A stretch of 64,000 nucleotides of DNA, taken from contig JAJOJJ010000036.1 of assembly GCA_021208685.1 (NCBI GenBank), positions 62,001 through 126,000 of the forward strand. The letters run 5' to 3'. Shown piece by piece: positions 1 to 64,000 of the stretch. Position numbers and translations under genes: made by a program. The notes under the pieces are model-generated. The model saw only the letters and a program-made list of their open reading frames with translations. It did not search any database and had not been told where the DNA came from. Positions within the stretch are counted from its first letter, which is position 1. Every line of letters begins with the position of its first letter. The DNA is from Saccharospirillaceae bacterium (GTDB lineage Bacteria > Pseudomonadota > Gammaproteobacteria > Pseudomonadales > Oceanobacteraceae).

Positions 1-1
1 C

Positions 2-1411
2 GACGACGACAAATCAATCCGCTGGGTTCTGGAAAAAGCGCTGGAACAGGCCAATATTGACACCCGTGTATTTGAGCAGGCAGAGCCGGCTCTGGCCGCT
101 CTGAAACGGGAACATCCGGATGCGATTATCTCTGATATCCGCATGCCCGGTATGGATGGCCTGGCACTGCTGCGCCATGCCCATGAAGCGCACCCGGAGT
201 TACCGGTCATTATCATGACCGCCCATTCCGATCTGGAAAGTGCCGTATCCTCCTATCAGCAAGGGGCATTTGAATACCTGCCCAAACCATTTGATGTCGA
301 TGAAGCGGTCAGCTTAATCAATCGGGCCATTGCCCATTTTGCTGAATTAAATGCCAATGCGCCGCAGCCCGAAGAAGAAACCGAAGAACACGAAATAATT
401 GGTGAAGCTCCTGCCATGCAGGAAGTTTTCCGCGCCATCGGTCGTTTATCGCAATCCAATATTACCGTTTTAATTAACGGTGAATCCGGTACCGGTAAAG
501 AACTCGTTGCCCATGCTCTGCATAAGCACAGCCCACGGGCGGCACAGCCTTTTATCGCGCTGAACATGGCGGCCATTCCCAAGGATCTGATTGAGTCAGA
601 ATTATTCGGCCACGAAAAAGGCTCGTTTACCGGAGCCGGTGGTCAGCGTCGCGGACGCTTTGAACAGGCCAATGGCGGTACGTTATTTCTCGACGAAATC
701 GGTGATATGCCCGCCGATACCCAGACGCGCTTACTGCGGGTTCTGGCCGACGGTGAGTTTTATCGCGTCGGCGGCACCACTCCGGTAAAAGTCAATGTGC
801 GCATTATTGCCGCCACCCACCAGAATCTTGAGGGTCTGGTAAAAGAGGGACGTTTCCGCGAGGATTTATTCCACCGCCTCAACGTAATCCGTATTCATCT
901 GCCACGACTGGCCGACCGCCGCGAAGATATTCCGAAACTGCTGTCGCATTTTTTAAAGCGTGCCGCCGAAGAACTGGAGGTCGAAGCGAAAACCCTGCGC
1001 AGCGAAACGGAAGATTATTTAAGCTCGCTCGACTGGCCGGGCAACGTCCGCCAACTGGAAAATACCTGCCGCTGGATCACCGTCATGGCGTCCGGCCGTG
1101 AAGTATTAATCAGTGATTTACCGCCGGAACTGCTTGAACAGCAGGGGAATATTCATACCTCCGGAAACTGGGAACAGGCACTGCGTTTCTGGGCCGACCA
1201 GCAACTGGCCAACGGTGTCACCAATCTGCTGGATACTGCGGTACCGGTATTTGAACGCATTATGATTGAAACGGCGCTGAAGCATACCGCCGGACGCCGG
1301 CGCGATGCCGCCAACCTGCTGGGATGGGGACGTAATACGCTGACCCGTAAAATCAAAGAACTGAATATGGATGGTCACGGTTCTGATGACGACGACGACA
1401 GTGACGATTAA
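2..1411 (+). CDS. ntrC: Nitrogen regulation response regulator NtrC (5' end missing)
   Basis: Sigma-54-dependent activator of nitrogen assimilation genes, phosphorylated by NtrB. The frame is open from base 2, which begins at the acidic DDD of the receiver domain, so about nine N-terminal residues lie outside the window. The receiver has the phospho-acceptor Asp in SDIRMPGMDG and the conserved Lys in LPKPFD. The AAA+ domain has Walker A GESGTGKE, Walker [14 protein letters not shown] and a sigma-54 contact loop reading GSFTGA instead of GAFTGA. The C-terminal Fis-type helix-turn-helix (AANLLGWGRNTLTRKIKEL) is followed by an acidic tail rich in Asp. The receiver and YQQGAFEYLPKPFD segment match NtrC rather than other family members. 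It converges with mshQ, 11 bp apart. Confidence 0.95.
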   Translation, partial: DDDKSIRWVLEKALEQANIDTRVFEQAEPALAALKREHPDAIISDIRMPGMDGLALLRHAHEAHPELPVIIMTAHSDLESAVSSYQQGAFEYLPKPFDVDEAVSLINRAIAHFAELNANAPQPEEETEEHEIIGEAPAMQEVFRAIGRLSQSNITVLINGESGTGKELVAHALHKHSPRAAQPFIALNMAAIPKDLIESELFGHEKGSFTGAGGQRRGRFEQANGGTLFLDEIGDMPADTQTRLLRVLADGEFYRVGGTTPVKVNVRIIAATHQNLEGLVKEGRFREDLFHRLNVIRIHLPRLADRREDIPKLLSHFLKRAAEELEVEAKTLRSETEDYLSSLDWPGNVRQLENTCRWITVMASGREVLISDLPPELLEQQGNIHTSGNWEQALRFWADQQLANGVTNLLDTAVPVFERIMIETALKHTAGRRRDAANLLGWGRNTLTRKIKELNMDGHGSDDDDDSDD

Positions 1412-1422
1412 TCTGGCAGGCC

Positions 1423-4400
1423 TCAGGGCCTGACTTCGCGCCAGTAAATTACCCGGTCGTGGCCACGGTAAACACCAAAGGTTGCTGTGGCTTGCGGCAC
1501 ATCCAATGAACCATCACCATCGACATCATCCTGCAGCCATTGTGGTGCATTCAAACTGACCGTTGCCGTGCCGGTATCCGGCGTACCGGCCTGTAAAACA
1601 GGCGCCTGTAATAACACCGCATCCGGATTACGGCCTCCGATGAACGTCCGGCTGTTACCCAGCACACGGGTCAGTGTTGTTGGTGAAACTGCTGCATCAA
1701 CGCTGCTGTCATAATTCCAGCAGCTGTCATCACGGTTCTGTACAAAACGTCCGCCAGAAAAATATTCTGCCCTGGCCGGCATCGGTAAGGGGAGTGTTTC
1801 CGGACCGTAGCTGTCTTCCAGCCATAAACGCCCGTATCGCAGCTCAAAATCCGATACAATATTCAGCCTTAATGACGCCGTAATATCGACATCATCGGTA
1901 TCGCTGAAACGGTTTAGCGTTACGATCGGACGCGGTTCAAACGGGGCCACTCTTGCTCTTAATTCTTTCGTGTACGTAAAGCGGTCATCAAGCGCATTGA
2001 GGCTGTAGTTAAGAATACCCGCCGAAGCGATTGTCAGGCTGCCGGCATGAATGACCGCTGACAGCGAAACAGGCAAACCATCACTGGCCAGCGCACTCTC
2101 ATCACTGGCCAGTGCAATGACAACAGCCGGGTCAGCCGGTAATTTCATAAACCCGGACTGAGTATAATTCTGCGTCAGATTATTCAGGGCATTCTGCGCC
2201 TGAATTTCCAGCACCGGTGCCAATTGCCAGCGAATATCCTGGCCGCTGTAAACAAAGGGAGAAGACGCTGAGCAGTAGGGTTGCAACTGGCCGGTGACCA
2301 ATTCAGTGACGTTAAAATGATGAGGATAAAAGCGTCCGGTCGGCGTACTGACAGATGCAGGTAAAGTCACACCATGATAATCACTGCCCGGCGTTAAGCG
2401 AATATTAAAAACGCCGACTTCTGACACATTCGCTGTCAGAATATTTTTATTTTCAGTGGCAGCACTGTGATGATATTGCGCCGGATTGAATACGGCATTC
2501 ACGCCGCCAGAGGGAGCAACCAACTCCGTGCTCAGAGTCATATTATTCAGTGCAAAGCTGGGCGTTGGCGTGTTGTCACAAAAATCGGTATCCGTAGCAC
2601 TCTGCCAGCCGACGGCAGAAATATTCAGATTAAAAGGATCTCCGGCTTTGGCGAAGGCATCGCAGTCACTGTAGACAGAAAGACCGCAAGTACCGCTATT
2701 GCCATTATTATCGGCCTGAATACAGAACCCTGCCGGGTAACTGACAAAACGGTCGTTGCCGCTCATGGTTAAACCGCTTTCTGCACCCGTTCCGCTGTAT
2801 TGGACATTCAGCTGCATCAAGCCTGCGTCGGCATAATTAATGGCTAACGGGGACTCGCCATTGGCATTAAAATTCAGCGTTAATGTGACCGGTGATGCCG
2901 AAATATCACCGATGGCATTGCCATTAACACTGACCGGCCAGGATACCACGCGGGAGGTATTGCCCGGACTGATATATTCCGAGTTAAAAACAACATCACG
3001 ACTGACACTTGAAAACAGCGGAACACAGGCCTGGGTTGCATCATCTTTTTTTACCGCTTTTAACAGCACATTACTGACGCCAAGCCCGGCAGCAAAGTCC
3101 GGAATATCCATTACAAAACCGGAATCGGCAAAGGTCATACGGCAATTGGTGGATAATGCGCCACCATCACGCGAGCACAGATTGCTGGAAAAGGCCTGCG
3201 AGACCGGCACCGATGACAACACCTGAAGATTGACCGTTGCCGGGATATTCTGGCGTAAAGACAGTGTGGCCGAACCACCGCTGAATGTCTGCACATCGCC
3301 CCCGACCCAGCCAGAAGGACCGAGGGTAACGGTTACAGGATCGGTATATAAATCGGAACAGCTGGCATTCGCGCAGGCACGGATCAACACCTCCTGCGCA
3401 GAACAGGTCAGTGCATCACTGGCATACTCCATTTCAAAGTGATGAACCACCGGACCGATCGGATTGATCGTATTCGCGCACACCTGCAGGTCATCAATTT
3501 CGTGGTAATTTCTGGAACCCCCGGTAGAGCCGGTTAAAGACAACAGTAAATTTTGCGGAATAACCGCCTGACCACTGAGGTTCGCAATATTCAACGGCGC
3601 GATCAGCGTTACAAACCCCGCCCCACTGTCCCGCTCAACACTGACGATGGATTGACCGGCGGTGCGTGAATCAATAGTGAAACGATAGCGATGCGCCGGG
3701 CCACCACCAGAACCTGATGGTCGCTGATCGATACCCGGCGACAAACGGTTGGTTCCGGTCAGATAACGGTAGCCATTACCGCCTGAACCTGAACCCCGTA
3801 TCGTCACACTATCTGGGCGGAAACCCGCTCCACCGATACGTCCTTCCGTGGCATTGGAGAAATTACCGTATTCATCCAGACCGATCCCCAGCCAACCGCC
3901 GGCAAACCCACTGTCACCGTTATTCCGCTGAGCATACCCCAGCGATCCGCCAAAGCTTCCCGGCTGTGGAGTAATGGTGGCATCTGAAAAAACGACCGTA
4001 ATGCCATCGGCACCGTCGCCATTATCGGTTGACCAGGCATAATGGGTAAATTCAATAATCACGATATTATCCGCCGCCGGAAATAAACGCTGCAGCGTGG
4101 ATGCGGTCGACTGATCATTAACATCCTGCGTCAGGCGCAGACGATTATTCACCGGAACCGGAGTAAAACCGCCAGAAACGGCCGAGGTGACCCAATCACT
4201 GTTATTGCCAGAGCGGTTAAAACTGTCGTTAAAGCAGGTTAAAGGCGCGCTGCCGGTTAAACGCACGTCATCCAGATGATAAAAATCATAGGGGCCATCG
4301 CTGCCGTCCGTCTGACGGAAGCGGAACTGAAAATTGCTTCTCAGTGCAGCTGACGGCAGAGTCAGTCTGGCTCTGCCAGTCTGTCCTGCCGGGCCACTAC

Positions 4401-5253
4401 CGGCAATGGTTTGCAACGTAGTCCAGCCACCAGAGCCGGTACGGTATTGCGCAACAAGATTCTCTCCGTCTTCCGGATTTTCACTGAAGGAATCATCGCC
4501 ACGCCGCCACCAGTATTCCAGTGTAACGCTGGAGTAAGTGCTTAAATCCAGCGTTTTAAGCTGAACATTGGCGATGCCACCGCTGGTATACAGTGAGCGT
4601 GTCGGACTATTGGATGTTGCGGATGATATGCCTGCATCACCACCGGATGACGTAACATTCCAGTCACTGCCAAGCGCATTTCGCTCAAAATCATCACAAA
4701 AAATAATATTGTCGCCGCCACACAATCCTTCTGTTTCCGTCAGCCTGACGTCATCAATATGCCAGTAATCATTATCCGGGCCATTGCCGCCTTCAAACCG
4801 GAAGCGAACACGCAGGCCGGTGTACATGGCTTCAGCCGGTAATTCGTATTCGGCAAGACCGGACGCCCCCGCGGTGCCATCACCGTCAAAGCGATCTATT
4901 TCGACCCAGGTGGTGTTGTTTAATAAAATCTGTACGCTCAGATCCTCTCCGTCATCCGGATCTTCACTGAAGCTGTCAGCACCACGCCGCCACCAGAACG
5001 CCAGACTTGCGCCGGATTTTCCGGCCATATCGAATGACAGCGTGTCAGCCGTTACCGTATCCCAGCGCAGGAAAAGACTGCGGGAAGATGAATTTGACGT
5101 GGCATTACTGATCCCGGTATTCACTCCACTGCTTATAGCCCAGTTAACACCAACGTCATTGCGTTCAAAATCATCACTGAAGATCACATCGCCGGGAGCG
5201 GCATAAACGCCGGTGCTGCACAATAAAAAAAGCAGCCGAACAATAATCTGCAT
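1423..5253 (-). CDS. mshQ: MshQ-like MSHA pilus cluster protein with duplicated N-terminal module (DUF6701 type)
   Basis: Large secreted protein (1276 aa) at the 3' end of the MSHA cluster; its exact role in the pilus is not established. It starts with a signal peptide ending near VYA. Two similar modules of about 150 residues follow (about 22-175 and 178-335), each opening with a DDFERN motif, carrying YWWRRG/FWWRRG and closing with HxDDVRLT. A lectin-like segment at about 338-590 contains DGITVVFSD and GGWLGIGLDEYGN. The C-terminal half is a long beta-rich region ending in the block around RYGRLWLEDSYGPE and SCWNYD, which marks this family. The ATG overlaps the mshP stop codon (TAATG). Confidence 0.85.
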   Translation of the reverse strand: MQIIVRLLFLLCSTGVYAAPGDVIFSDDFERNDVGVNWAISSGVNTGISNATSNSSSRSLFLRWDTVTADTLSFDMAGKSGASLAFWWRRGADSFSEDPDDGEDLSVQILLNNTTWVEIDRFDGDGTAGASGLAEYELPAEAMYTGLRVRFRFEGGNGPDNDYWHIDDVRLTETEGLCGGDNIIFCDDFERNALGSDWNVTSSGGDAGISSATSNSPTRSLYTSGGIANVQLKTLDLSTYSSVTLEYWWRRGDDSFSENPEDGENLVAQYRTGSGGWTTLQTIAGSGPAGQTGRARLTLPSAALRSNFQFRFRQTDGSDGPYDFYHLDDVRLTGSAPLTCFNDSFNRSGNNSDWVTSAVSGGFTPVPVNNRLRLTQDVNDQSTASTLQRLFPAADNIVIIEFTHYAWSTDNGDGADGITVVFSDATITPQPGSFGGSLGYAQRNNGDSGFAGGWLGIGLDEYGNFSNATEGRIGGAGFRPDSVTIRGSGSGGNGYRYLTGTNRLSPGIDQRPSGSGGGPAHRYRFTIDSRTAGQSIVSVERDSGAGFVTLIAPLNIANLSGQAVIPQNLLLSLTGSTGGSRNYHEIDDLQVCANTINPIGPVVHHFEMEYASDALTCSAQEVLIRACANASCSDLYTDPVTVTLGPSGWVGGDVQTFSGGSATLSLRQNIPATVNLQVLSSVPVSQAFSSNLCSRDGGALSTNCRMTFADSGFVMDIPDFAAGLGVSNVLLKAVKKDDATQACVPLFSSVSRDVVFNSEYISPGNTSRVVSWPVSVNGNAIGDISASPVTLTLNFNANGESPLAINYADAGLMQLNVQYSGTGAESGLTMSGNDRFVSYPAGFCIQADNNGNSGTCGLSVYSDCDAFAKAGDPFNLNISAVGWQSATDTDFCDNTPTPSFALNNMTLSTELVAPSGGVNAVFNPAQYHHSAATENKNILTANVSEVGVFNIRLTPGSDYHGVTLPASVSTPTGRFYPHHFNVTELVTGQLQPYCSASSPFVYSGQDIRWQLAPVLEIQAQNALNNLTQNYTQSGFMKLPADPAVVIALASDESALASDGLPVSLSAVIHAGSLTIASAGILNYSLNALDDRFTYTKELRARVAPFEPRPIVTLNRFSDTDDVDITASLRLNIVSDFELRYGRLWLEDSYGPETLPLPMPARAEYFSGGRFVQNRDDSCWNYDSSVDAAVSPTTLTRVLGNSRTFIGGRNPDAVLLQAPVLQAGTPDTGTATVSLNAPQWLQDDVDGDGSLDVPQATATFGVYRGHDRVIYWREVRP

Positions 5254-5699
5254 TATTTCACTCTCACTTCAGTTGTACGCCGGGCGCTGTCGGTTCCGCT
5301 GCCGCATGTGCCTTCTGAGGTCAGGGTAAAATAGGTATCACTGTTTACCGTGGTTAATTGGCATTCAACCATAACGCTGCAATTATTTAATCCGTAAAGC
5401 GATGCACCCGGCGGCGGATTAAAAGCATGGGAATAAAACGGTGATGCAGTGCAGCTTCTGCCGCTGCTTCCGTCGGGTGGAAGCAATAGATTAAGACTGA
5501 GCTGCAATCCGGATTCGGCGGCATAAAACGCACGCTGCGATTGCATCTGCAGAATAACGCCTTCGCTGCTGCCTTGCTGCAGCTGTGACATAGCAGCAAT
5601 AACCAGCGCCAGTACCGTGACAACAAATATTGCCATGGGTAAACCGAACCCCGATTGACGCCCGCTGACCATCACTCTTGAACCATATTCAGGGGACAT
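5253..5699 (-). CDS. mshP: MSHA biogenesis protein MshP
   Basis: Small pilin-like or PilX-like protein (148 aa from the chosen start). The N-terminus GFGLPMAIFVVTVLALVIAAMSQL is a single membrane helix, followed by the SQRAFYAAESGLQ segment typical of PilX/MshP proteins. The frame is open further upstream, but the ATG at 5699 (MSPEYG) overlaps the mshO stop codon and fits the packed operon; an ATG at 5672 is also possible. Its place between mshO and mshQ supports the name. Confidence 0.8.
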   Translation of the reverse strand: MSPEYGSRVMVSGRQSGFGLPMAIFVVTVLALVIAAMSQLQQGSSEGVILQMQSQRAFYAAESGLQLSLNLLLPPDGSSGRSCTASPFYSHAFNPPPGASLYGLNNCSVMVECQLTTVNSDTYFTLTSEGTCGSGTDSARRTTEVRVK

Positions 5700-6509
5700 T
5701 GCGGATCTGTACCTCCTGGGTTTGTTGCAACTGATCGTTGCCAGACAGATTGTCCAGCACATAAGAAAACGTCACCAGACCATTGCGCTGCAGTGTCGGC
5801 GGTAAGTAACGGAAATTCAGCGAATTATTTTGCAGAGGGTAGGCCAGTACATCGCGTCCTGCGGCCTGTGATGCTGGCAACGCGGCCTCCAGCGAGGCGA
5901 CATTGGCAATAAAACCATAATGACGAAAATGGTAAAGATAATTCCCCTGCTGACAAACGGCTTCCGGCGTTCCCACCAGATAAAAGCGTCTGACAGGAGA
6001 GTCTGATAAAACTCATGGGCGGATGACAAACTGACCGTCACCGCCGCCGTGCCCGCAGTACGGGCAGGCAAAGTAGCAACGGCCTGCGTTAAGGCGCCAC
6101 GGGCCGACGGATTGTACAGTTCATTCTGGCTGATCGGATAAATAACCGCATAACCGCTATTGGTCTGGGTTTCTGAAACCGGCACGGCAGAAAAACCACT
6201 GATCGGCGCATTTAATTCAAGGTCGGTATAAACAGACGCAACGTTCACCGGAATAAACTCGATGCAACGACCGTCGGCAGTTGTGCGGATACTGCCGGGT
6301 AATGCCGGGCGCAATAAGCGGCTGATTTTTTCACTGATCACACTGCCCGTGGCGGCCAACTGCTGACGCGCACCGCTGTCGAGCAACATCCGCGAACTTT
6401 CACTAATAAAGCGCACAGAAATAATGGCTAAAATACTGCCCACAACAATAACAATCAGCAATTCAATCAGGGTAAAACCCTGCTGCCGTGAACGTGGCAG
6501 AAACGGCAT
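5689..6509 (-). pseudogene. mshO: MSHA biogenesis protein MshO, interrupted by a one-base frameshift
   Basis: Minor pseudopilin with prepilin motif QQGFTLIELLIVIVVGS. The first 165 or so codons read through to SSAHEFYQT and then go out of frame. The second half, from RRFYLVGTPEAVCQQGNYLY to QEVQIRNVP, lies in another frame and ends at 5689. Adding one base to the four-A run at 6008-6011 (TTTT in the gene) gives HEFLSDSPVRRFYLVGTPE, the expected MshO sequence, and a 273 aa protein. This is either a sequencing/assembly indel or a real recent mutation. mshD ends on the first base of mshO and mshP begins inside its end. Confidence 0.82.
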
Positions 6510-6994
6510 CAGAAATTACCTTTATAAGCGTTAAAGCGGCTTACCCGCCCGTCAGGAGCGGTAATCGTCAGGTCAATTCTTTTGGCGCCTTCGGCATGAA
6601 TGCCCAATGAATTATCGCAATGCACCTCAATGCTGACGCGATAGCCGTTATACAGCCCTGCCAGGCTCTGATCCATTAATGCCGGATCTTCAGCATTAAT
6701 ACCGTTGTAGTCATCCACATCATCGTATTGAGCACGGCTTTCGCCATCATCGGTGATACGGCAAACGCCATTATAAGGTGGCACACCGGCAGGCCCGGTA
6801 TTTTCATCAAACTGACGGGCAAGAATTTCATCCAGATATATCTGTGCCAGACTGATTGACCGGCTTTGTAACAGAGCATCAGAACTGCGTCCGGACAGCA
6901 ACGAAAACGCTTTAAGACTGCCTGCTAATGCCACACTGATAATGATCAGCATGATCACCAGTTCGACCAATGTCAGCCCCTGCTGCCTGTTCAT
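6509..6994 (-). CDS. mshD: MSHA pseudopilin MshD
   Basis: Minor pseudopilin of the MSHA pilus (161 aa). The prepilin peptidase site and hydrophobic helix read QQGLTLVELVIMLIIISVAL from residue 4. The body contains YLDEILARQFDENT, a Cys pair and a C-terminal stretch AKRIDLTITAPDGR that is typical of MshD. The ATG at 6994 puts the prepilin leader in the normal short form; a longer frame starts at 7036 but adds residues unlike a leader. About 110 bp separate it from mshC, with no convincing promoter. Confidence 0.85.
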   Translation of the reverse strand: MNRQQGLTLVELVIMLIIISVALAGSLKAFSLLSGRSSDALLQSRSISLAQIYLDEILARQFDENTGPAGVPPYNGVCRITDDGESRAQYDDVDDYNGINAEDPALMDQSLAGLYNGYRVSIEVHCDNSLGIHAEGAKRIDLTITAPDGRVSRFNAYKGNF

Positions 6995-7103
6995 AACACC
7001 GCGCCTGAAAATAGGAAGATCAAAACATCCGAACACTTCCGCATGTTTGCTTCAGATGTCGGTTAAACAATGCCTTAAACAAAGACACCTTAAGTTTAGC
7101 TGA

Positions 7104-7565
7104 TCAGGGCTGACACGTTGCCGGATACGCAAAACCACTGGCTGCCAGACACAATGGATGCGTTGTGCCGGAGGAGAAGACAAACTGATAGTTGCTGCCT
7201 GCAGAGGCATCGCTGGCAAAGGTAAAGCTGGTTTGACCATTACTGAAGGCCGAACCATTAAAGCTGAGAGCCGCGTTGTGACGGGGAGCCTGACGCTCCT
7301 GAAATACCACCGATCCCTGACTGAGATGAAACCGCCATTCATCGCCGGTTTGCTCCAGGGTAAGAACCACTGGACTGGCACTGATATTGGCCAGTGCACG
7401 CTGCTGGGCCAGTAACATCATAGCCTGTAACTGATCACGTGCACTTAACGCAGAAAAACTATCCGGGCGGGCAAAAAGGCTGCTGCCTATCGTACTGAGC
7501 ACCCCCAGCAGAACCAGTACCATTACCAGTTCTACCAGGGTAAAGCCCGAGGCATGCGGCTTCAT
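7104..7565 (-). CDS. mshC: MSHA pseudopilin MshC
   Basis: Minor pseudopilin (153 aa). It has the leader MKPHAS, the processing motif GFTLVEL and a hydrophobic helix. The globular part has SARDQLQAMMLLAQQRALAN, typical of the GspH/FimT/MshC group, and a C-terminal Cys pair (PLCLAASGFAYPATC) that probably forms a disulphide loop. It lies 12 bp after mshA and probably takes part in pilus initiation at the inner membrane. Confidence 0.85.
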   Translation of the reverse strand: MKPHASGFTLVELVMVLVLLGVLSTIGSSLFARPDSFSALSARDQLQAMMLLAQQRALANISASPVVLTLEQTGDEWRFHLSQGSVVFQERQAPRHNAALSFNGSAFSNGQTSFTFASDASAGSNYQFVFSSGTTHPLCLAASGFAYPATCQP

Positions 7566-7577
7566 TGCAGCAGAGTA

Positions 7578-8033
7578 TTAACAACCACTGGTGACAACGG
7601 CGACCACCGGAGAAGCGGTTGCGGTTGCTGCCGTATAGGTTGCCTGACAATCGGTACGTAATGAATAACGGATCGCCGTTGTGCCGGTAACGGTTTCAAC
7701 ATAATCGACCGAACCGTTATCAAATTCTGTTTGGGTTCCGGCTGATATCTGCGCTGCGATTTCAAGCCCGGTCACACTGGGATAGCCATTCAGCATATCA
7801 ACAGACACCCCCTCCAGGGTGACCGCAGTGTTACCCGTTGCTCCATTCGCCAATTGTTGTGCATGAGCAATATTCGCCGCTGAACGTATCGCGCCCGCCA
7901 GCGCATTAACGCTGGCGGTTCGCGCATCGCCACCGAAATCGGCAAAACGGGGCAAAGCAAAAGCCGACAGCACACCGAGAATGACAATGACCATGATCAG
8001 TTCGATCAGGGTAAAACCTGCTTGTTTTTTCAT
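7578..8033 (-). CDS. mshA: Major MSHA pilin MshA
   Basis: Major subunit of the mannose-sensitive-haemagglutinin-type pilus (151 aa). The short leader MKKQA and the site GFTLIELIMVIVILGVLSAFALPRF are classic type IV pilin features, and DARTASVNALAGAIRSAANIAHAQ is characteristic of MshA. Two cysteines (TDCQ and the penultimate SGC) can form the C-terminal disulphide loop. The start has a good ribosome site (GGAGT). It follows the minor-pilin-like gene by 18 bp and is followed by mshC. Confidence 0.92.
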   Translation of the reverse strand: MKKQAGFTLIELIMVIVILGVLSAFALPRFADFGGDARTASVNALAGAIRSAANIAHAQQLANGATGNTAVTLEGVSVDMLNGYPSVTGLEIAAQISAGTQTEFDNGSVDYVETVTGTTAIRYSLRTDCQATYTAATATASPVVAVVTSGC

Positions 8034-8051
8034 ATTCCGACTCCTGCATGC

Positions 8052-8642
8052 TTATCGGATAAACCAAGTGACCCGGCCATTGGCCGCGTTATATTCAATG
8101 TAAGACTGACTTCCGTTTTCTTCCTGCCCGCCGGCGTCTTTGCCTGCGGTTTTTCCACTGCCCGCCGCCGTTACTTTTGTATAGCGGCAAACACCGGAGA
8201 TCCAATCCACACGATAGCGGTCTGCTGGCGCGTGTTCGTAAGTGGTATACAGCGGTGGCGCTGAGTCCTGCAGCAAAGCCTGCCATAACCGCGCACAGCG
8301 GGCGGTTGCAGTAACAGCGTCCGGCATGTCTGCGGTCATAACAGAACCCGCTCCGGCATCCTGCGGCCAACCCCGTGCCGATACCGTAATATCGTTACCT
8401 CCGGATCCGGCAAGGGTTTTCACTGCGTCCGGCTTTCCGTCCAGATACCAGCGTTCATGCACGTGCATAACAGCGGCTTTTAAACTGCTGCCCTGAGCAA
8501 TCACCCCGGCTTTTCTGGCATCCTCCAGCAGGTTGTTATAACGGGGTAACAACAGCGCCGGCAGCAAAGCCAGTACCGCGATACCGATGGTAAACTCCAG
8601 CCTGGAATAGGCACGCCACTGACGGTAACCGACAGAATCCAT
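8052..8642 (-). CDS. MSHA cluster minor pilin-like protein (MshB/MshF position)
   Basis: A 196 aa protein in the slot between mshG and mshA, where other clusters carry mshF and mshB. The N-terminal helix SRLEFTIGIAVLALLPALLLPRY resembles a pilin stem, and LPRYNNLLEDARKAGV mirrors MshA's LPRFADFGGDARTASV. The prepilin cleavage Gly-Phe is not present; the sequence has RLEFTIG instead. The middle contains GWPQDAG and a Cys/Trp region, followed by a Gly/Ala/Lys-rich low-complexity stretch (AAGSGKTAGKDAGGQEENGS). It could be MshF, a degenerate MshB, or both functions merged. Confidence 0.65.
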   Translation of the reverse strand: MDSVGYRQWRAYSRLEFTIGIAVLALLPALLLPRYNNLLEDARKAGVIAQGSSLKAAVMHVHERWYLDGKPDAVKTLAGSGGNDITVSARGWPQDAGAGSVMTADMPDAVTATARCARLWQALLQDSAPPLYTTYEHAPADRYRVDWISGVCRYTKVTAAGSGKTAGKDAGGQEENGSQSYIEYNAANGRVTWFIR

Positions 8643-8734
8643 AAGCCTGTTAAAACCTTAGCTCAGTGATTATTTTTTGCCGTTCGCGCTTACGAAACAA
8701 AACATATTTCTGCCTGTTTTCAGTGACTTACTAT

Positions 8735-8769
8735 TTAAGGCACCTCTGAATAATTCAGTGCTGCCTTAA
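8735..8769. repeat. Inverted repeat in the mshG to minor-pilin gap
   Basis: TTAAGGCA (8735-8742) pairs with TGCCTTAA (8762-8769), and CTGAATAATTCAG between them is also self-complementary, so a long hairpin can form in the 134 bp gap. There is no clear T-run for a terminator. The left arm with its flank (8733-8752) recurs with one mismatch, inverted, at 54367-54386. Confidence 0.6.
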
Positions 8770-8776
8770 CATCACA

Positions 8777-10001
8777 TTAACGACCGGTTGCCACGCGGCT
8801 GAGATCCCAGATCGGCAGGAAAACCCCCAACGCCAGAACCAACACCATGACACCCAGAAACACCAGCAGGATGGGTTCAATGGCATCCGCCAGCCGCTTC
8901 AGGTCGTAATCAATTTCCTGCTCATAAAAATCAGCCACTTCGTCCAGCAGACTGTCAATTGCACCGGTTTCTTCCCCCACAGACATCATCTGCAGGACCA
9001 GCGGTGTAAACAGGCCGGTCGCAACCGCGGTGTTGGTCAGCCGGTCACCACGCTCAATACCCTGCTGCATGCTTTTTACGGCAGCCCCGATGAAACGATT
9101 ACCGACGCTGTCAGCGACAATCGAGAGTCCCTGTAAAATAGGCACACCGGCGGCCATCAGCATGGCGAAAGAACGGGAAAATCGCGCCAAAGCAATGCGC
9201 TCAAAGATGCCCCCCAGGATTGGCATCTTCAGTTTTTCTTATCCCAGAACAGTGCCCCCTGCGGGGTTTTTATGTAATGCCTGAAGGCAAAAAAGGAAGC
9301 GCTCAGCATCACCAGCAAAAACGGCCAGTTATTTTGCATAAATGCCGATGTTCCCATCAAAACCTGAGTTGCCCAGGGCAACTCAGCCCCCAGGTTATTA
9401 AACACATTGCTGAAGCTGGGAATAACAAACAGGGTAATCACCACCATGGCAATACTGATACTGCCGACCACCATGGAGGGATAACGCAGCGCGGCTTTAA
9501 TCCGCTTACGGGTTTCGCGCTCCATTTCCAGATGAGTAATCAGTTTGAGTAAGGCATCCGATAAATGACCTGTGGTTTCACCGATGTGTATCATGCTGAT
9601 GAATATTGGTGAAAAATATTGCGGAAACTGGCGGAATGCAGTCACCAGATCCGATCCGGATATCAGCGAATTTTTAATCCCGTTCAGCGTTTTCCTGATG
9701 GCCACATTGACCGATGACTCCGCCAGACCGGTTAATGCGCGAATAATAGGAACACCGGCTTTGGTCAGCGAGTAAAGTTGCCGGGTCAGCAGAATTAACT
9801 CATCAGCACTGATACGCTCACGCGACCAGAGTGTGATGCTGAGCAGGGATGACGGCGGTGCTTCGCGGGCTTCATCCAGTGCCAGAACAATGATCTGCTG
9901 CTGTTGTAACTGCTCCAGTGCCGAGTGACTGCTGCCAGCACTGATCACCCCATCAACACGTTGCCCGCGCGGTCCCGGCCACGGTAAATAAACTCAGCCA
10001 T
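8777..10001 (-). pseudogene. mshG: MSHA platform protein MshG (GspF/PilC family), two one-base frameshifts
   Basis: Inner-membrane platform protein that couples the MshE ATPase to pilus assembly. Three fragments in different frames together make one full-length protein of about 408 aa. Fragment 1 starts at the ATG at 10001, overlapping the mshE stop, and reads MAEFIYRGRDRAGNVLMG before a stop. Fragment 2 runs from VISAGSSHSALEQL to ALFWDKKN. Fragment 3 runs from KMPILGGIFERIALARFSRSF to the end. One extra base at the four-C run 9948-9951 and one at the five-T run 9233-9237 (plus strand) restore MGVIS and WDKKKLKMPILGG. Both GspF domains are otherwise intact, so this is either sequence error or a very recent lesion. 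Confidence 0.85.
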
Positions 10002-11715
10002 TAGCCAGGTCCTCATCCAGCGCCGCCGAGACACGGAAAACCTCTTCCAGAGACGTCACACCGGCACGGGCATAATCCAGAGCGCACAACGCCAATGAAC
10101 GGAATCCCCCCTGAGCCACAGCTTGCTCTGCAAAGCGCTGGGCATCATCGTGACGCAAAGCCGCTACCAGCTCCGGTGTCAGTTCCAGTAATTCGTAAAT
10201 ACCGATCCGGCCCTGATAACCGGTATTGTGGCAATGGTGGCAACCACGCCCACTGAGGTAATGCTGACCTGCTGCACCGGTCTCAAGTGACTCCAGCCAG
10301 GCATTTTCCTGGGCATCTATGACGTGCGGCTGCTGGCAATGGCTGCAGAGTTTTTTCACCAGCCGCTGAGCCACCACCGCCCGCAATGAAGACGCCACCA
10401 GATAGCGGTCAACCCCCATATCCATTAACCGGGCCACGGTTGAGACGGCATCGTTGGTATGCAGCGTCGACAACACCATATGGCCGGTCATGGCCGCACG
10501 CAGGCCAATCTCAGCGGTCTCGTGATCACGGATTTCACCGACCAGAACAATATCCGGGTCCTGACGTAACGCAGCGCGCAAGACCGTGGAAAATTCCAGC
10601 CCGACCTTAGTGTTTACCTGTACCTGATTTACCCGCGGCAGGCGGTATTCAATCGGGTCTTCTGCGGTAATTATCTTTTTCTCCGGTTGGTTCAGCACAC
10701 TGAGTGCCGCGTAAAGTGTTGTGGTTTTACCACTCCCGGTCGGCCCGGTTACCAGAATAAGGCCGTGGGGCCGCTGAATAAGATATTCAAACCGCTTTTG
10801 TAATCGCGGTGGCATACCCAGCGTTTCCATACGGAGTATTCCGGCACTTTGATCCAATAAGCGCATAACAACCGACTCACCAAACTGCACTGGCATCGTT
10901 GATACACGCACATCAATATTTTTATTGGAAACACGGATATTAAAACGCCCATCCTGCGGTAACCGCTTTTCTGATATATCCAGACCGGACATAATTTTCA
11001 GGCGCGACACCAGGGCGGAGGCAACACGCTTTTCTTTCATCACCTGCTCTTGCAGTTCACCGTCAACCCGCAGACGAATGCGCAGCTGATTTTCTTCCGG
11101 TTCGATATGAATATCGGATGCTTTAATCTGTACCGCATCTTCAAACAGGTTCTGCAGTAAACGTACAACCGGCGCTTCATTAACATCGGATGATTGCGCC
11201 ATCTGATCAATATCAAACTCACTGCCGCGTAATTCCCCCTCAAGCTCGCCGGCAATGGTCGCCATCTGCTCCTGACGACGATAAACGGTGTCCAGAATCG
11301 ACAATAATTCATATTCACGCACGAAGGCCGGAAATACCGGGCTTTTAAGAATCCGCTGTAAATCATCAATCACCATCAGATCGGTGGGGTCTGACATTCC
11401 CACCAGCAGCCCGTCTTTTTCTTCGGCCAGCACCAGACAACGATAGCGCCGGGCATGGGTTTCCGGCAGCCGTTGCACCAGATGATTGTTGATGCGGAAG
11501 CGGGCAAGATCAATAAAAGGGTAATTAAAGAACGTCGCCAGCGCGCGTAACAATTCATCTTCTTTGACGAAACCAAGATCGGTGATGGCACGCCCAAGCT
11601 TTTTGCCAGTTTTTTTCTGCTCAGCCAGAGCCTGCTGTAATTGTTCCCCGTTGATCAGTTGCTTTTCCAGCAGCAGATCACCAACACGAACCCGTTTACG
11701 ACTGAGAGCTTCCAT
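9994..11715 (-). CDS. mshE: MSHA pilus extension ATPase MshE
   Basis: Hexameric ATPase powering pilus extension (573 aa, usual length). The N-terminal MshEN region has two tandem motifs of the c-di-GMP-binding type (RVRVGDLLLEKQLI...QQALAEQ and KKLGRAITDLGFVKEDEL). The GspE/PilB core has Walker A GPTGSGKTTTLYAAL, Asp and His boxes (RLPQDGRFN, LSTLHTNDA), Walker B ILVGEIRD and a zinc-type cluster CSHCQQP plus GCHHCHNTGYQGR. This predicts pilus extension controlled by c-di-GMP. mshN ends just upstream and mshG overlaps its 3' end. Confidence 0.93.
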   Translation of the reverse strand: MEALSRKRVRVGDLLLEKQLINGEQLQQALAEQKKTGKKLGRAITDLGFVKEDELLRALATFFNYPFIDLARFRINNHLVQRLPETHARRYRCLVLAEEKDGLLVGMSDPTDLMVIDDLQRILKSPVFPAFVREYELLSILDTVYRRQEQMATIAGELEGELRGSEFDIDQMAQSSDVNEAPVVRLLQNLFEDAVQIKASDIHIEPEENQLRIRLRVDGELQEQVMKEKRVASALVSRLKIMSGLDISEKRLPQDGRFNIRVSNKNIDVRVSTMPVQFGESVVMRLLDQSAGILRMETLGMPPRLQKRFEYLIQRPHGLILVTGPTGSGKTTTLYAALSVLNQPEKKIITAEDPIEYRLPRVNQVQVNTKVGLEFSTVLRAALRQDPDIVLVGEIRDHETAEIGLRAAMTGHMVLSTLHTNDAVSTVARLMDMGVDRYLVASSLRAVVAQRLVKKLCSHCQQPHVIDAQENAWLESLETGAAGQHYLSGRGCHHCHNTGYQGRIGIYELLELTPELVAALRHDDAQRFAEQAVAQGGFRSLALCALDYARAGVTSLEEVFRVSAALDEDLANG

Positions 11716-11718
11716 AAC

Positions 11719-12789
11719 TTACCTTATATTCTTCAATGTTTGCTCAACCCAGCGCTGCTGGTCAGGTGTCAGGCGCTTCTGCTGATACAGACTTTCCAGA
11801 ACCCTGAGCGCCTGTTGCTCACGCCCGGCTGATTGCAGCGCCTGAGCCAGCGCCAGCGGCCAATTAACAATCTCCGGCTGCAATAAAATCAGCTGCTGAT
11901 ACACGCGGACAGCGTCATCAAACTGCCCCAGCATATGCAACCCCGGCGCGGCAACAGCCAGCCAGTAAGGATGAACAATGGCGGTATTTTGGTTGTATAA
12001 CTGTAAGAACTGCTGGTCTTCTTTAAGCTCCCAGAAAATCCGTAATTTAATGGCCAGATAGTCATCACGTACATCCAGAGCCAACGCCTGATCAACCGCC
12101 GACAGTGCTTGTGAAAAATTCTTTTCCGCCATGTAAGTGCTGGCCTGGAGATAATACTGCTGCGCTTTATGACCGCTGGGCACAACCGATAAACGGCGGT
12201 CAGCGACAGAATCCCCCGCAGCGGATGGCGTATCGGCGGATGTTGCCGGGGTCGCAAGAGCGGATTTATTTTCCTGCGTTTCAGGCCCTGCGCGGAGCAA
12301 TCGTATTTCTTCCGATTCTGCAGCAATACGATCAGGCACCGCAGCGGAATGTATCGGGACAGAATCAACAGAAACAGAATCAACAGAAACAGAGGGAACA
12401 CCATCCGCAGCGATGCCTGACGGATGGCTGACGACCATATCAGAAACCCAAGGTATTCCGGCCTGAGCCGTCACAGATTCTTGATGTTCCAATACGCTGC
12501 CATCATGCCCGGCACTCACCGTCTGTGTGTGCTCTGCAACAGATTCCGACGGATTATTCAGTGAAAAATACAGCAGGGCGGGCAGCACCATCAGCAGCAA
12601 AAAAACGGTATAGAATGTTCTCCGGCTGACATCAGCAGGAACAATAAATCCTGATTTTTCCGATCCCGAACAGGCCATTGCAGCAGCAGGCGCAGCATCA
12701 TCCTGATTCATTTGCAGACGATGGGGTAATACCGGCTTCGCGGCGTCACGCTGATCAATATCCTGCAATACCTGATGCAGCAGGCTCAT
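11719..12789 (-). CDS. mshN: MSHA biogenesis protein MshN (TPR protein)
   Basis: Inner-membrane protein of 356 aa. The start MSLLHQVLQDIDQRDA is the family signature and its ATG overlaps the mshM stop (ATGA). One membrane helix lies at about residues 55-75 (FYTVFLLLMVLPALLYFSL). A long low-complexity linker follows, with a short tandem VDSVSVDSVPIHS stretch, and the C-terminal third carries TPR-like helices (AEKNFSQALSAVDQALALD and others). It is thought to support pilus assembly; the exact function is not known. Confidence 0.85.
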   Translation of the reverse strand: MSLLHQVLQDIDQRDAAKPVLPHRLQMNQDDAAPAAAMACSGSEKSGFIVPADVSRRTFYTVFLLLMVLPALLYFSLNNPSESVAEHTQTVSAGHDGSVLEHQESVTAQAGIPWVSDMVVSHPSGIAADGVPSVSVDSVSVDSVPIHSAAVPDRIAAESEEIRLLRAGPETQENKSALATPATSADTPSAAGDSVADRRLSVVPSGHKAQQYYLQASTYMAEKNFSQALSAVDQALALDVRDDYLAIKLRIFWELKEDQQFLQLYNQNTAIVHPYWLAVAAPGLHMLGQFDDAVRVYQQLILLQPEIVNWPLALAQALQSAGREQQALRVLESLYQQKRLTPDQQRWVEQTLKNIR

Positions 12790-13694
12790 ATCAGCACCAG
12801 AATCACAGCAGCACAAAGGCTAGAAATACGCAGCCAAGACCAGTCCGGCAGCAAAGGATAAGCACCTTCGGTATCGGCAACCGCTTTTGCAACATGGCGC
12901 GCTTCCAGTGTATGACTGCCGCAGCCATAGCCCACCAGCAGGGTTTTAGCCGCCAGAATATTCACCAGCCGCGGAATGCCCCGACTGGCCTGCCATAAAT
13001 ACTCCAGCGCGGAAGACTGAAACAATGGCATTCCGCGATACCCGGCAATACACAAACGCTGCTGCAGATACACCGCCAGTGCTTCGCTGTTATTTAATGG
13101 TCGCAGGTCAGCACTGTACGTAATACGCTGCAATAATTGGCGAAAACGGGATGTTGCCAGCGTATGATTCAATTCGGGTTGACCGAATAACACAATCTGC
13201 ACCAGCTTTTGCCGTTCAGTTTCCAGATTGGAAATTAACCGCAACGCTTCCAGTGTATCGTCCGGCATGCATTGCGCTTCGTCGATAATCAGTACCACCG
13301 GTTGCCCGGCCAGAGCAAACTGCAGCAAACAGTGCTGAATATCTTCCTGAATCTGAAGGTCACTTTTGTCCTCACCCGGCAATGCCAGTTCACGGGCAAC
13401 CGCACGCCACAGACCGGCAGCCGTTAACGCCGGATTAGGAATATAGGCACAGCGCACGCCATCGCGGGCCAGCGTATTCAGTAAGCGCCGGCACAATAAG
13501 GTTTTGCCGGTGCCAACCTCACCGGTAATTTTGATAAACCCTTCACCGGACGTCAGCGCAAACACTAACAGTTCAAATGCCTGCTGCTGACAGGGCAACT
13601 CGACATAAAAATCGGTATTGGGCGTGAGACCAAACGGCGCTTGCTGAAATCCGTAAAATTGTTCACAGGCCTGGCCCAGCTGAGTCATCTGCAC
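12786..13694 (-). CDS. mshM: MSHA biogenesis ATPase MshM (ExeA-like)
   Basis: AAA+ ATPase of the ExeA/GspA type (302 aa). It has the ExeA-like N-terminus FYGFQQAPFGLTPNTDFYVELP, Walker A GEVGTGKTLLCRRLL, Walker B VVLIIDEAQ and sensor region RLISNLETERQKLVQIVLFGQPEL. A C-terminal hydrophobic segment (SLCAAVILVLI) may anchor it in the membrane. In related systems such proteins help place the secretin in the peptidoglycan layer. It follows mshL by 2 bp. Confidence 0.9.
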   Translation of the reverse strand: MQMTQLGQACEQFYGFQQAPFGLTPNTDFYVELPCQQQAFELLVFALTSGEGFIKITGEVGTGKTLLCRRLLNTLARDGVRCAYIPNPALTAAGLWRAVARELALPGEDKSDLQIQEDIQHCLLQFALAGQPVVLIIDEAQCMPDDTLEALRLISNLETERQKLVQIVLFGQPELNHTLATSRFRQLLQRITYSADLRPLNNSEALAVYLQQRLCIAGYRGMPLFQSSALEYLWQASRGIPRLVNILAAKTLLVGYGCGSHTLEARHVAKAVADTEGAYPLLPDWSWLRISSLCAAVILVLI

Positions 13695-13696
13695 GA

Positions 13697-15307
13697 CTAC
13701 CTCCGGGCCGGCATCAGCCGCGAATAGCGCTGATTCAGCTCGTCAATCTGTTCAGGCGTCAGTGCCGAATCAACAACTCTGGGTTGTATCAGAATCACCA
13801 ATTCACTCTGTACGATGTCTTCCCGGGTCTGACGGAAAAACCATCCTAACAGCGGAATATTCCCCAGCCAGGGGACACTGGCATCCGTGCGTACTTTGCG
13901 GTTCTGCATCAGGCCGCCAATCACCACGACCTGACCGGAGCGGGCGCGGACAATAGAGTCGGTTTCACGCACGGTGCTGTACGCCAGTGGCAGAGTGTAA
14001 TCGTCATTATTCAGCTGAACGGTTTTTACTTTTTCTTCCACTTCGGTCACGGTCGGATGAACGTGAAGTATAACCTCCTGGTCCGAGCCAATCTGCGGTG
14101 TAACATCCAGTGCAATACCAGAGAAAAACGGCGTTAATTCAATATCCGGTGTATTGGCACTGCCGGTTGTGGTTGAGGTGGTTGTATTGCTGACATTGGT
14201 AACAAAAAATTCATCGGAACCGACTTTGATCACCGCCTTCTGGTTATTAACGGTGGCAATTCGCGGGCTGGATAAAACTTTTACTTCCCCCTGGGTTTGT
14301 AATAACTGCAGGGCGGCAGTAAAGTCGGTTGCCGTAATATTCAGAGAAAATATACCGTCAATTAAATCCGGATTGGTTAATGCGGTCGCCGACTGAGTAG
14401 CATCGTAGGTATAGCGGCTTCCCTGCTTACCAAACGCTCCCCAGTCAATACCCGACTGAAAGCCATCACTCAGGGTTACTTCAATAATTTTTGCTTCAAT
14501 CAATACCTGTTTCTGTACACTCAGCTCGGCTTTTTCCAGATAGCGGGCTATATGATTAAGTGTCCCCGGCAACGCTTTAACCACCACAATACCGGCATGC
14601 GCATCCACCACCACCTGAGCATCACCTTCCTGTGACAACATCAGCTGCAGAGTGCCTTTTAATCCTTGCCAGAAATCGGTATTGGATTCCGTACCCACTT
14701 CGCTGCTGTTAATGGTTTGCGAGCTGCTGCCGGACGTTGTGGTGTTGGTCTGGGTGCTGCTCTGACGCGAGTCGGTCGAGGTAACCTGACCACTGCTGAC
14801 GTGCATTCCGGAACGGCCGGAACGTTTTACGTTGAGATAATTGATCGGAAAAATACGGGTCTGCTGGCGGCGCGGAAGAATCTGAATACCATAGGCTGAT
14901 TGCACAAAATCAAAGCCATAAATATCACGCACGGCCTGCAGGGTTTCCAGCAGCGTCACCTTTTTTAAATTCAGGGTAATTTCGCCACTGACTTCCGGGT
15001 GCACCACCAGGTTATACCCGGTGCCATCGACCAGACTGTTAAAAAATGCCGTTGCAGGCGTACTGTCAGCGACAACATCAAAATGCTCGGCGGGCGCCAG
15101 CGGCTGCTGATCCAGCGGTGGCAGCAACTGCTGCAGATCCAGACCAGGCTGCACCGGATCAGCCGCTGCCTGCAGCAACGGTTCATCGCTTTCTTTTTCC
15201 GTTTGGGGAGAAAGCGTTGCACATCCGCTTAACAGCACCACTAAAAAGAAGCTCAGCAGGCGCTTAAGTTGAAACGGTGCAGCACAGCGAAAAATGACAA
15301 CCGTCAA
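13697..15307 (-). CDS. mshL: MSHA outer-membrane secretin MshL
   Basis: Outer-membrane secretin forming the pilus exit pore (536 aa). The signal peptide ends in the lipobox LLSGC, so it is probably a lipoprotein. A short STN/N0-like domain follows (ITLNLKKVTLLETLQAV), then a Ser/Thr-rich linker around SRQSSTQTNTTTSGSSS and the secretin core with VIGGLMQNRKVRTDASVPWLGNIPLLGWFF near the C-terminus. The only start that keeps the signal peptide is the TTG at 15307; no in-frame ATG is available. Confidence 0.92.
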   Translation of the reverse strand: MTVVIFRCAAPFQLKRLLSFFLVVLLSGCATLSPQTEKESDEPLLQAAADPVQPGLDLQQLLPPLDQQPLAPAEHFDVVADSTPATAFFNSLVDGTGYNLVVHPEVSGEITLNLKKVTLLETLQAVRDIYGFDFVQSAYGIQILPRRQQTRIFPINYLNVKRSGRSGMHVSSGQVTSTDSRQSSTQTNTTTSGSSSQTINSSEVGTESNTDFWQGLKGTLQLMLSQEGDAQVVVDAHAGIVVVKALPGTLNHIARYLEKAELSVQKQVLIEAKIIEVTLSDGFQSGIDWGAFGKQGSRYTYDATQSATALTNPDLIDGIFSLNITATDFTAALQLLQTQGEVKVLSSPRIATVNNQKAVIKVGSDEFFVTNVSNTTTSTTTGSANTPDIELTPFFSGIALDVTPQIGSDQEVILHVHPTVTEVEEKVKTVQLNNDDYTLPLAYSTVRETDSIVRARSGQVVVIGGLMQNRKVRTDASVPWLGNIPLLGWFFRQTREDIVQSELVILIQPRVVDSALTPEQIDELNQRYSRLMPARR

Positions 15308-15316
15308 AATAAATAC

Positions 15317-15712
15317 CTATTCAGAAATACGTCGGGTATGAGTAAGTAAAGACAATTCGTGATGCTTTTGCCGGATTTTCACAACAATACGATCAGAATA
15401 AATGGCGATAACCTCAGCGCCATCAACCTGATCACCGGTACGCACAAGCTGATTATTAATCACCGCACGATTACCGCTGCTGCGGATCAGAATTTGCTGA
15501 ACCACGATGGGCACTTGCGGCGCGGCAATAGGGTCTGGGGAGGCGTGCAACCAGGGCGGCGGCTGGGTCGGGTCAGCGGCAAACACCACCGCGGCGCTGT
15601 GCAACAGTAAGCCAGACAGCAACACCAGCGGGCTGGTCAAGGTGCGCACCGGCGCAGAGTACGTGACAGACCGGCGCGATCTGACGCAGATCCCAACGAC
15701 ATCATCAGCCAC
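15317..15712 (-). CDS. mshK: MSHA biogenesis protein MshK
   Basis: Small periplasmic protein (131 aa from the GTG at 15712, which overlaps the mshJ end). A hydrophobic signal (TSPLVLLSGLLLHSAAVVFA) lies near residues 25-45 and precedes DPTQPP, a motif usual just after the signal in MshK/PilP-like proteins. The body (VQQILIRSSGNRAVINNQLV and GDQVDGAEVIAI) fits the short SctI/PilP-like fold that docks to the secretin. A second GTG at 15649 would give a shorter, more normal signal peptide and may be the true start. Confidence 0.78.
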   Translation of the reverse strand: MADDVVGICVRSRRSVTYSAPVRTLTSPLVLLSGLLLHSAAVVFAADPTQPPPWLHASPDPIAAPQVPIVVQQILIRSSGNRAVINNQLVRTGDQVDGAEVIAIYSDRIVVKIRQKHHELSLLTHTRRISE

Positions 15713-16394
15713 CCAAAACCTCCTCGCGCATGCTCAGGGTGTATACCTCCAGCGTCAGCTCGCCCTGAGGATGCTGCACAATCTGAAAATCCAGCGCCCG
15801 CCAGAACAAGCGCCATGGCATGGCATCAAGCCGCTGCAGGTAGGCGAGTAATCCGTCGTAGCTGGCATCCAGAGTCAGCCGTAAGCCATGACTGTACAGC
15901 TGCACATCGGCAAATTCTTCGCCCAGCCCCAGACGCTGCGGTGGCAGATTAACCAGACTTTTCACTTGCAGACGTTTGTCCTGCTGCAGCATCTGCTCCA
16001 GCAATGGCAGCATTTGTGCCGGAGAAACCAGAGCATCGGTCAGCGAGGCAATACGCTGGTTCATCTGGGTCTGTTGCCCCTGCAAAACCGCCAGCTCATC
16101 CCGCAATGGCTGGTTAGGATCATTGAGACCCTGCTGACGCAACTGCTCCAGCTGATCCTGTAACCGCTGCTGTTGTTCTTGCTGGCTGATGATTGTCTGC
16201 TGCAATGTCACAGTGCGGTGCCACAGCGGTTGCACCAACAGCAACATCAACAAGGCCACAACCGCAGCGTGAAGAATAACCTGCAGCCACCGCTGCTCAC
16301 GCGGACGCAGAGTGCTGTAAGCACTGATCGCCTTTTGCGCCAGCGGGTGACGCCACCACAATGAGGGGTGATATTTAGGTTTCAATCCGCTCAT
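15705..16394 (-). CDS. mshJ: MSHA biogenesis protein MshJ (PilO/GspM-like)
   Basis: Inner-membrane assembly protein (229 aa). It has one membrane helix at about 40-60 (VILHAAVVALLMLLLVQPL), then a Gln-rich coiled coil (about 62-110) and a C-terminal ferredoxin-like domain. The segment LPPQRLGLGEEFADVQLYSHGLRLTLDASYDGLLAYLQRLDAMPW is typical of MshJ. It overlaps its neighbours by a few bases on both sides, consistent with one transcript. Confidence 0.85.
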   Translation of the reverse strand: MSGLKPKYHPSLWWRHPLAQKAISAYSTLRPREQRWLQVILHAAVVALLMLLLVQPLWHRTVTLQQTIISQQEQQQRLQDQLEQLRQQGLNDPNQPLRDELAVLQGQQTQMNQRIASLTDALVSPAQMLPLLEQMLQQDKRLQVKSLVNLPPQRLGLGEEFADVQLYSHGLRLTLDASYDGLLAYLQRLDAMPWRLFWRALDFQIVQHPQGELTLEVYTLSMREEVLGG

Positions 16395-17062
16395 AACCGC
16401 CCTCCGCTTCTGGCCGGATTCAGCTCAGAATCGGGTCCGGTAAGGGCTGATGCATCCGCCGCAACGGCTTCAGTATCCAGCACAAAACTCAGCCAGCGTT
16501 CGCCGGTGCGCTGCACATCAATCTGTCGGAAAGATTTGCCGCTGTAAGCACTGCGCTGTAACAGCGCGGAGACATAGCCTGATAACCTGGCCGGATCATC
16601 AACAAAGCCCAGCAGGCGCACATGCTGTCCGGCATCGCGCAGAGAAAATCCCTGCAACCAGATACCAGTGACCGGCTGTTCGCCCAGCTGTGCAATCAAC
16701 GGCGTCAATGACTGGCTTTGCTGTAAATGTTCACGGCTCAGATAGAGTAAAATTTTCTGACTGTTGGACAATTGCCGCCGGGCGGCTTCAACCTGTTGCT
16801 GTAAGCCGCTGTCCACCACCAGAGGAGGACGACGTGCCATCTCATGCTCCAGCTGCAGCGTCAGACGTTGCGTTAATTGCTCCGCCTGCTGTTCCGTATT
16901 CCACAACCATTGGCGGTAAGCCAATACCATCAAACCGACACACAGCATCAACAACACGCTCAGCAGTAATTGCCACAATAATCGGCGGATAGGTTGCGGC
17001 AATACCGGTGGACGGAATTCTTCGAGGTAAAAGTTAATCCGCTGCTGAATCTGCCAGGTCAT
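16391..17062 (-). CDS. PilN-like MSHA assembly protein (MshI2)
   Basis: A 223 aa inner-membrane protein in the position of the second MshI product. The start MTWQIQQRINFYLEEFRPP resembles the PilN N-terminus that binds the PilM-like partner. One membrane helix follows (LLLSVLLMLCVGLMVLAYR, about 30-50), then a coiled coil and a small C-terminal domain (GIWLQGFSLRDAGQHVRLLGFVDDP) of the Fimbrial_PilN type. It probably forms a PilM/N/O-like platform with MshI and MshJ. Confidence 0.78.
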   Translation of the reverse strand: MTWQIQQRINFYLEEFRPPVLPQPIRRLLWQLLLSVLLMLCVGLMVLAYRQWLWNTEQQAEQLTQRLTLQLEHEMARRPPLVVDSGLQQQVEAARRQLSNSQKILLYLSREHLQQSQSLTPLIAQLGEQPVTGIWLQGFSLRDAGQHVRLLGFVDDPARLSGYVSALLQRSAYSGKSFRQIDVQRTGERWLSFVLDTEAVAADASALTGPDSELNPARSGGRL

Positions 17063-18027
17063 CAGGCCACCTTTCCGCTGACGGTGAATTCCGGGGCTTC
17101 ATGCTCGAAAGAGAGTGCATTACCCAACGCAACCGCGAGTGAAGCGGTCAGTGTTTCCTGGCTGCGATTGCCACAAAAGGACTCCAGCAACAGACTGCGC
17201 ACCGGAATATTCACGCTGCGTTCCAGCGCCGGTAACAACCCGCTGACATCGGTATCATCCGGAACCAGAACCCAAAGCTGACCAACGATACCCATCCCCA
17301 GCTGACTGTCGAAATAATCCAGCGAGCGCTGAATATCCAGTGCCAGAGCATCAATGCGACTGTCCGTTTCAAGGCTTAGCTCCCCCTCACTGACAGACGC
17401 CACGCCAAGCGCATGAGTACCGATATTCAGTCGCCGGGAAAGATACAGACCGCCATCGCGGTAGAGATAAATCATGCCGTCGTCGGCATCCAGCCGCAGC
17501 ACCCCCACCGCCGTTTCCGGCTCGACCTGAGCAACCAGATGCAACAGACTGAGTTCAGGAATCGTGATGCTGTGCAACGCTAACTGCTGCTGCTTGCACC
17601 ACCGCACAAGTTCTTTGATGCGGCGGTGATCAATCACTGCCGCAAACGCCATATCCAACCGTCGGCGATAGGCATCCGCCGGCAGACGAAAACCCTGAAT
17701 GACTTTTTGCTCTCCCCCTTGAGGCAGCAGATCACGCATACGGAAACGCAGCGCATCGCCCAGCTCTTCATCACTGACCGCCGGGGCTTCCAGCAAATGC
17801 AATTCATAATCGAGGGTATCCAGCGATAACACCGTGACGACATCCGTCAGCGCATGCTGACGGAGCCAGGTGGCCAACCCGTCCAGACCGTTTTCACCGG
17901 ATTGCGGACGATAGCAATCGCTCACAACCCCGGCTTCACGCAACACCGCAAAGCCCCTGCCCTGATGCAATTCGATGCCCAGACAGCGGGAATCCTGAAG
18001 GGATTGTTTTTGCCACGGCCAGCGCAT
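17062..18027 (-). CDS. mshI: MSHA biogenesis protein MshI (PilM-like)
   Basis: Cytoplasmic actin-fold protein related to PilM (321 aa). It has LGIELHQGRGFAVL at the start of the fold, the conserved FRMRDLLPQGGEQKVIQGF region and SLDYFDSQLGMG near the C-terminus. The ATG at 18027 sits 5-9 bases after AGAGG and is preferred over the GTG at 18033. It is the first gene of the cluster in this window; mshH is not next to it, since the divergent trmL lies 130 bp away. Confidence 0.85.
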   Translation of the reverse strand: MRWPWQKQSLQDSRCLGIELHQGRGFAVLREAGVVSDCYRPQSGENGLDGLATWLRQHALTDVVTVLSLDTLDYELHLLEAPAVSDEELGDALRFRMRDLLPQGGEQKVIQGFRLPADAYRRRLDMAFAAVIDHRRIKELVRWCKQQQLALHSITIPELSLLHLVAQVEPETAVGVLRLDADDGMIYLYRDGGLYLSRRLNIGTHALGVASVSEGELSLETDSRIDALALDIQRSLDYFDSQLGMGIVGQLWVLVPDDTDVSGLLPALERSVNIPVRSLLLESFCGNRSQETLTASLAVALGNALSFEHEAPEFTVSGKVA

Positions 18028-18100
18028 GACCACCTCTTTAAAACCAAATCATCTAAAGAAAGTGTAGACCATGATTCTGGCGCAGGATGGCCAATGTCAG

Positions 18101-18129
18101 TATTCAGCCAGAGTCTGGCCACCTATAAT
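18101..18129 (+). promoter_or_regulatory. Probable sigma-70 promoter of trmL
   Basis: A perfect -10 hexamer TATAAT lies at 18124-18129, 27 bp before the trmL ATG. The -35 at the right distance (TATTCA, 18101) is weak. The same 120 bp region must also carry the promoter for the msh operon on the other strand. Confidence 0.5.
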
Positions 18130-18155
18130 GCCCGCCTGCTTTTAAGGCCTGAATT

Positions 18156-18620
18156 ATGTTCAATATCGTTCTGTTCGAACCCGAAATTCCGCCCAATACC
18201 GGCAACATCATCCGCCTCTGCGCCAATACCGGCTGCCGCCTGCACCTGATTGAACCTCTCGGCTTCAATATGGAAGAAAAAAGTCTGCGCCGCGCCGGAC
18301 TGGATTACAGCGAATGGGCCAGCGTCAACATTCACCCCGGTTATGCCGCGTTTCTCGAAGCCGAACAGCCGCAGCGTCTGTTTGCACTGACCACCAAAGG
18401 CCGCCGCACCCACTCCGATGTAGCCTTCAGCGCCCATGATTATCTGATGTTTGGCCCGGAAACCCGTGGCTTACCGGAAGACGTACGCATGAGCCTGCCG
18501 TTTGAACACTGGCTGCGACTGCCGATGATGCCTGACAGCCGCAGCATGAATCTGTCCAATGCGGTGGCGGTGATGGTTTATGAAGCCTGGCGGCAACTTG
18601 GGTATACTGGCGGCTCCTGA
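18156..18620 (+). CDS. trmL: tRNA (cytidine/uridine-34 2'-O)-methyltransferase TrmL
   Basis: SPOUT-class methyltransferase that methylates the wobble ribose of tRNA-Leu isoacceptors using SAM. At 154 aa it has the size of a minimal SpoU protein. Visible motifs are [18 protein letters not shown], the SAM-knot segment [14 protein letters not shown] and the C-terminal [19 protein letters not shown]. It is divergent from the msh operon. Confidence 0.95.
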
Positions 18621-18636
18621 TTCAGGGAGTACCGCG

Positions 18637-19752
18637 ATGAAAATCCTGCTGCTGATCATCAGCACCCTGTTCGCACATGCCGCAACGGCTCACGACGTTC
18701 TCACTGATAAGCTCAGCCGCCCCTGGGGCATGGCCTTTGTCGCCCCCAATCAACTGCTCATCAGTGAACGCCGTGGCACGCTGCAGTTATTTGACACCGG
18801 GCAACGGCAATTACGGGCTGTTCAGGGAGCGCCCAGCGTCTGGTTCGATGGTCAGGGAGGCCTGCTCGATGTTGCCGTTGCTGCCGACTATCAGCCCGGT
18901 GGCTGGATTTATTTCACCTGGAGTGCCCCCGTAACAGGGAATGCCCCTCTGCCAGAAAGCCAGGCCGCTACCGCTCTGGGGCGTGCCCGTCTTGACCTCA
19001 GCCAACAACCCTTACAGCTCAGCCATTGGCAAACACTACTGGTCAGCCAGTCGGCAAGCCGCAGTGGTCAACATTTCGGCAGTCGCATCGCCTTTGATGA
19101 ACAGCATGTTTTTTTCAGCATCGGGGATCGCGGAACACGTGAAAACGGCCAGAGCCTGACCACCCACGCCGGAAAAATTCTGCGCCTGACCCGCGACGGC
19201 AGAATTCCGGCGGATAATCCCTTTGCCGGTCAGCCCGGCGCACTGGCAGAAATCTGGAGCTATGGCCACCGCAACCCTCAGGGACTGGCGTACGATGCCA
19301 CTCACCAGCGTTTGTGGGCCATTGAGCACGGGCCACGCGGCGGGGATGAAATCAACCTCATCCGCAAAGGCCACAACTACGGCTGGCCGGTTGTATCGTG
19401 GGGAAAAGAATACTGGAACCCGATGTATGTCGGCGAGGCGCGCAGCCACCCGGATATGACCGACCCGGTAAAAATGTACGATCCGTCCATCGCGCCGGGT
19501 TCTTTGCTGCTGTATCAGGGAAAGGCCCATGCCGACTGGCAGGGAAATCTGCTGGCCGGAGCGCTGAAGCTGACGCACCTGAACCGTGTGACGCTGGACG
19601 AAACCCCAAACGGGCCACAGGCGATTACTGAAGAACGCTTACTGACCCGACTCAGCGAACGCATAAGAGCACTGACAACGGATGCCCGGGGCAGACTCTA
19701 TCTGGCGACCGACAGCGGCCGCCTGTTGCGTTATTCAGGCCGCGCGGAATAG
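18637..19752 (+). CDS. yliI: PQQ-dependent aldose sugar dehydrogenase (YliI-like)
   Basis: Secreted six-bladed beta-propeller of the soluble glucose dehydrogenase (GSDH) family, predicted to oxidise aldoses with PQQ. From the ATG at 18637 it is 371 aa with the signal peptide MKILLLIISTLFAHAATA. Family motifs are RPWGMAFVAPNQLLISER near the N-terminus, HFGSRIAFD, YGHRNPQGLAYD, the active-site region EHGPRGGDEINLI and HNYGWPVVSWGKEY. The upstream open frame overlaps trmL and is not part of the gene. No PQQ synthesis genes are in the window. Confidence 0.9.
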   Translation: MKILLLIISTLFAHAATAHDVLTDKLSRPWGMAFVAPNQLLISERRGTLQLFDTGQRQLRAVQGAPSVWFDGQGGLLDVAVAADYQPGGWIYFTWSAPVTGNAPLPESQAATALGRARLDLSQQPLQLSHWQTLLVSQSASRSGQHFGSRIAFDEQHVFFSIGDRGTRENGQSLTTHAGKILRLTRDGRIPADNPFAGQPGALAEIWSYGHRNPQGLAYDATHQRLWAIEHGPRGGDEINLIRKGHNYGWPVVSWGKEYWNPMYVGEARSHPDMTDPVKMYDPSIAPGSLLLYQGKAHADWQGNLLAGALKLTHLNRVTLDETPNGPQAITEERLLTRLSERIRALTTDARGRLYLATDSGRLLRYSGRAE

Positions 19753-19803
19753 TGCTGCCCGGTTTCACCCGGACTCCAAGGCAGCAACCGCCGCAAACAA
19801 CAA

Positions 19804-19831
19804 AGGCCGCAACCCGTTAAGAGCGCGGCCT
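19804..19831 (-). terminator. Probable terminator after secB
   Basis: AGGCCGC (19804-19810) pairs with GCGGCCT (19825-19831). Read on the minus strand the hairpin is followed by TTTGTTGTTT, so it suits termination of the secB transcript; yliI converges from the other side. Confidence 0.55.
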
Positions 19832-19873
19832 CTGTTGCTGATAACAACCTGATCAGGTGCAGAAATACCCAGC

Positions 19874-20344
19874 TCAGTGAGTGGTTTCCTGCTCAGCCGC
19901 GGCCTGAGCCTGCTGTGCTTCCTGCTGCATACGCTGCTGGAACAGGGCATCGAAGTTAATCGGTGCCAGCATCAGGGCCGGGAAGCCACCTTTCACCACC
20001 AGGCTGTCAATGCTTTCACGCAGGTAAGGGAACAGGATATTCGGGCACATTGCCCCCAGCATCGGCTTCAGCTGTTGCTCAGGAATGTTCACCATGGCAA
20101 ACAAACCAGCCTGAATCAGCTCAACCAGAAAGGCAGTTTCGCCATCATTGGTCGCGGTAATGGTTACCTTCACAGACACTTCATAGTGGTTGTCATCAAG
20201 CTTGCGGGCACCGCTGTTGAGATCCAGCTTGATCTCTGGCTTCCACTCTTTGGTAAATACCTGAGGGGAATTCGGCGCTTCAAAAGAAGCGTCTTTTACA
20301 TAGATACGCTGCAAAGCGAATTGCGGCTGTTGATTATCGGCCAT
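19874..20344 (-). CDS. secB: Protein-export chaperone SecB
   Basis: Cytosolic tetrameric chaperone that keeps preproteins unfolded and passes them to SecA. It is 156 aa, the usual size. It has FALQRIYVKDASFEAPNSP, FTKEWKPEIKLDLN, VKVTITA and the ligand-groove region CPNILFPYLRESIDSLVVKGGFP. The C-terminus is Gln/Ala rich. It lies 40 bp downstream of the rhodanese gene; the glutaredoxin gene often found between these two is absent here. Confidence 0.97.
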   Translation of the reverse strand: MADNQQPQFALQRIYVKDASFEAPNSPQVFTKEWKPEIKLDLNSGARKLDDNHYEVSVKVTITATNDGETAFLVELIQAGLFAMVNIPEQQLKPMLGAMCPNILFPYLRESIDSLVVKGGFPALMLAPINFDALFQQRMQQEAQQAQAAAEQETTH

Positions 20345-20383
20345 GTCGTAAAGTCCTTCTGATTATAATGTGCCGGAGCAGCC

Positions 20384-20797
20384 TCAGCTGCGCACCACCG
20401 GCAGGTTCTGATTGGTCCACTCCATCATGCCGCCGCTCAGGCGTACAGCGTTGAAGCCCTTTTCACGCAGCATCTTACCGGCCACGCCCACGGTCTGACC
20501 GGTCTTGCACACCAGAATGATCGGGCGCTCTTTGTGAGCATCCAGTTCATTCAGGCGGCTGGCCAGACTGCTGTAGGGAATGTTCATGGCATTGGCCAGA
20601 TGACCGGCGCTGAAATCTTTTTTGTCACGGATATCCAGCACCACCGCGTTTTCTTTATTAATCATCAAAGTAGCCTGAGCGGTCGACACCGTCTGACCAC
20701 TGCGGCGGCTGTTATCCCACAGCAGAGCCGCCAGAAACGCCCCCCAAATGGCCACCAACTCAATGTGGTTGCCCACAAAATCAAATAGACGATCCAT
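20384..20797 (-). CDS. Membrane-anchored rhodanese-like protein (YibN type)
   Basis: A 137 aa protein with one N-terminal membrane helix (about 10-27, [17 protein letters not shown]) and a single rhodanese domain. The catalytic loop is CKTGQT with the active Cys at about 110, and the CH2A-like [13 protein letters not shown] and LSGGMMEW segments are intact. A sulphurtransferase role is likely but the acceptor is unknown. It sits directly before secB, as in many gammaproteobacteria. Confidence 0.88.
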
Positions 20798-20989
20798 AAC
20801 TTCTCATCATCACCCGAAAAAAGAAGGCGGCAGTATAGCGCCTGCCCGCCTGCGGAACCACCGCCAAACCCGACGTTACTCCCCCGGCCACCGGGTGCCT
20901 GACAACAACAGTCCGGCGGGGAAGAAAAAACCCTCAGCAGCGACCATTTTTGGCTACGCAGCAGGGCGACGACGGCCGTGTTTTTTGGG

Positions 20990-20995
20990 TACAAT
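20990..20995 (+). promoter_or_regulatory. Probable -10 element of the gpmI promoter
   Basis: TACAAT at 20990-20995, 37 bp before the gpmI ATG, is a good sigma-70 -10 hexamer. No strong -35 is visible at the matching distance. Confidence 0.4.
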
Positions 20996-21032
20996 GGCGG
21001 ACTTTCGTGGCAACGTAACCGAGTCTGTTTTA

Positions 21033-22577
21033 ATGAAATCGCGCCCTGTACCTACCGCTCTGATCATTCTCGATGGCTGGGGCTATCGTGAAGAAACCGC
21101 CAACAACGCCATTGCCAACGCCCATACGCCAACCTGGGATCGCCTGCTCACGCAGTACCCTAATGTACTGATCCAGACCTCCGGCGAAGCCGTGGGCCTG
21201 CCGGACGGCCAGATGGGTAACTCCGAAGTGGGGCATATGAATCTGGGTGCCGGACGCATCGTTTACCAGAACTTCACCCGCATCAACAAAGCCATCAAAG
21301 ACAATGAGCTGATTAACAACGCAGCGCTGTGTGCCGCCATCGACAAAGCCGTCGCCCAAGGCGGGGCCGTCCATTTTACCGGCCTGCTGTCACCCGGTGG
21401 TGTACACAGCCATGAAGATCACCTGGTTGCGCTGCTGGAGATGGCCAAAGCCCGTGGCGCTGAGCGCGCTTATGTACACGCCATTCTCGATGGCCGCGAT
21501 ATGCCGCCACGCTCTGCTGCACCCTCCATCAAAAAGATTGAAGACACCTTTGCCCGTCTGGGTAATGGCCAGATTGCCAGCGTCATTGGCCGCTTCTTCT
21601 CAATGGACCGCGACAACCGCTGGGAACGGGTACAGGCCGGCTACGATGCCATGACCCTGGGCAGCGCCGAATTCCGCGCCGCCACCGCCAGCGAAGCGCT
21701 GATCAATGCCTATGGCCGTGATGAAAACGACGAGTTCGTTAAAGCCACCATCATTGAAGGCGCCGATGGCCGGGTACAGGATAACGACGCCGTCATTTTC
21801 TTTAATTTCCGCCCGGACCGTGCCCGCGAACTGACCCGCGCCTTTGTCTCCGGCGATGACTTCAAAGGTTTTGAACGTGCAGCCCGCCCACAGCTTGCCG
21901 ACTTTGTCATGCTGACCGAGTACGCCGCCGACATCAAAGCCAGCTGCGCGTTCCCGCCTGCCACACTGAGCAACGGCATCGGTGAATACGTATCCAATCT
22001 GGGACTGACTCAGCTGCGCATTGCCGAAACCGAAAAATACGCCCACGTCACCTTTTTCTTCTCCGGTGGCCGTGAAGAAGAATACACCGGTGAAACGCGT
22101 ATTCTGGTGAAATCCCCGGATGTGGCCACCTACGACCTGCAGCCGGAAATGAGCGCCCCGGAAGTGACCGATAAACTGGTCGCCGCCATTAAAAACCGCG
22201 AGTTTGACCTGATCGTCTGCAACTACGCCAACGGTGATATGGTTGGTCACACCGGCGTTTATGACGCCGCCGTGAAAGCCGCCGAGTGCATCGACGAATG
22301 CATTAAGCGCGTGACCGATGCACTGCTGGAAGTGGGCGGCGAATGTCTGATCACAGCCGACCACGGCAATGCCGAACAGATGCTGGATGACAACGGCGAA
22401 GCCATGACCCAGCACACCACCGGCCCGGTCAACCTGATTTACGTGCATAACCGCGACGGCGTCGCCGGGTTAAGCCCGGGCCGCCTGTGTGACATTTCAC
22501 CGACGCTGCTGAGCATCATGGGCTTGCCGCAACCGGCCGAAATGGATGGCAACAGTCTGGTCAGCTACGGCAACTGA
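21033..22577 (+). CDS. gpmI: 2,3-bisphosphoglycerate-independent phosphoglycerate mutase
   Basis: Glycolytic and gluconeogenic enzyme interconverting 3- and 2-phosphoglycerate with two Mn2+ ions and a phosphoserine intermediate. From the ATG at 21033 it is 514 aa, the normal size. Motifs are [11 protein letters not shown], the catalytic Ser in [37 protein letters not shown] and the metal-binding [10 protein letters not shown]. The frame is open for 95 codons upstream, but that part overlaps the divergent rhodanese gene. It is followed closely by envC and ctpA. Confidence 0.97.
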
Positions 22578-22579
22578 GT

Positions 22580-23704
22580 ATGAAGTCACTGCGACTGTGC
22601 GGGTTATCTCTGCTGCTGTTGTGCCTGCCCGTGCAGGCCAATGATGAAGCGAAGCTGGATGCACTGAAAACTGAAATAGCCAAACTCGAACAGTGGCTGA
22701 ACTCAGCAAAAGACGAGTACAGCCAGCTGAACGATGCGCTGCGCCAATCGGATAAAGACATCGCGGAACTGAGCAAGCAGATCGAGCAGACCCGTGCCCG
22801 CCTGCAGGAGGAGAAAGACCGCCTAAAAAAGCTCAGACAGGAGCAGGGACAGCTCCGCCAGTTACAGGACAACCATCGCCAGCATCTCGCTGAGCAGCTG
22901 CGCTCAGCCCAGCGCATCGGGGCCGAAGGGCCACTTAAGCTGCTGCTCAATCAGAATGATCCGCAACAGGCGCAGCGCATGCTGCGCTATTTCAGTTATT
23001 TCAATAACGCCCGGATTGAGCACATCAACCGCATTCTGGCCGAGCTTGAACGGCTGGATAAGCTTGCCGAGCTGATTGCGCAGCAGGAACAACAATTGCT
23101 GGCCACCGAGAAAAGCCTGCTGGGCAAAAACCGCGAAATGGCCACGCGCAAGCAGGAACAGCAGCAACTGCTGGCTAAACTCGCCGGCCAGATGAAAACC
23201 GAACAGCAACGTCTGGCGCAGAAAGAAGCCGACCGCAAACGTCTGGAAGCCCTGCTTAACGAAGTTCAGACACTGCTGGCGAACAGCCCGCGCAAAGACG
23301 ATGCCCGACCGATTACTGCACTGAAGGGTAAGCTGCCGCGTCCGGTTGATGGTCGTGTACTGCATGCCTTTGGCAACCGCAATAATGACCGTATGAACCG
23401 CTGGGAAGGCTGGGTGATGAGCACCGAGGAAGGAGCACCGGTACGTGCGGTTCACCATGGCCGGGTGGTGTATTCCGACTGGCTGCGCGGCTTTGGTTTA
23501 ATCACCATCATTGATCATGGTCAGGGCTATCTGAGTCTGTACGCCCACAACCAGACCTTATTGCGCGATGTCGGTGCCTGGGTGAATCAGGGGGACAGCA
23601 TTGCCACCGTTGGCCGCAGTGGCGGCAATACGGAACCAGGCCTGTATTTTGAGATCCGTTATAAAGGTAAGCCACAAGACCCGGCCGCCTGGCTGAAACG
23701 ATGA
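22580..23704 (+). CDS. envC: Murein hydrolase activator EnvC
   Basis: Periplasmic activator of the septal amidases, controlled by FtsEX (374 aa). It starts 2 bp after gpmI with the signal peptide MKSLRLCGLSLLLLCLPVQA. A long coiled coil follows (about 22-240). The C-terminal LytM/M23 domain (about 260-374) has lost the zinc ligands: the usual HxxxD is replaced around NRWEGWVMS and the HLHFE motif reads GLYFEI. It is therefore an activator and not an enzyme, as known for EnvC. Confidence 0.93.
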   Translation: MKSLRLCGLSLLLLCLPVQANDEAKLDALKTEIAKLEQWLNSAKDEYSQLNDALRQSDKDIAELSKQIEQTRARLQEEKDRLKKLRQEQGQLRQLQDNHRQHLAEQLRSAQRIGAEGPLKLLLNQNDPQQAQRMLRYFSYFNNARIEHINRILAELERLDKLAELIAQQEQQLLATEKSLLGKNREMATRKQEQQQLLAKLAGQMKTEQQRLAQKEADRKRLEALLNEVQTLLANSPRKDDARPITALKGKLPRPVDGRVLHAFGNRNNDRMNRWEGWVMSTEEGAPVRAVHHGRVVYSDWLRGFGLITIIDHGQGYLSLYAHNQTLLRDVGAWVNQGDSIATVGRSGGNTEPGLYFEIRYKGKPQDPAAWLKR

Positions 23705-23784
23705 ACCGGCGCGCCCTGCCGCGCCTTAACAGGTTCTGACTTTTATGCCATTCTTCAACGCATTGATCTGAATTGAGTATTGTC

Positions 23785-25161
23785 ATGCCGTTATTTTCTG
23801 TTCTGTCCCGCCGTATGATTTCCCGGCTTGGTTGCACTGCGGTTTGTCTGTTCACACTGGGTATCACTCAGGTGCAGGCACAACCGGCAGACACTGAGGC
23901 AGCTGCTGCAGACACCAGCAACACCGGACAGCGTCCGCATGGACAATTACCGCTGCAGGAGTTGCGTAATTTCACCGAGATTTTTGAACGCATCCGCAGT
24001 GCCTATGTAGAAGAAGTCGACGATAAAACCCTGCTGGAATACGCCATCAACGGCATGCTTACCTCCCTGGATCCGCATTCCGCCTATCTGCAGCCGGAGG
24101 CATTTTCGGATCTGCAGGAAAACACCTCAGGCAAATTCGGCGGACTGGGTATTGAAGTCGGCATGGAAGATGGACTGATTCTGGTGGTTACCCCCATCGA
24201 TGACACGCCTGCGCAAAAAGCCGGTATCCGCGCCGGTGATTTAATCGTATCACTCGATGGCGAAGCGGTGATGGGGATGAATCTGAACGACGCCGTAGAG
24301 CGCATGCGCGGTGCACCCGGTTCAGAAATCACCCTGGAAATCCGCCGTAAAAGCGAAAAAGAACTGCTGACCTTCACCCTGGCCCGTGCCGAAATCAAAG
24401 TCGCCAGCGTGCGTACCGAGATGCTCAGCGGTGGCATCGGTTACGTGCGCATCACCCAGTTTCAGGAACACACCGGCAGCGAACTGGCCAGCGCCATCGA
24501 AGACTGGCGCAGCAACGATACGCTGAACGGTATTATTCTCGATCTGCGCAACAACCCCGGCGGAGTACTGGACGCCGCTGTTGAAGTGGTCGACAGCTTC
24601 ATCAGTCAGGGGCTTATTGTTTACACCAAAGGCCGCACCCCCAGTGCCGAAGTCAGTTACTCCGCCACCAACCACACACCGGCCGGCAATATACCGGTGG
24701 TTGTTCTGATTAACGGTGGCTCTGCCTCCGCTTCAGAAATCGTCGCCGGAGCACTGCAGGATCATCAGCGTGCCGTCATCGTTGGCACCCAGTCATTCGG
24801 TAAAGGATCCGTGCAAAGTGTGCTGCCGATTACAGAAGACCGCGCAGTAAAACTGACGACAGCACGTTACTTCACCCCCAATGGCCGCTCGATTCAGGCA
24901 CAGGGAATTAATCCGGATATCTGGGTTGAACAAAGTGAAGTAACCCCTTACGAACAGCGCTTTTATAAAGAAGCCGACTTACCCGGCCATCTGAGCAATC
25001 CAACGGAAAAAGAAAGCAAAGCGCCGGAACAAGGCACAGCAGCAGGCAGTAACGCTGAAGCCGACCCCAGTGCCGGATTGCTGAAGAAAGATTTTCAGTT
25101 ATACGAAGCACATACCCTGCTGCGCGGCGTTACCATTCTCAGCCCCCGCCCGGAGGCCTGA
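23785..25161 (+). CDS. ctpA: S41 carboxy-terminal processing protease
   Basis: Periplasmic serine protease that trims envelope proteins (458 aa). The signal peptide ends near GITQVQAQ. A PDZ domain (about 85-170) contains GGLGIEVG and AQKAGIRAGDLIVSLDG. The S41 core has the catalytic Ser in NGGSASASEIVAGALQDH and the Lys in TQSFGKGSVQ. The ATG at 23785 is preferred to a TTG four codons upstream. The gpmI-envC-ctpA order is common in proteobacteria. Confidence 0.92.
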   Translation: MPLFSVLSRRMISRLGCTAVCLFTLGITQVQAQPADTEAAAADTSNTGQRPHGQLPLQELRNFTEIFERIRSAYVEEVDDKTLLEYAINGMLTSLDPHSAYLQPEAFSDLQENTSGKFGGLGIEVGMEDGLILVVTPIDDTPAQKAGIRAGDLIVSLDGEAVMGMNLNDAVERMRGAPGSEITLEIRRKSEKELLTFTLARAEIKVASVRTEMLSGGIGYVRITQFQEHTGSELASAIEDWRSNDTLNGIILDLRNNPGGVLDAAVEVVDSFISQGLIVYTKGRTPSAEVSYSATNHTPAGNIPVVVLINGGSASASEIVAGALQDHQRAVIVGTQSFGKGSVQSVLPITEDRAVKLTTARYFTPNGRSIQAQGINPDIWVEQSEVTPYEQRFYKEADLPGHLSNPTEKESKAPEQGTAAGSNAEADPSAGLLKKDFQLYEAHTLLRGVTILSPRPEA

Positions 25162-25998
25162 TTGCTGCAACGCTTCCCATGGCTGGCGGCGGTCAGCCTG
25201 TTCACCCTGTTTACGGTACTGCCCGCCCACGGCGACAGTGCGGCAAACAGCAGGGCGACTGCCGGGTTATTGCTGATTATCGATGATATCGGCAATAACC
25301 AGCGTGCCGGTAAACGCGTCATCGCCTTGCCCGGCCCGCTGAATCTCGCCTTTCTGCCGCACACGCCCTACTCCGCACTACTGGCCGAAGAAGCATTTCA
25401 GGCCGGTCATGGGGTTATGCTGCACGCCCCAATGGCCAATGAACAGGGTGCCCGCCTTGGCCCTGGCGCACTGGTCAGCGGTATGGATCAGGCCAGCCTG
25501 CAACAAACCCTGAGCGACAGCCTGGCCGCCATTCCCCATGTACAGGGCATGAATAACCATATGGGCAGCCTGCTGACACAACAGGCCGATGCCATGAACT
25601 GGGTTATGCAGGTTGCGCGGCAGCAGGGACTGTTTTTTGTTGATAGCCTTACCAGCCCGAAAAGCGTCGCCCTGGAGCAGGCCCGTGCCGCCGGAATTCC
25701 GGCTCTGGAACGTGATGTATTCCTCGATAACGACACCCACCCCGCCGCATTAAAGCGCCAGTTTGAGCAAGCACTCCAGCTTGCCAAACAGCGCGGTTAT
25801 GCCGTGCTTATTGGTCATCCCTACCCTGAAACACTGGCGTTTCTGGCGCAAGAATTACCGGCATTACACGCGCAGAATGTCCGCCTCACCCGGGTTGATC
25901 AGTTTTTACAGCAGCGTCTGTGGCTGCCATTACAGCCTGCCACCCAGACACCGTCACGCTACCTGCTGCGCGCAACCGGCGCTCAGCTGGAACCCTGA
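25162..25998 (+). CDS. Divergent polysaccharide deacetylase family protein (YibQ-like)
   Basis: Exported protein of 278 aa that starts at a TTG immediately after the ctpA stop codon. A signal peptide (about 1-25, ending VLPAHG) precedes a NodB-like fold with the first motif LLLIIDDIGNN, then LHAPMAN, MNNHMGSLLTQQ and IGHPYPETL. The family is related to carbohydrate deacetylases; the substrate is unknown. The gene order envC-ctpA-yibQ is conserved widely and suggests a cell-wall role. Confidence 0.85.
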   Translation: MLQRFPWLAAVSLFTLFTVLPAHGDSAANSRATAGLLLIIDDIGNNQRAGKRVIALPGPLNLAFLPHTPYSALLAEEAFQAGHGVMLHAPMANEQGARLGPGALVSGMDQASLQQTLSDSLAAIPHVQGMNNHMGSLLTQQADAMNWVMQVARQQGLFFVDSLTSPKSVALEQARAAGIPALERDVFLDNDTHPAALKRQFEQALQLAKQRGYAVLIGHPYPETLAFLAQELPALHAQNVRLTRVDQFLQQRLWLPLQPATQTPSRYLLRATGAQLEP

Positions 25999-26167
25999 GA
26001 GAAGAAGTCAGTAAAAAGTGTCATTGCATCATTCTGAAGACTGACAGCCTGACAATAACCCTGTATGACCGTAAAAGACTGTAAATAGCCGTGTTTTGGT
26101 ACGCCACAATACTTGTACGTTAGTTTTGTTTTGGATAACCTGAAGAGGATTTTTTGAGGGGCAAATA

Positions 26168-26470
26168 ATGATAAAAAAACTCAGCACAGGCCTGCTGCTT
26201 GTAATGGTCAGCAGTGCCAATGCCACCGACGACTACAGCAAAGAACTGTATGAAATTTACTGCACGGCCTGCCATGCCGTCGCCACTTCCGGCGCACCGC
26301 AGGCATTCACTTCCGAATGGGATAAATTGGTCAACAAAGGTTTTAATACCCTTGTTAATAACGCCATCAATGGTATTGGCAACATGCCCCCCATGGGAAC
26401 CTGTACTGAGTGCAGCGCCGAAGATCTGGAAGACATCATTCGCTATATGGCACAGGAGCAAAAGCCGTGA
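26168..26470 (+). CDS. Small c-type cytochrome (cytochrome c5-like)
   Basis: Periplasmic monohaem cytochrome of 100 aa with the signal peptide MIKKLSTGLLLVMVSSANA, the haem site CTACH and a likely Met ligand in NMPPMGTC. The extra CTEC pair is typical of cytochrome c5-like proteins. The ribosome site GAGGGGC lies upstream. Its last four bases GTGA are also the start of the lactone oxidase gene, so the two are translationally coupled. Confidence 0.88.
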   Translation: MIKKLSTGLLLVMVSSANATDDYSKELYEIYCTACHAVATSGAPQAFTSEWDKLVNKGFNTLVNNAINGIGNMPPMGTCTECSAEDLEDIIRYMAQEQKP

Positions 26471-27888
26471 ATTTTGACCGTATTCAACTTAACCGCCGCA
26501 ATCTGCTGAAAGCGGCTGGCGCAGGCCTGGTTGCCGCTGGCACTGCCGGTTGCAGTTCCAGCGTAAAACCACAGGAAAATCCGGGTATTATCGGTAAAGA
26601 CGGCCAACGCGTTCTGCCCTGGAGCAACTGGTCGGGTAATCAGCACTGTCAGCCGAATGAACGTCTGGTGCCACGCAGCGAAGATGAGCTGCAGAATATT
26701 CTGCGTAATGCCACCCAGCCGATACGCAGTGTTGGCTCCGGCCACAGTTTCAGCGCGCTGGTGCCAACCGACCAGACCCTGCTGTCGCTGGCACGACTGC
26801 GCGGTGTTGAAAATGTTGACAGCAACGCCATGGAAGCGGATGTCTGGGCCGGTACACGCCTGTCTCAGATCGGCGACAAACTGTGGGAACATGGCCTCTC
26901 CACCATCAATATGTCTGACATCGACAGTCAGGCTTTCGGAGGAGCGCTGGCTACCTCAACCCATGGTACCGGTAAAGATCTCGGCACCCTTTCGACCCAT
27001 GTCAAAACCCTGCGCATCGCCAATGCCGGCGGTGAAATCGTCGAGTGCAGCGCCGCACAGAACAGCGATCTGTTCCATGCTGCCGGTAACAACCTCGGCG
27101 CACTGGGTATTGTCACCAAGGCGCGGATTCACGCAGAAAAAGCCTATTATCTGAAAGAACACAGCTGGATGATGTCGGAAGACGAAGGTCTGGAGCGTGC
27201 GGAAGAATTACGCGATGCTCACCGCCATTACGAAATGTATGCCCTGCCGCACAGTGATTACATGCTGGGTATTTCTATCGACAAAATTGATCCGGCAGAA
27301 ATTCCGGCTGATCAGCCAGAGCCCAGCGGCGATGCCTATGAAGCTTTCCGCATGATGTCGAACCTGATTGACTACATGCCATTTGCCCGCAGCTGGCTGG
27401 TGAATTTTGGTGCCGGTGGTGTGGAACCAGAAACCCGCTACGGTAAATCGCACGAAATTTTCGGCAACCTGCGTGATATTCGTTTTAACGAAATGGAATA
27501 TACCGTACCTGCCGAAGTCGGTCCGCAGTGTCTGCGTGAAATTCTGCAGACGATCAAAAAGCAGAATATCCCGGTTATTTTCCCAATCGAAGCCCGCTAC
27601 ATCAAAGGCGACGATGTATGGCTGAGCCCATTCTATAAGCGCGATGGTTTTGCCATCAGCTGCCATAATTTCCACGACAAGGATTACAAAAAATACTTTG
27701 CCGCCATCGAACCGATTTTCTGGAAATACGATGGCCGTCCGCACTGGGGAAAAATTCATACACTGAAAGCAGCAGACTTTGCCGCACGCTATGAACGCTT
27801 TAATGATTTCCTGAGGGTGCGTAAAGAAATGGACCCACAAGGTCTGTTCCTGAATGAGCATCTGCGTTCAACGCTGGGAGTCAGTTGA
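26467..27888 (+). CDS. FAD-linked sugar lactone oxidase/dehydrogenase (D-arabinono-1,4-lactone oxidase family)
   Basis: VAO-family flavoprotein of 473 aa starting at a GTG that overlaps the cytochrome stop. The N-terminus has a twin-arginine motif (NRRNLLKAAGAG) followed by a lipobox-like AGTAGC, so it is predicted to be exported folded by Tat and possibly lipid-anchored. The FAD domain has IRSVGSGHSFSALVPT and GGALATSTHGTG. The C-terminal ALO domain has RPHWGKIHTL and DPQGLFLNEHLR. The substrate is probably an aldonolactone or a related sugar or alcohol; the coupled cytochrome suggests it passes electrons to the respiratory chain. Confidence 0.85.
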   Translation: MNFDRIQLNRRNLLKAAGAGLVAAGTAGCSSSVKPQENPGIIGKDGQRVLPWSNWSGNQHCQPNERLVPRSEDELQNILRNATQPIRSVGSGHSFSALVPTDQTLLSLARLRGVENVDSNAMEADVWAGTRLSQIGDKLWEHGLSTINMSDIDSQAFGGALATSTHGTGKDLGTLSTHVKTLRIANAGGEIVECSAAQNSDLFHAAGNNLGALGIVTKARIHAEKAYYLKEHSWMMSEDEGLERAEELRDAHRHYEMYALPHSDYMLGISIDKIDPAEIPADQPEPSGDAYEAFRMMSNLIDYMPFARSWLVNFGAGGVEPETRYGKSHEIFGNLRDIRFNEMEYTVPAEVGPQCLREILQTIKKQNIPVIFPIEARYIKGDDVWLSPFYKRDGFAISCHNFHDKDYKKYFAAIEPIFWKYDGRPHWGKIHTLKAADFAARYERFNDFLRVRKEMDPQGLFLNEHLRSTLGVS

Positions 27889-27922
27889 TTTAAAAAGTAC
27901 GATAATTAATCGTGCGATAAAT

Positions 27923-27950
27923 AAAAAAGCCGGTAATCACCGGCTTTTTT
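27923..27950 (+). terminator. Rho-independent terminator
   Basis: AAAAAAGCCGGT (27923-27934) and ACCGGCTTTTTT (27939-27950) form a 12 bp stem with loop AATC and a T-run. It ends the cytochrome/lactone oxidase unit. Confidence 0.9.
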
Positions 27951-28080
27951 ATGAATATTCCAGACGATATACCGTATTCAGCAGCAACGGCTGAAACGTT
28001 CTTCAACGTTACTTACCAGAATTTTTCAAACGGCTTACCATAACTTTTTATCAGACCGGATATTCTGATAAGCTTGCCCC

Positions 28081-28923
28081 ATGAATGTATGTTTATCAGT
28101 AATATTATCCGGACTCTTTCAGCCAATACTCAACCTGCGCTGCAGTATTGTCCTACTGCTGATGTTGTCTGCCCAGATACTGTTTGCCGATGAAGCAGTA
28201 CCACGTCTGGCGACATCAACGGTGAAACCCTGGGGATTTTCTGATGCAGAAAGCAATTATCGCGGAATACTGGTCGATTTTCAGAATACGCTGCTTTCAC
28301 GCGCCGGTATAACTGTTCACCATCTGCTCGAACCTTACCCGCGGGTCATTCAGGATATTGAAAAAGGCGATGCGGACCTTGCCGTTATGTTTGTCAGTCC
28401 GGAGGCTGAGCGTATTGCGTATTCGCTGGGGCCGGTCATTAACGAACGGATTGTCATCGTGGTAAAAGCAGGGAGTCAGACGTATCAGACGCTGGATGAC
28501 TTTAATGACCGCACAATTGGCCAGGTAAGGGGGTCGAGATACGGCGCGGCCTTTGATAACCATCCGGGCATTACCCGTATCGCTCTGACCGATGTTGAAC
28601 AGGGTTTAAAAATGCTGCTGGCCGGACGGCTGGATGCGATGGCCAGTACCGAACACTCATTACTCTTTGCCATGTACCGTGCCGGAATTAAGGCCGCCGA
28701 TATTCAATTAGCTCTGCCACTGTTTACCGCCCGTGCGGATTTATACGTCAGCCGTCATGCACTGCAGGCCGGATGGGTTAAGCCGCTGCAACAGACACTG
28801 GATGCTATGCGCCGTGACGGCAGTCTGAATAAGGCGTTATACCAGCGTAAATACTGGCCGTATGACAGCTACTGCTTCAGCGGTGGTCAGTGTCTTAAGG
28901 GTCATCAGGAGATCAGTGAATAA
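28081..28923 (+). CDS. Periplasmic solute-binding protein, family 3-like
   Basis: 280 aa protein with an N-terminal hydrophobic signal (SIVLLLMLSAQILFA, about 22-36) and a bilobed SBP_bac_3-type domain: GILVDFQNTLLSRAG, GDADLAVMFVSPEAERIAYSLGPV, a hinge region GQVRGSRYGAAF and QGLKMLLAGRLDAM. No transporter genes are next to it, so it may be a stand-alone sensor or orphan binding protein. Two C-terminal Cys residues (DSYCFSGGQC) may form a disulphide. The ligand is unknown. Confidence 0.75.
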   Translation: MNVCLSVILSGLFQPILNLRCSIVLLLMLSAQILFADEAVPRLATSTVKPWGFSDAESNYRGILVDFQNTLLSRAGITVHHLLEPYPRVIQDIEKGDADLAVMFVSPEAERIAYSLGPVINERIVIVVKAGSQTYQTLDDFNDRTIGQVRGSRYGAAFDNHPGITRIALTDVEQGLKMLLAGRLDAMASTEHSLLFAMYRAGIKAADIQLALPLFTARADLYVSRHALQAGWVKPLQQTLDAMRRDGSLNKALYQRKYWPYDSYCFSGGQCLKGHQEISE

Positions 28924-28925
28924 CA

Positions 28926-29663
28926 TCAGCGGCCATCGTACTCAGCACCGAATAAAGTACTCATCTGTCGCTGTGGTTTTTCATTAATATTCGCTTTACC
29001 GGCTAAATAGCGCTCACGGAAAACCGCAAAATACTCGGCCAGCGCCTGCGCGGCGGCGTGGTCTTCGGCCAGTTTTAATATCTCCACACCGACCTCAGCC
29101 GTGCATAACTGATGCAGGTGTGCAGCTTCGCGCAGCTGATATTCCGAACCTTTTTCCGGCTGAATACCAAGCACCGGCAGAGACTGCAGATAGGGGCTGC
29201 GGAACATTTTTTTCGCTTCACGCCAGGTGCCGTCGAGCATGACAAATAACGGAATTTTCCCCTGTTTAATCGCCGGTAATTGCGCCGGGGCATGAATGCA
29301 GCGTTCAGGCTCCGCATACTGATGCGGAAATACCACAACCGGGGCATAACGCTCGTCCTGCAGCAACGCCAGTAACTCAGGGTCATGCACCGTCCGCTGC
29401 CACTGGTAGGCATAGTTATCGGCCACCACATCGGCAATCAGCCGCCCGGTATTACTCGGTTTAAAGACTTCACCGTGATACATGATAAAAACAAAGGCAC
29501 TGCGGCTGCTGACGTCTGGCCGCTCGGCGCAGATGCAATGGCTGACCCCCAGCAGACACTGCGGACAACGCACGGTTTTGCTGCCACGTGCCAAAAATGC
29601 ACGGCGGGATTTCGCCAGTTCCTGCAGGCGCAGGTCAGCGACAGAGTTACGATGCATTGGCAT
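28926..29663 (-). CDS. tapT: tRNA-uridine aminocarboxypropyltransferase (DTW domain)
   Basis: DTW-domain enzyme that transfers the 3-amino-3-carboxypropyl group of SAM to uridine in tRNA (acp3U). It is 245 aa. Motifs are the Cys cluster RCPQCLLGVSHCIC, YHGEVFKPSNTGRL, the DTW-type motif MLDGTWREAKKM and the conserved YQLREAA. It converges with the solute-binding gene 2 bp away. Confidence 0.88.
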   Translation of the reverse strand: MPMHRNSVADLRLQELAKSRRAFLARGSKTVRCPQCLLGVSHCICAERPDVSSRSAFVFIMYHGEVFKPSNTGRLIADVVADNYAYQWQRTVHDPELLALLQDERYAPVVVFPHQYAEPERCIHAPAQLPAIKQGKIPLFVMLDGTWREAKKMFRSPYLQSLPVLGIQPEKGSEYQLREAAHLHQLCTAEVGVEILKLAEDHAAAQALAEYFAVFRERYLAGKANINEKPQRQMSTLFGAEYDGR

Positions 29664-29715
29664 GGTTATCCACGGGCGAATAAAGAAAAGGCGCGCATTC
29701 TACCCTGCGCAGGGG

Positions 29716-30510
29716 CTAACGCGAAGATGGCTGAAGGCTGTGCCAGAGCTCGGGTAAACCCGCTACAGAATCCAGCAGATATTGCGGCTGCAATCCGGTA
29801 CGGTCAGCGTCTTCGTCACCCGGCCGGTATTTGCCGGTACGCACCAATGCACCATGGATGCCACAGGCCTGAGCGCCCAGCACATCACCGATGCGGTCAT
29901 CGCCGATCATCAGGGTGTGCTCCGCCGCAACATTCAGTGCCACCAGTGCCTGCTGAAAAAACGAAGCCGCCGGTTTGCCCATGACCAGCGCCTCACGCCC
30001 GGTCGCGTATTCCAGCGCTTTAACAAAAGGGCCGACATCCAGCTGCAGCCCATCGGCGGCAGCGAAGTAACGCGTCATGCCTAACGCCAGCAGAGGAAGT
30101 TCAGGATGATCCATCAGCACCCGGAACGCCTGATTCAGCACCTCAAAGGTAAAACCGGTGCCCATATCGCCGATCACCAGCGCCTCAGGGTCGTGATGGC
30201 TGTGCAGATCAAACATACCGAATTCGCCATACACGGTCTGCGGTAACAGCACATGCAGGCGTTGCTTATGCTGTTGCTGCAACCACTGCCGCGCAGCAAT
30301 GGGCGGGGTCAGAATATGCGCTTCGTCAGCGGCAATACCGGCCGCCTGCAGATCGGCGGCAATACGGCTGACAGGCTTTGACGTGGTATTGGTTAAAAAC
30401 CGGTAGGGAATGCCCTGCTGCTGCACCCAGCTCAGGGTTTGCGCAGCACCGGGCAGTGCTGCGCCTTTGAATAACAGGACACCATCGATATCAAAGAGAA
30501 CCGCCTGCAT
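29716..30510 (-). CDS. HAD-superfamily IIA phosphatase (NagD/LHPP-like)
   Basis: 264 aa phosphohydrolase. The nucleophile motif FDIDGVLL is at the N-terminus, the C2 cap lies in the middle and the Mg loop IGDDRIGDVLGAQACGIHG near residue 205. The TNTTSKP motif after the first strand marks class IIA. The closest named relatives are NagD and LHPP-type enzymes; the substrate cannot be told. It is on the same strand as tapT, 52 bp upstream of it. Confidence 0.85.
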   Translation of the reverse strand: MQAVLFDIDGVLLFKGAALPGAAQTLSWVQQQGIPYRFLTNTTSKPVSRIAADLQAAGIAADEAHILTPPIAARQWLQQQHKQRLHVLLPQTVYGEFGMFDLHSHHDPEALVIGDMGTGFTFEVLNQAFRVLMDHPELPLLALGMTRYFAAADGLQLDVGPFVKALEYATGREALVMGKPAASFFQQALVALNVAAEHTLMIGDDRIGDVLGAQACGIHGALVRTGKYRPGDEDADRTGLQPQYLLDSVAGLPELWHSLQPSSR

Positions 30511-30623
30511 AACGCCTCCGCTGTTATTCCGCCTGCCGGTTTAACCTGCGACAGAATAATCATGTGAATGAACCACCGGCAAGGCAAGTACCAGCAAAAA
30601 GTGCGTGTTGTGCTCAGCGGTTC

Positions 30624-31871
30624 TCAGTCACACAGGCCATCATCCGGCAACAGATGCTCGTAGCGGGCGTCGGTCAGGGTGCGCATGAAGCAGACCAGTG
30701 CGGTGACTTCTGTTTCCGTCAGGGTACGCGCCTGCTGTAAATCGTCGTTGCTCATGTTGGCACTGACTTCCGGCTCAGCCCATGGCAGCCCGGTTTCCGG
30801 ATTTTCCAGAAAATCGGATTCCGGCTTCAGATGATCGTAAAACATAACCACCGTCGTCAGATCAGCAAACACACCGTTGTGCATATAAGGGCCGGTAACA
30901 GCAACGTTACGCAGTGTCGGGACTTTAAATTTACCGCGCTGCGTGTCATCGCTTATGTCCGGATTCGCCAGCAAGCCATCATCGCTGCCGGTTACACCGC
31001 TCAGCGCACGGGCAGCGGCATTCACCGGTACACCAATGTTGTGGTACTCGTAATTACTGAAGGTTTCCCCGCGCTGGCCCTTGGCTTTTAACTGATGACA
31101 GGCGCCACAGTTGGTGAACTGACTGAAAAACAGCGATTTTCCCTGCGTGGCTTTATCCAGCGCATCGTAAACATAGCGATTGGCATCCCCAAGCGGCAGT
31201 AACGAGCGGTCATACTTGGAATCGAAAGGCGCAAAGGTATCGCTGCGCTCGAAAGCCGCGATGGCATCGGTCATCGCGGCATAGGCAGCATCCGCATTGG
31301 CGGCCAGATCCAGCCCATACAGTTGGCTGAACGCCTCAACGTACTCAGGGTTTTCCAGCAGGCGCTCAACCACGGCGGCTTTGCTTTCCATGCCCATTTC
31401 AATCGGATTCAGCGGTGGCCCTGCGGCCTGCTGAGCCAGACCGTTAGCACGCCCATCGTGAAACTGGCCACCGATATAACCACTGTATTCCTTCAGGTTG
31501 CCCGGCACCGTTTCGGCAGCACGGGTATGGCTGCCCTGACCGAACGCCGGACTGAAGCGCGCATAAGCGGCAGTGGGAGCGTTACGGTCGCCAAACGACG
31601 TGCCGTTATCGCCACGGGAAACCGGGCTCACCTTGCCATCAGCGCCAGTGCGGTTATCAACAAATCCATGCCCGGGGTTGTGGCAGGTCGCACAGGACTG
31701 AGTGCGGTTGGCTGACAGGCGGGTGTCATGAAACAGGCTTTCACCCAGTGCTTCTTTGCTGGCGAACGGCGGTGACGATGGACTGTTGCTGTCGCTGCCA
31801 CCGCATCCGGACAGCATGAACACAGGACTCAGCAGCAGAGCGACCAATAACAACGGTGGACAATTTTTCAT
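30624..31871 (-). CDS. Di-haem cytochrome c peroxidase/MauG-like lipoprotein
   Basis: Exported di-haem protein of 415 aa. The start at 31871 gives a signal peptide with lipobox MLSGC. Two haem sites are visible, CATCH (about residue 60) and CGACH (about 250), plus conserved FGDRNAPTAAY, GGQFHDGRA and a C-terminal FKVPTLRNVAVTGPYMHNGVF that is typical of MauG/CCP proteins. It is divergent from the imelysin genes. Such proteins occur together with imelysin and DUF1111 genes in iron-related clusters; the substrate may be H2O2 or a protein side chain. Confidence 0.88.
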   Translation of the reverse strand: MKNCPPLLLVALLLSPVFMLSGCGGSDSNSPSSPPFASKEALGESLFHDTRLSANRTQSCATCHNPGHGFVDNRTGADGKVSPVSRGDNGTSFGDRNAPTAAYARFSPAFGQGSHTRAAETVPGNLKEYSGYIGGQFHDGRANGLAQQAAGPPLNPIEMGMESKAAVVERLLENPEYVEAFSQLYGLDLAANADAAYAAMTDAIAAFERSDTFAPFDSKYDRSLLPLGDANRYVYDALDKATQGKSLFFSQFTNCGACHQLKAKGQRGETFSNYEYHNIGVPVNAAARALSGVTGSDDGLLANPDISDDTQRGKFKVPTLRNVAVTGPYMHNGVFADLTTVVMFYDHLKPESDFLENPETGLPWAEPEVSANMSNDDLQQARTLTETEVTALVCFMRTLTDARYEHLLPDDGLCD

Positions 31872-31955
31872 AACAGGTCCTGACAACAACGGCACGACGT
31901 AAGTGCGACGTAAGCGCACGAAACCATAAATACTACTACACTCAACATGGATATA

Positions 31956-32002
31956 GAATACAAACACCAATTAATTGTATTCGTAGTTGCAAACAATTTG
32001 CA
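31956..32002. promoter_or_regulatory. Two perfect inverted repeats in the divergent iron-cluster promoter region
   Basis: GAATACAA (31956-31963) and TTGTATTC (31975-31982) are perfect arms 11 bp apart, and TGCAAA-CAA-TTTGCA (31988-32002) is a perfect 6+6 palindrome 5 bp further on. They lie in the AT-rich 236 bp between the MauG-like gene and the imelysin gene. They could be operators for both directions. Neither is a clear match to the Fur consensus. Confidence 0.5.
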
Positions 32003-32107
32003 TTTAAACTAGATTGCGATGCCTGACACTTTATGACATTCACTGACACTTGCGGCGAAGCGATGTTCATTTTCCGCAGTGTTCATTGCACAGAACAGGA
32101 TCCGATC

Positions 32108-33595
32108 ATGAAACTGAAACACCTTGCAGCCTGCATCACTGCCGCTACGCTGCTGACCGCCTGTGGCGGCGATTCATCCAGCGACTCAGAAACCTCCATC
32201 ATCAATCTGCCAAATGTGCAGAAGGTTCTGAATACCAATGCCGATATCGCCCTGGCCATTTACAGCGATGCCGTGGATACCGCCCTCAGCCTGAAAACCG
32301 CCCTGGCAACCTTCCGGGCAAATCCGACAGAGGCCAACCTGGAAGCGGCGAAGAAAGCCTGGCTGGTCGCACGCGAACCCTACGGTCAGAGCGAAGTTTA
32401 CCGTTTCCGTAACAGCCCGATTGACTCAACAGATTACAGCAGCGAAAACGGCCCGGAAGGCGACATCAACGCCTGGCCATTGGGCGAAGCCCTGATTGAT
32501 TACGTCAAAACCAACGACACTGACTTTGGTACTGACCAGATTGGTGTCACCGCCAACAGCGCTGGTATTAAGGGTAATGGCGCCATTGATGCGGCTCACG
32601 CAGCGGCTAACCAGGCTGACAACATCATTGGCAACACCAATGTGACCATTAACGCTGATCTGCTGGCCAATACCGCTACCGCCGATGATGAGCACGACGT
32701 GATTGCCGGCTACCACGCCATCGAATTCATGCTGTGGGGTCAGGATCTGAACGAGGATAACAACACCACCGACGGCACAGACCGTGGCACTGCCGTAAAA
32801 TCTTATGTGTTTAACCACGGTGGCCAGCGTCCGCTGAGCGATTTCGTTCCGGGTTTTGATGGCACAACCACAGACTACAACGCCAACACCCTTTCCCACC
32901 GTCGTCATCAGTTTATGGCCGTTGCGGTGGATAAACTGATTGCCGATCTCGAAGCCGTACGCGATGGCTGGAAAGCCGGTGCCACTTACCGTACCGCTTT
33001 CACCACAGTGACCAGCGAAGCACAGGCCAAACAAAAACTGGCAGAAATTCTGACCGGTATGGGCACGCTGTCCGAAGGTGAGCTGGCCGGTGAGCGTATG
33101 CAGATTGCCTTCAGCGCCAACTCTCAGGAAGACGAACACAGCTGCTTCTCTGATAACACCCACCGTGATGTCTGGCTGAATGCAGAAGGCGTCGCCAACA
33201 GTTACTACGGTGCCTATGCCGGTTACGACAGCACGCTGGACGGTACCGATAATGTCACCACCCGTGCCATCACCAATGGCTACGGTATCGACGATTACCT
33301 GCGCGATGCCGGTAAAGCCGAGCTGGCCACCCGTGTTGAAACGGCGCTGACCACCACCACGACCCATTACACGGCTATCGATGCCAGCGCCCGTAATGGT
33401 CAGCCCTTTGATGTGCTGATTATGGCTGCCAATCAGACCGCCAATAATCCGGTCTATAAAACCATTACCGCGCTGAACACCCAATCGGCACTGATTGCGG
33501 AAATTGCCACCACCCTGGGCATCAGTGGCTCGATTGTTGATCCTGACGCATCCGCCTGTGATACCAAGGATCCACTGGCATCCTGTGACGAATAA
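32108..33595 (+). CDS. Imelysin-family lipoprotein (IrpA-like)
   Basis: Surface or periplasmic lipoprotein of 495 aa with lipobox LLTAC and a peptidase_M75 (imelysin) domain. The imelysin signature GYHAIEFMLWG is present, with HRRHQFMAVAVDKLIADLEAV and the repeat-half motif SQEDEHSCFSDNTHRD. Members are iron-regulated and thought to act in iron uptake; they are not proven peptidases. The frame is open upstream from 32033, but only the ATG at 32108 gives a lipoprotein signal. It heads a likely operon with the DUF1111, DUF1513, second imelysin and porin genes. Confidence 0.85.
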   Translation: MKLKHLAACITAATLLTACGGDSSSDSETSIINLPNVQKVLNTNADIALAIYSDAVDTALSLKTALATFRANPTEANLEAAKKAWLVAREPYGQSEVYRFRNSPIDSTDYSSENGPEGDINAWPLGEALIDYVKTNDTDFGTDQIGVTANSAGIKGNGAIDAAHAAANQADNIIGNTNVTINADLLANTATADDEHDVIAGYHAIEFMLWGQDLNEDNNTTDGTDRGTAVKSYVFNHGGQRPLSDFVPGFDGTTTDYNANTLSHRRHQFMAVAVDKLIADLEAVRDGWKAGATYRTAFTTVTSEAQAKQKLAEILTGMGTLSEGELAGERMQIAFSANSQEDEHSCFSDNTHRDVWLNAEGVANSYYGAYAGYDSTLDGTDNVTTRAITNGYGIDDYLRDAGKAELATRVETALTTTTTHYTAIDASARNGQPFDVLIMAANQTANNPVYKTITALNTQSALIAEIATTLGISGSIVDPDASACDTKDPLASCDE

Positions 33596-33605
33596 TCGCT
33601 CGCCG

Positions 33606-35126
33606 ATGAACGCATTATTCATGCTCAGCCAGCCGGGTTTTACCCGGCTGGCTTTTGTCATTTCTGCCGTACTGAGCCTGAGTGCCTGCCAGCCTGATGC
33701 ACCATCATCCACAGCACAAACAGAGTCAGTGGTACCGGCGTTAAACGCCAGTGAACATCTGCCCGGCGGCATTGGCAGCAGCGCCATCATGCCCTTTCCC
33801 AGCTACGAAAAACCCGTTACCAATTTACCCGCCCGTGCCAAAGCCGATTTTTATGCCGGTAAAGCACTGGCGCACCAACCCTGGGTAAAAGCGCCAACCG
33901 CCACCACCGCACGCGATGGTCTGGGCCCGCTGTATAACGCCCGCACCTGCCTGGCCTGCCATATCAACGGTGGCCGTGGCACGGTTCCGGCGGATAACAG
34001 CACCCCGCTGTTTAATGCATTTCTGCGCCTGAGCCTGCCGGGGTCTGATCCGGTTGCCGGGGTCATCCCCGAACCGGTGTATGGCGATCAGCTGCAAAGC
34101 CAGTCAACCGCGTTGTCCCATCAGCTGCGCAGCAGCCAGAACGATCTGGCCAGCCCGGATGACGTCGCACCGGAAGGGTACGTCTATCTCAACTGGCAGA
34201 CCCGTGCATTCACCTATCCCGATGGCCAGCACGCGGAATTACGCTGGCCTGAGGCCGATATCCGTAATCTGGGTTATGGCCCGCTGCACGAGCACACACT
34301 GTTCAGCCTGAGGGTTGCGCCGCCGATTCATGGTATGGGTTTGCTGGAGTTAATTGATCAGGCGGATATTGACGCCCTGGCCGATGAACACGACCGCAAT
34401 CAGGATGGAATTTCCGGCCGGGTCAATCAGGTCTGGGATGTGGAGCTGCAAAAAACCGTCCCCGGTCGTTTTGGCCTCAAAGCCAACCGCCCAACCATGG
34501 CGATGGTGGTTGCCGGCGCCTTTGCCAACGACGTTGGCATCAGCAATCCGCTGTTTCCGGCTCAGCCCTGTACCGACGCGCAAACGATCTGTTTGCAGCA
34601 AGTGACCGGTAATGATGAGCAGGGCAAGGATCAACAGGGAACCGAGCTGCCGCACACGCTGCTGCAGCTGGTGATCAATTTCAACCGCAATCTGGCGGTG
34701 CCAGAGCGCCGCAATGCCGATCACCCGGAGGTGATTGCCGGACGTTCGCTGTTTTATCAGAGCGGCTGTGCGGCCTGCCATCAGCCATCGTTTGTCACCG
34801 GCGAGAGCAGCGAATTCCCCCATCTGAGCCAGCAGGTTATCTGGCCATACAGCGATCTGCTGTTGCACGACATGGGCGAAGAACTGGCGGATCAGCGCCC
34901 GGATTACGCCGCCGGTGGCCGCGAATGGCGCACCCCTCCGCTGTGGGGACTGGGCCTGAGCCAACAGATCAATGGCAGCACTACCCTGCTGCACGATGGC
35001 CGCGCCCGCTCGGTCGAAGAAGCCATTTTGTGGCATGGCGGTGAAGCCCTCAGGGCGCGCCAGACCTTCGTTAATCTGCCGGCAGAAGAGCGCAAGGCTC
35101 TGCTCCGCTTTGTACAATCGCTGTAA
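33606..35126 (+). CDS. Di-haem oxidoreductase-like lipoprotein (DUF1111)
   Basis: Exported protein of 506 aa with lipobox LSLSAC and two haem sites, CLACH (about 117) and CAACH (about 393). Conserved parts are DGLGPLYNARTCLACHINGGRG, HGMGLLELI and RTPPLWGLGL with LLHDGRARS at the C-terminus. DUF1111 proteins are called thiol oxidoreductase-like in databases and accompany imelysins. The start at 33606 lies 10 bp after the imelysin stop, and a perfect terminator hairpin falls inside its first 20 codons. Confidence 0.85.
   Translation: MNALFMLSQPGFTRLAFVISAVLSLSACQPDAPSSTAQTESVVPALNASEHLPGGIGSSAIMPFPSYEKPVTNLPARAKADFYAGKALAHQPWVKAPTATTARDGLGPLYNARTCLACHINGGRGTVPADNSTPLFNAFLRLSLPGSDPVAGVIPEPVYGDQLQSQSTALSHQLRSSQNDLASPDDVAPEGYVYLNWQTRAFTYPDGQHAELRWPEADIRNLGYGPLHEHTLFSLRVAPPIHGMGLLELIDQADIDALADEHDRNQDGISGRVNQVWDVELQKTVPGRFGLKANRPTMAMVVAGAFANDVGISNPLFPAQPCTDAQTICLQQVTGNDEQGKDQQGTELPHTLLQLVINFNRNLAVPERRNADHPEVIAGRSLFYQSGCAACHQPSFVTGESSEFPHLSQQVIWPYSDLLLHDMGEELADQRPDYAAGGREWRTPPLWGLGLSQQINGSTTLLHDGRARSVEEAILWHGGEALRARQTFVNLPAEERKALLRFVQSL
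33627..33657 (+). terminator. Terminator/attenuator hairpin inside the DUF1111 signal-peptide codons
   Basis: AGCCAGCCGGG (33627-33637) and CCCGGCTGGCT (33643-33653) form a perfect 11 bp stem with a 5-base loop, followed by TTTTG. It has the form of an intrinsic terminator 31 bp after the imelysin stop codon, but it lies within the coding sequence of the next gene (codons 8-17). Confidence 0.75.
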
Positions 35127-35137
35127 ATGGAATGCCC

Positions 35138-36343
35138 ATGAACATCAGATTTTCAGCATCCCCGCCAACCGGCGTCAGCACGCAGACAACGCAACGGCGT
35201 CAGATCATCAAAGCACTGCTGGCGCTGGGTTTGACCCCCGCGACCGCAAGCCTGCTCAGCGCCTGCCGTCAAACACCGGACACAGCCGCCGCACAGGAAC
35301 TCTGGGTGTCCGCTCAGGGCAGTCATGCCCACTCATTCGGTCTTGGCTGGCTGCAACCCGGCACCAGCGGACAGACAGCCTTTACGGCGGCAACCGGATT
35401 CCGCGGCCATGGTGCCGTGCAACATCCGTTACGACCGGACTCCGTACTGATGATCTCGCGCCAGCCCGGCACCGAGTGCGCCGAGGTTAACCTGCTCAGC
35501 GGTGACATCACCGCCCGCTTTGCCTGCCAGCCCGGACGCCATCTGCACGGTCATGCCTGCTTCAGCGCCGATGGCCGGCAGCTGTTTACCACGGAGTCTG
35601 ATTTTGTCTCCGGTCTGGGGAAAATCGTGGTACGTGACGCCACTACCTATCAATGGCTGGGAGAATTCGACAGCCAGGGTATCGGCCCGCACGAATTAAA
35701 GCTGATGCCCGATGGAAAAACACTGGTCGTCGCCAACGGCGGTCTGCGCACCCACCCGGACAGCGGGCGTAAAATTCTTAACCTCGATACCATGCGTTCC
35801 AGTCTGACCTACCTGCGCGTCAGCGATGGTGCATTAACCGATGAACAAACCCTGAGTGAACGCAAAGCCAGCATCCGCCATCTGGATGTTGCCGCCGACG
35901 GTACGGTCGCCGTTGCCACTCAGATACAGCGCACCGCCATGGCCAATAACCACATCGTTGCCCCCGGTGCTGTCCATTCTCCGGGCAAAACACTACAGCC
36001 GCTGAACGCACCGGAAGCCCTGCTCAGTCAGTTTAACGACTACATGGGCAGCGTTGCCGTACACAACAGCGAGCGTGTTGCAGCGTTCAGCAGTCCGCGT
36101 GGCAACCTCGTCGCCTTCTGGCATCTCGACCGCGGGGAATTACTCGGTTATCACGCCTTTCACGATGTCTGCGGTCTGACCGTCAGCCATGATCAGCGCT
36201 ATTTTGTGTTATCCAATTCTGCCGGCCAACTGCGCCGTATTAATGCCAGAACACTGCAGGAACAGCCCGGCCTGCGGCTGCAGATTCCTGCAATGCACTG
36301 GGACAACCACATGATTTCTTTAACCCTGAACACCCTCAGTTGA
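35138..36343 (+). CDS. DUF1513 family exported protein
   Basis: About 401 aa beta-propeller-like protein. The N-terminus has a twin-arginine-like RRQIIKALLALGL followed by a lipobox-like LLSAC. Family motifs are GHGAVQHPLRPDSVLMISRQPG, GRHLHGHACFSADGR and GIGPHELKLMPDGKTLVVANGG. Function is unknown; the family occurs almost always in imelysin/DUF1111 clusters. An ATG two codons upstream (35132) is an alternative start. Confidence 0.82.
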   Translation: MNIRFSASPPTGVSTQTTQRRQIIKALLALGLTPATASLLSACRQTPDTAAAQELWVSAQGSHAHSFGLGWLQPGTSGQTAFTAATGFRGHGAVQHPLRPDSVLMISRQPGTECAEVNLLSGDITARFACQPGRHLHGHACFSADGRQLFTTESDFVSGLGKIVVRDATTYQWLGEFDSQGIGPHELKLMPDGKTLVVANGGLRTHPDSGRKILNLDTMRSSLTYLRVSDGALTDEQTLSERKASIRHLDVAADGTVAVATQIQRTAMANNHIVAPGAVHSPGKTLQPLNAPEALLSQFNDYMGSVAVHNSERVAAFSSPRGNLVAFWHLDRGELLGYHAFHDVCGLTVSHDQRYFVLSNSAGQLRRINARTLQEQPGLRLQIPAMHWDNHMISLTLNTLS

Positions 36344-36350
36344 GTAATCC

Positions 36351-37436
36351 ATGAATTTTTTATTGTTTCGTTCATTCGTATTGACGGCTGCCGCCGGGCT
36401 GTTATTAACCGCCTGCGGAGGTGAGCGTGTTAATGATCCGGTCACCGTCACACAATCATCACTGGATAAGGCACTGCAGGAACTGACCGACAACAGCATT
36501 ATTCCGGCGGTCAGTGATTTTGCCAGCCAAAGCAGCACATTCAGCAGCCGGGCGACGGCATTCTGCAGCGCCCCGGATACTGCCGGACTGACAGCACTGC
36601 AACAACAATGGCGCACACTGGCCGACAGCTGGTATCACTTATTACCGTTAAATTTCGGCCCGGCCGACGACGATCTGGTCTTTCCTCCCTACATTTACAT
36701 CGATTCCCTGCGCCAGCGCGGTAATAACTACAGCGCCACGGTAAGAAGCGAAATTAATACCCTGCTCGGCAATAACACCGAATTAAACAGCCGTTACTTT
36801 GATAACCGTAATTTTCAGTACGTAGGATTACTGGCATTGGAAATTGCCATCTTTGAACGCGCCTCCGATGCCAGCAAAAACGCCGCCGATATTGTTGCCG
36901 AATATCAGGCCCAGCCGCGCAAATGCGGCATTATCACCGGCCTCAGCCATGCGCTGCAGATTAAGGCTGATTACATCCGCAATGGCTGGACGCTGAATCA
37001 CAAAGCCACTGGTAAACCTTACCGTGAGTTATTTCTCACTAATCAACTGGATGATGGCACCCCTGCTCTGACCCAGTTACTGACCAGCGCGCAGGAATTT
37101 CTCGATTATTTACAGCAACGCAATGTCGCCACCGTTGCTGCGCAAAGCAGCGGATACAACTGGTCACTGATGGCTACGGCCATCGACAGCATTGAAGAAA
37201 TTTTACAGGGCAACAGCGCCAGTACCCTGAGCCTGTTCTCACTGATGAGTGCCGCCGGTTACGACGCTGCAGTCAGTACCGTGCGCTCGAATATCGCAGC
37301 CGCGCGGGACAACATCCGCCATCAGGATGCCGTGTTATTTAAATCTTCGGCGGCGCAGCTGGATGGCAATTTTAAACGTGAAATTCCGGACGGGCTGGAA
37401 GTTGATCTGGGCATCAACTTTACCGACGGCGATTGA
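36351..37436 (+). CDS. Second imelysin-family lipoprotein
   Basis: 361 aa lipoprotein with lipobox LLLTAC and a divergent imelysin domain: QQQWRTLADSWYHLLPLNFGPADDD, FQYVGLLALEIAIFE, a tryptophan-rich helix KADYIRNGWTLN and a C-terminal DGLEVDLGINFTDGD. It has less of the GxHxxE signature than the first imelysin, which fits the paired pattern of one canonical and one divergent imelysin around DUF1111/DUF1513 genes. It starts 7 bp after the DUF1513 gene. Confidence 0.78.
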   Translation: MNFLLFRSFVLTAAAGLLLTACGGERVNDPVTVTQSSLDKALQELTDNSIIPAVSDFASQSSTFSSRATAFCSAPDTAGLTALQQQWRTLADSWYHLLPLNFGPADDDLVFPPYIYIDSLRQRGNNYSATVRSEINTLLGNNTELNSRYFDNRNFQYVGLLALEIAIFERASDASKNAADIVAEYQAQPRKCGIITGLSHALQIKADYIRNGWTLNHKATGKPYRELFLTNQLDDGTPALTQLLTSAQEFLDYLQQRNVATVAAQSSGYNWSLMATAIDSIEEILQGNSASTLSLFSLMSAAGYDAAVSTVRSNIAAARDNIRHQDAVLFKSSAAQLDGNFKREIPDGLEVDLGINFTDGD

Positions 37437-37469
37437 TTTTTTTAATTATTTTATAAGGGCAGATAGTCA

Positions 37470-38645
37470 ATGAAAGCCAACCTGAAAAAACACGCCGCCC
37501 TGTTAGCCGGTGCGGTCTTGCTGGCCAATACACAACTGGTTCAGGCGGATGATCAGCAAACCATCACCGAACTGCAAAAGCGTATCGAACAGCTGGAACA
37601 AAGCATGAACGAACGTCTGAATGCGATGGCCGACAGCATGGAAAGCCAGCAAACTGGCGACCATGATAAACAAGTTCACATCGGCGGTTATGGTGAAATG
37701 CACTATAACAATCTGGATGTCGATGGCACCGATACCCGCCAGATTGATTTACACCGCATGGTGCTGTTTTTTGGTTACGACTTCAGTGATCGTGCGCGTT
37801 TCGTCTCCGAATTTGAAGTGGAGCACACGCTGGTCAGCGATGGCTCCCGCGGTGCGGTCGAAATTGAACAGGCGTATGTCGAACTCGATCTGATGAGCAA
37901 TATGCAGTTCCGCAGCGGTGTGATGCTGGTGCCGGTGGGTATGATTAACGAAACCCACGAGCCACCAACCTTTTATGGCGTTGAGCGGCCAGTGATTGAA
38001 ACCACCATTATTCCGACAACCTGGTATTCTGCCGGTATCAGCATCACCCACCAGCTGGATAATGGCATCAGTTACGACCTGATGATTTCCGAGGGTCTGA
38101 AAACCGACGACCCGACCTACGACAGCAGTGCCGATCCGTTTAATCTTAAATCCGGTAAACAGAAAGGATCTTTTGCCGATGCCTTTGATCTGGCCGTGAC
38201 CGGACGCGTTGTTTATCGCGGAACGGCCGGTCTGGAGCTGGCAGCTTATGCACAATATCAGCCCGATCTGGATCAGAGCGCGGAAATTTCCTATGCCGAC
38301 GATGCCACCCTGGTGGGTGCTCATGTTATTTATACCTTGGGCGACATCACCACCAAAGCACTTTACGCCCGCTGGGATCTGGGTGGCGATGCCGCCGATG
38401 CTGCCGGAAAAGCCACTCAGGATGGTGGTTATGCTGAAGTAAATTACCGCCTGAATGAACAGTGGGGATTTTTTGTCCGTCAGAGTGTCTGGTCACAAAA
38501 TGACGATATGAACGCCAGCCAGAGCGATGCCGGTGTCAGCTATTTCCCGGTTGAAGGCATTGTGTTTAAAGCCGATATTCAGCAACAGAATAAAGACGCC
38601 GGTAACGCCGATGGCTTTAATCTGGGTATGGGTTATATGTTCTGA
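37470..38645 (+). CDS. Outer-membrane porin
   Basis: 391 aa beta-barrel protein with signal peptide ending VQA, a short N-terminal coiled coil (ITELQKRIEQLEQSMNERLNAMADSM) and then alternating barrel strands ending in Phe (LGMGYMF). The strands starting IGGYGEMHYNN and FGYDFSDRARFVSEFEVEH resemble phosphate-selective-type porins. The ribosome site AAGGGC lies before the ATG. As last gene of the imelysin cluster it may carry the iron compound across the outer membrane, which is an inference. Confidence 0.82.
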   Translation: MKANLKKHAALLAGAVLLANTQLVQADDQQTITELQKRIEQLEQSMNERLNAMADSMESQQTGDHDKQVHIGGYGEMHYNNLDVDGTDTRQIDLHRMVLFFGYDFSDRARFVSEFEVEHTLVSDGSRGAVEIEQAYVELDLMSNMQFRSGVMLVPVGMINETHEPPTFYGVERPVIETTIIPTTWYSAGISITHQLDNGISYDLMISEGLKTDDPTYDSSADPFNLKSGKQKGSFADAFDLAVTGRVVYRGTAGLELAAYAQYQPDLDQSAEISYADDATLVGAHVIYTLGDITTKALYARWDLGGDAADAAGKATQDGGYAEVNYRLNEQWGFFVRQSVWSQNDDMNASQSDAGVSYFPVEGIVFKADIQQQNKDAGNADGFNLGMGYMF

Positions 38646-38688
38646 GCGGCGGCTGCAGAACAGTGCCGGTGCGGATGTCCCACCGTTT

Positions 38689-38709
38689 GGAATAACCTTG
38701 TGTTATTCC
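38689..38709. terminator. Hairpin after the porin gene
   Basis: GGAATAAC (38689-38696) and GTTATTCC (38702-38709) form an 8 bp stem with a 5-base loop between the convergent porin and polB genes. No T-run follows on either strand, so termination is uncertain. Confidence 0.4.
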
Positions 38710-38752
38710 GAACGGCGGCATTCATTTGACAGCACGCTCCGTTTAGGCTCAT

Positions 38753-41170
38753 TCAGAACAGCAGCAACTGCTTACCGGCCAGTGCCGAAAAATCGTCGCC
38801 CGTGAAATGAAAAACAGCATCCGCAATGGGTTTAAGCTGCTTTTCAAGGTAATGATGATAATCGGCTGCGCCTCCTGCACTGCCATCCGGCCAGACCGGC
38901 TCTGGCCCATTCACCGTCCAGCGATAGGTAATCCAGCCACCGCGCTCAGCAAAGCGCGATGGCAAACCGTTTAACGCCAGCCATTGTTCCAGTTTTGCGG
39001 CGGCTTGCGCATGGGGCGGAATATTTTTCTGATAGGCGGGCAGTGGCCGGCGCAGACGCCGGCGATAGGTCAGCAGATGATCCAGCTGGCCGGTTAACAG
39101 GCTCTGGACCTGTTCGCGCAGCCAATCCTGATAGGGTTCCTGTAAAAAAATTCGCCGGTAAAGCTCGGTCTGAAACTGACGCGCCAGTGGTGTCCAGTCG
39201 GAGCGGACGGCTTCCAGCCCTTTAAAAATCAGTTCGTTTTCACCGCGTTGATTTTTTATCAGTCCGGCGTAGCGCTTTTTACTGCCGGTTTCTTCGCCGC
39301 GGATGGAGGGCATAAAAAAGCGCCGGTAATGGGTTTCATATTCCATCTCCAGAAAGCTTTCAATACCAAACTCCTGCGATAATCGTTCAGCCCACCACAG
39401 GTTCAGTTCCCGCACCAGACGCTGACCGGTACTATCGGCTTCATCATCCGTGACACTGCGTTTAAGCCAGACAAAAACAGAATCGGTATCACCGTAAATA
39501 ACATCAAAACCCTGTTCTTCAATCCAGGCAGAACTTTGCTGAATAATCTGGTGACCACGCAGGGTAATTGAACTTGCCAGACGGGTATCGTAAAAACGAC
39601 AGCCATCAGAACCCAGCACGCCATAACAGGATGCCATAATGACTTTAATGGCCTGGCTCAGTGCTTTATTACCGGCCTTTTTCGCCTGTTCGCGCTTTTC
39701 GCCCAGCATACGGATAAGATCAGGCAAAATGTGTTTTTGCTGATGAAAATAAGCCGCAAAAAATCCGGGAACGACACCTGCGGAAGCTGTGCTTTCTTCC
39801 GCCAGGCGCAAGCCTTCAACCAGCCCCATCGGATCGATCTTAAAGGTCCGGATAATGGACGGATACAGGCTTTTAAAATCCAGCACCAGCACATGCTCGA
39901 ATAATCCCGGACGCGAATCCATCACATATCCGCCAGGACTCTTACGGGCGTGGTAACCTTCGCCAATATTCGGCGCAACAAAACCAGCGCGGTGCAGGCG
40001 CGGTAAATACATATTTTCGAACGCCGCTACAGAACCGCCCATACGATCCATACTCAGGCCGGTCATGTGCGCCCGTTCAACCGTAAAATTCAGCAGATCG
40101 GCTTTTTCAAAAATACGCCAGACCAGCTCGCAGTCTTTCAGGTTATAAGCGGCCAGTGCCTTTTTATCGTGAATAAACAGATGTTCGATATCACCGCCGC
40201 GATCATCACCCTGCAATAATTTACTATCGCCCAGAAAATACTGCGCCACGTCATTCAGCGCAAAACTCTCAAATTGCCAGGTGGCATTGCGCAGCAGATC
40301 AATGCCATCCAGCACCACCCGTCCGGCAATGTGTAAAAATATACGGTCGGGATTATTGGCGCTGACGCGCCAGCTCAGCTCGCTGCCGTCACGGCCAATA
40401 GTGAATGGAATGTTGTGCTCGGCGCATTTGCGCCGCAAAAAATCAAAATCAAACTGAATAACGTTCCAGCCCATAATCACATCCGGATCATAGTCAGCGA
40501 TTAATTGCAGGAAGCGTTGCAGCAGTGCGGCTTCATCGGCCACCAGTTCCAGTCCGTCGTGCTGCTGCCGGTGGTCTCCGATCATCAGCACCTGTTGCCA
40601 GTCATCCGCGTAGAACCCGATGGAAAACAGCCGGTCGGGTTCCCCCCGGCGCGGAAATGAAGTTTCAATATCCAATGACAGGCAACGAAAAGGCGGTAAT
40701 GCCTCTGCACCGGGCTGAGACGCCAGTATCCGGCCTCCCGGCAAATGCAGAAACGGCCGTTGCTTATCCGCTTTTAATCCTGACGGAAGACGCGCGGCAC
40801 CATAAATAAATCGCTCCATCAGGTAACGGTCGGTCGGACGAATATCCACTTCGCGGCAAATAATGCCCTGCTCAAGCAAAACATCGCGCCAGCGGTAGGT
40901 ATAAGAGGAAGGTAAATAGCAGGCACTGGCCGCTCGCGCCGAAAAACTCTGCAACGCCACATCCGCAATACGCACGGGCCAGTTCAGGGTACGGGCAATC
41001 CCGGCCGCCCGCTCAGCATGTTCTCTGTCAATAAAGCACACCGCCGGCTGGATAATCTGCTGACGCACAGGACCACGGGCGCTGTGCCACCAAAAGGTCA
41101 GAACAGTGTGCAGGCCATCGGCATCCTGAATATCGGTCCAGCTGCTGGTCAGCAGAAAAGCGTTAATCAT
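38753..41170 (-). CDS. polB: DNA polymerase II (family B)
   Basis: Family B polymerase with proofreading exonuclease, used in damage tolerance and replication restart (805 aa, close to the usual size). Exonuclease motifs: LSLDIETSF, WNVIQFDFDFL and YNLKDCELV. Polymerase motifs: LDFKSLYPSIIR (A), KVIMASCYGVLGS (B) and YGDTDSVF (C). All catalytic Asp and Glu residues are present. It is transcribed alone, with a 53 bp gap to the divergent pentapeptide gene. Confidence 0.96.
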   Translation of the reverse strand: MINAFLLTSSWTDIQDADGLHTVLTFWWHSARGPVRQQIIQPAVCFIDREHAERAAGIARTLNWPVRIADVALQSFSARAASACYLPSSYTYRWRDVLLEQGIICREVDIRPTDRYLMERFIYGAARLPSGLKADKQRPFLHLPGGRILASQPGAEALPPFRCLSLDIETSFPRRGEPDRLFSIGFYADDWQQVLMIGDHRQQHDGLELVADEAALLQRFLQLIADYDPDVIMGWNVIQFDFDFLRRKCAEHNIPFTIGRDGSELSWRVSANNPDRIFLHIAGRVVLDGIDLLRNATWQFESFALNDVAQYFLGDSKLLQGDDRGGDIEHLFIHDKKALAAYNLKDCELVWRIFEKADLLNFTVERAHMTGLSMDRMGGSVAAFENMYLPRLHRAGFVAPNIGEGYHARKSPGGYVMDSRPGLFEHVLVLDFKSLYPSIIRTFKIDPMGLVEGLRLAEESTASAGVVPGFFAAYFHQQKHILPDLIRMLGEKREQAKKAGNKALSQAIKVIMASCYGVLGSDGCRFYDTRLASSITLRGHQIIQQSSAWIEEQGFDVIYGDTDSVFVWLKRSVTDDEADSTGQRLVRELNLWWAERLSQEFGIESFLEMEYETHYRRFFMPSIRGEETGSKKRYAGLIKNQRGENELIFKGLEAVRSDWTPLARQFQTELYRRIFLQEPYQDWLREQVQSLLTGQLDHLLTYRRRLRRPLPAYQKNIPPHAQAAAKLEQWLALNGLPSRFAERGGWITYRWTVNGPEPVWPDGSAGGAADYHHYLEKQLKPIADAVFHFTGDDFSALAGKQLLLF

Positions 41171-41223
41171 AAGGCGATCTATACTTGAAAGAACGGAGTT
41201 TACCGTAAAAAAGGAATAACCCC

Positions 41224-41568
41224 ATGACCACCCCGAATATCAGTCAGGACCCCATGTATCAACTGCTGCGCAATGACAATGTGCCAGCCTTTAACAAAGC
41301 ACGCGAAGAGGGCAAAACCTGCGATCTGCGCGGCTGCGACCTGCGCGGTCTGGACCTGCGCAACATCAATCTGCGAGGCATGGATCTGACCGGCGCTTAT
41401 TTCCGTGGCGCAGATCTGCGCGGGATCGACTTCCGTGATTGTCTTATGGATGGTGTCAGTCTGGCTGACGCCAAGATCAGTGGCTGCTTTTTCCCCAGCA
41501 GCCTGCCAGCTCAGGAAATTCTGCTGTCCGTCACCCATGGCACCCGCCTGCGGGATCAGGCCCGCTGA
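41224..41568 (+). CDS. Pentapeptide repeat protein
   Basis: Short cytosolic protein (114 aa) with a central run of pentapeptide repeats, each with Leu or Phe at the centre: CDLRG CDLRG LDLRN INLRG MDLTG AYFRG ADLRG IDFRD (about 33-72). Only about eight to ten repeats are present, enough for two to three coils of a right-handed beta-helix. Function unknown. Confidence 0.85.
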   Translation: MTTPNISQDPMYQLLRNDNVPAFNKAREEGKTCDLRGCDLRGLDLRNINLRGMDLTGAYFRGADLRGIDFRDCLMDGVSLADAKISGCFFPSSLPAQEILLSVTHGTRLRDQAR

Positions 41569-41741
41569 ATGCATTTTCCGTGCAGTTTGAGCCGGCTGTA
41601 TAACCGGTCATAAAGTACTGCCTGATCTGGCCGAACCTTTTGCACATTTTCCGGCACAGCGGGTTCAAGCCTGCCGGGTTTTGCTGTACATTCCGGTGAT
41701 CAATGACAGGATTGCCCGAAGAGGCAAAATGTGGGGAAAGC

Positions 41742-42524
41742 ATGTTTTTGGCTGGAAAATCGTCAGACACCATAGAACAGTTAATTAACCGGGTTTCGCA
41801 TCTGGTGAGATTGCTGTTAGAAGGGTTTGAGCTGAGTAATACGCCCATCACACTGGAGAGCGTCGACGATCTTTATGAGCATTTCGACCGTGATCAGTTT
41901 TTTCTGATTCAGGACGGAATGCTGCACCTGAGTAAAAATGGCCAGAATCTGGTCAGCTTTGATGAAGGTGACCTGATTGGCATCATCCATTCTTTTGACC
42001 TGCCATTGCCGGTACTGCGTACCGATGAATACGTAGAACTGATCCCCATCGACCGTGACCGCTTCCTGCGTCATGTATATTCCGACAAACGCCGTCAGCA
42101 CTACTGGAGCCATTTTCTGGTATGCCAGAATGCACTGCTGGTGAATTATCTGGCCGATACCTTTAAAACCCAGGTTCGTCCGGCCGCCGGTTTCCAGAAC
42201 ATCCAGCCGGGTGATGTCATTATCCAGCAGGGTGATCCGGCTGAGCATGTGTATACCATCATCAGCGGTGAAGCGGATGTCTTTGTTGATGGCGTCAAGG
42301 TTGGCGATATCGGCGAAGAAGAAGTCTTTGGTGCCATGGCAGTATTTACCGGCGAGCCACGCAGTGCCACGGTCATCGCCCGCACACCCTGCACCATTAT
42401 GGCGGTACCACAGCAAGACTTTATCCTGCTGATCGAAGCTCAGCCTAAAGCTGCCGTCAATCTGATTGAGAATCTGGCACGCCGCATCACCCTGATGAAC
42501 CAGAAGCTGATCGACAAAGAATAA
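41742..42524 (+). CDS. Cyclic nucleotide-binding-domain protein
   Basis: 260 aa protein. The N-terminal half looks like a degenerate CAP-type beta roll (FFLIQDGMLHLSKNGQNLVSFDEGDLIG). The C-terminal half (about 145-240) is a clear cNMP-binding fold (IQPGDVIIQQGDPAEHVYTIISGEADVFVDG). The phosphate-binding cassette reads FGAMAVFTGEPRSATV: the Arg is present but the Glu of the usual FGE is Ala. No DNA-binding domain is present. The ATG at 41742 follows GGGGAAAG; an open frame begins 13 codons earlier. Ligand and partner are unknown. Confidence 0.75.
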   Translation: MFLAGKSSDTIEQLINRVSHLVRLLLEGFELSNTPITLESVDDLYEHFDRDQFFLIQDGMLHLSKNGQNLVSFDEGDLIGIIHSFDLPLPVLRTDEYVELIPIDRDRFLRHVYSDKRRQHYWSHFLVCQNALLVNYLADTFKTQVRPAAGFQNIQPGDVIIQQGDPAEHVYTIISGEADVFVDGVKVGDIGEEEVFGAMAVFTGEPRSATVIARTPCTIMAVPQQDFILLIEAQPKAAVNLIENLARRITLMNQKLIDKE

Positions 42525-42545
42525 ACGCCGCGCCCTGCGGGAAAC

Positions 42546-42582
42546 AAAAAAGCCGTGACCGTTTTCTGTCACGGCTTTTTTT
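42546..42582 (+). terminator. Rho-independent terminator
   Basis: AAAAAAGCCGTGAC (42546-42559) pairs with GTCACGGCTTTTTT around an 8-base loop, with a run of seven T. It ends the cyclic-nucleotide-binding gene and separates it from the sRNA promoter. Confidence 0.92.
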
Positions 42583-42619
42583 GTGCGCTGAATACCCTCA
42601 GGAATATTTTAAATATAAA

Positions 42620-42660
42620 TGAGAATTATTATTGACAATGTTTTTGAGAATCATTACTGT
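42620..42660 (+). promoter_or_regulatory. Fur-type promoter with two Fur-box-like sites
   Basis: TTGACA (-35, 42632-42637) and TACTGT (-10, 42655-42660) are 17 bp apart. Two Fur 7-1-7 style sites overlap them: TGAGAAT-T-ATTATTG (42620-42634, 11 of 14 positions match TGATAAT/ATTATCA) and TGAGAAT-C-ATTACTG (42645-42659, 10 of 14). The layout suggests iron-dependent repression of the transcript that follows. Confidence 0.7.
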
Positions 42661-42666
42661 TTACTC

Positions 42667-42791
42667 ATCGACGTCAGAGATGGCGGCGGTGTTCAAAGCC
42701 TCATTCAGTTGTTGGGGTGGAGATCTCTCTCATCAAGCTAATCACGGTTGCTTTGCCCCTCTCTCCGTCAGGAGCCGAGGGGCGTTTTTTT
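42667..42791 (+). ncRNA. Candidate Fur-regulated small RNA (RyhB/PrrF-type analogue)
   Basis: About 125 nt between a Fur-type promoter and a strong intrinsic terminator, with no convincing ORF (a short frame from an ATG at 42690 or nearby is not supported). The start near 42667 is inferred from the -10. The terminator is GCCCCTC (42755-42761) with GAGGGGC (42777-42783), an inner CTCC/GGAG helix and seven T (42785-42791). It has a T-run only on the plus strand, so it belongs to this transcript and not to hmuV on the other strand. I cannot match the sequence to RyhB or PrrF by eye; the call rests on architecture and position beside an iron/haem importer. Confidence 0.65.
42755..42791 (+). terminator. 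Intrinsic terminator of the candidate Fur sRNA
   Basis: GCCCCTC/GAGGGGC stem with an inner CTCC-GTCA-GGAG hairpin and a seven-T tail. It is functional only in the plus direction by sequence. Confidence 0.85.
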
Positions 42792-42806
42792 ATCCGCGTT
42801 AACCGC

Positions 42807-43571
42807 TTAAACCCAGTGCAGATAGTCGCCTTCCAGCAGCGTTTCCACGCAAAATGTCTGCGTCACCTGTTCGGCGGTCAACACCTCCCGCGCCGGACCA
42901 TCGGCCACCAGTCGCCCGCAGCACAGCAGCAGAACACGGTCGGCATAGCGCCGCGCCAGATTCAGATCATGCACCACCATCAGCACACTTTTACCAACCG
43001 TCGTCAGCTGCCGGATCTGATTCATACACTGCTGCTGATGGCGCAGATCCAGTGCACTCAGGGGCTCATCCAGCAGCCACAGCTGGCTGGCGTCCTGATT
43101 AACCTGAATCCAGCTGCGCGCCAGCTGGCAGCGCTGCTGCTCACCACCCGACAGCAGACGCACATCACGGTCAGCCAGATAATGAACATCCCAGGCCTGC
43201 ATCGCCTCATGCACCTGCGAGCGTAATGCCACCACCGAAGTGCTGTGCGCCAGACCGCCGAGCTGCACCACTTCACTGACCGACAGCGGAAAATTCATCG
43301 GACTGAGCTGCGGCACCAGCGTCACCCGTTGCGCCCAGTCACTGCGCTGCCAGCCAGCGGTATCCGCTGCCGCAAAGCGCAGAGCGCCACGGTCAGGGTG
43401 TAACAATCCGGCCAGCATATTCATCAGAGTCGATTTACCGGCCCCGTTGGGACCCACCAGCATCACCAGCTCACCGGCGGCCAGAGAAAAACTGACCTCA
43501 TCGACAATGGCAGCGGCACCGCGTGTCAGTCCCAGACCCGCCGCCTGAATCAGAGTTGCCGGAGTCACCAT
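42807..43571 (-). CDS. hmuV: Haem/iron ABC transporter ATP-binding protein (HmuV-like)
   Basis: ATPase of a FecCD-type importer (254 aa from the ATG at 43571, which overlaps the permease stop). Walker A GPNGAGKSTLMNMLAG, signature LSGGEQQRCQLARSW, Walker B LWLLDEPLSALD and the H-loop VVHDLNLA. The YxxLVPQLSPMNFPLSVSEVVQLGG region is typical of HmuV. No binding protein or TonB receptor gene is adjacent, so haem rather than siderophore is inferred from similarity only. Confidence 0.85.
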   Translation of the reverse strand: MVTPATLIQAAGLGLTRGAAAIVDEVSFSLAAGELVMLVGPNGAGKSTLMNMLAGLLHPDRGALRFAAADTAGWQRSDWAQRVTLVPQLSPMNFPLSVSEVVQLGGLAHSTSVVALRSQVHEAMQAWDVHYLADRDVRLLSGGEQQRCQLARSWIQVNQDASQLWLLDEPLSALDLRHQQQCMNQIRQLTTVGKSVLMVVHDLNLARRYADRVLLLCCGRLVADGPAREVLTAEQVTQTFCVETLLEGDYLHWV

Positions 43572-44560
43572 GCCAGCCTCCTCTTTTCGCGGATCATCAG
43601 GGCAATAAACAATGGCGCACCCAGCAGGGTGGTAACGATACCAATCGGCAACTCCGCGGGTGCCACAATCACCCGTGACAACATATCCGCCGCCACCAGC
43701 AGGCAACCGCCCAATACCACCGCCAGCGGCAATACCCGCTGATGAGCAGCACCGGTCAGCAGGCGGGCAATATGCGGGCTGATCAGACCAATAAAACCAA
43801 TCACACCACTGGCTGATACCGCCAGCGCCACACAGAGCGCCACCCAGATCACCACCTGCCATTGCAGACGGCTGACCGATACCCCGAGTGAGCGGGCTTC
43901 CACCTCGCCCAGCAACAAAGCATCCAGATTGCGTAACCGTTTTGGCCAGACAATAACAGCAGCCAGCAGTACCGCGCCCATGGCCCCGACCCAGCCCCAG
44001 TTGGCACCGGACAAGCTGCCCAGCGACCAGAAAGTAATCTGGCGCAACGCATCGTCACTGGCCATATACGACAGCAGGCCAATCAATGCGCCGGCCAGAA
44101 CGTTGACCGCAATCCCGGCCAGAATCAGAAAACTCATGGCATGCAGTGAGCTGCCCTGCAATCCCAGCCGTAACACCAGCAACAAAGCCACCACCCCACC
44201 GGCAAAAGCAGCAATAGGCTGCGCCCAGTAAGGCAGGGCCATGCCGGCAGCCTGCAGCACAACAAACAGCGCGGCCGCCACCGCTGCACCACCGGAAACC
44301 CCGATCAATCCCGGATCGGCCAGCGGATTGCGCACCATGCCCTGAATCAGCACCCCGGCCCAGGCCAGCAACGCGCCCACCAGAAAGGCCATCAGCACCC
44401 GTGGCAGGCGAATCTGCCAGAGAATGGTCTGGCCAACATCGGTATACAGCAGCCAGTCCAGACTCTGGCTGCCACTGGCCAGGCCCAGCAGTATAAAGAT
44501 CAGTGGTAGCAGCAGGCATAACAGCAGGATATGCTTGCGCCGCTTCAGGGCGGTGTTCAT
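43565..44560 (-). CDS. hmuU: Haem/iron ABC transporter permease (HmuU-like, FecCD family)
   Basis: Polytopic inner-membrane permease of 331 aa with eight to ten hydrophobic segments. Family signatures are RLPRVLMAFLVGALLAWAGVLIQGMVRNPLADPGLIGVSGGA near the N-terminus, GVIGFIGLISPHIARLLTG and PAELPIGIVTTLLGAPLFI at the C-terminus. The start at 44560 (MNTALKRRKH) lies 33 bp from the divergent Rieske gene, leaving little room for two promoters. Confidence 0.88.
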   Translation of the reverse strand: MNTALKRRKHILLLCLLLPLIFILLGLASGSQSLDWLLYTDVGQTILWQIRLPRVLMAFLVGALLAWAGVLIQGMVRNPLADPGLIGVSGGAAVAAALFVVLQAAGMALPYWAQPIAAFAGGVVALLLVLRLGLQGSSLHAMSFLILAGIAVNVLAGALIGLLSYMASDDALRQITFWSLGSLSGANWGWVGAMGAVLLAAVIVWPKRLRNLDALLLGEVEARSLGVSVSRLQWQVVIWVALCVALAVSASGVIGFIGLISPHIARLLTGAAHQRVLPLAVVLGGCLLVAADMLSRVIVAPAELPIGIVTTLLGAPLFIALMIREKRRLAW

Positions 44561-44592
44561 CGCAGGAATTAACTCAGGCTGCAGGAAAAAAT

Positions 44593-44910
44593 ATGCGGGC
44601 ATTGTGCCACACAGACACAATTGCGGAAGGACAGAGTAAAGGTTTTGAACTCGAAGGCCAGCCGGTCTTTGTCGTACGCAAACAAGATCGGTTCTTCGTA
44701 TACCACAATCAGTGCCCGCATCTGGGCATTAATCTTGAGTGGTTACCGGACCAGTTTCTCGACAGTGATGGCTGCCTGATTCAGTGTGCCATGCACGGTG
44801 CGTTGTTTCTGATTGACGATGGTCAGTGCATCGCCGGCCCCTGTCAGGGCCAGCGTTTAATGGCGGTTCAGCACGAGCTGCGCGACGGTCAGATCTGGAT
44901 AGACCTTTAA
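44593..44910 (+). CDS. Rieske [2Fe-2S] domain protein
   Basis: 105 aa single-domain Rieske protein. Cluster ligands are in CPHLG (about 42-46) and CAMHG (about 65-69). No signal peptide is seen, so it is probably a cytosolic ferredoxin-like subunit of an oxygenase or reductase, but no catalytic partner is adjacent. The gene diverges from hmuU. The GGAAAAAAT ribosome site precedes the ATG at 44593. Confidence 0.85.
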   Translation: MRALCHTDTIAEGQSKGFELEGQPVFVVRKQDRFFVYHNQCPHLGINLEWLPDQFLDSDGCLIQCAMHGALFLIDDGQCIAGPCQGQRLMAVQHELRDGQIWIDL

Positions 44911-44931
44911 CGCCGCCGGATACCGCCGCGT

Positions 44932-45132
44932 TTACTTTTTCAGTTTATCAATGCCGTCCTGCAAGACGTCTTTGCCATCCTCCAGCAGGTCCGAGCCACT
45001 GTCTTTCAACCGCTCCATCAGCGAATCGGATTTGAACGGATTGGCAAAAGGATCGCGGTCACGGATCAGGTTGGACCCCATCCAGGCGCCCAGCAAAAGA
45101 CCGATAACGAGAATAATAAGATTGCGTTTCAT
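44932..45132 (-). CDS. Small single-pass membrane protein, unknown function
   Basis: 66 aa: a hydrophobic N-terminal helix (LIILVIGLLLGAWMGSNLI) followed by a charged amphipathic stretch with repeated SGSDLLEDGKDVLQDGIDKLKK. A GGAAGT-type ribosome site precedes the ATG. I do not recognise the family. It is downstream of sfsA on the same strand. Confidence 0.65.
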   Translation of the reverse strand: MKRNLIILVIGLLLGAWMGSNLIRDRDPFANPFKSDSLMERLKDSGSDLLEDGKDVLQDGIDKLKK

Positions 45133-45171
45133 CGTACTTCCCTTTTTTAAAAATTATTCAGCGTGCGGTTA

Positions 45172-45906
45172 TTAACCGATATCAACTGGCAGACGCTGCC
45201 CCAGTTCCAGACCACCGGCATCAAACCGTGCCTGATACGCCAGCACTTCCACCCCCTGCTCCACGACGTCAGCCAGTGCTGCCGCATAAGCCGGATCAAT
45301 GACCCGCGCCGGACGCACCCGTTCAATGCCCTCATGCGGAACACAAAACAACAGCACGCTACGATACCCCTGCTGGCGCAACCCGGCCAGACGGCGCAGA
45401 TGTTTAAGGCCGCGCACAGTAACCGCATCGGGAAAACTGCCCCAGCCATCGTCGGTATCAGGGTGATCAAGCAGCGTGACACTTTTCACTTCAACATAGA
45501 CCGATCGTTCGTGCGGCTGCGGTACCTGCAGCAGAAAATCCAGCCGTCCGTCGGCCACCCTGGGCTCGGGTTGAATCTGATACTCCCCCGCCAGCTCCGC
45601 AATGCGTCCGGCAGCCAGCGCCTCAGCCACCAGCTGATTCGGGCGCGCCGTATTGATGCAGGCTTTATAACGCCCGGCAATTTCTACCCACTCCCAGCTG
45701 TAACGGTATTTGCGTTTGGCCGCCGCGCCAGATGGCAAGGAGTCCCACAACCATACCCGGCTGCCGGGTTCGGCACAGTGTTTCATCGAGCCGGTGTTCG
45801 GACAGTGCGCCGTGATTTCCTCACCACTGTCGAGCACAATATCGGCGAGAAAGCGCTTGTAGCGTTTGATTAAACGCCCGCCGACCAGCGGCGCATCGTA
45901 GCGCAT
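45172..45906 (-). CDS. sfsA: SfsA family DNA-binding/nuclease-like protein
   Basis: 244 aa protein of the sugar fermentation stimulation family, with an N-terminal OB-like domain (IKRYKRFLADIVLDSGEEITAHCPNTGSM) and a C-terminal nuclease-like core (DGRLDFLL, YVEVKSVTL, FPDAVTVRGLKHL). The function is not settled. It shares one base with the end of the aminotransferase gene, so the two form an operon, the same pairing as next to dksA in Pseudomonas. Confidence 0.93.
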   Translation of the reverse strand: MRYDAPLVGGRLIKRYKRFLADIVLDSGEEITAHCPNTGSMKHCAEPGSRVWLWDSLPSGAAAKRKYRYSWEWVEIAGRYKACINTARPNQLVAEALAAGRIAELAGEYQIQPEPRVADGRLDFLLQVPQPHERSVYVEVKSVTLLDHPDTDDGWGSFPDAVTVRGLKHLRRLAGLRQQGYRSVLLFCVPHEGIERVRPARVIDPAYAAALADVVEQGVEVLAYQARFDAGGLELGQRLPVDIG

Positions 45907-47114
45907 CAGCCTGCTCCGCCAGCCGCTGTCAGCCAGTCCTGCAAACGGGCGACGGCTTCCTGTAAACGTTCCATACGGGTGGTAAAGGCAAAGCGCACAT
46001 GACTGCCCGCCCCGTGTTCACCAAAATCGACACCGGGCGTAATCGCCACGCCGGTTTCGCGCAGCACACGGGAGCAGAAGCTCAGGCTGTCATCGGTAAA
46101 GCGGCTGGCATCGGCATAGATATAAAACGCACCGTCCGGCGCAACCGGAACCGTAAAACCCAAGGTCGGCAATGCCTGCATTAAATAGTCGCGACGCTCA
46201 GCCAGTTCAGCCCGGCGCTGCTCCAGAATGGTCATCGTTTCCGGCTCAAAGGCCGCCAGTGCGGCGTACTGCGCCGGTGTTGGCGGCGCCAGAAAGAGAT
46301 TTTGTGCCAGGGTATCCAGATCCGGCACCCAGGACTCAGGCACCACCGCCCAGCCAAGACGCCAGCCGGTCATGCCGAAAAATTTGGAGAAACTGTTCAG
46401 CACCACCGCATCATCCGCCACCGACAGAACCGTTTGTGGCGCACAGGTGTAATTCAGCCCCTGATAGATTTCATCAACCCACAGCTCACCCTGCTGCTCA
46501 CGTACCGCCGTCGCCAGCGCACTGAGTTCGTCCAGCGACAACACGGTGCCGGTCGGATTCGCCGGTGATGCCACCAGTGCAACTCTGGTGTCTGCAGACC
46601 AGTGCTGGCGAACATCCGCTGCCGTCAGCTGAAACTTCTGCGCCGCACCGCAGGGCAGTAACTGGCCACGGCCTTCAAACACGCGGGCAAAGTGGCGATT
46701 GCAGGGATAACCGGGATCGGCCAGCAGAATCTGCTGGCCCGGATTCAGGCGGGCAGCGGTCAGCAGCAGTAAGGCACCGGACGCGCCGGGCGCCAGCACA
46801 ATGCGCTTTGGGCTGATGCGTACATCAAAACGGCGGAGGTAATAATCCGCCAGTTTCTGCCGTAATTCGGGCAAGCCCAGTGCCGGGGTATAGCCGGTTT
46901 TTCCGGCATTCATCGCCTTGATGGCCGCATCAATCAGCGGCTGCGGCGTCGGGAAGTCGGGTTCGCCGACCTCCAGATGAATAATGTCCTGCCCCTGAGC
47001 CTGCAGCGCCTGAGCTTCGGCCAGAATGGCCATCACCTGAAAGGGTTTGATATCCGCACAGCGGCGCGCAGGAGCGTGAGATGCAGGATTGGCCGTAGCC
47101 TGTTTGGAAGACAT
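45906..47114 (-). CDS. PLP-dependent class I/II aminotransferase
   Basis: 402 aa fold-type I enzyme. It has LEVGEPDFPTPQPLIDAA, GYTPALGLPELRQKLADYY, VASPANPTGTVLS, the PLP-lysine motif NSFSKFFGMTGWRLGW and a C-terminal VRFAFTTRMERLQEAV with the substrate-carboxylate Arg. It resembles aspartate/alanine-type aminotransferases; the substrate is not certain. Upstream of sfsA, divergent from dksA. Confidence 0.88.
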   Translation of the reverse strand: MSSKQATANPASHAPARRCADIKPFQVMAILAEAQALQAQGQDIIHLEVGEPDFPTPQPLIDAAIKAMNAGKTGYTPALGLPELRQKLADYYLRRFDVRISPKRIVLAPGASGALLLLTAARLNPGQQILLADPGYPCNRHFARVFEGRGQLLPCGAAQKFQLTAADVRQHWSADTRVALVASPANPTGTVLSLDELSALATAVREQQGELWVDEIYQGLNYTCAPQTVLSVADDAVVLNSFSKFFGMTGWRLGWAVVPESWVPDLDTLAQNLFLAPPTPAQYAALAAFEPETMTILEQRRAELAERRDYLMQALPTLGFTVPVAPDGAFYIYADASRFTDDSLSFCSRVLRETGVAITPGVDFGEHGAGSHVRFAFTTRMERLQEAVARLQDWLTAAGGAG

Positions 47115-47336
47115 AACAACTCAGTTAGCAATAAAAAAGACAACAAAACAGTCATCCTATTGTGCCAGATGGCTGACTGGCAGCAACAAAACCCTGCGGA
47201 AATAGTTGGCGCTTGGCATGTTATCTGATAGTTTCCCCGCCTTATCATTTGGAGCCCGGGGAAGAACGTGTTATGTCCCGGGGCGCATGGATCCGATGTC
47301 CGGTTAAACCGGTTTACCAGGTGAGGCAGTAACGCA

Positions 47337-47771
47337 ATGCCGCAAGATAAAAAAGAATTTGCCCTGTCCGATTTCACTCCTTACGAAATTGGCAAAGATG
47401 AAGAATATATGAGTGATGCTCAGCTGGAGCACTTCGCCTCAATCCTGCGCAACTGGAAACAGGAGCTGATGGAAGAAGTGGACCGCACCAAAGAGCACAT
47501 GCAAACCGAACTGAATAACTACGCCGATCCTAACGATCGTGCCAGTCAGGAAGAAGAGTTCAGTCTGGAACTGCGCACCCGTGACCGTGAGCGCAAACTG
47601 ATCAAAAAGATTGAAAAGACCCTCGATCTGATTGGCAAAGGTGATTACGGCTATTGTGCAGCCTGTGGTGTTGAAATCGGTATTCGTCGCCTTGAGGCGC
47701 GTCCGACAGCCGATCTGTGTATCGATTGCAAAACACTGGCCGAAATCAAAGAAAAACAGCTGGGCGTTTAA
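47337..47771 (+). CDS. dksA: RNA polymerase-binding transcription factor DksA
   Basis: Secondary-channel regulator of RNA polymerase acting with ppGpp (144 aa). The coiled-coil tip has the acidic [13 protein letters not shown] motif (DxxDxA type) and the zinc finger reads [26 protein letters not shown] with all four Cys present. The 222 bp before it holds a GC-rich CCCGGG inverted repeat (47255-47260 and 47277-47282) in the leader but no clear promoter that I can be sure of. Confidence 0.97.
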
Positions 47772-47784
47772 TCCGGCTGAATAC

Positions 47785-47805
47785 GCGGATACCCGTGGTA
47801 TCCGC
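47785..47805 (+). terminator. Hairpin between dksA and gluQ
   Basis: GCGGATACC and GGTATCCGC form a perfect 9 bp stem with loop CGT, 13 bp after the dksA stop and 17 bp before the gluQ start. The tail ATGTTCTTTC is only moderately T-rich, so it may attenuate rather than end transcription. Confidence 0.5.
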
Positions 47806-47822
47806 ATGTTCTTTCTCCCGCA

Positions 47823-48765
47823 ATGGCTGACCTTTTCATGTCAGGCACACCTGCAAAACCAGCGCCTGATCATCTCCTGCCCTATATTGGCCGCTTTGCG
47901 CCATCGCCTACCGGGCCACTGCATTTCGGCTCGTTGCTGGCGGCTGTCGCCAGTTATCTGGATGCGCGTGCACACAATGGCCGCTGGCTGGTACGCATCG
48001 AAGATCTTGATCCGCCACGCGAAGACCCGTCAGCCGCCGGAGCCATCCTGCACATTCTGGAAGCCTATGGACTGCATTGGGATGGCGAGGTGCGCTATCA
48101 GAGTCAACGCCATGACGCCTATCAGCAGGTACTGGAACAGCTGATCCGCGGTGATCTGGCATTTCCCTGCCAATGCTCCCGAAAGCAACTGGGTGGCCGG
48201 CCGCATCAGGGCAACTGCCGGTGTCAGGCGCAGCAGGATATTGCCTGGCGTTTTCTCTGCCCGGCGGACGAGCTGTGCTTCGATGACGGCTTACAGGGCG
48301 TCTGGTGCAGTCAGCTCCGTGAAGAAATCGGCGACTTCGTTATTAAACGCCGCGATGGTCCCTGGTCGTATCAGCTGGCAGTGGTCAGCGACGATATTGA
48401 TCAGGGCGTTACCCATATCGTGCGTGGTATTGACCTGATCGATTCCACCGCACGCCAGATTCTGCTCTATCAGGCACTGTGCCATACGCCCCCCCCATTA
48501 CGCCCACATCCCGGTCGCTCTGGAAGCCAACGGGCAAAAGCTGAGCAAACAGAATCTGGCGCGGCCGTTAACAACCGAACACATCGGGCATACGCTCTGG
48601 CTGGCACTGAGCTGGTTGGGCCAGCAACCTCCTGTTGCCTTACAGCAACTGACACCCGTCGAGCTGCTCACCTGGGGCGTTGCACACTGGCAGCCACACG
48701 TACTGGCCGGACAGCGGGAACGACCGGCTCCTGCAGGCTTTCAGCGTGAAGCGTCTGCGGGCTGA
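47823..48765 (+). pseudogene. gluQ: Glutamyl-Q tRNA(Asp) synthetase, interrupted by a one-base frameshift
   Basis: Truncated class I synthetase paralogue that attaches glutamate to queuosine of tRNA-Asp. Up to codon 222 it is normal: GRFAPSPTGPLHFGSLLAAVASY (HIGH-type), VRIEDLDPPRE, a Cys cluster CQC...CRC and VRGIDLIDSTARQILLYQALCH. At the C8 run 48489-48496 the frame slips. With seven C it reads HTPPHYAHIPVALEANGQKLSKQN, which restores the KLSK motif, and continues to a TGA at 48765 (about 313 aa). As given, the C-terminal 86 residues are out of frame and the KMSKS-type loop is lost. A start at 47838 is also possible. Confidence 0.85.
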
Positions 48766-48810
48766 CAACTTTGTGGTACGCTTGCCCCTTTCATTAACGA
48801 CGGCGTGGCT

Positions 48811-48987
48811 ATGTACGATTATCGCCTTGGATTGGCGCTGCTGGTGGGCATTTATCTGTTCTCCCCCATCATGATGGACTGGTGGCTGGATGACCGCGGC
48901 GCCTGGTACAAACCTTTTGCCGTCTGGCTGTTATTAATCGGCTTTTACATCTGGCTGAACCACAAACGGGGTGATGATGAGCTTTAG
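48811..48987 (+). CDS. Small membrane protein upstream of cbrA (CbrX-like)
   Basis: 58 aa protein with two hydrophobic helices (LGLALLVGIYLFSPIMMDWW and WYKPFAVWLLLIGFYIWL). Its 3' end overlaps the cbrA start region (GTGATGATGAGC), so translation of cbrA is probably coupled to it. In Pseudomonas a small ORF at this place, between gluQ and cbrA, is called cbrX. A GTG two codons upstream (48805) is an alternative start. Confidence 0.75.
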   Translation: MYDYRLGLALLVGIYLFSPIMMDWWLDDRGAWYKPFAVWLLLIGFYIWLNHKRGDDEL

Positions 48988-51907
48988 TCTGGGTCAGCTG
49001 GGGCTGATCGTTTTAGGCTACCTCGCTGCTTTATTTACCACGGCCTATTCTGTTGAACGCGGCTGGGTGCCCCGTCACTGGGTGCGTCATCCACTGGTGT
49101 ACATTTTCTCGCTGGGCGTGTACGCCAGCGCCTGGGCCTTTTATGGCTCGGTCGGCATGGCTAACCAGTACGGCTACGGCTTCCTCGCCTATTACCTTGG
49201 CATCTCCGGCGCTTTTGTCATGTCGCCGATTCTGCTGCGCCCGATTCTGCACATCGCCCGGATTTATCAGCTCAGCTCACTGGCCGATTTGCTCGCCTTC
49301 CGTTACCGCTCTCGGCTGGCCGGTATTCTGGTGTCTGTGTTTACGCTGGCGGTGGTGATTCCGATGCTGACCCTGCAAATCAGCGCCATCGCCGATACCC
49401 TGCATTTGCTCAACAGCGAATGGCCGGCAACCACACTGGCATTCGGCTTCTGTGTCACCATGATGATCTTTGCCGTACTCTTTGGTGCGCGCCACGTATC
49501 CCCACGGGAAAAGCACGAAGGGCTGGTCTTTGCCCTGGCGTTTGAATCACTGCTCAAGCTCACCGCCATTCTGGTACTGGCCGGGGTGGCGTTATTTGGC
49601 ATCTTTGATCAGGTCGGTGGGCTGGAACAGTGGCTGATTGATAATCAGGATCGCCTGTCCAATCAGCAGATTACCCTGCAGGAAGGCCCATGGCGCACAC
49701 TGTTGCTGGTGTTTTTTGCCGCCGCCATCGTCATGCCACACATGTTTCATGTGACCTTTACCGAAAACCTTAACAGCGACGCCCTGAAACCGGCCAGCTG
49801 GGGATTCCCGCTGTTTCTGCTGGCCATGAGCATGGCTGTGCCGCCGATTCTGTGGGCCGGAATTTACCTCAACGTACAGACCCCGGCGGAATACTTTGCC
49901 ATAGGCATTGGCCTGAAACTGGAATCGCCGTTTCTCGTCATTCTGACCTTTGTCGGCGGTCTGGCAGCAGCCTCCGGCATCATGATTGTGATTACCCTGG
50001 CCACTGCAGCCATGTTCCTCAATCATCTGGTACTGCCCTTTCATAAACCAAGCCCGCGTCATGATTTTTACCGCTGGCTGCTGTGGATGCGGCGCTCGCT
50101 GATCGCCGGCATCCTGCTGCTGGCTTATGGCTTCTATCGTTCAGTCGGGGCCGATCTCGATCTGAACCGCCTTGGTATTCTGGCGTTTGTCGCCGCACTG
50201 CAATTTTTACCCGGCGTACTGGGTTTGCTGTACTGGCCCAAATCCAACCGCAAAGGATTTTTATCCGGCCTGATCGCCGGCATTCTGATTTGGATCTACG
50301 GCATGCTGCTGCCATTCTCCGAGCTGGCGCTGGGCTGGCATGTGCCTCTGCCACTGGCGGCGGTGGATGAAAGCAACTGGCATCTGGCGGCACTGTCCGC
50401 CTTCGCCATCAACCTGCTGCTATTTGTACTGGTCAGCCTCAGCAGCAAGCAGAAAGCCTCGGAAATGTCAGCCGCCGAAGCCTGCTCCATCGATACCGTT
50501 TCACGCCCCAGCCGCCGCCCGCTGATCGCCGGTAACTCCAACGATGTCATTGTCTCGCTGAGCAAACCACTGGGCCGCTATGTCGCCGAACGTGAAGTCT
50601 ATCAGGCCCTGACCGACCTCGACCTGCCCTCATACGAAGACCGGCCTTACGCACTGCGCCGCCTGCGTGCACGACTGGAAGCCAACCTGTCTGGCCTGAT
50701 GGGGCCAACCGTGGCGCACGATATTGTCAGTCGCTATCTGCCGTTTCAGGAGAATGCAGAGCTCAGCGAAGACATCTACCAGATTGAACAGCGACTGGAA
50801 GGTTTCCACGACCGTCTGAGCGGATTGGCCGGCGAACTGGATAACCTGCGGCGTTATCACCGCCAGACACTTGAGCGTCTGCCCATGGGGGTATGCTCGC
50901 TGGCCGACGACGGTGAGATCCTGATGTGGAATCAGGCCATGACCGAACTGACGCAGATTGATGCTGCTCAGGTGACCGGTTCACACCTCAGCCGCCTGCC
51001 TGCACCGTGGAATACCCTACTGCAGGATTTTGTCACCAACGAACCCATGCATGAACACAAAAAGCGCGTCGATATTGCTGCCCGTCCGCGCTGGTACAGC
51101 CTGCACAAATCCGTCATCAAACCCAGTGGTGGCCAGCCCGGCGGCATTGTCGTACTGATGGAAGATCAGACCGAAACCCAATTGCTGGAAGACGAACTGA
51201 TGCACAGCGAACGACTGGCCTCCATTGGCCGTCTGGCGGCAGGGGTCGCCCACGAAATCGGCAACCCGATTACCGGTATCGACTGTCTCGCACAGACCAT
51301 CCGCTACGAAACCGATAACCCCGAACTGCTGGAAATGGCCAACCAGATTCAGGAACAGACCAAACGCGTTTCACGCATTGTGCAATCACTGATGAATTTC
51401 GCCCACGCCGGCCATCACTCGACCGAACATGAGCCGGTCAGCCTTGCCCATGTGATTGATGAAGCCATGCAACTGCTGCGCTTAAGTAAACGCAGCCAGG
51501 ACATTGCCTTTATTAATGAATGTGCACCGGATGTCATGGTACTCGGCGATGATCAGCGGCTGGTGCAGGTGTTTGTCAATCTGCTCAGCAATGCCCGCGA
51601 TGCCAGCGAGCCCGGACAGAACATCCGCGTCACCGCCGACACGGATGAACACCAGGTGGTATTACGCATTATCGACCAGGGACATGGGATTCCGGCCGAC
51701 AAGGTCGACCGTATTTTTGAACCCTTTTTCACCACCAAAGACGTCGGCAAAGGCACCGGACTGGGACTGTCACTGGTGTACTCCATCATCGAAGAACACT
51801 ACGGCCACATCGCCATTGAAAGTCCGGTCGCGGACGGTCGTGGCACTTGTGTTAAAGTCAGCCTGCCACGCTATCATCATATTGAAGAATCGGAACCCGT
51901 TGCATGA
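48977..51907 (+). CDS. cbrA: Sensor histidine kinase CbrA with SSS-transporter-like domain
   Basis: Membrane sensor kinase of carbon/nitrogen balance, about 976 aa. The N-terminal half (about 1-490) is a sodium-solute-symporter-like domain with about 13 helices. It is followed by a linker, a PAS domain (about 630-720, GVCSLADDGEILMWNQAMTEL), a DHp domain with the phospho-His in AAGVAHEIGNPITGI and an HATPase domain (NLLSNARDAS, DQGHGIP, FFTTKDVGKGTGLGLSLVYS). The fusion is the mark of CbrA. Starts at 48971 (GTG) or 48974 are also possible; 48977 has the best spacing to GGGG. The end overlaps cbrB by 4 bp (ATGA-type). Confidence 0.95.
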   Translation: MSFSLGQLGLIVLGYLAALFTTAYSVERGWVPRHWVRHPLVYIFSLGVYASAWAFYGSVGMANQYGYGFLAYYLGISGAFVMSPILLRPILHIARIYQLSSLADLLAFRYRSRLAGILVSVFTLAVVIPMLTLQISAIADTLHLLNSEWPATTLAFGFCVTMMIFAVLFGARHVSPREKHEGLVFALAFESLLKLTAILVLAGVALFGIFDQVGGLEQWLIDNQDRLSNQQITLQEGPWRTLLLVFFAAAIVMPHMFHVTFTENLNSDALKPASWGFPLFLLAMSMAVPPILWAGIYLNVQTPAEYFAIGIGLKLESPFLVILTFVGGLAAASGIMIVITLATAAMFLNHLVLPFHKPSPRHDFYRWLLWMRRSLIAGILLLAYGFYRSVGADLDLNRLGILAFVAALQFLPGVLGLLYWPKSNRKGFLSGLIAGILIWIYGMLLPFSELALGWHVPLPLAAVDESNWHLAALSAFAINLLLFVLVSLSSKQKASEMSAAEACSIDTVSRPSRRPLIAGNSNDVIVSLSKPLGRYVAEREVYQALTDLDLPSYEDRPYALRRLRARLEANLSGLMGPTVAHDIVSRYLPFQENAELSEDIYQIEQRLEGFHDRLSGLAGELDNLRRYHRQTLERLPMGVCSLADDGEILMWNQAMTELTQIDAAQVTGSHLSRLPAPWNTLLQDFVTNEPMHEHKKRVDIAARPRWYSLHKSVIKPSGGQPGGIVVLMEDQTETQLLEDELMHSERLASIGRLAAGVAHEIGNPITGIDCLAQTIRYETDNPELLEMANQIQEQTKRVSRIVQSLMNFAHAGHHSTEHEPVSLAHVIDEAMQLLRLSKRSQDIAFINECAPDVMVLGDDQRLVQVFVNLLSNARDASEPGQNIRVTADTDEHQVVLRIIDQGHGIPADKVDRIFEPFFTTKDVGKGTGLGLSLVYSIIEEHYGHIAIESPVADGRGTCVKVSLPRYHHIEESEPVA

Positions 51908-53301
51908 GTCACATCCTGGTTGTTGAAGACGAAGCCATTATCCGTCAGTCCGTCCGTCGCCTGTTGCAGCGCCATGATTATCAAGTCACCGATGTCGACT
52001 CCCTTGATGCCGCCAAAAATGAAGACCTGAGCCGCTACAGCCTGATCATCAGCGATCTGCGTCTGCCCGGAGGCATGGGGACCGAGCTGGTTGAACTGGC
52101 CGGACAAACCCCCGTGCTGATCATGACCAGCTACGCCAGCCTGCGCTCCGCCGTCGATGCCATGAAGATGGGTGCAGTCGACTACATCGCAAAACCCTTC
52201 GACCACGATGAAATGATTCAGGCAGTCCAGCGCATCCTGAAAGAATCCAGCCTGAGTCACAAACCAGGCAAAACAGACCTGCGCAAAGAAGTCAGCAAAG
52301 AATATCCGGTCAGCGGCATTATCGGCAGTTGCGAACCCATGCTGCTGCTGTTCAAAAAGATCAGTAAAGTCGCCCCCACTGACGCCACCGTACTGATTCA
52401 GGGCGAATCCGGTACCGGCAAAGAACTGGTGGCGCGGGCACTGCACAATCAGAGCCGTCGCCACAACGCTGAAATGATTTCAGTGAATTGCGCCGCCATT
52501 CCGGAAACCCTGATCGAATCGGAACTGTTCGGTCACGAAAAAGGCGCCTTTACCGGCGCCAACGCCATGCGCCAGGGGCTCGTCGAAGCCGCTGACGGAG
52601 GCACCCTGTTTCTTGATGAAATCGGTGAACTGCCGCTCGAAGCACAGGCGCGTCTGTTGCGGGTGCTGCAGGAAGGCGAAATCCGCCGGGTCGGCTCAGT
52701 ACAAAGCAGAAAAGTTGACGTCAGACTGGTGGCAGCAACCCACCGCAACCTGAAAGATCTGGCCAGTCGTGGCGAATTCCGTGAAGACCTGTACTACCGG
52801 CTGAACGTGGTTGAACTGCACCTGCCGCCCCTGCGCGAACGGGGCGACGATGTGGTCGAAATCGCCAATGCCATGCTGACCCGAGCCTGCGAAAAAATGC
52901 AGCAGCCGCCCATGCATTTTACCGCCGAAGCCACCCAGGCTATCCGCCAGTACAACTGGCCCGGCAACGTGCGGGAACTGGAAAACGCCGTCGAGCGGGC
53001 CGTTATTCTTGCCGATGATGACAGCCTTGGCGCCGAACTGCTCGGCATCGATCTTTCCCCGGACCGCTATGTCAGCCCGGCGATGCGTGAAAATCTGCTG
53101 CAGAATGAACAATACGGGCCAGTTGATGGTCAGGTGCAGCAAGGCGATCTATCGTTGGACGACTACTTTGTGCACTTCGTTCTGGAAAACGAACACAACA
53201 TGACCGAAACCGATCTGGCCCGAAAGCTCGGCATCTCGCGCAAAAGCCTCTGGGAACGCCGCCAGCGTCTGGGAATTCCGCGAAAGAAAGGCGGAAAATA
53301 A
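51904..53301 (+). CDS. cbrB: Sigma-54 response regulator CbrB
   Basis: NtrC-family activator of 465 aa. The receiver has the phospho-Asp in [13 protein letters not shown] and Lys in [10 protein letters not shown]. The AAA+ domain has Walker [22 protein letters not shown] (complete sigma-54 loop) and [13 protein letters not shown]. The C-terminal helix-turn-helix is [29 protein letters not shown]. In Pseudomonas it activates the crcZ-type sRNA genes just downstream, and the next 1.1 kb here has two matching sigma-54 promoters. Confidence 0.95.
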
Positions 53302-53345
53302 ACACCCGGTCGCCGTCACGACGGCCATACAATCGGCATCACAAA

Positions 53346-53453
53346 GTGTAACCTCAGGGTTACACACCCTCAAAAAATCAGTCATTTACCGCCACCACTG
53401 GTAACACTTTAGTGGAACACCATTCGGGCCATAAACCCGACAACTCCGTAACA
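53346..53453 (+). promoter_or_regulatory. Upstream activator sites for the first sRNA promoter (CbrB-type)
   Basis: A perfect 8+8 palindrome GTGTAACC-TCAG-GGTTACAC (53346-53365), the motif GTAACACTTTAGT with GAA after one or two bases (53401-53417) and another GTAACA (53448-53453). They lie about 40-145 bp upstream of the -24 element, where an NtrC-family activator would bind. The GTAACACTTTAGT motif is repeated at the second promoter. Confidence 0.65.
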
Positions 53454-53490
53454 CACTGATTCAAAAGGATTTTAATTGCATTCAGCAAGT

Positions 53491-53506
53491 TGGCACGGCG
53501 TTCGCT
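53491..53506 (+). promoter_or_regulatory. Sigma-54 promoter 1 (TGGCACG-N4-TCGCT)
   Basis: TGGCACG at 53491-53497 and GC at 53504-53505 give the required GG-N10-GC spacing. The match to TGGCAC-N5-TTGC has one mismatch in the -12 part (TCGC). The start of transcription is expected near 53517. Confidence 0.78.
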
Positions 53507-53516
53507 TTATAGTTAA

Positions 53517-53690
53517 CAAACCAATAAAAAATGCGCCTCAAACAATAAAAATAAAACCTGAGCGCGACAGGCCAGACAATAAAAATAAAACCGGCCACTG
53601 AGTTAACAATAATAATAACAAGCCCCAACTCACTGAAAGACGATTGCTTTGCCCGCGACGCAGCCGGCAAAGCAATCATCTCTCTTATCT
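53517..53690 (+). ncRNA. CrcZ-like sRNA, copy 1 (Hfq/Crc-sequestering)
   Basis: About 170 nt transcript with no ORF. It holds four A-rich motifs of the AAnAAnAA type bound by Hfq/Crc: 53515-53531, 53540-53556, 53576-53590 and 53605-53621. The last three sit in hairpin loops closed by GCGC(C)TCA/TGAGCGC, GGCC/GGCC and TGAGTT/AACTCA. A perfect 12 bp stem GATTGCTTTGCC/GGCAAAGCAATC (53642-53677) probably ends it, though only a weak T-run follows. The position between cbrB and pcnB is that of crcZ in Pseudomonas. The ends are inferred. Confidence 0.78.
53642..53677 (+). terminator. Probable terminator of CrcZ-like sRNA copy 1
   Basis: GATTGCTTTGCC (53642-53653) and GGCAAAGCAATC (53666-53677) form a perfect 12 bp stem with a 12-base loop; the tail ATCTCTCTTATCT is weak in T, so some read-through is likely. 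Confidence 0.6.
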
Positions 53691-53879
53691 GCAAGACCTC
53701 AGCATAAGCACCCCCCTCAGAAACATCCTTTTTCGGACACTCCGAACCAAGCCTGACGATACCTGCCAATCCGAAGCGCAGTCCGCTCAGCCGTGCCGTC
53801 ACCAAGACATTGCAAAGCCATTCTTTTTCATTACTCCAAAAGCGTCATTCATCCTCGGGGGCAGCATCCGGTCAATCAT

Positions 53880-53962
53880 GGTTACAGACTGTTACCCAGA
53901 AACATCGTTTGTTACCTCAGGCCTCGCACCCAGTAACACTTTAGTCGAATCCCCAGGTAACA
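53880..53962 (+). promoter_or_regulatory. Upstream activator sites for the second sRNA promoter (CbrB-type)
   Basis: GGTTACA-GAC-TGTTACC (53880-53896), TGTTACC (53910-53916), GTAACACTTTAGT (53933-53945, identical over 13 bases to the copy at promoter 1) and GGTAACA (53956-53962). The shared motif starts 82 bp upstream of the -24 GG, against 91 bp at promoter 1. The rest of the stretch between the two sRNA units (about 53690-53880) shows nothing I can name. Confidence 0.65.
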
Positions 53963-54013
53963 AATGCCCAAAGAAAAACATAAGTTACTGATAATTAAAG
54001 ATTTTTTTAAATC

Positions 54014-54029
54014 TGGCATGGCGAATGCT
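54014..54029 (+). promoter_or_regulatory. Sigma-54 promoter 2 (TGGCATG-N5-TGCT)
   Basis: TGGCATG at 54014-54020 and GC at 54027-54028 give GG-N10-GC. The surrounding bases (CTTTATA after the -12) resemble promoter 1. Transcription is expected to start near 54040. Confidence 0.8.
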
Positions 54030-54039
54030 TTATACATAG

Positions 54040-54313
54040 CAGATCACTGAGACGAACAATAAAAATAAAAAATGTTCCCAGTGCAAAACCGGTGACTCAT
54101 AAAAATAACAAAGCACCGGGCAAAGCGGTCTTCGATAACAACAACAATAAAAGACCGGTGAGATGAACACGCTGTTTTGAATGCACAGCTCTTTGCTGTG
54201 AAGAATAAGAAAAATAAAGGGCAGGAACCTGTCCATTCAAAACAGTCGGTTCGCCAGGTTGAAAATAACAATAATAAAAGAGAAGACTGACAAAGCCGCT
54301 GATGCGGCTTTTT
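54040..54313 (+). ncRNA. CrcZ-like sRNA, copy 2 (Hfq/Crc-sequestering)
   Basis: About 270 nt, no ORF. Five A-rich AAnAAnAA motifs: 54056-54072, 54099-54112, 54135-54152, 54203-54218 and 54262-54279. Each lies in or beside a hairpin: ACTG..GAACA/TGTTC..CAGT, CCGGTG/CACCGG (54089/54114), CGGTCTT/AAGACCG (54126/54151), a 12 bp outer stem CTGTTTTGAATG/CATTCAAAACAG (54172/54234) with inner CACAGC/GCTGTG, and CAGTC/GACTG (54243/54285). A strong terminator ends it. Together with copy 1 it forms a tandem pair, like the two CrcZ-family RNAs known in some Pseudomonas but here side by side. Confidence 0.82.
54292..54313 (+). terminator. Intrinsic terminator of CrcZ-like sRNA copy 2
   Basis: AAAGCCGC (54292-54299), loop TGAT, GCGGCTTT (54304-54311) and a T-run to 54313. 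Confidence 0.9.
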
Positions 54314-54366
54314 GTTTATCTGCTCGCCGGAAGCACCCACTTCGTGGCCGGGCAGGCGGACGAGGC

Positions 54367-54386
54367 TATTCAGAGGTTCCTTAAAT
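54367..54386. repeat. Short dispersed repeat, second copy
   Basis: TATTCAGAGG-T-TCCTTAAAT matches the reverse complement of 8733-8752 at 19 of 20 bases. The copy here lies just before pcnB and is not in a full hairpin. Confidence 0.5.
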
Positions 54387-54390
54387 TCGG

Positions 54391-55836
54391 GTGAACCGTT
54401 ACACTCGCCTGCTTCTTTGCAAAACTAAGACTTCTCAATCCGTGAAACGGCCAACCAATTTGATCAAATCAGTCATCCGCCTGTTCGGCAAAAAGAAACC
54501 ACGTACCGATGTGCAACTGACCATAGTGCCGCGCGAGAAGCACAGCATCAGTCGCAGCAATATCAGCGAAAATGCCCTTAAAGTGCTGTATCGCCTGGAT
54601 AAGGCCGGACATCAGGCATTACTGGTTGGTGGTGGCGTGCGTGATACCCTGCTTGGCCTTAACCCGAAAGATTTTGATGTCGCCACTGACGCCACGCCCG
54701 AGCAAGTGAATCAGCTGTTCCGCAATTCGCGTCTGATCGGCCGCCGTTTCAAACTGGTGCACGTCGTGTTTGGCCGTGATGTCATCGAAGTGGCAACGTT
54801 TCGAGCCCCTCCCACCGAAGAACACTCCAGTAAGATTGCCGCCAAAGGCGATCAGGGCATGATTCTGCGGGATAACGTTTACGGCAACAAAGATGAAGAC
54901 GCCGTCCGCCGTGACTTCACCATCAACGCGCTTTATTACAACATTGCCGACTACAGCGTGCATGCCTATGCGGGTGGCTGGGATGATTTACAGAACCGCC
55001 GCCTGCGCCTGATTGGTGACCCGGAAACCCGGTACCGCGAAGATCCGGTTCGCATGCTGCGTGCCATCCGTTTTGCTGCCAAACTGGATTTCAGTATTGA
55101 GGCGCATACCGCCGAACCCATCCCGGTGATGGCACCGCTGCTCACCCAGATTCCGGCAGCACGCCTGTTCGAGGAAATACTGAAACTCTTTCTGCACGGC
55201 AAAGCGCTGGATACCCTGCGGTTGCTGCGCGAATACCAGCTGTTTAGCCCGCTGTTTCCGGCGACAGAACAATGTCTGCGCGATGATCCGCAGGCACTGA
55301 TCATGGCGGAAAACACCATGCGCAATACCGATGAACGCATCCGGGCGGGTAAATCGGTAACACCCTACTTCTTCCTCGCTGCCCTGCTGTGGCCACCACT
55401 GGTGCGTATCCAGAAAGAATTCGAAGCCAAAGGCATGCCGCCGCACCCGGCACTGCAGAAGGCGGCTGACCGCGTGCTGGCTCAACAGATTCAGAGCACC
55501 GCCATTCCCAAGCGTTTCTCCATCCCTATGCGTGAAATCTGGGAGATGCAGTTGCGCCTGGCCCGTACACAAAGCCGTAAAGCTGAAGATCTGCTGACTC
55601 ATCCGCGTTTCCGCGCGGCCTACGATTTCGTGCTGCTGCGTGAACAGTCCGGTGAGAATCTGCATGGTATTGGTGGTTTCTGGACGCGCCTGCAACAGGA
55701 ACATCCGGACCTTGTACAAAGCCGTCCACCCCGCGATTTTGAGCACAGCAGCGAGACTGAGGATCAGGGCGAATTCAAAAAGCGCCGTCGGCGCGCACCG
55801 CGTAACCGCAGCCGCCGCCCGCCTCAGGCTCACTGA
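54391..55836 (+). CDS. pcnB: Poly(A) polymerase I
   Basis: Adds 3' poly(A) tails that promote RNA decay (481 aa). The nucleotidyltransferase core has LLVGGGVRDTLLGLNPKDFDVATDATPEQV with the catalytic Asp pair, FRNSRLIGRRFKLVHVVFG, VIEVATFR and RRDFTINALYYN. The RNA-binding part includes GDPETRYREDPVRMLRAIRFAAKL. The C-terminus is very basic (KKRRRRAPRNRSRRPPQAH). The GTG at 54391 is chosen as it keeps the whole N-terminus; a GTG at 54442 is possible. Its neighbour folK follows after 18 bp. Confidence 0.95.
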   Translation: MNRYTRLLLCKTKTSQSVKRPTNLIKSVIRLFGKKKPRTDVQLTIVPREKHSISRSNISENALKVLYRLDKAGHQALLVGGGVRDTLLGLNPKDFDVATDATPEQVNQLFRNSRLIGRRFKLVHVVFGRDVIEVATFRAPPTEEHSSKIAAKGDQGMILRDNVYGNKDEDAVRRDFTINALYYNIADYSVHAYAGGWDDLQNRRLRLIGDPETRYREDPVRMLRAIRFAAKLDFSIEAHTAEPIPVMAPLLTQIPAARLFEEILKLFLHGKALDTLRLLREYQLFSPLFPATEQCLRDDPQALIMAENTMRNTDERIRAGKSVTPYFFLAALLWPPLVRIQKEFEAKGMPPHPALQKAADRVLAQQIQSTAIPKRFSIPMREIWEMQLRLARTQSRKAEDLLTHPRFRAAYDFVLLREQSGENLHGIGGFWTRLQQEHPDLVQSRPPRDFEHSSETEDQGEFKKRRRRAPRNRSRRPPQAH

Positions 55837-55854
55837 CGGCGACCATTCATCCCC

Positions 55855-56349
55855 ATGATTCGCTGCTTTATTGGCCTCGGTGCCAACCTTGATGAACCCA
55901 TTGCGCAGATTACCATCGCCCTGCGTGCGCTGGCCGCTCTGCCCGACACCCGTCTGCTGCGCTGCTCATCACTGTATGGCAGTAAGCCACTGGGGCCGCA
56001 GGATCAGCCGGATTACGTCAACGCGGTCGCCGAACTGGAAACGACTCTTGAGCCCCTTAAACTGCTGGACGCCCTGCAACATCAGGAGCGCGAGCAGGGA
56101 CGCATCAAACGTCGTCATTGGGGTGAGCGCTGTATTGATCTGGATCTGTTGCTCTATGGCGATCAGACAATGCGCAGCGAACGCCTGAACATCCCCCACC
56201 ATGAGATGCACAAGCGCAGCTTTGTTCTGCTGCCTCTTTGTGAAATTGCAGACGACCTGTATCTGCCGGATGGTCGCGCTATTACTGGGCTGACGCCGGA
56301 ATTCAGTGGCGATCTGCAGCGCATCGGACCACCGCCGGTGATCGGCTGA
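55855..56349 (+). CDS. folK: 2-amino-4-hydroxy-6-hydroxymethyldihydropteridine pyrophosphokinase
   Basis: Folate synthesis enzyme transferring pyrophosphate from ATP to hydroxymethyl-dihydropterin (164 aa). It has the N-terminal GLGANL, YGSKPLGPQDQPDYVNAVAELET and the Mg/ATP motif RHWGERCIDLDLLLYGD. It sits between pcnB and the pan genes, as in Pseudomonas. Confidence 0.95.
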   Translation: MIRCFIGLGANLDEPIAQITIALRALAALPDTRLLRCSSLYGSKPLGPQDQPDYVNAVAELETTLEPLKLLDALQHQEREQGRIKRRHWGERCIDLDLLLYGDQTMRSERLNIPHHEMHKRSFVLLPLCEIADDLYLPDGRAITGLTPEFSGDLQRIGPPPVIG

Positions 56350-56452
56350 CTGCTCTGACAGTTGACTTATAAGCGCCAATCCGCACCATACGCCCCAGAT
56401 TTGTTTCTACCAGCTTTGTTTCTGAATGAAACGCTGTAACCGGAGAATGACC

Positions 56453-57262
56453 ATGAGTCCCATCAGTATCCGCTCACTGCAGGCAATGAAAGCCGGGCAG
56501 GAAAAATTTTCGGTCCTGACTGCCTACGACGCGACCTTTGCCCAGCTGGCAGCCGATGCAGGCGTCGAAGTACTGCTGGTCGGCGATTCTCTGGGTAATG
56601 TGATTCAGGGCCAGGACAGTACACTGCCGGTAACCGTGGATCATATGGTCTACCACACCGAGGCCGTTGCCCGTGGTAACCGCCGCGCCCGGCGCCCGGC
56701 GCTGGTGATGACCGATTTATCCTTCATGAGTTACGGCACGGTGGAACAAGGACTGGAAAGCGCCCGCAAGGTGATGCAGGCCGGTGCCCACATGGTCAAA
56801 CTGGAAGGCGATGACTGGCTGATTCCGCTGGTTGAATCGCTTGGACGCCAGGGGGTTCCGGTGTGTGTACATCTTGGTCTGACGCCACAGTCGGTGAACA
56901 AATTCGGGGGTTACCGCGTTCAGGGCCGCGAAGATGACAAAGCCGAAGCCATGCTGGCGCACTGCATTGCGCTGGAAAAGGCCGGTACCGATCTGTTGCT
57001 GCTGGAATGTGTTCCCAGCACTCTGGCTGCGCGCATCAGCGCGGCGGTTTCGGTTCCGGTGATTGGCATCGGCGCTGGCGCAGACACCGATGCTCAGGTA
57101 TTGGTGATGCACGATATGCTGGGTCTGAACTCCGGTTTTACCCCTAAGTTTGTAAAAAACTTCCTCACCGATGGCCGCAACGTTCAGCAGGCCTTTGCCG
57201 CCTATGTGGAAGAAGTGAAATCCGGCCAGTTCCCGGCCGCCGAACACGGATTCAGCGCATGA
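56453..57262 (+). CDS. panB: 3-methyl-2-oxobutanoate hydroxymethyltransferase
   Basis: First enzyme of pantothenate synthesis, making ketopantoate from ketoisovalerate and methylene-tetrahydrofolate (269 aa). Motifs are [72 protein letters not shown] and [20 protein letters not shown]. Start: ATG at 56453 after GGAG; upstream ATGs at 56426 and 56447 are less well placed. Its ATGA end overlaps panC. The gene order folK-panB brings a folate enzyme next to a folate-dependent step. Confidence 0.96.
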
Positions 57263-58119
57263 TTACCGTACATACTATCCGCGAACTGCGTGAACATATC
57301 CGTAATGCCCGTCACCGCGGACGCCGCATCGGTTTTGTGCCCACCATGGGTAACCTGCATGAAGGTCATATCAGCCTGATTCAGCGCTCGCTGGCGGAAG
57401 ACTGCTTCACAGTCGCCTCAGTGTTCGTTAATCCTCTGCAGTTCAACGACAAAAACGATCTGGCACGCTATCCGCGTACATTGGCCGACGATCAGGAAAA
57501 ACTCTCTGCCGCAGGCTGTGACCTGCTGTTTGCTCCGGATGTCGATGAAATGTACCCCAACGGTCAGGAAGCTCAGAGCATCGTCCATGTGCCGGTGGTC
57601 TCCGAGGGGCTGTGCGGTGGCAGTCGTCCGGGGCATTTTGATGGTGTATCCACAGTGGTCAGCAAACTGTTCAATCAGGTGTTGCCGGATATGGCCTTTT
57701 TCGGCGAAAAAGATTTCCAGCAGGTCGCGGTAATCCGCAAAATGGTGAACGATCTGTGCATGCCGGTGGACATCGTTCCGGTACCGACCAAACGCGCAGC
57801 TGATGGCCTCGCGTTAAGCTCGCGTAATGGTTACCTGAGTGCCGATGAACGTGCTCTGGCACCGGGCCTGTATCTGACCCTGAGTGAAATTGCCGCTGAT
57901 TTCACCGCCGGACAGGATATTCTTACCAGCCTGAAGAATGCAGAAGAACGCCTGAATCAGCGTGGTTTCCGTACCGATTATCTGGAAATTCGCCGCGCCT
58001 CAGACCTGGCACCCGCAACGCTGAATGACCGCTCTGTAGTCGTTTTAGGCGCGGCTTTCCTTGGCTCAGCACGCTTAATTGATAATCTTCAGGTGACATT
58101 GAATCAGGCGAATGATTGA
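57259..58119 (+). CDS. panC: Pantothenate synthetase
   Basis: ATP-dependent ligase joining pantoate and beta-alanine (286 aa). HIGH-type motif [65 protein letters not shown] and the KMSKS-like [11 protein letters not shown] are intact. It overlaps panB by four bases, so the two are coupled. Confidence 0.97.
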
Positions 58120-58126
58120 GGCATAC

Positions 58127-58197
58127 TTCGCCGCCTTGCGCCCACGTGGGTGATAAGTGAACAATTCCGGCGTCGCTGGGCTATGCCCTGCGGCGAA
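58127..58197 (+). promoter_or_regulatory. Structured leader before panD
   Basis: TTCGCCGC (58127-58134) pairs with GCGGCGAA (58190-58197) and encloses two small hairpins, CCCACGTGGG (58141-58150) and GGGC-TAT-GCCC (58178-58188). The multi-branched fold lies in the 110 bp between panC and panD and could be a regulatory RNA element or a processing site. Confidence 0.5.
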
Positions 58198-58229
58198 GAA
58201 TCGTCCGAATAGTAGAGAAAGGGTTTACC

Positions 58230-58610
58230 ATGCAATCCATCATGCTCAAAGCCAAGCTTCATCAGGCAAGGGTTACGCACTCAGTCCTGAACTATGAAGG
58301 CTCTTGTGCCATTGACGGCCAGTTACTGGATCTCGCGGGCATGCGTGAGTTTGAACAGATCCAGATTTATAACATTAATAATGGCAAACGCTTCACCACC
58401 TATATTATTCGTGGCGAAGATGGTTCAGGTATCATTTCCGTTAATGGTGCTGCTGCGCATCTGGCTGATGTGGGCGACCGCATCATTATCTGTGCTTACG
58501 CCAACTATGACGAAAACGATCTGGCCACGTTCAAGCCCAAAATGGTGTACCTGAACGCGGATAACAGCGTCAGCCATACCAGCTTCGATATTCCGGTTCA
58601 GATGGCCTGA
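58230..58610 (+). CDS. panD: Aspartate 1-decarboxylase proenzyme
   Basis: Makes beta-alanine for pantothenate from aspartate, using a pyruvoyl group formed by self-cleavage before Ser25 (126 aa). The cleavage site is seen as [13 protein letters not shown], with conserved [22 protein letters not shown] and [20 protein letters not shown]. Ribosome site GAAAGGG lies before the ATG. A strong terminator follows. Confidence 0.96.
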
Positions 58611-58632
58611 GACGGTCTCAGCCTGACCCGTA

Positions 58633-58658
58633 AACGCCGCTCTCAGCGGCGTTTTTTT
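58633..58658 (+). terminator. Rho-independent terminator after panD
   Basis: AACGCCGCT (58633-58641), loop CTC, AGCGGCGTT (58645-58653) with a run of T to 58658. Confidence 0.92.
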
Positions 58659-58779
58659 ATTCTGTATCCGACATTCTTTACCTTCAGCCAATATTCGCCC
58701 GCCCCGGCCTTTGCCCGTTGTTGCGGCCTTCCGTATACTCGCCGCATTTGATTATCCGACCGTATGTTAAGGAAAGCTC

Positions 58780-60438
58780 ATGGCCGTTACAGGAAGCCTG
58801 ACCCAGTCTGAAATCTGGAAATCGCTGCAACAACATCATCTGTCCATCAAAGACCAGCATATGCGCGACTGGTTTGCCGATGATCCATACCGTTTTGAGC
58901 GTTTTCATCTTCAGGCCGCCGGGCTCAGCCTCGATTACTCCAAAAACCGCATCAACGAAGAGACTATGCGCTTGCTGCTGCAGCTGGCCAAAGAGCGCGA
59001 GCTGCCCCTGCACATCGACAGCATGTTCAGCGGCGAAGCCATTAACCGCAGCGAAAAGCGCCCGGCTCTGCACACCGCTCTGCGTAATTTCAGCGACCGT
59101 CCGGTGATGGTTAACGGCCAGGACATCATGCCGGAAATCAAAGACACCGTGCGCCGCATGGAGGAGTTCTGCTGGAAAATCCGCCGTAATCAATGGCGCG
59201 GCTACAGTAATCAGCCCTTTACCGACGTTGTATCCATTGGCATCGGAGGGTCATTTCTGGGGCCAAAGCTGGCATCCGGCGCCCTCAAGCCTTACTGGGA
59301 CAGCCGTCTGACGATTCATTATCTGGCCAATATCGACGGCTCGCACATCACTGAGATTCTGAAGCGTCTCGATCCGGCCACCACGCTGTTTATCATTCAA
59401 TCAAAGTCGTTCAGTACGCAGGAAACGCTGAAAAATGCACTGGCCTGCCGTCGCTGGTTCCTTGATAACGGTGGTAATGAACATGATCTGGCCAAGCACT
59501 TTACGGCCGTGTCATCCAATGTCAAAAAAGCCATCGAGTTCGGTATTGCTGAAGAAAATATTTTCCCGATGTGGGACTGGGTCGGTGGCCGTTACTCGCT
59601 CTGGTCAGCCATTGGTCTGCCGCTGGCACTGGCCATTGGCATCGACAACTTCCGCGATCTGTTACGCGGCGCCTTTGAAATGGATGAGCATTTCCGTACC
59701 GCACCGCTGGAACAGAATATGCCGGTGATCATGGCATTGCTCGGCATCTGGTATGTCAATTTCTTTGGTGTGAACTCCCATGCGATCCTGCCCTATGACC
59801 ATTACCTGCGCACACTGCCTGCTCATCTGCAGCAGCTCGATATGGAAAGCAATGGCAAATCGGTGACCGCCGATGGTTATCAGGTTGACTACCAGACCGG
59901 TCCGATTATCTGGGGCGGAGTGGGAACCAATGGCCAGCACGCCTTTCACCAGCTGCTGCATCAGGGTACGCATTTCTCTCCCTGCGATTTCATCATGCCG
60001 ATGTGCAGCCACAATCCGATTGATAACTTCCACGCCATTCTGGTTTCAAACTGCCTGAGCCAAAGTCAGGCATTGCTGCAGGGAAAATCGGAAGAAGAAG
60101 CGGTCGAAGAGCTGATCGCCGCCGGTATGAGTAAAGCGGAAGCCATCGTTCTGGCGCCGCAAAAAGTGATTCCCGGTAATCGTCCGAGCAATACCCTGTA
60201 CTATCCGAAATCCAAGCCCCAGACCATTGGTGCGCTGATCGCTCTGTATGAACATAAAGTAGCTGCTCAGGGGATGCTTTGGGGGGTCAACTCGTTTGAT
60301 CAGTGGGGCGTTGAATTGGGCAAGCAGCTTGGTAACAAAGTACTGGAAGCGCTTGAATCACAACGGATTCCTCAACATTTTGATGGCTCAACCAACGGTT
60401 TGGTACGCGCCTTCCAACAGATGCAGGATCTGCTCTGA
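58780..60438 (+). CDS. pgi: Glucose-6-phosphate isomerase
   Basis: Interconverts glucose-6-phosphate and fructose-6-phosphate (552 aa). Signatures are DVVSIGIGGSFLGPKLAS, FIIQSKSFSTQETL, WDWVGGRYSLWSAIGLPLALAIG (PGI motif 1), GTNGQHAFHQLLHQG and the C-terminal GMLWGVNSFDQWGVELGKQLG (PGI motif 2). It is monocistronic between terminator structures. Confidence 0.97.
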   Translation: MAVTGSLTQSEIWKSLQQHHLSIKDQHMRDWFADDPYRFERFHLQAAGLSLDYSKNRINEETMRLLLQLAKERELPLHIDSMFSGEAINRSEKRPALHTALRNFSDRPVMVNGQDIMPEIKDTVRRMEEFCWKIRRNQWRGYSNQPFTDVVSIGIGGSFLGPKLASGALKPYWDSRLTIHYLANIDGSHITEILKRLDPATTLFIIQSKSFSTQETLKNALACRRWFLDNGGNEHDLAKHFTAVSSNVKKAIEFGIAEENIFPMWDWVGGRYSLWSAIGLPLALAIGIDNFRDLLRGAFEMDEHFRTAPLEQNMPVIMALLGIWYVNFFGVNSHAILPYDHYLRTLPAHLQQLDMESNGKSVTADGYQVDYQTGPIIWGGVGTNGQHAFHQLLHQGTHFSPCDFIMPMCSHNPIDNFHAILVSNCLSQSQALLQGKSEEEAVEELIAAGMSKAEAIVLAPQKVIPGNRPSNTLYYPKSKPQTIGALIALYEHKVAAQGMLWGVNSFDQWGVELGKQLGNKVLEALESQRIPQHFDGSTNGLVRAFQQMQDLL

Positions 60439-60450
60439 CTTATCCTGATG

Positions 60451-60480
60451 CTCAGGCATGAGTTAAGCATCATGCCTGAG
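60451..60480 (+). terminator. Hairpin after pgi
   Basis: CTCAGGCATGA (60451-60461) and TCATGCCTGAG (60470-60480) form a perfect 11 bp stem with an 8-base loop. No T-run follows, so it may stabilise the 3' end rather than terminate. Confidence 0.5.
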
Positions 60481-60573
60481 TATTACAGTCCATCATTGGC
60501 TCCTGTGCCGCCAACGACACACTGACTATTGAGTCAGCTTGCTTGAGAAGCGGTATTTCATGAGCTATTCCTA

Positions 60574-60595
60574 ATCCTGAGTTTTCAATCAGGAT
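60574..60595 (+). promoter_or_regulatory. Hairpin covering the chemoreceptor ribosome site
   Basis: ATCCTGA (60574-60580), an 8-base loop and TCAGGAT (60589-60595); the right arm contains the AGGA that should serve as ribosome site for the ATG at 60604. Confidence 0.4.
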
Positions 60596-60603
60596 GATGC
60601 TGA

Positions 60604-62223
60604 ATGACCCTGTTCAACGGACTGTCTCTGCGTTACAAAATCTTTGCCATTGCCCTGACGGGCGCCGCCGGATTTATCATTTATCTGGGCTACTCGCTGC
60701 TTGCGCAACAGCGCATGGAGTCAAGCCTGGAACATATGGAACAGATCACCTTCCCGCTGACAGAGAAAATTGATCACAGCGGTTTACTGCTGTTCAAGGT
60801 ACGCAACGAACTGGCCAATGCGGTGGCCGATCTGGACGAAGATCGCATCAGCGAAGCCCGTCGCTATCACGAAGATATGCAGGCAACCCTTGCCAGTATC
60901 CGCCAGTTGCTTCCGGAAAATCAGCAGCCGCTGCAGGTGCTGACTGATGCCTATAACCAATATTGGCAAAGTGCCAGCCAGATGGCTGAAGGGATGATTC
61001 AGGGCTCCATCGAGCTGACGCAACTGGCTCAACAGGCGCAAAAAGCGAACCAGACCTACGATGCATTCAGCAAAATGCTGGAACAACTGCGTCAGGAAAA
61101 CTACCGTAATTTCTCCGCCGAAATTCAGGCAACGCGTAACGAAAGCAGCAGGACACTGCTGGTCGGCCTGGCAATCGCTCTGATCATGATCATCATGCTG
61201 CAATTTACCGCCTGGTACATTTCGAGTCTGATCACCCGCCTGGTCAACCGCATTGTGCATTCGCTGGGAGCGATGGCCACCGGTCACGGCGATCTTACGG
61301 TAAGGCTTCAGACCCGCGCTACCGATGAAATCGGCAAACTCGTCACCAATTTCAACGGCTTTATCAGTCACCTGCAGTTGCTGGTCAGAGTCATGGCTAA
61401 CCTCAGCCTTGGTGTGTCTGCAGGTTCAGAAAAGGTTCTGACCATTGCGACCGCAACACGGCGCGGCATTCAGCACCAGCAGGATGAAATTGAACAGGTA
61501 GCGACCGCAGTCAATCAGATGTCAGCCACCGCCTCAGAAGTCGCTGAAAGTGCCGAATCGGCCGCCGATGCCACCCGCAAAGCCAGCGAAGAAACCAGTG
61601 CATCGCAAAAAGTGATGGAAGCCAATATCCGTGCCATTACCGAACTGGTGCAGGATGTACAGCGCGCCCGTGATGTTATTCAGACGCTGGCGAAAGAAAG
61701 CGAGCAGATTGGTAATGCCTCCAAAACCATTCAGGGCATTGCCGAACAAACCAACCTGCTGGCACTGAATGCCGCGATTGAAGCCGCCCGTGCCGGAGAA
61801 CAAGGCAGGGGATTTGCCGTCGTTGCTGATGAAGTACGGGCTCTGGCGGCCCGTACCGAAGAAACCACCAGTGATATCCAGAGTGTTACGGAACGACTCA
61901 ACCGCAATATGCAGGAAGCCGTACAGGTTATGGAACTCAGCCAGAGCAACGCGCAGAAGGCGGTGGAACAGTCTCGTCAGGCCGAAAGCTCACTCAACAG
62001 CATTATGCGGCACGTATCCACCATCAATAATATGAATGCTCAGGTAGCCACCGCTGCAGAAGAGCAAAGTCAGGTGGCGGCCGAAATCAGCGCCAATATC
62101 GTGCGCATCAATGAGGTGTCCGAGAATACCGTACGCGAAGCCAGCAACACCGCCAGCGCCTCCGAGCAACTGGCCGAGCAGGCCGAACAACTGCGCAGCA
62201 TCGTCAACGAGTTTAAAGTTTAG
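60604..62223 (+). CDS. Methyl-accepting chemotaxis protein
   Basis: Chemoreceptor of 539 aa. One membrane helix at about 12-30 and a second at about 182-205 ([22 protein letters not shown]) enclose a helical periplasmic domain of about 150 residues (four-helix-bundle type). A HAMP domain follows and then the signalling domain with the conserved tip [34 protein letters not shown]. There is no C-terminal CheR/CheB tethering pentapeptide. The ligand is unknown and no other chemotaxis gene is near. Confidence 0.93.
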
Positions 62224-62241
62224 GATCAGGTGTCGTTGGGC

Positions 62242-62247
62242 TAGAAT
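62242..62247 (+). promoter_or_regulatory. Possible -10 element of the mtnA promoter
   Basis: TAGAAT at 62242-62247, about 70 bp before the mtnA start, in the 92 bp gap after the chemoreceptor gene. No convincing -35 or SAM riboswitch is visible here. Confidence 0.35.
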
Positions 62248-62315
62248 AGCCGCCTTATTTTAAGTGCATGGCAGAGTGTTACCGCTGCCCGCACCTTGCT
62301 ATCAGGACGGTCATC

Positions 62316-63332
62316 ATGTCTGCACATTCTGCATCCGCACACGCTTCTTTTCACGCCATCGAATGGCGTCAGCAAAGCCTGCATCTGCTTGATCAGCGCG
62401 TTCTCCCGCATGAACACCGCGTGCTGGAATACACCACCGCCGCCGACGTTGCCGATGCCATCCGCGCCATGGTCGTACGTGGCGCACCCGCCATCGGTAT
62501 TGCTGCAGCCTACGGCTATGCTCTGGATGCTCTGGCCGGCCGCGATCTGCAACTGGCTTATCAGGTTCTGGCGGAATCCCGTCCAACCGCCGTTAATCTT
62601 TTCTGGGCACTGGAGCGTATGGCCGCGCTGAACACCGCCGATGCTCATACTCTGGTGGCCGAGGCCCGCAAGATTCACGAAGAAGATATCGCCGCCAACC
62701 TTGCCATGGGCGAGTTCGGTGCCTCGGTCCTGCCGGAAAATGCGGTGATCTACACCCACTGCAACACCGGAGCACTGGCTACCGGTGGCCATGGTACCGC
62801 GCTCGGCATTATCCGCAGCGGTTATGCGGAAGGTAAAGTCACTCAGGTATACGCCGGAGAAACCCGCCCGTGGTTACAGGGCGCCCGACTGACCGCCTGG
62901 GAACTGATGCAGGATCATATTCCTGTTTCGCTGGTATGCGATGGTGCTGCCGCACAGCTGTTCCGTCAGGGCAAGGTAGACTGGGTGATTGTCGGCGCCG
63001 ACCGCATTACCGCCAATGGCGATGTGGCCAATAAAATAGGCACTTACAGTCTGGCCGTACTGGCCAAGCATCATGGTGTCAGAGTGATGGTTGCCGCACC
63101 CACCACCACCTTCGATTTAACCCTCGCCAGCGGCGAAGATATTCCGATTGAGCAGCGTCCACAGGAAGAAGTCACCAGCCTGTTTGGCCAGCCGGTTGCA
63201 CCGGCCGGTTGTCAGGCCATCAACCCGTCATTTGATGTCACCCCGGCGGGCCTGATTGATGTGATCGCCACCGAAAAGGGCCTGATCATGCAACCTGACC
63301 GTGACAGCATTGCGCTGCTGCTGGCACGCTGA
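62316..63332 (+). CDS. mtnA: S-methyl-5-thioribose-1-phosphate isomerase
   Basis: Methionine salvage enzyme converting MTR-1-P to MTRu-1-P (338 aa from the ATG at 62316). It has [15 protein letters not shown], the catalytic-Cys segment [55 protein letters not shown] and a C-terminal [20 protein letters not shown]. The frame continues 16 codons upstream but without a matching N-terminus. It is followed after 3 bp by mtnB. Confidence 0.95.
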
Positions 63333-63335
63333 GGC

Positions 63336-63977
63336 ATGGTCATGTTCAATCAACAGGATTTTGCCCGCGCCGCCCAGGCGCTGTGCGATTACGGCCGCAT
63401 TCTGTACAGTCGTGGCTGGTCACCGGCCACGAGTTCCAATTATTCCGTACGCCTGAATGAGCACTGCTGCGCCCTGACCAGCTCCGGCAGGCACAAGGGC
63501 GAACTGACTCCGGCGGATATTCTGGTGGTCGACTGGAAGGGCAATGCCCTGACGCCGGGCAAGCCTTCCGCCGAAACCCTGTTGCACACTCAGCTGTACG
63601 AACGTGATCCGGCCATCGGCGCGGTGCTGCATACTCACTCACCGGTGGCGGTGGTGCTGTCGCAGATCTGGCCACAAAAAACGCTGCAGCTCAGCGGCTG
63701 GGAACTGCAGAAAGCCTTTGCCGGGGAAACCACCCACGAAGACACCATCCGCTTTCCGCTGTTTGCCAACGATCAGAACATTGCCCGTCTGGCCGCTGAG
63801 GTTGAACAGCATATGAATAATGAAGGTCAGGGCCACGCCTACCTGATCCGTGGTCACGGCGTTTACACCTGGGGCAAAGATCTGGCGGAATGTTTCCGTC
63901 ATCTGGAAGCGCTGGAAAACCTGTTAGGCTACCAGCTTGAACTGCTGAAACTCCGTCAACCAGAGAGACTGTCATGA
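63336..63977 (+). CDS. mtnB: Methylthioribulose-1-phosphate dehydratase
   Basis: Class II aldolase-like zinc enzyme of the methionine salvage pathway (213 aa; an ATG two codons in is equally possible). Motifs are RGWSPATSSNYSVRL, LTSSGRHKGELTPADILVVDW, the zinc ligands VLHTHSPVAVVL and IRGHGVYTWGKDLAE. Its stop codon overlaps the ATG of the next gene. Confidence 0.95.
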   Translation: MVMFNQQDFARAAQALCDYGRILYSRGWSPATSSNYSVRLNEHCCALTSSGRHKGELTPADILVVDWKGNALTPGKPSAETLLHTQLYERDPAIGAVLHTHSPVAVVLSQIWPQKTLQLSGWELQKAFAGETTHEDTIRFPLFANDQNIARLAAEVEQHMNNEGQGHAYLIRGHGVYTWGKDLAECFRHLEALENLLGYQLELLKLRQPERLS

Positions 63978-64000
63978 GCATTATCCGTATCTATACCGAT
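63974..64000 (+). CDS. mtnD: Start of acireductone dioxygenase (cut by window end)
   Basis: The last 27 bases encode MSIIRIYTD, which fits the N-terminus of acireductone dioxygenase and the usual order mtnA-mtnB-mtnD. The ATG overlaps the mtnB stop (ATGA). Only nine codons are visible, so the call leans on context. Confidence 0.7.

Follow-up and report, generated by a model that had tools for sequence, protein, structure and literature searches.

The closest described system is the small RNA CrcZ (RF01675) of Pseudomonas and Azotobacter, which lies between cbrB and pcnB and contains several A-rich stretches; CbrB subsites precede its sigma-54 promoter at about -124, -104 and -81. P. aeruginosa CrcZ carries six A-rich stretches in 407 nt, and CrcZ151, a laboratory fragment comprising its first 151 nt, has three such stretches and gave three Hfq-shifted bands in vitro (PMC4063720). 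Six A-R-N pockets line the distal face of the Hfq hexamer (PMC5815094, PMC4063720). In P. putida, CbrB recognizes one forward TGTTAC and two reverse GTAACA subsites spaced 20-25 bp apart, and CbrB-dependent activation is helped by IHF and uses a sigma-54 promoter (PMC6296734). Further copies, CrcY and CrcX, have been described in P. putida, A. vinelandii and P. syringae; they are partly redundant, stand under CbrB and sigma-54 and lie elsewhere in the genome (PMC8871633, PMC6292655).

We analysed a 64,000-nucleotide stretch of DNA (the window) from a bacterium with a genome of 4.0 Mb. The host is Thalassolituus-like and not a pseudomonad, a marine organism akin to known oil degraders. The cbrB-pcnB gap in the window carries two CrcZ-like units, confirming the original prediction. 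The locus shares with CrcZ its position, its several A-rich stretches and its promoter design, and unit 2 also has the TTTTGR element and a long central stem that may correspond to that of CrcZ. It differs from CrcZ in having two units (two or more at such loci in the family), in the length of unit 1 (~170 nt versus ~400), in the second subsite of unit 2, which is forward and not reverse, and in Rfam scores below the cut-off. The three A-rich loops of unit 1 recall the three stretches of CrcZ151; unlike that fragment, unit 1 is a natural gene that, judged by its sequence, has its own promoter and terminator-like stem. Unlike the dispersed CrcY and CrcX copies, the units stand side by side. RsmY/RsmZ/CsrB are likewise decoys, often present in more than one copy, whose hairpin loops repeat a motif bound by a protein; they bind RsmA/CsrA through GGA motifs, whereas the motif here is an A-A-N repeat, putatively for Hfq.

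Two CrcZ-like units between cbrB and pcnB

Units were called by a detector that requires a sigma-54 promoter-like match with at least two AAnAAnAA clusters closely downstream. On both strands of 438.7 kb of the host genome, which contain 207 promoter-like matches of at least 9/12, the detector called these two units only. The region 53302-54390 has 10 AAnAAnAA clusters (shuffle mean 2.5, maximum 9) and 17 AAnAAnAAnAA positions (shuffle mean 0.5, maximum 6; 500 shuffles each). The cluster at 53971 sits upstream of promoter 2, which leaves the predicted transcripts with four clusters (unit 1) and five (unit 2), as originally counted. The predicted fold energies of both RNAs beat all 200 shuffles (z -6.1 for unit 1, -6.3 for unit 2). 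No reading frame is open through either unit across 8 genus members, and protein coding in the units was ruled out on this basis. The features are listed in Table 1.

Table 1. Features of the cbrA-cbrB-pcnB locus, in window coordinates
Feature	Position	Strand	Basis or remark
cbrA, sensor kinase, 978 aa	48971..51907	+	PA7 identity; PAS, HisKA, HATPase domains
cbrB, NtrC-type response regulator, 465 aa	51904..53301	+	PA7 identity; receiver and sigma-54 interaction domains
Unit 1 CbrB-type subsites (putative): GGTTAC 53358 (one mismatch), GTAACA 53401, GTAACA 53448	53358..53453	+	
Unit 1 IHF-type site TAACACACTGATT (putative)	53449..53461	+	motif
Sigma-54-like promoter 1	53491..53506	+	GG-N10-GC, 11/12 scored positions
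Unit 1 RNA: 5' A-rich stretch, three A-rich-loop hairpins, terminator stem	53517..53687 (ends predicted)	+	fold, covariation, conservation
Unit 1 fourth A-rich stretch, at 5' side	53523-53530	+	motif, fold
Unit 1 A-rich loop stretches: 53541-53554, 53578-53588, 53605-53621	53541..53621	+	motif, fold
Unit 1 terminator-like hairpin, weak U-tract	53642..53677	+	hairpin search; T-poor ATCTCTCTTA after it
Unit 2 CbrB-type subsites (putative): TGTTAC 53890, TGTTAC 53910, GTAACA 53933, GTAACA 53957	53890..53962	+	
Unit 2 IHF-type site TAAGTTACTGATA (putative)	53981..53993	+	motif
Sigma-54-like promoter 2	54014..54029	+	GG-N10-GC, 10/12 scored positions
Unit 2 RNA, CrcZ-type	54040..54318 (ends predicted)	+	fold, sub-cut-off Rfam CrcZ score, conservation
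Unit 2 five A-rich stretches	54055, 54101, 54137, 54201, 54264	+	motif
Unit 2 long central stem, A-rich stretch inside	54161..54256	+	model R2 87.7 bits (model contains this sequence)
Unit 2 terminator hairpin	54293..54310	+	hairpin search; TTTGTTTATC after it
pcnB, poly(A) polymerase, downstream neighbour	54391..55836	+	NCBIfam TIGR01942, 517 bits, above its cut-off

The detector's specificity and the lack of a conserved frame bear out the earlier description of a non-coding gap with two units. The one GG-N10-GC sigma-54-like promoter and one terminator-like hairpin proposed for each unit were found again, and the proposed RNA start points, 53517 and 54040, are compatible with the promoters. 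The activator sites of the TGTTAC/GTAACA type are present as perfect subsites, two before unit 1 and four before unit 2. Relative to the promoter, the unit 2 subsites lie at -124, -104, -81 and -57, and those of PA7 crcZ at -124 and -104, plus a one-mismatch site at -82. Unit 1 has just two perfect subsites, at -90 and -43. Compared with their unit 2 counterparts, its R and IHF-type sites are displaced ~10 bp upstream (-90 vs -81; -42 vs -33), about one helical turn, a shift that would leave them on the same helical face. Within 170 bases of upstream DNA, the 53 units of 22 family genomes have 164 perfect CbrB subsites (9.3 in shuffles) and 36 IHF-type sites (0.9 in shuffles), some units having none of the latter. 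Putative sites for all elements of a crcZ control region, namely a sigma-54 promoter with CbrB subsites and IHF, are present and enriched. Together with covarying hairpins and the presence of the partner genes, they point to the CrcZ-type design driven by CbrB and RpoN that had been proposed.

The two units are conserved separately. When eight genus members are aligned, promoter 1 and the unit 1 RNA show identities to the window of 0.88 and 0.85; the value falls to 0.33 in the inter-unit DNA, is 0.79 in promoter 2 and 0.78 in the unit 2 RNA, and is 0.44 after the unit 2 terminator. In one family genome (G004) the locus is split: cbrB and unit 1 sit 11.6 kb from unit 2, which adjoins pcnB and has its own promoter and its own subsites. 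The idea of a side-by-side duplication in the original prediction stood in part. The tandem arrangement is real, as two separately conserved predicted RNAs; the units are not simple duplicates, unit 1 being shortened and of a different type and the pair predating the genus. Differences in length and design between the units, and the separate conservation of each, led us to reject a simple recent duplication for the window pair. Only units 3 and 4 of G009, with identical internal spacing and an offset of 537, appear recent.

Compact unit 1 and probable CrcZ-type unit 2

Unit 1, ~170 nt long, is predicted to fold into three hairpins that have the A-rich stretches in their loops, preceded by a short A-rich 5' segment and followed by a terminator-like stem; it lacks the central stem. 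Each loop offers roughly one Hfq hexamer's worth of A-A-N triplets. Among the in-phase A-A-N runs of unit 1 in 8 genus members, 16 of 32 have five triplets, 6 have six, 2 have four and 8 have three (the 5' stretch); in unit 2 of the same members, the 38 runs comprise 17 of five triplets, 15 of six, 5 of four and 1 of seven. Loops of mostly five to six triplets are what six Hfq pockets need, and we counted this in favour of an Hfq decoy.

Two alignments were used to follow the unit 1 pairs. The first, made with MAFFT alone from 9 genus members, has 94.9% pairing cells (92.5% when shuffled) and two-sided changes in 5 of 29 pairs, with none in helix 2, which is partly misaligned. The other alignment holds the 19 short-type units that model R1 matched at E <5e-8; 17 of them come first in position, and those from G010 and L074 come second. 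Fitted to the structure, which favours pairing, it has two-sided changes in 28 of 29 pairs, and 92.7% of its cells pair, against 70.1% when shuffled and at most 39.5% with the partner slid. The first-loop columns AUAAAAAUAA rank among the most constant. Unit 1 looks like a shortened CrcZ-type paralogue, comparable to the P. aeruginosa fragment CrcZ151; our guess is that it was derived from a longer CrcZ by loss of inner and 3' parts. As a minimal, strongly structured candidate Hfq decoy, it is suited to structural work. In some genus members its 5' end and its terminator arm share a repeat.

Unit 2 is ~280 nt long and has a long central stem that begins CUGUUUUGAAUG. Among 22 sequences, two-sided changes affect 8 of the 17 pairs of this stem, a number matched by 15 of 500 shuffles, and 87.7% of cells pair, a level reached by 0 of 500 shuffles. 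Searched with model R2, which describes the stem, 21 of 22 family genomes give a match, confined to this locus (in G004, to the displaced unit), and none of 13 relatives from other families does. When it was applied to 25 named loci, it matched all 3 of Halomonas (E 0.008-0.011) and, weakly, L081 (E 0.6); it matched none of 7 Pseudomonas-group, 10 Marinobacter-like, 1 Hahella and 2 Alcanivorax loci, nor L148. Since R2 misses the Pseudomonas loci, the case for homology to Pseudomonas CrcZ comes from position, the design of the promoter and the motif, and not from a model score.

The motif is a TTTTGR-type element. Nearly all Pseudomonas-group units (42 of 43) have it, as do all 16 Marinobacter-like units, all 3 from Halomonas, where it sits further 3', and the one from Hahella. 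The last unit of 13 of 21 family genomes contains it, as do 4 of 14 others. A looser pattern is present in the last unit of 18 of the 21 family genomes, in an earlier unit in G009 and G018, and not in G011.

Rfam CrcZ had been named as a check, and here the locus fell short: unit 2 (35.2 bits) and unit 1 (26.3 bits) missed the curated cut-off of 95 bits, so that we term the RNAs a new variant and do not file them as RF01675 members. At the same cut-off, 2 of 2 Pseudomonas loci and 0 of 12 non-Pseudomonas loci passed among 14 scanned. Searching the whole genome with Rfam gave one outstanding match, unit 1 (E 6.2e-5), ahead of three at E 0.29-0.77; unit 2 was absent from the matches listed. Weak CrcZ matches (E up to 1) occurred in 9 of 14 unrelated control genomes, and our case is therefore not built on Rfam scores. 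An Rfam match to sX5 at 49281 was rejected, being far under the cut-off and within cbrA. Like CrcZ, the RNAs lie between cbrB and pcnB and carry several A-rich stretches of the Hfq distal-face type, four and five versus six in P. aeruginosa CrcZ. From position, motif and fold, unit 2 would be the CrcZ proper of the locus, its central stem resembling that of CrcZ, and the pair is probably CrcZ-like in action and the counterpart of CrcZ at this locus.

Distribution of the arrays

All 22 family genomes examined carry two to four units: two at cbrB-pcnB in 13, two in split positions in G004, three in 6 and four in 2. A terminator-like hairpin was called in 50 of their 53 units, in some with poor T-tracts, and none was called for the other 3. 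These arrays are natural copy-number variants. Models R1 and R2 found no further copies in the host genome.

CbrB was matched in 35 of 35 genomes, covering 14 family labels. In the best 80 of 563 named loci, the detector called one unit in 63, none in 6 and two or more in 11. Three of the 11 (L069, L070, L072) are apparently the same records as G008, G002 and G007, and the second call in L088 (Pseudomonas) looks spurious. In three of the 6 unit-less loci pcnB is missing from the locus; the other three come from Alcanivorax. Two-unit arrays with CbrB-type subsites occur beyond the family in G026, G032, L081 (Oceanicoccus) and L148 (HTCC2143). Some relatives from other families have one unit, none, or A-rich clusters that drew no promoter call (G027, G028, G034). 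R1 matched away from cbrB in G027 and G028; of five stretches examined (L187-L190 and L192, the last from G034), L188 (G028) and L189 (G027) passed the detector at three clusters or more.

The order cbrB-RNA-pcnB was seen, among the matches listed, in Thalassolituus, Oceanobacter, Bermanella, Marinobacter, Halomonas and Hahella. A 2022 review describes the cbrA-cbrB-crcZ order as unique to Pseudomonadaceae, with no orthologous systems described, and gives Pseudomonas and Azotobacter as the only genera with the described order (PMC8871633). The view of CbrAB-CrcZ as confined to Pseudomonadaceae is too narrow, and the presence of the order in these further genera suggests that this global carbon-control circuit is older and wider than described. 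In the open-access PubMed Central literature we found no report of CrcZ in Oceanospirillales or Marinobacter, and CrcZ is mentioned there with Halomonas only incidentally. This kind of RNA is known already; its arrangement in an array, its compact form and its range of hosts are new as far as these searches of the open-access literature reach.

Protein partners, mechanism and candidate targets

The protein partners of a CrcZ system are encoded in the host genome, in line with the proposal that the system occurs outside Pseudomonas. CbrA and CbrB are full-length orthologues in the cbrA-cbrB order. CbrA is 59% identical to the P. aeruginosa PA7 protein over 976 aligned columns; its N-terminal half has no Pfam match, and that of PA7 CbrA has no significant one either. 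CbrB is 64% identical to PA7 CbrB, and the CbrB of a same-genus relative (G008) is 98% identical to that of the window. Genes for Hfq, Crc and RpoN are present. The Crc candidate scores 261 bits against Crc (4jg3), 254 against 2myi (deposited as exodeoxyribonuclease III) and 176 against the next group, and is nearer to Crc than to other exonuclease III relatives; NCBIfam assigns it to exodeoxyribonuclease III only. The gene is flanked by frames that we take to be rph-like and pyrE-like. Of the 30 loci read, those of the 22 family genomes and of G026 and G027 encode an Hfq with F at residue 25; the other 6 have Y. The substitution Y25D abolishes A-rich binding by P. aeruginosa Hfq (PMC5815094). 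The F at this position retains the ring.

Our preferred reading, which we hold to be very likely, is that the locus encodes two independent small RNAs that act as CrcZ-type Hfq/Crc decoys, one full and one shortened. The anatomy, conservation, predicted structure and distribution of the units were read directly from the DNA. We infer from them that both units are transcribed and that CbrB, IHF and RpoN bind upstream. On poor carbon sources, CbrA would activate CbrB, which would bind the TGTTAC/GTAACA subsites and, with the DNA bent by IHF, turn on both sigma-54 promoters. Each RNA would present several A-A-N-repeat stretches matched to the six distal-face pockets of Hfq. Hfq/Crc would thus be drawn off mRNAs with such a site at the ribosome-binding site, allowing their translation. 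The two to four units kept across the family would be of benefit, probably by providing a larger decoy dose and promoters of differing strength. The RF01675 shortfall, the weak CrcZ matches in control genomes, the reach of R2 limited to Halomonas, the poor U-tract of unit 1, the 3 of 53 family units with no hairpin called, the modest excess of A-rich sites at gene starts (see below) and the F at residue 25 of Hfq were counted against the decoy reading.

Other explanations were weighed against it. Unit 1 has fewer perfect CbrB subsites than unit 2 (2 vs 4) and a weaker U-tract, and might be a decaying duplicate with no role of its own, leaving only unit 2 to work as CrcZ; we consider this quite improbable, since unit 1 is better conserved in the genus than unit 2 and its pairs are kept by compensatory change. 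The weak U-tract is also compatible with a single transcript, in which promoter 1 or read-through from cbrB spans both units and yields one long, perhaps processed, decoy. A processed CrcZ* from cbrB-crcZ read-through has precedent in P. putida and A. vinelandii (PMC6292655). This possibility seems just as improbable as decay, given the separate promoter, subsites and IHF-type site of unit 2, the lack of conservation in the inter-unit DNA and the 11.6 kb by which unit 2 is set apart in G004. Some read-through may nonetheless occur alongside two transcripts.

RNAs that are structured and carry Hfq-type A-rich stretches might pair with mRNAs as well, and the units could mainly be ordinary base-pairing small RNAs for which Hfq binding is only a support. 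The A-rich loops are the most constant parts and the stems vary by compensation, which makes this explanation even less probable than the two above. Open frames of 98-115 aa overlap the units; the chance that the units are coding DNA or chance A-rich sequence is nevertheless negligible, because no frame is open across the genus members, the A-rich runs beat all shuffles and the pairs covary.

Beyond the window, we tentatively propose, with more doubt than confidence, that the CrcZ system is old in the wider Pseudomonas-Oceanospirillales group and that its array grows and shrinks at cbrB. The family's minimal decoy would be a CrcZ cut to its 5' part, with one loop per Hfq hexamer, and in alkane users the array would set the release point of Hfq/Crc repression of alkB. 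If this is true, copy number and promoter strength are an evolvable dial for carbon preference.

Candidate targets of the two putative decoys were sought around the starts of genes. The pattern AAbAAbAA, in which b is any base but A, lies near 14 of the 392 starts called in the sample, compared with a mean of 5.4 and a maximum of 12 in 14 other arrangements; the 8 strongest cases include unit 1, which had been called as a gene in error. The excess is modest and suggestive only, and we therefore claim no regulon. One lead is alkB (NYxEHYG motif), which has the A-rich ACAATAACAACAA shortly upstream of its start; it was picked post hoc, as the one with a pre-start site among 6 FA_desaturase-family gene leaders inspected. 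Crc controls alkS in P. putida. An AAnAAnAA within 45 bases is found in 12 of 15 alkB orthologues of at least 58% identity (query included), 6 of 15 more distant relatives and 20 of 395 genes generally; the alkB sequences are kin, so that no probability is claimed for retention of the site. Judged by its leader, alkB, and with it alkane use, is a candidate Hfq/Crc target, and the site makes it testable whether marine oil degraders control alkane use via Hfq/Crc.

Number and arrangement of the units

The number of CrcZ-like units varies among the loci compared. Four units are present in G009, one of the genomes compared (locus L046); the third and fourth, offset by 537, share one internal spacing and look like a recent duplication. 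In three Alcanivorax loci (L085, L087 and L138) among the best 80 of 563 named loci, our detector of sigma-54-like promoters closely followed by AAnAAnAA clusters found no unit in the cbrB-pcnB gap. The array of another genome, G004, is broken in two, with 11.6 kb between cbrB plus unit 1 and unit 2 plus pcnB, and this split is the result of rearrangement. CrcZ-like sigma-54 units distant from cbrB occur in two relatives from other families (L188, G028:C154; L189, G027:C2), similar to the dispersed copies CrcY and CrcX. In Pseudomonas, the DNA separating cbrB from the crcZ promoter region contains Rfam P36; no counterpart was seen within the window.

Features in the window's genome (G000) and in compared loci
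Feature	Location	Strand	Remark
alkB locus (L199)	G000:C36:39503-40627	-	leader with AAnAAnAA site
Rfam P36	L092:4676-4736		Pseudomonas; Rfam scan
Rfam P36	L105:4724-4784		Pseudomonas; Rfam scan
Split array (L186)	G004:C1:382000-399000

The 5' end of unit 1

In several members of the genus, the 5' end of unit 1 reads AAAGCAAT, the same sequence as the 3' arm of the unit's terminator stem, and so could base-pair with that stem's 5' arm. In the window, where unit 1 up to the end of this stem spans 53517-53677, ACCAAT stands in its place.

Hfq and candidate target sites

Residue 25 of P. aeruginosa Hfq is a key distal-face tyrosine. Among the hfq loci L229-L258, this residue is phenylalanine in all 22 family genomes, G026 and G027 (two other-family relatives), and tyrosine in six other loci.

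Of 15 alkB orthologues (L199-L213), 12 have an AAnAAnAA site in the leader, shortly ahead of the start codon, and many carry a conserved ATTGTC-GACAAT-like palindrome farther upstream. AAAAAATAACAAAAACAAAAGGGG, which closely resembles the amiE Hfq site, lies ahead of the start (near 15488, + strand) of a 162-aa frame of unknown family in locus L173.
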